Positions 1-12,423 of a stretch of DNA of 12,423 nt are shown in pieces; position 1 is the first letter of the stretch; each line of letters opens with the position of its first letter. The position numbers and the translations under genes are program-made. This stretch comes from Flavobacterium psychrophilum (GTDB lineage Bacteria; Bacteroidota; Bacteroidia; Flavobacteriales; Flavobacteriaceae): positions 1 to 12,423 of the forward strand of contig CAMBHH010000101.1 in assembly GCA_945866505.1 (NCBI GenBank), read 5' to 3'. The notes beneath the pieces are model-generated. The model saw nothing but the letters and a program-made list of their open reading frames with translations. It had not been told where the DNA came from and made no database searches.

Positions 1-1
1 C

Positions 2-136
2 GACTTTGAAACCTTTGGAAAGTACATTACCGACAATGATTACGTAATGACGTATAAACCTTTTACAGACAAACAACCGTATTTGGAAGCATATCAACTT
101 TGGAAAAACGAATTAGAATTAATAACCAATAAATAA
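2..136 (+). CDS. xylB: xylulokinase, C-terminal fragment (5' end outside window)
   Basis: The open frame enters from the left edge and gives 44 residues before a TAA stop at 134-136. The residues include Y-K-P-F-T-D and a Y-L-E-A-Y-Q-L-W-K segment. That Tyr-x-x-x-Tyr-x-x-Trp-Lys tail resembles the C-terminal helix of FGGY-family sugar kinases. The stop lies 7 bp before the xylA start, so the two are very likely one operon. Xylulokinase phosphorylates D-xylulose, the product of XylA, to xylulose 5-phosphate for the pentose phosphate pathway. The catalytic domain is not in the window, so the assignment rests on the short tail and mainly on adjacency to xylA. Another FGGY carbohydrate kinase is possible. 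Confidence 0.7.
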
Positions 137-143
137 TAACAAA

Positions 144-1469
144 ATGGCAACTTTAGGCAATAAAGAATACTTTAAAGGTATTAGCGAAATTAAATTTGAA
201 GGCAAAGAATCAGACAATCCACTAGCATTCAAATATTACAATCCAGACCAAGTTGTGGCTGGAAAAACGATGCGCGAGCATTTTAAATTTGCAATCGCCT
301 ACTGGCATACTTTCTGCGGGCAAGGTTCAGATCCATTTGGACCAGGGACACAAAGTTTTGCTTGGGATCAATCCTCAGATGCAGTGCAAGCAGCAAAAGA
401 CAAAGCAGACGCCGCTTTCGAATTTATTACCAAAATGGGATTTGGATACTACTGTTTCCACGATTTCGATTTAATTAGAGAAGGAGCTTCTTTTGGAGAA
501 TCTGAAAAAAGAATCTTAACCATTACCGAGTATTTGAAAGAAAAACAAGCAGCTTCTGGCGTAAAATTACTTTGGGGAACTGCCAATGCTTTTTCGAATC
601 CTCGTTATATGAACGGTGCAGCTACCAATCCTGATTTTAATGTCGTAGCAAGAACGGGTGGTCAAGTAAAATTAGCCTTGGATGCAACGATTGCTTTAGG
701 TGGTGAAAATTATGTTTTTTGGGGCGGACGCGAAGGTTATATGTCTTTATTGAACACTGATATGGGAAGAGAATTGGATCATTTGGGTACGTTTTTGGCG
801 AAAGCTAGAGATTATGCTAGAGCACAAGGTTTCAAAGGAAATTTCTTCATCGAACCAAAACCAATGGAACCAATGAAACACCAATATGATTTTGATTGCG
901 CCACCGCCATTGGATTTTTAAATCAATACGGTTTAGAGAAAGATTTCAAAATGAATATTGAAGTAAATCACGCTACATTAGCGCAACACACTTTTCAACA
1001 CGAAATGGAAGTGGCTGCCAAGGCTGGAATGTTAGGAAGTTTAGATGCTAACCGTGGCGATTATCAAAACGGATGGGATACGGATCAATTCCCGAACAAT
1101 ATTCAAGAAACGACCGAAGCGATGTTGGTTTTCTTAAAAGCAGGTGGACTTCAAGGTGGTGGAGTTAATTTTGATGCTAAAATTAGAAGAAATTCGACAG
1201 ATATGGAAGACGTATTCTTAGCACACATTGGCGGAGCAGATACTTTTGCAAGAGCCCTGTTGACAGCGGATAAAATCATCACTTCATCAGCTTATGATAG
1301 ATTGAGAACAGCAAGATATAGCTCATTCGATGCTGGAAAAGGAAAAGAATTTGAAGAAGGAAAACTTGATTTAAAAGCCTTATACGAAATTGCCAAAGAA
1401 AATGGTGAATTGACTTTACAAAGTGGCAAACAAGAATTGTTTGAAAATATTATCAATCAATATATTTAG
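144..1469 (+). CDS. xylA: xylose isomerase
   Basis: This 441-residue cytoplasmic enzyme interconverts D-xylose and D-xylulose, and its length fits class II xylose isomerases. The catalytic F-H-D-F-D motif gives His106 and Asp109. Metal and substrate ligands follow in order: Glu237 and Lys239 in F-I-E-P-K-P, Glu273 and His276 in E-V-N-H, Asp301 in L-D-A-N-R-G-D, Asp312 and Asp314 in W-D-T-D-Q-F-P, and Asp344 in N-F-D-A-K. Each sits five positions later than the matching residue I recall from the E. coli enzyme, so the active site appears complete. The ATG at 144 follows the upstream kinase stop by 7 bp, so translation is probably coupled. No separate promoter was seen. The gene ends facing pyrD. 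Confidence 0.98.
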
Positions 1470-1503
1470 AATTTTTTAAAATTTAAAAGTACAATTTAGT
1501 ATT

Positions 1504-1562
1504 CTGACGCAAGGCAAATCGCAATTTGGTATTCAACTTGTTTGCGACCTCCCTTTCGTCAG
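1504..1562. repeat. nested inverted repeat between convergent xylA and pyrD
   Basis: An outer inverted repeat pairs CTGACGCAAGG (1504-1514) with CCTTTCGTCAG (1552-1562), 10 of 11 positions complementary. Inside it TCGCAA (1519-1524) pairs perfectly with TTGCGA (1542-1547). The structure occupies most of the 97-bp spacer between two convergent genes. It could serve both as a terminator or be a decayed palindromic repeat. No long T-run follows the outer arm on the plus strand, so a canonical intrinsic terminator is not established. Confidence 0.5.
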
Positions 1563-1566
1563 ATAA

Positions 1567-2592
1567 CTATATGATACGTTTCTCTAAAATCTTCTTATTA
1601 ATGGCCTTTACCAAAGCAGGACCTTCATAAATAAAACCAGTATAGAGTTGGATTAAACTCGCTCCAGCTTCCAATTTTTCTATGGCATCTTCGGCTGAAT
1701 GAATTCCTCCCACTCCAATTATCGGGAATGCTTTGTTGCTTTTTTCAGAAAGAAAACGGATTACTTCTGTCGAACGATTTTTTAAGGGTTTTCCAGACAT
1801 TCCACCTGTTTCTTTTTTATTTTCAGATTGCAAACCTTCACGAGACAAAGTAGTATTGGTAGCGATAACACCCGCAATTTTTGTTTCCTGTACAATTTCA
1901 ATGATATCAAGCAATTGGGAATCTGTTAAATCTGGTGCAATTTTTAATAGAATAGGTTTTTGCATAGGTTTAGTCAAATTCTGGTTTTGCAAGGTTTGCA
2001 ACAATTGTTTCAATGGCTCTTTTTCCTGAAGTTCACGAAGATTGGGCGTATTCGGTGAACTAACGTTGACCACAAAATAATTGACATAGTCATATAAAGC
2101 ATCAAAACAAACTAGGTAATCATCAACTGCATTTTCGTTTGGTGTTAATTTGTTTTTACCAATATTTCCGCCGATTAGAACACCTTTATTTTTCTTTAGT
2201 TTTTCAATGGCTAACAGGACGCCTCCGTTATTAAATCCCATTCTGTTGATGATGGCGCTATCGTTTAACAATCTAAATAATCGCTTTTTTGTATTTCCCT
2301 CTTGAGCTTTTGGTGTCAGTGTTCCTATTTCGATAAATCCAAAGCCGAAATTAGACAACTCCTTGTATAAAGAGGCATCTTTATCGAAACCTGCAGCCAA
2401 TCCAATAGGATTTTTGAACTTCAATCCAAAAACTTCCGTCTCTAACCTGGTGTCGTTAACATCATAAATCAATCTAAAAAGGGATGGAATTCCAGGGATT
2501 TTGGATACCATTCGAATCAGTGAAAAGGTGAAATAATGCACTTTTTCGGGATCAAATAAAAAAAGTATTGGACGAATAATTTGCTTGTACAT
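1567..2592 (-). CDS. pyrD: dihydroorotate dehydrogenase (quinone), class 2
   Basis: This 341-residue flavoprotein oxidises dihydroorotate to orotate in pyrimidine synthesis and passes electrons to membrane quinone. The length and an amphipathic N-terminal segment before residue 45 fit the membrane-associated class 2 enzymes. Visible signatures are [12 protein letters not shown] (61-72), the I-E-I-G-T-L-T-P strand (87-94), N-R-M-G-F-N-N (116-122), N-V-S-S-P-N-T-P (176-183, with the class 2 catalytic base Ser179), L-K-I-A-P-D (216-221, FMN-binding Lys217), T-N-T-T (245-248), G-G-M-S-G (263-267) and the C-terminal G-V-G-G-I phosphate-binding loop. It is transcribed alone, divergent from prmA and convergent with xylA. 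A perfect -7 element lies upstream. Confidence 0.97.
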
Positions 2593-2611
2593 AATGAAGT
2601 TTGTTGTAGTG

Positions 2612-2619
2612 CAAAAATA
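2612..2619 (-). promoter_or_regulatory. -7 promoter element for pyrD
   Basis: Read on the minus strand this is TATTTTTG, a full match to the Bacteroidota -7 consensus TAnnTTTG. It lies about 20 bp before the pyrD start. No convincing -33 TTG was found at the usual distance, so the call rests on the -7 element and its position. Confidence 0.5.
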
Positions 2620-2704
2620 GAATTATCTAATCGATTTTATAAATATTTGTATTATTTAATTTCCCTTCACCTTATAAACACATTACCAAAACAACTAATT
2701 TAGT

Positions 2705-2712
2705 TACATTTG
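2705..2712 (+). promoter_or_regulatory. -7 promoter element for prmA
   Basis: TACATTTG matches the Bacteroidota -7 consensus TAnnTTTG at all fixed positions. It sits 16 bp before the prmA ATG, implying a very short leader. No clear -33 TTG is visible at the normal spacing. It probably drives prmA and the following methyltransferase, and perhaps clpS. Confidence 0.5.
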
Positions 2713-2728
2713 TAAAAAAATAACTTTT

Positions 2729-3562
2729 ATGGCAAACATATATTTAGGCTATCATTTTACCGTTGAACCAAAAGAACTAGGTTCAGAAATTTTGGTCGCT
2801 GAACTGGGTGAACTGCCTTTCGAAAGTTTTATTGATAGTGATTTGGGCATTGTCGCTTATATTCAAAAAGACCTTTGGAATGAGCATATTCTTGATGATT
2901 TATTCATTCTAAATTCACCAGAGTTTACCATTTCGTACAAAATCGAAGAAATCGACCAAGTCAACTGGAACGAGGAATGGGAAAAGAATTTCGAACCCAT
3001 TGATGTTGATGGGAATTGCCACGTTCGTGCTCCTTTTCATCCCAAAACAAATGCCGAATATGATATTGTTATTGAACCAAAAATGAGTTTCGGAACCGGT
3101 CATCACGAAACCACGCACATGATGATTCAGCATTTATTAGAAATGGATGTTAACGGAATGAAAACCTTAGATATGGGCTGCGGCACAGCGATTTTGGCGA
3201 TTTTGGCTGAGATGAAAGGCGCTCAACCTATTGATGCGATCGACATTGACAATTGGTGCTATTTGAATTCAATCGAAAATGCCGAACGCAATAATTGCAA
3301 ACAAATCGCCGTTTATGAAGGCGATGCTGCTTTATTGAAAGACAAAAAATACGATTTGATTATAGCCAACATCAACCGAAATATTTTATTGAACGATATG
3401 CAATCTTATGTAGATTGCTTGAACCCAAAAGCAACCTTATTATTGAGTGGTTTTTATACTGAAGACATTCCGTTTATTGATGCTTCCTGCACCGAAAAAG
3501 GATTGACGTATGTTAAAAAGTTCGAAAGAAACAATTGGGTTTCATTAAAATATGTAAATTAG
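2729..3562 (+). CDS. prmA: ribosomal protein L11 methyltransferase
   Basis: This 277-residue enzyme uses S-adenosylmethionine to methylate ribosomal protein L11. The N-terminal part (about 1-95) corresponds to the substrate-recognition domain. It is followed by the PrmA signature M-S-F-G-T-G-H-H-E-T-T (119-129), where E. coli has F-G-T-G-T-H-P-T-T. The SAM motif L-D-M-G-C-G-T-A-I-L-A (147-157) comes next, then the acidic strand I-D-A-I-D-I-D (168-174) and the I-I-A-N-I-N-R-N-I-L catalytic-face motif (211-220). The gene starts a three-gene series; the next start is 10 bp past its stop. In Flavobacteriaceae, as I recall, prmA is often directly followed by clpS, which fits the layout here apart from one extra gene. 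Confidence 0.96.
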   Translation: MANIYLGYHFTVEPKELGSEILVAELGELPFESFIDSDLGIVAYIQKDLWNEHILDDLFILNSPEFTISYKIEEIDQVNWNEEWEKNFEPIDVDGNCHVRAPFHPKTNAEYDIVIEPKMSFGTGHHETTHMMIQHLLEMDVNGMKTLDMGCGTAILAILAEMKGAQPIDAIDIDNWCYLNSIENAERNNCKQIAVYEGDAALLKDKKYDLIIANINRNILLNDMQSYVDCLNPKATLLLSGFYTEDIPFIDASCTEKGLTYVKKFERNNWVSLKYVN

Positions 3563-3572
3563 TATTTGAAAA

Positions 3573-4187
3573 ATGGAATTGGAAAGAAAAAATCATTGGG
3601 AAGCGGTTTATGAAACCAAAAAGCCAAGCGAAGTGAGTTGGACACAGGAAAATCCAAAAACTTCACTAGATTTTATTCACGAAACCCATTTAGACAAAAC
3701 CGCAAAAATCATAGATATTGGTGGTGGTGACAGCAAACTTGTCGATTTTTTATTAGAAGAAGGCTATGAAAACATAACCGTTTTGGATATTTCTTTCAAA
3801 GCATTAGAAAGAGCGAAAAAAAGATTGGGGAAAAGTGCTGAAAAGGTAACTTGGATAGTTTCGGATATAACCGAATTTAAACCCGAAACCAAGTATGGTA
3901 TTTGGCACGACCGAGCAACATTTCACTTTTTGACAACAGAAAGACAAATCAAAAAATATGCTGAAATTACTCAAAAATGGATTAATGGTTTTCTAATAAT
4001 AGGCACTTTTTCAGAAAATGGACCGAAAAAATGTAGTGGTTTAGACATCAAACAATACTCCGAAAAAGAATTGGAAAATCAATTTTCAGACAATTTTAAA
4101 AAACTAAAATGTATTACGGAAGATCATACAACCCCTTTTGAAACCAAACAAAATTTTACATTTTGTGCTTTCGAAAAAAGAAATTAA
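3573..4187 (+). CDS. class I SAM-dependent methyltransferase, substrate unknown
   Basis: The 204-residue protein has a Rossmann-type methyltransferase core. Motif I is I-I-D-I-G-G-G-D-S-K (46-55), the acidic end of strand 2 is L-D-I-S (71-74), and motif II/III is S-D-I-T (97-100). A W-H-D-R-A-T-F-H-F-L block (111-120) and the N-terminal H-W-E-x-V-Y with E-V-S-W-T-Q (20-25) resemble a widespread family of small soluble methyltransferases, sometimes compared with thiopurine or thiol methyltransferases. The substrate cannot be read from the sequence. It is 10 bp after prmA and about 40 bp before clpS, so it is likely co-transcribed with them. It lacks PrmA's substrate-recognition domain, so it is not a prmA duplicate. 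Confidence 0.85.
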   Translation: MELERKNHWEAVYETKKPSEVSWTQENPKTSLDFIHETHLDKTAKIIDIGGGDSKLVDFLLEEGYENITVLDISFKALERAKKRLGKSAEKVTWIVSDITEFKPETKYGIWHDRATFHFLTTERQIKKYAEITQKWINGFLIIGTFSENGPKKCSGLDIKQYSEKELENQFSDNFKKLKCITEDHTTPFETKQNFTFCAFEKRN

Positions 4188-4229
4188 AAGCAATAAAATT
4201 TTTATTTAAAATCTGCAAATTATCTAAAA

Positions 4230-4505
4230 ATGAGTACAAAAGAAAAGGTAAGAGAACGAGTAAGTCTCAAAGAAGCAACTTCAATAAACAACGAAATCAT
4301 TGTTTACAACGACGATGTAAACACTTTTGATCACGTTATTGAAACCTTGATTCGAGTTTGCAATCACACGCCAGAACAAGCAGAACAATGCTCGTTAATA
4401 ATACATTATAACGGAAAATGCACCGTAAAAACAGGAATTTTAGAAAAGCTAAAACCACAATGCACTCAATTATTAGAAGCGGGATTGAGTGCTGAAATAG
4501 TGTAG
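4230..4505 (+). CDS. clpS: ATP-dependent Clp protease adaptor protein ClpS
   Basis: The 91-residue adaptor binds N-degron substrates and delivers them to the ClpA/ClpC-ClpP protease. The core begins with I-I-V-Y-N-D-D-V-N-T-F (23-33). Asn27, Asp28 and Asp29 match the residues that bind the substrate alpha-amino group in other ClpS proteins, and His59 (I-I-H-Y-N-G) matches the conserved histidine of the pocket. The position of the E. coli gatekeeper Met40 is Phe33 here. The C-terminal part (64-91) differs from the proteobacterial V-A-E-T-K consensus and reads L-E-K-L-K-P-Q-C, which I take as lineage-typical. It is the last gene of the prmA series and is followed by a strong inverted repeat. 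Confidence 0.93.
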   Translation: MSTKEKVRERVSLKEATSINNEIIVYNDDVNTFDHVIETLIRVCNHTPEQAEQCSLIIHYNGKCTVKTGILEKLKPQCTQLLEAGLSAEIV

Positions 4506-4531
4506 AGTTTTAAAACTGGAAAATAAGTATT

Positions 4532-4603
4532 TTGTCATTTCGACGAAGGAGAAATCACATATCGAGAGCAACTAATGAGATTTCTCCTTCGTCGAAATGA
4601 CAA
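4532..4603. repeat. perfect 25-bp-arm inverted repeat, probable dispersed palindromic element and bidirectional terminator
   Basis: The arms at 4532-4556 and 4579-4603 are perfectly complementary over 25 bp. The left arm contains GTCATTTCGACGAAGGAG. After one mismatch the stem continues with CAT/ATG (4558-4560 with 4575-4577), leaving a loop of about 14 nt. On the plus strand a T-run (4605-4610) follows at once. The element fills the spacer between clpS and the convergent transporter pair, so it can stop transcription from both sides. The arms are far longer and more GC-containing than a normal intrinsic terminator in this DNA. I recall similar GTCATTTCGA-type palindromes as repeats in Flavobacteriaceae genomes, but could not verify that here. 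Confidence 0.85.
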
Positions 4604-4638
4604 CTTTTTTAAGAAAATTTCGTCATATATTTAAAAAA

Positions 4639-5052
4639 TTAATGCCGTAATTTATCCTTTATCAATCCGTATAAAAAAGTTCCGAAAAGCGCTCCAAAAA
4701 GCACCAAGATCATCGGTAAAAATCCAGCTCCCAACAATATAAATATCGGTCCAGGACAAGAACCTACTAAAGCCCAACCCAATCCAAAAAATACTCCGCC
4801 AACCCAAAACCGAGTAGAACCAGCTTCTTTAGGGATAATTTCTATGGGTAAACCTTTTATATCTTTGATGTTTCTTCTTTTTATAATTTGGATTCCAATA
4901 ACTCCAGTAATAATAGCAACCATAATTATACCGTACATGTGAAACGATTGAAACATGAACATTTCATATATTCGATACCAAGAAACCGCTTCGGATTTTG
5001 TCAAAACAATCCCGAAAATAAATCCCACAATGATGTATTTTAATGCTTTCAT
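4639..5052 (-). CDS. YeeE/YedE-type sulfur transporter, small subunit (DUF6691-like)
   Basis: The 137-residue integral membrane protein has about four hydrophobic segments (roughly 4-20, 38-57, 81-97, 104-131). The signature G-S-C-P-G-P (97-102, Cys99) matches the second half of YeeE/YedE proteins, in which conserved cysteines line a path for thiosulfate or related sulfur compounds. Its start is 2 bp after the stop of the larger partner, which carries the first-half motif. Together they make one transporter split over two genes, as is common in Bacteroidota and Proteobacteria. The likely role is inner-membrane uptake of a reduced sulfur compound. The substrate is inferred from the family. Confidence 0.88.
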   Translation of the reverse strand: MKALKYIIVGFIFGIVLTKSEAVSWYRIYEMFMFQSFHMYGIIMVAIITGVIGIQIIKRRNIKDIKGLPIEIIPKEAGSTRFWVGGVFFGLGWALVGSCPGPIFILLGAGFLPMILVLFGALFGTFLYGLIKDKLRH

Positions 5053-5054
5053 TA

Positions 5055-5612
5055 TTAAAAAATTAAGGGTAAAATAAAATGCGCCATAATCAGTCCTCCG
5101 ATAAAAAATCCAATAACCGCTTTTAGAGAAGGGATTTGCAAACTACTCAAACCATAAATAGCGTGTCCTGAAGTACAACCGCTGGCATAACGCGTTCCAA
5201 AACCAATTAAAACTCCACCGAATATTAATATGAAAATCTTTTTAGGTGATTGAAAAATGTCGTTTGCAAATAAAGTATCTGGCAATAATTTTCCGTTGGG
5301 AGCATCAATACCAAGTTGCGTCAATTGCGCAATGGTTTTGGGATTAATAGTCACATTTGATGCATCGCTCATAAAATGAACGGCCACAAAACCACCCAAC
5401 ATTGCACCTAAAACAACTAGTAAATTCCATCGCTGTGCTTTCCAATCAAAGTCAAAAAAACCAACTTTTTTGCCCAATCCGGTCATTGCACACAAGGAAC
5501 GTAAATTAGAGGACATTCCGAAAGTCTTTCCGAAAAAAATCAGGCTAAGCATTACCATTCCTATCAAAAATCCAGAAACATACCAAGGCCAAGTTTGAAA
5601 CAAAATCTCCAT
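5055..5612 (-). CDS. YeeE/YedE-type sulfur transporter, large subunit
   Basis: The 185-residue membrane protein has hydrophobic segments at about 8-28, 61-80, 126-142 and 160-183. The hallmark is A-S-G-C-T-S-G-H-A-I-Y-G (143-154, Cys146), the thiosulfate-path cysteine motif of the YeeE/YedE family. A second cysteine, Cys41, lies in an L-R-S-L-C-A-M context near the N-terminus. A soluble loop of about 45 residues (81-125) separates segments two and three. It is the first gene of the two-gene operon and is divergent from the lipoprotein gene. No rhodanese, persulfide dioxygenase or Crp-type regulator accompanies the pair, so the window does not show the sulfur pathway it serves. Confidence 0.9.
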   Translation of the reverse strand: MEILFQTWPWYVSGFLIGMVMLSLIFFGKTFGMSSNLRSLCAMTGLGKKVGFFDFDWKAQRWNLLVVLGAMLGGFVAVHFMSDASNVTINPKTIAQLTQLGIDAPNGKLLPDTLFANDIFQSPKKIFILIFGGVLIGFGTRYASGCTSGHAIYGLSSLQIPSLKAVIGFFIGGLIMAHFILPLIF

Positions 5613-5679
5613 AATAGTATTTTTATGAGGCGAAAATAATAATTCTAATTGTATAAGGGGAATTATTAAGGCATAATTG

Positions 5680-5710
5680 TTGTTTATAGCGGTAATACCT
5701 TCTAAATTTG
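5680..5710 (+). promoter_or_regulatory. promoter for lipoprotein gene at 5775
   Basis: TAAATTTG (5703-5710) fully matches the Bacteroidota -7 consensus TAnnTTTG. A TTG at 5680-5682, inside TTGTTG, lies 20 bp upstream, which is the right distance for the -33 element. This is the most complete promoter in the window. It implies a leader of about 60 nt before the ATG. Confidence 0.55.
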
Positions 5711-5774
5711 TTGTTCTAATTCAATCGTTGTTTTTACAAAACTATAAATTCTCAAAAAACCGAATCCGCCTATT

Positions 5775-6227
5775 ATGAAAAAAATAATTTCGTTTATCAT
5801 TCTACTAACCAGTATTTCATCTTGCACCAGTACAAAATCCACTATTAAAAACATCGATGATAATGCCCCAAATCTTCAACTAGTTGATAACAATACCTTT
5901 TCCATTTCGGAATTCAGTAGCGATAGAAAATATGGATATGACAAAGATTATCCTATCAATATATTTTTCGAAAACACACGAAATGTATCTATAAATCAAC
6001 AACGCTTTTTGAATGCATTGGCAGGACCAAAAGGAGAAAAAATTACTTATACCAAACTAGAAAGTTGCTGTCCGTTTCCAACAAAAAGAAGCGAAATGGG
6101 AGTTGGATTATTAGACGCCTATGAATTAAAATGGGAAGGACTAAAGTCGCCTGTAATTTTATATTTAAACATTTACGAAAAGGGAGTTTTAATGGTTCCG
6201 TTTGGATTAAGATTGAAAAAAAATTAA
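5775..6227 (+). CDS. small lipoprotein upstream of kdsA, function unknown
   Basis: The 150-residue protein starts with a short lipoprotein signal (M-K-K, then hydrophobic residues 4-12) and a lipobox I-S-S-C with Cys17 as the modified residue. Residues after Cys17 (T-S-T-K) lack the acidic run of Bacteroidota surface-export signals, so a periplasm-facing location is more likely. The mature part is polar, with a distinctive Q-R-F-L-N-A-L-A-G-P-K-G-E block (76-88) and a vicinal cysteine pair in L-E-S-C-C-P-F-P-T (95-103). It lies 46 bp before kdsA. I recall homologues in this position labelled as Kdo-8-phosphate aldolase, but it has no resemblance to that enzyme and the label probably comes from adjacency. 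Confidence 0.8.
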   Translation: MKKIISFIILLTSISSCTSTKSTIKNIDDNAPNLQLVDNNTFSISEFSSDRKYGYDKDYPINIFFENTRNVSINQQRFLNALAGPKGEKITYTKLESCCPFPTKRSEMGVGLLDAYELKWEGLKSPVILYLNIYEKGVLMVPFGLRLKKN

Positions 6228-6248
6228 TGCAAAACAACAAATCCTAAC

Positions 6249-6256
6249 TATCTTTG
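6249..6256 (+). promoter_or_regulatory. -7 promoter element for kdsA
   Basis: TATCTTTG fully matches TAnnTTTG and sits 17 bp before the kdsA ATG in the short spacer after the lipoprotein gene. kdsA therefore probably has its own promoter in addition to any read-through. No -33 TTG is visible at normal spacing. Confidence 0.5.
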
Positions 6257-6273
6257 CCACGAAAAATTATCCT

Positions 6274-7092
6274 ATGAACATACACAATATTCCACAAATA
6301 AAATATACTGATAGCGGCAACTTCTTTCTTTTGGCTGGTCCATGCGCCATCGAAGGCGAAGAAATGGCGATGCGAATTGCCGAAAAATTAATTGGAATCA
6401 CTGATAAATTAGAAATTCCTTGCGTTTTCAAAGGCTCTTTCAAAAAAGCTAATCGCTCTCGAATAGACAGTTTTTCTGGAATTGGAGATGAAAAAGCATT
6501 ACGAATTCTACGAAAAGTTTCCGAAACTTTTGGAGTTCCTACCGTGACCGATATTCACACCAATGAAGACGCAGTTATGGCTGCCGAATATGTTGATGTC
6601 TTACAAATTCCCGCTTTCCTAGTGCGTCAAACCGATTTAGTCGTGGCTGCTGCCAATACTGGAAAAGTGGTCAACTTGAAAAAAGGACAATTTATGAGCC
6701 CCGAAAGTATGAAACATGCCGTTCAAAAAGTCTTGGATTGCCATAATCAAAACGTAATGGTGACCGATAGGGGAACTATGTTTGGCTACCAAGATATGAT
6801 TGTCGATTTTCGTGGCATTCCAACAATGCAAAGTTACGCAACTACCGTTCTTGACGTAACACATTCCTTGCAACAACCCAACCAAACCGCTGGCGTTACT
6901 GGAGGAAGACCCGATATGATTGAAACCATTGCCAAAGCTGGAATCGCTGTGGGTGTGGACGGAATATTCATTGAAACTCATTTCGACCCAGCTAATGCCA
7001 AAAGCGATGGTGCCAATATGTTGCATTTAGACTATTTTGAAGCCTTAATGACGAAGTTAGTAGCCATCAGAAAAACTATAAATCAATTTTAA
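6274..7092 (+). CDS. kdsA: 3-deoxy-8-phosphooctulonate synthase (Kdo-8-phosphate synthase)
   Basis: The 272-residue cytoplasmic TIM-barrel enzyme condenses arabinose 5-phosphate with phosphoenolpyruvate to Kdo 8-phosphate, the precursor of the Kdo in lipopolysaccharide. Signatures are L-A-G-P-C-A-I-E-G (20-28), V-F-K-G-S-F-K-K-A-N-R-S (51-62), Q-I-P-A-F-L-V-R-Q-T (111-120), T-D-R-G-T-M-F-G-Y (164-172), the V-T-G-G-R-P block (208-213) and F-I-E-T-H-F-D-P (232-239). Cys24, His197, Glu234 and Asp245 match the metal ligands of the Aquifex enzyme (Cys11, His185, Glu222, Asp233). This places it in the metal-dependent class, whereas E. coli KdsA has Asn in place of the cysteine. The next gene starts 10 bp downstream. 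Confidence 0.97.
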   Translation: MNIHNIPQIKYTDSGNFFLLAGPCAIEGEEMAMRIAEKLIGITDKLEIPCVFKGSFKKANRSRIDSFSGIGDEKALRILRKVSETFGVPTVTDIHTNEDAVMAAEYVDVLQIPAFLVRQTDLVVAAANTGKVVNLKKGQFMSPESMKHAVQKVLDCHNQNVMVTDRGTMFGYQDMIVDFRGIPTMQSYATTVLDVTHSLQQPNQTAGVTGGRPDMIETIAKAGIAVGVDGIFIETHFDPANAKSDGANMLHLDYFEALMTKLVAIRKTINQF

Positions 7093-7102
7093 ATATTTTA
7101 TT

Positions 7103-7948
7103 TTGAAAACCAACTTATTCAAGTTCGTCTTATTAATTCTTTTCATTTCTTACGGCACATTTGCACAAAATGACACTATTGTAAAAGATAGATATACCGC
7201 TAACAACAAAGGAAAATTCACCATTTCTTGGGGTGGAAACAGAGATAAATATTCGCAATCCGACATTCATTTTATGGGTGACGATTACAATTTCGTAATT
7301 CAAAATGCCGAAGCGCACGATAAACCAAAAGGATGGCACATCGATTACATCACTCCAGGTCGAATGACCATACCGCAAACCAATTTTAAATTGGGCTATT
7401 TTATAACTGACAAATATAGTGTGTCTATTGGTGTGGATCATATGAAATATGTAATGACACAAAATCAAACGGCCAATATAACCGGAATCATTGACGGAAA
7501 TCCTCCTTTCAATGGAGTCTATGCCAATACACCAACGGTATTGACAGAAGATTTTCTGAAGTTCGAACATACCGATGGTTTAAATTATGTTTATACCGAA
7601 ATAGCCCGTCAAGATGATATTTCGCATTGGTTGGGCATAAAAAACACCGATAAATTTCAAGTAAACATTAACGAAGGATTTGGAATTGGATTTTTATATC
7701 CAAAAACCAATACTACTCTTTTGGGAAAAGAAAGATACGATGAGTTTCACGTTTCCGGATATGGAACTTCCGTTAAAGCGGGGATCAACCTGACTTTTTT
7801 CAAGTATTTCACGATAGAAGGAATTTTAAAAGGCGGTTATATCAACATGCCCGACATTCGCACAACAGCAAGCACCTCCGACAGTGCTTCTCAGGAATTT
7901 TTCTTTGCAGAAACCATCATCGCATTTGGTGGAATTTTTAGGATTTAA
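7103..7948 (+). CDS. exported beta-barrel-like outer membrane protein, unknown function
   Basis: The 281-residue protein begins with TTG. An in-frame stop at 7079-7081 and the lack of any in-frame ATG before the signal peptide leave TTG as the best start. The N-terminus is a clear Sec signal peptide: M-K-T-N, a hydrophobic core (8-16), then G-T-F-A before Q-N, predicting cleavage after Ala21. The rest alternates polar and hydrophobic residues with many aromatic and glycine residues, for example F-K-L-G-Y-F-I-T-D-K-Y-S-V-S-I-G-V, and ends in strand-like sequence. This suggests an outer membrane barrel. It follows kdsA by 10 bp and may be co-transcribed. No characterised family was recognised. 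Confidence 0.78.
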   Translation: MKTNLFKFVLLILFISYGTFAQNDTIVKDRYTANNKGKFTISWGGNRDKYSQSDIHFMGDDYNFVIQNAEAHDKPKGWHIDYITPGRMTIPQTNFKLGYFITDKYSVSIGVDHMKYVMTQNQTANITGIIDGNPPFNGVYANTPTVLTEDFLKFEHTDGLNYVYTEIARQDDISHWLGIKNTDKFQVNINEGFGIGFLYPKTNTTLLGKERYDEFHVSGYGTSVKAGINLTFFKYFTIEGILKGGYINMPDIRTTASTSDSASQEFFFAETIIAFGGIFRI

Positions 7949-8148
7949 TTTTCCTAATAGCTGTAAAAAGAAATTTATATGTACTTGCGATTACAAAAAG
8001 ACAAACAGTATTGTACTTTAATCCATTGGTTGTTTATTAAGCTTCAAGCATCGCTAATATTTGTGAGAATCACATTCTCTAGATAGACAAATAGACTTTT
8101 TTTGGATTTATTTTAGAATCGTATTCATCACAAATTAAGAATTTTAAT
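7949..8148. other. 200-bp spacer between convergent genes
   Basis: This AT-rich stretch holds no recognisable gene. Two small hairpins are visible. TTAGGA (7938-7943) pairs with TCCTAA (7952-7957) around the stop of the upstream gene. GAGAAT (8065-8070) pairs with ATTCTC (8074-8079) around a 3-nt loop. A T-run at 8097-8103 lies too far from the second hairpin to make a standard terminator. Confidence 0.5.
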
Positions 8149-8496
8149 CTAATCTGGAAACACAAATTCATTCATCGTAAAATCCAAAACATCCGATTTT
8201 ACAGCTGTTCGAATGATTTCGTCAATACCTTTATCGAGTAATAATGGCGTCGTGTATTTTCGGCTACTTGCGATTACCGTTTCGTCTAGCATCATTTTGA
8301 AAAAATATTTTCCGTTAGCAGCTCTAGCTTTCACGTAAGTGTATTTCTCAATGTTGGCCTGAATTGCCGAAATAATATCTTCACATTCCATTTTGAGTTC
8401 ATAGGAAGTACTAGTGAAAATAGTTTTCCCTTTTCGGGAGGTAAATACAAATTTATAACGATCATCAAATCGTTTGCTGATAACGAAAGTTCCCAT
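8149..8496 (-). CDS. YegP-like protein with two divergent DUF1508 repeats
   Basis: The 115-residue protein appears to hold two copies of the short DUF1508/YegP beta-beta-alpha unit. The first (about 2-50) reads F-V-I-S-K-R-F-D-D-R-Y-K-F-V-F and ends in an isoleucine-rich helix. The second (about 53-98) contains A-R-A-A-N-G-K-Y-F-F-K and V-I-A-S-S-R-K-Y-T-T, then L-D-K-G-I-D-E-I-I, close to the family pattern of N-G, I-A-S-S and a final G-I-x-x-I helix. The second copy is much nearer the consensus. No signal peptide or membrane segment is present, so it is a small cytoplasmic protein. No biochemical role is established for the family that I can cite. It lies 76 bp after the acetyltransferase gene on the same strand. 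Confidence 0.72.
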   Translation of the reverse strand: MGTFVISKRFDDRYKFVFTSRKGKTIFTSTSYELKMECEDIISAIQANIEKYTYVKARAANGKYFFKMMLDETVIASSRKYTTPLLLDKGIDEIIRTAVKSDVLDFTMNEFVFPD

Positions 8497-8572
8497 AGTG
8501 TAGTGCGAATTGTAAATTGAAGTTAAAACAGTAAAGAAGCTATTCGACTTTCGGAAATTGGAATGTATGCGG

Positions 8573-9175
8573 TCACAATTTCGCTTTTAAATTGTCTTTC
8601 ACCTCATCGAACCATTCGTTGCGAAGAATACTCAAAATAATACTGTCTCGTCGCAATTCGCTGCCAAAAGTGGGCATATGATTTCGCAAAATACCTTCTA
8701 CTTTACAACCTATACTTTTCATTGCCGCAATACTGCGCTGGTTGTTGTTGTCGGCTCGAAATTCAACTCGTTCCATTCCAAGGGTTTCGAAGGCAAATTG
8801 CAAGAGGAGAAATTTACAATGTTTGTTTAATCCTGTTCCCCGAAAATCTTTTCCGTACCAAGTGTAGCCCAATTGCAGCGTTTTAAAGGGTAAATTAATA
8901 TCATAAAAACGTGTACTTCCGGCATACTTCCCTGATTTCTTGTCGAACACTATAAAGGGAAATTCCGTTTTGTTTGCTTTTGCTTTTAAAGCCAATTGAA
9001 TATAATGAGTGAGATTTTCTTTTCCATTCGCACGAACTAAAGAATATTCCCAAGTTTCAGGTTCGTTGAGGGAGATTTCCAATAAATTTTCTATATCAGA
9101 TTCCAATAGGGGACGAAGTAAAACCAAGTCGTCTTCTAGGATTGTATTTTGTGGAAATTCGAAAATTGCTGCCAT
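8573..9175 (-). CDS. GNAT-family N-acetyltransferase, RimJ/RimL type
   Basis: The 200-residue protein has a GNAT fold of the RimJ/RimL-like group. An N-terminal L-R-P-L-L-E-S-D (20-27) is the usual first strand and helix. G-S-T-R-F-Y-D-I (86-93) and L-G-Y-T-W-Y (102-107) form the central strands. F-R-G-T-G-L-N-K (111-118) is the acetyl-CoA pyrophosphate-binding loop (R-x-x-G-x-G/A type), and V-E-F-R-A-D-N-N-N-Q-R-S (137-148) is the characteristic motif B with its asparagine run. The likely reaction is transfer of acetyl from acetyl-CoA to an amino group; the acceptor is not evident. It is first in a minus-strand pair with the YegP-like gene. The only promoter hint is TATCTTCG at 9222-9229, one base off consensus. 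Confidence 0.88.
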   Translation of the reverse strand: MAAIFEFPQNTILEDDLVLLRPLLESDIENLLEISLNEPETWEYSLVRANGKENLTHYIQLALKAKANKTEFPFIVFDKKSGKYAGSTRFYDINLPFKTLQLGYTWYGKDFRGTGLNKHCKFLLLQFAFETLGMERVEFRADNNNQRSIAAMKSIGCKVEGILRNHMPTFGSELRRDSIILSILRNEWFDEVKDNLKAKL

Positions 9176-9457
9176 TGTAATGGATTAGGTAAATTTTAAA
9201 TGAGCTACAGAAAAAAAGAAACGAAGATAGAACGAATTATTTGATTTGGAAAGTTTAAAAAATCAGCTCATCCAATTAGAAATAATCTATTGTAAATTTT
9301 GGCTTCCAGAGCGAAAAATTATATTGCTCTTCAGTATTGGCAAGCAAATTCATTTTTTTTTGCATTCAGTTCCTAAGCAAGCGATAGAATTGGATTGCTT
9401 TTAAATTGTTAGAATACCATTTCGATTGTTAATTTAATTTTAAAAATAATTTAAAAA

Positions 9458-9486
9458 AATAGTGCACTATTGAAATAATATTATTT
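9458..9486. promoter_or_regulatory. two adjacent perfect palindromes upstream of operator
   Basis: AATAGTGCACTATT (9458-9471) is a perfect 14-bp palindrome. One base later AAATAATATTATTT (9473-9486) is a second perfect 14-bp palindrome, although it is pure A/T and easier to get by chance. They cover the region where the -33 promoter element of the 9513 gene should lie and directly abut the ACTTTG operator. The first one, with its GTGCAC centre, is a reasonable candidate for an additional protein-binding site. Confidence 0.45.
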
Positions 9487-9492
9487 ACTTTG
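9485..9492 (+). promoter_or_regulatory. probable -7 promoter element of the membrane protein-regulator operon
   Basis: TTACTTTG differs from TAnnTTTG only at the second position. Its last six bases ACTTTG are the left half-site of the operator at 9487-9503, so a bound regulator would block RNA polymerase. It lies 20 bp before the ATG at 9513. Confidence 0.45.
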
Positions 9493-9511
9493 CAATTCAA
9501 AGTACTTTAAA
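9487..9511. promoter_or_regulatory. operator copy 1: ACTTTG-N5-CAAAGT plus ACTTTAAA
   Basis: ACTTTGCAATTCAAAGT (9487-9503) is an inverted repeat of 6-bp arms around CAATT. It is followed directly by ACTTTAAA, so AAAGTACTTT (9499-9508) is a second, overlapping 10-bp palindrome, giving three half-sites in a row. The same arrangement recurs at 10988-11012. It ends 1 bp before the start codon of the membrane protein gene and overlaps the predicted -7 element. The most likely ligand is the winged-helix regulator encoded at 10671-10967. Confidence 0.75.
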
Positions 9512-9512
9512 G

Positions 9513-10136
9513 ATGGAAAACGAAAAATACCTTAACGACATTTCTGAAATAAAAAATTTAATGAATAGATCGTCTCGATTCATTTCTTTGAGCGGACTTT
9601 CGGGGATTTTGGCAGGACTATATTGCCTCATTGGAGCTGGACTTGCTTATAAAATAATTTATTTTGATGCGGTAACATTAAATAATTATAGCGATTTGAT
9701 TATAACGCAAACAATGCTATTACAACTTTTTTCAACTGCGGCCAGCGTAATAGTGTTATCGCTTGTAACAGCTATCGTGTTAAGTAGCAGAAAAGCTAAA
9801 AAAAGTAATGATAACGTTTGGAATTCAGCTTCTAAACGATTGGTAATTAATTTTCTGATTCCATTATTGACCGGTGGTATTTTTATTTTATTTTTAATTG
9901 AAAAAGAAATATTGGGATTAGTAGCTCCATTAACACTTCTTTTTTACGGTTTGGCCTGTGTAAATGCTAGCAAATATACCCTTGGTGATATTCGATATTT
10001 AGGAATTACAATGATACTTTTGGGATTGCTTTCCACCTGGTTTTTAGGTTATGGATTGCTATTTTGGGCATTGGGTTTCGGTATTTGTCATATTCTTTAC
10101 GGCTCGATTATGTATTACAAGTACGATAGAAAATAA
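9513..10136 (+). CDS. six-helix integral membrane protein, first gene of regulator operon
   Basis: The 207-residue protein has a short charged cytoplasmic N-terminus (M-E-N-E-K-Y-L-N-D-I-S-E-I) and about six membrane helices near 23-47, 68-92, 109-129, 132-150, 158-177 and 180-200. A S-R-F-I-S-L-S-G-L-S-G segment leads into the first helix. I recognise this as a Bacteroidota protein type often found beside a small winged-helix regulator, but I know no established function and see no catalytic or transport motif. The next gene begins 6 bp after its stop. The predicted promoter and operator directly before the ATG suggest that its expression is controlled by the regulator two genes downstream. 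Confidence 0.82.
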   Translation: MENEKYLNDISEIKNLMNRSSRFISLSGLSGILAGLYCLIGAGLAYKIIYFDAVTLNNYSDLIITQTMLLQLFSTAASVIVLSLVTAIVLSSRKAKKSNDNVWNSASKRLVINFLIPLLTGGIFILFLIEKEILGLVAPLTLLFYGLACVNASKYTLGDIRYLGITMILLGLLSTWFLGYGLLFWALGFGICHILYGSIMYYKYDRK

Positions 10137-10142
10137 AAGTAA

Positions 10143-10667
10143 ATGATTTTTTATATTTATTTCTGGTGGTTTTTTGGAATATTAATTTTTATGATTTTTG
10201 GAATATTTTCAAAAAATAAGATAATTAAAAAAATTGCTACTGTTTCTTGGATTATGCTATTTTCGCTAATTGCATTTTTTTGTGTTTTGAAATTATTCAC
10301 TACTAAAATGAAACTAAGTGAACATGAAATTTATGGGGAATATGTTATAGATAAAAAGAAATGTGCTGGTAAACAAGCTAATTGGCAGTACAATAATTAC
10401 CGATTTGAAATAAAAAAAAATAACAAAATATATTTCTATATCACTAAAAAAGAAAGAATTGTAAAAACGATTATAAAAAATTTAAAACTTAATAATGGAC
10501 ATAGTAGCCCTTTTTTGGATATAGATTTAAGGGACAGTGATTTTCATATTTTAAAAGAAAATCCAACTTTATATCGAGAAATTTGGACTTTTTATTATGT
10601 ATTTCATTCAGAAAAATTCGGAAATATGTTCTTTACAAAAGGAAAGTGGAAATCACTAGAATATTAA
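10143..10667 (+). CDS. hypothetical membrane-anchored protein, AT-rich
   Basis: The 174-residue protein has two hydrophobic helices (about 2-23 and 30-51) and a soluble domain of about 120 residues, rich in aromatic, lysine and asparagine residues. The soluble part contains G-E-Y-V-I-D-K-K-K-C (65-74), W-Q-Y-N-N-Y-R-F-E-I (81-90), N-P-T-L-Y-R-E-I-W (140-148) and ends F-G-N-M-F-F-T-K-G-K-W-K. This pattern looks like a small beta-rich Bacteroidota domain with no assigned function that I can name. The DNA is visibly more AT-rich than its neighbours, with long A and T runs. It sits 6 bp after one gene and 3 bp before the regulator, so it is embedded in the operon and is probably a later insertion. 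Confidence 0.72.
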   Translation: MIFYIYFWWFFGILIFMIFGIFSKNKIIKKIATVSWIMLFSLIAFFCVLKLFTTKMKLSEHEIYGEYVIDKKKCAGKQANWQYNNYRFEIKKNNKIYFYITKKERIVKTIIKNLKLNNGHSSPFLDIDLRDSDFHILKENPTLYREIWTFYYVFHSEKFGNMFFTKGKWKSLEY

Positions 10668-10670
10668 TTT

Positions 10671-10967
10671 ATGAAAAACATCATCCAAAATATCAATAAA
10701 GCGTTCGATCATCGGATACGACTAGGAATTATGTCGGTTTTGATGGTCAATGAATCTGCCGATTTCAGCACGCTGAAGGAACTTTTGGGCGTAACCGATG
10801 GAAATCTAGCGAGCCACACCAAAGCATTGGAACTCGAAAATTATATCGCAATTGAAAAACAATTCATAGGCAAAAAACCAAACACCAGTTACAGAGCCAC
10901 AAAGGAAGGAAGAAGTGCCTTTCAAAATCATATTGCAGCCCTTGAAAAGTTAATACAAAAAAGATAA
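10671..10967 (+). CDS. winged-helix transcriptional regulator (HTH_34/MarR-like)
   Basis: The 98-residue protein is almost entirely one winged-helix DNA-binding domain. F-D-H-R-I-R-L-G-I-M-S-V-L (12-24) forms the first helix. D-F-S-T-L-K-E-L-L-G-V-T-D-G-N-L-A-S-H (31-49) is the helix-turn-helix, with the recognition helix from G44. I-G-K-K-P-N-T-S-Y-R-A-T-K-E-G-R (66-81) is the wing. The C-terminal helix (83-98) can serve dimerisation. There is no ligand domain. It starts 3 bp after the preceding stop and is probably autoregulated. The two identical operator-like elements bracketing its operon and creD are the natural targets. The mode, repressor or activator, is inferred as repressor because the sites overlap the -7 elements. 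Confidence 0.93.
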   Translation: MKNIIQNINKAFDHRIRLGIMSVLMVNESADFSTLKELLGVTDGNLASHTKALELENYIAIEKQFIGKKPNTSYRATKEGRSAFQNHIAALEKLIQKR

Positions 10968-10985
10968 GACTATTTTTTTATATTT

Positions 10986-10993
10986 TAACTTTG
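10986..10993 (+). promoter_or_regulatory. -7 promoter element for creD
   Basis: TAACTTTG fully matches TAnnTTTG, and its last six bases are the left half-site of operator copy 2. It implies a leader of roughly 85 nt before the creD ATG at 11085. No -33 TTG is visible at the expected distance, which would fall at the end of the regulator gene. Confidence 0.55.
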
Positions 10994-11012
10994 AATTGCA
11001 AAGTACTTTAAA
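10988..11012. promoter_or_regulatory. operator copy 2: ACTTTG-N5-CAAAGT plus ACTTTAAA
   Basis: ACTTTGAATTGCAAAGT (10988-11004) is the exact reverse complement of the 17-bp core of operator copy 1, and it is followed by the same ACTTTAAA in the same direction. The half-sites and third half-site are identical in the two copies; only the 5-bp spacer differs in orientation (AATTG against CAATT). It lies 21 bp after the regulator gene and overlaps the creD -7 element. Confidence 0.78.
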
Positions 11013-11084
11013 ATTATTAAATATCAATAACAATTTCAATTTAAACAACAACTATTTATCTCAATCTTCTAAAAATCAAAACAA

Positions 11085-12423
11085 ATGGAAACACCCGAAA
11101 AACAACCCGCAACAAGTTTCTTTCAATCCAACACTGCCAAAATGCTTATGGTAGGTTTACTAACACTCATTCTACTGATTCCACTCGAATTTGTAAAAAA
11201 TTTAATCGCCGAAAGGTCGCAACGGCAAGAAGAAGTCGTCACTGAAATCAATGATAAATGGGGAGAAAATGTCTTCCTTTATGGTCCAATATTAAAAATT
11301 CCCTACACCGTTTATGAAGAAACCGTTTCAATCAACGAAAAAACAAAAGAAACAGTAAAGCAAAGAACGGCCTACACCAACTTTGCCTACTTTTTCCCGG
11401 AAGAACTCAAAGCCAAGACGAATGTAACCACCAAAGTTTTGAACAGAAACAATTATGAATCGGTGGTTTTCAGTTCAAAAATGAAATTTGAAGGCAATTA
11501 TATTCATCCCGATTTTAGTAGCAAAGAAATTGCAACCGAAAACATTCAATGGAATAAAGCCACCATTCTACTCAAAACGACCAATTTAAAAAGCATCAAA
11601 GATGAGGTGAAAATTAATTTTGGAAACACCAATTTCACCTTTGAACCTGTTTACGATTCAACCTCAAAAGACAGCACAGAAGCTTTGGAGACAGGCTACA
11701 TTGATTTAAGCAAAATCCTAACCGAAGGAAAAACTGCCTTCCGTTTCGACATCACCTATAACGGAAGCCAACAAATAAAAATGGTTCCAATCGGAAAAAC
11801 TAATGAAGTAAAAATGGAATCCAATTGGGCTTCGCCAAGTTTTACTGGCAATTTCCTTCCAGACGACAAAACAAAACAAATCTCGGCTACTGGATTTGTG
11901 GCCAATTGGAAAATTTTGCACATCAACAGAGCTTTTTCGCAACAAACATTCGGCAATTTACCTGATTTGAGTCAATATGCTTTTGGCGTTGATTTTGTAA
12001 TTCCGGTAAACCAATACCAGCAAAACGAACGTGCCTCGAAATACGGCTTTCTAGTGATTGGCTTGACGTTTTTGATTTTCTTTTTGATTCAATCCATAAG
12101 CAAAATCAAGATTCATATTTTTCAATATTCGATGATTGGGCTGTCGCTAATTATGTTCTACACCTTGCTGATATCGATTACCGAGCACAGTAGTTTTATG
12201 AAAGCATACATCATTGCAGGAATTGCTGTTATTGCGCTAATAACGTTGTACTCGGCTGCGATTTTAAAAAACCTGAAATTCCCGCTTTTTATTGCCGCTT
12301 CACTAAGCTCATTATACACTTTTCTGTTTGTCATAATCCAATTAGAAAACTACGCTTTACTGGTGGGAAGTATCGGCCTGTTTGCCATTCTTGCTGCCGT
12401 AATGTATTTTTCCAGAACCATTG
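11085..12423 (+). CDS. creD: CreD inner membrane protein (3' end outside window)
   Basis: The open frame runs 446 codons to the window edge with no stop. Known CreD proteins are about 450 residues, so only a short tail is missing. Residues 1-19 are cytoplasmic, followed by a membrane helix (20-39) and a large beta-rich extracytoplasmic domain (about 42-318) containing W-G-E-N-V-F-L-Y-G-P-I-L-K-I-P (59-73). A C-terminal bundle of several helices begins near 320 and includes L-V-G-S-I-G-L-F-A-I-L-A-A-V-M-Y-F (426-442), a typical CreD ending. In E. coli, CreD belongs to the CreBC regulon and affects envelope integrity; its biochemical activity is unknown. No CreB/CreC genes are seen here. The upstream operator and winged-helix gene suggest a different regulator. 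Confidence 0.93.
   Translation, partial: METPEKQPATSFFQSNTAKMLMVGLLTLILLIPLEFVKNLIAERSQRQEEVVTEINDKWGENVFLYGPILKIPYTVYEETVSINEKTKETVKQRTAYTNFAYFFPEELKAKTNVTTKVLNRNNYESVVFSSKMKFEGNYIHPDFSSKEIATENIQWNKATILLKTTNLKSIKDEVKINFGNTNFTFEPVYDSTSKDSTEALETGYIDLSKILTEGKTAFRFDITYNGSQQIKMVPIGKTNEVKMESNWASPSFTGNFLPDDKTKQISATGFVANWKILHINRAFSQQTFGNLPDLSQYAFGVDFVIPVNQYQQNERASKYGFLVIGLTFLIFFLIQSISKIKIHIFQYSMIGLSLIMFYTLLISITEHSSFMKAYIIAGIAVIALITLYSAAILKNLKFPLFIAASLSSLYTFLFVIIQLENYALLVGSIGLFAILAAVMYFSRTI

Follow-up and report, generated by a model that had tools for sequence, protein, structure and literature searches.

LmrR is autoregulated and exerts local control over membrane genes. The regulator described here resembles such LmrR-type PadR proteins in being a winged helix of about 100 aa without a separate sensor domain, and its predicted structure matches theirs in fold. 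The likeness extends to an inverted-repeat site on the regulator's own promoter and to a small number of local targets, both of which are features of LmrR. However, the regulator here belongs to HTH_34 by sequence and has a near-constant membrane-protein neighbor, and its targets are mostly uncharacterized membrane proteins, with no drug pump among those scanned. The archaeal winged-helix protein PH1061 (1ub9) is the nearest solved relative by sequence (E 2.2e-7) and ranks first by fold; it differs in its archaeal origin, and neither an operator nor a function is known to us for this protein. DUF1700-PadR systems pair a small membrane protein with a winged-helix gene, and they are like this locus in placing a membrane gene beside a small winged-helix gene in one operon; the families differ on both sides. 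In Proteobacteria, the inner-membrane protein CreD is controlled by CreBC / BlrAB, with CreBC being a two-component system that uses a direct-repeat cre tag (TTCACnnnnnnTTCAC). Control of CreD is also what we propose here, but by one winged-helix protein acting at an inverted repeat. In the window (the whole stretch of 12,423 nucleotides that was analyzed), the cre tag had no exact match, and 11 matches with up to 2 mismatches were present compared to 14.6 expected, none of them between 8602 and 12288. One report on Stenotrophomonas describes a weakened envelope upon loss of CreD (PMC4689548). Among the matches listed, the open-licence papers titled CreBC or CreD were all on Stenotrophomonas, and the matches listed from the open-licence literature contained no description of an HTH_34 operator/regulon system and nothing on the control of CreD or DUF membrane families in this phylum. 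The mechanism appears to be that of a classic autoregulated repressor, and, relative to the open-licence papers listed, the operator appears to be new, as do its repressor and the regulon of membrane genes.

The regulator sequence assigns the window to Flavobacterium or a close relative: among 489 confirmed relatives, the best 80 have products 82-96% identical to it. Of these 80 records, 71 are titled Flavobacterium, and all 80 are close kin of the window. Every window feature given below is on the forward strand. The operon begins with a gene that we named memA in this analysis (9513..10136), encoding a 207-aa membrane protein with six predicted helices, continues with an optional ORF of 174 aa (10143..10667), and ends with the gene for the 98-aa HTH_34 winged-helix regulator (10671..10967). 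It is followed by creD (11085..12422), a predicted target that runs past the window end and was identified by both PF06123 (473.5 bits versus a cut-off of 23) and the equivalog model NF008712 (462.1 versus 275). Operator 1 (ACTTTG-CAATT-CAAAGT-ACTTT, 9487..9508) consists of a 17-bp inverted repeat (9487-9503) and a third half-site (9504-9508), and operator 2 (ACTTTG-AATTG-CAAAGT-ACTTT, 10988..11009) lies before creD. The regulator is thereby encoded between two copies of one operator, an arrangement put forward in the sequence-only reading and supported by both the locus layout and its conservation. The 174-aa ORF matched no Pfam or NCBIfam family and had homologues in 3 of the 80 relatives (L009, L039, and L064), being placed after the regulator in L064. 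The same position in relatives, between memA and the regulator, is often taken by a Peptidase_C92 (YaeF/YiiX-type) gene (L008:3326-3997, a cluster of 20), as assigned by a Pfam run on L008 alone.

The regulator matched HTH_34 (PF13601) with 107.8 bits against a cut-off of 27, over profile positions 1-80 of 80; this was its sole Pfam match at E 0.001, and no PadR profile was matched. Four of five AlphaFold models had a pLDDT of 88-91 (the best being 91), and one was poor at 43. The monomer model is predicted to contain helices at residues 2-26, 32-39, and 43-55, strands at 59-66 and 69-76, and a final helix at 78-97, and the stretch TDGNLASH in the recognition region was invariant in 15 diverse members. 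A Foldseek search with the model placed 1ub9 nearest, followed by small PadR proteins, with Rv3488, 5h20 (Bacteroides fragilis), and LmrR as single-domain PadR neighbors. MemA had no Pfam or NCBIfam match, and its AlphaFold model of six predicted helices reached a modest pLDDT of 72. Of the 134 loci that carry the regulator, 132 have memA adjoining it, the others being L178, with none, and L046, which ends with the contig, and in several loci the end of memA overlaps the start of the regulator. L178, in which the regulator is flanked by two one-mismatch sites and no memA was found adjoining, provides a natural case on the need for memA.

We consider it highly probable that the HTH_34 protein represses its own operon and a regulon of membrane genes, often including creD, through the conserved operator. 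From the position and conservation of the operator and its tight co-occurrence with one regulator, we infer that the 98-aa protein acts as a dimeric, autoregulated, and local repressor, which would bind directly to ACTTTG-N5-CAAAGT-ACTTT at about -10 to +12 of target promoters and block RNA polymerase at the memA-orf174-regulator operon and at creD. MemA may supply or tune the signal, which could be membrane or envelope state. We propose, tentatively, that MemA and the HTH_34 protein constitute a two-gene membrane-state sensor/repressor that is widespread in the class. In such a pair, a perturbed membrane would lead memA to release the repressor, and on the three half-sites two dimers could bind next to each other. 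The compact regulon kept repressed would comprise mostly uncharacterized membrane proteins (CreD, DUF1361, DUF4153, DUF2809, and small membrane families), together with a few enzymes of the MPAB-type, Coq4-like, and radical SAM kinds. The term "one-component" in the sequence-only reading may mislead, given that the membrane protein beside the regulator in nearly all loci is a possible partner. Alternatively, the regulator might conceivably, if not probably, sense a small ligand in the dimer pore as LmrR does, with memA being a further target and not the sensor. The closeness of the predicted fold to 1ub9, Rv3488, 5h20, and LmrR would agree with ligand sensing, as would local autoregulated control of membrane genes, which is the pattern generally known for LmrR; however, no transporter family was found among the target proteins scanned, and memA is constant beside the regulator (132/134 loci) while the other targets vary.

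The position of the operators relative to the promoters bears on the direction of regulation. In F. psychrophilum, the primary -7 box is TAnnTTTG, located at -12 to -5, and TAnnTTGY represents a second class (PMC9723704); an identical -7 box is described for F. johnsoniae (PMC6847099). At operator 2, the box TAACTTTG (10986-10993) is a perfect TAnnTTTG, and in the -7 region of the operon promoter (9485..9493), TTACTTTG fits TAnnTTTG at 7/8 positions and TACTTTGC fits TAnnTTGY. The earlier claim that each copy lies on a -7 element is borne out by the sequence together with the published box rule. By the -12 to -5 rule, each operator spans about -10 to +12, with predicted starts at ~9497-9498 and ~10998, and operator 1 overlaps the predicted core promoter of the regulator's own operon. 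A protein bound to a site that straddles the -7 box and the start would block polymerase, suggesting repression as the outcome. Among the 102 loci with both sites, the base after ACTTTG was a pyrimidine at site 1 in 96 and an A at site 2 in 93, and TACTTTG plus a pyrimidine was found at operator 1 (9486-9493 in the window) in 75 of 76 Flavobacterium-type loci. Given that the pyrimidine fits TAnnTTGY, as defined in PMC9723704, and that operator 2 mostly carries an A, each of the two promoters may depend on its own sigma factor. A -33 TTG was present in 90 of the same 102 loci at site 1 and in 3 at site 2, and it was not evident at site 1 of the window. A tract of six or more Ts within 22 bp upstream was found at site 2 in 98 of 102 and at site 1 in 7 of 102. 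The window matches its relatives at site 2 in having the T tract (T7, 10973..10979, kept in relatives) and no -33 TTG. Tracts of at least six Ts were also seen upstream of some trans sites, and the tract seems to be tied to target promoters rather than to where the regulator gene ends. It is unlikely that the regulator instead acts as an activator, or in a dual role, by recruiting polymerase to promoters with a weak -33 element or positioning it there. The scarcity of a -33 TTG at site 2 and the sub-optimal TTACTTTG kept at operator 1 would suit activation, but activators seldom bind over the -7 box and start point, which this site overlaps, and most site-1 promoters have their -33 TTG.

Absence of the motif from orthologous loci had been named beforehand as the finding that would count against the sequence-only reading, and the motif was present there. 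In the window and 80 relatives, sites were taken by position as the best 22-mer near gene borders, with no pattern search (L046 is cut off at site 1). At site 2, just downstream of the HTH_34 gene, 16-17 of the 17 specified bases were found in 81/81 loci, and the same was true of site 1, before the operon, in 74/80. Four of the six site-1 misses (L014, L018, L020, and L059) contain an additional small membrane gene, and in these the core precedes that gene, about 350 bp farther upstream; the called memA start is off in L036, and no site was found before memA in L067. All specified positions carried 1.7-2.0 bits, and the flanks were mostly well below 1.7 bits, except for the site-2 T tract and the Ts adjoining site 1. 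An automatic two-site search covered 135 loci, 134 with the regulator (L181 being motif-only) and 132 with the memA-regulator pair. Site 1 reached at least 14/17 in 117 of these pairs, site 2 in 112, and both in 102; the 30 pairs with one or both sites below 14/17 included mis-set starts and an inserted first gene, and others were without a second site nearby. Positions 17-18 were off consensus at either site in 20 of the 102 loci, with the same change at both sites in 8 (TG/TG in 4, CA/CA in 3, and TT/TT in 1) compared to 0.74 expected from shuffling; the remaining 12 of these 20 informative loci do not change alike. The concerted change favors one reader protein for both sites, and shared descent contributes.

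The motif and the regulator were found in largely the same genomes. Eighteen Flavobacterium genomes, chosen for holding the locus, contained 41 matches to the 22-bp pattern, 2 or 3 per genome. Across the family of G001 (F. fluvii; 299 genomes), the motif occurred in 140 genomes and the regulator in 144: 139 had both, 1 had the motif only, 5 had the regulator only, and 154 had neither. Across the class (GTDB Bacteroidia; 395 genomes), the motif occurred in 92 and the regulator in 128 at E <= 1e-30, a line set after seeing the gap between 3.4e-31 and 5.1e-22; both were present in 89, the motif only in 3, the regulator only in 39, and neither in 264. The Fisher p values of 3e-78 (family) and 6e-53 (class) are descriptive, given that the genomes share ancestry and the values therefore overstate independence. 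Motif-bearing genomes held 1-4 exact sites, usually two. Weak HTH_34 matches do not track the motif, which was found in 2 of 47 genomes with a weak match only. The 5 regulator-only genomes of the family have slightly degenerate sites with 1-2 mismatches. Among the 39 in the class, each of the 20 examined has a degenerate site at one position or at both, with at least 14/17 at site 1 in 17 and at site 2 in 16; random windows equaled the found site-1 score in 3 to 30 of 200, counts inflated by same-locus windows that may overlap real sites. L271 and L277 have the exact 12-base core at site 1 with the third half-site absent, and L286 has site 2 only. Two of the 4 motif-only genomes (G182 of the family and G683 of the class) have the motif inside a called ORF, as chance matches would be. 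In the class genome G666, the site precedes a small membrane family found elsewhere under the site, and one site in G676, also of the class, precedes a protein with a weak DUF4153 match. Since memA accompanies the regulator in 132/134 loci, co-occurrence cannot separate the two. Small regulator ORFs were easily lost by longest-ORF picking, which in L186 gave antisense ORFs at the regulator position from the genome search (G220). That the motif is the operator of another transcription factor in the same genomes we regard as very unlikely: co-occurrence alone cannot name the protein, but the site is beside the regulator gene in nearly all loci examined, the two are jointly present or absent, and the two sites vary partly in concert.

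A scan of the window for ACTTTG-N5-CAAAGT with up to 2 mismatches returned two sites, 9487-9503 (N5 of CAATT) and 10988-11004 (AATTG), both exact and at the coordinates first reported, and no third copy at this threshold. The full 25-mer with ACTTTAAA was exact at 9487-9511 and 10988-11012 and, with as many as 3 mismatches allowed, did not occur in any of 200 shuffles. The bare 12-base core is not rare, with 1.28 copies expected per window when up to 2 mismatches are allowed and at least two copies in 69 of 200 shuffles, and the 17 specified bases of ACTTTGN5CAAAGTACTTT have about 0.0016 expected chance matches per 3.5 Mb. The reality of the motif is settled by conservation and not by the rarity of the core, and the conserved unit is the 17-bp inverted repeat with its abutting third half-site. 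The reverse-complement relation of the two cores, to which the sequence-only reading had drawn attention, is exact in the window but coincidental, given that only 8 of the 102 two-site loci show it; we attribute it to chance in N5 and reject it as a feature. The reversed pattern had no match in the genomes tabulated (the 18 Flavobacterium, family, and class sets). Two other readings of the repeat, as chance combined with the -7 box or as an RNA hairpin, we reject as having a negligible likelihood: ACTTTG does include the TTTG of the -7 box and the core at 2 mismatches is common, but invariance is equally high in the box and in the bases downstream of it (1.7-2.0 bits), the reversed pattern is unmatched in the genomes tabulated, and a predicted start inside the repeat means that the repeat would not be transcribed whole.

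The place of creD among the targets was more limited than first proposed. In the class, CreD was found in 42 of the 128 regulator genomes, and in 35 of these 42 it lies at most 6 kb downstream on the same strand; 86 of 128 were without a CreD match, and 59 of 101 CreD genomes were without the regulator. The association of the two was weak (odds ratio 1.7, p 0.027, 395 class genomes). Where creD is unlinked from the regulator, the site was kept in 2 of 7 cases (G662 with 17/17 and G374 with 15/17) and was absent within ~470 bp upstream in the other 5, and the creD upstream regions of 14 regulator-less genomes lacked it, with 9-12 of 17 only, although in both groups such scans would miss an operon promoter farther upstream. 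By these counts, creD is probably a frequent, but not obligate, target, and a creD-specific regulator is rejected as too narrow. The proposed creD switch is only partly supported, given the weak association and the presence of the motif before other families. The description as an alternative to CreBC is likewise only partly supported.

The idea of one regulon under one shared operator holds and extends through the class, with binding and repression as the likely means. The regulon would be small, would consist mostly of membrane proteins, and is predicted to be found through much of the class. An operator of 22 bp that can be read from sequence, together with a candidate repressor, makes uncharacterized membrane proteins a defined co-regulated set, whose signal and function become directly testable in Flavobacterium, and gives a handle for annotation across the class. 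In many Flavobacterium loci, Coq4-like, DUF1361, and small membrane family genes lie between site 2 and creD, and in some loci site 2 is followed by DUF2809 with an MPAB/Lcp-type gene, an exosortase-like gene with its VIT-domain partner, or a radical SAM gene. We examined 33 loci, chosen among the matches listed, whose site lies apart from the regulator. In 22 of them, the neighbor gene belongs to a family also present in a regulator locus, in a sample where moved genes that lost the site would not show. A regulon predicts just this pattern, in which a family has the operator in cis in one genome and in trans in a second. First-ORF assignments are wrong or doubtful for some of these loci (L114, L196, and L254). 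The trans sites precede MPAB-type genes (L111, L112, and L114, and L196, where the gene is across the site), a membrane family of ~95-190 aa (L115, L190, L193, L194, L195, L248, L253, L258, and L261) that is the first gene of the memA operon in L014, L020, and L059, Coq4-like genes (L197, L250, and L260), an exosortase-like pair (L191), a radical SAM gene (L251), a 110-aa membrane family (L113, L256, and L264) that follows creD in L058, and creD itself (L252). DUF4153 is under the site in L257 and L259 and follows site 2 in L236. The others precede a 414-aa family (L247, L255, and L263), a DoxX-like gene (L192), or nothing clear (L249, L254, L262, and L266), and the site of L265 is inside an ORF. 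Four half-sites in a nearly symmetric arrangement, AAAGTACTTTG-N5-CAAAGTACTTT or similar, make up some of the trans sites (L190, L251, L254, L263, and L266). In L112, L114, and L196, the operator separates the MPAB-type gene from a divergent gene for a small protein, and one operator may serve two promoters there.
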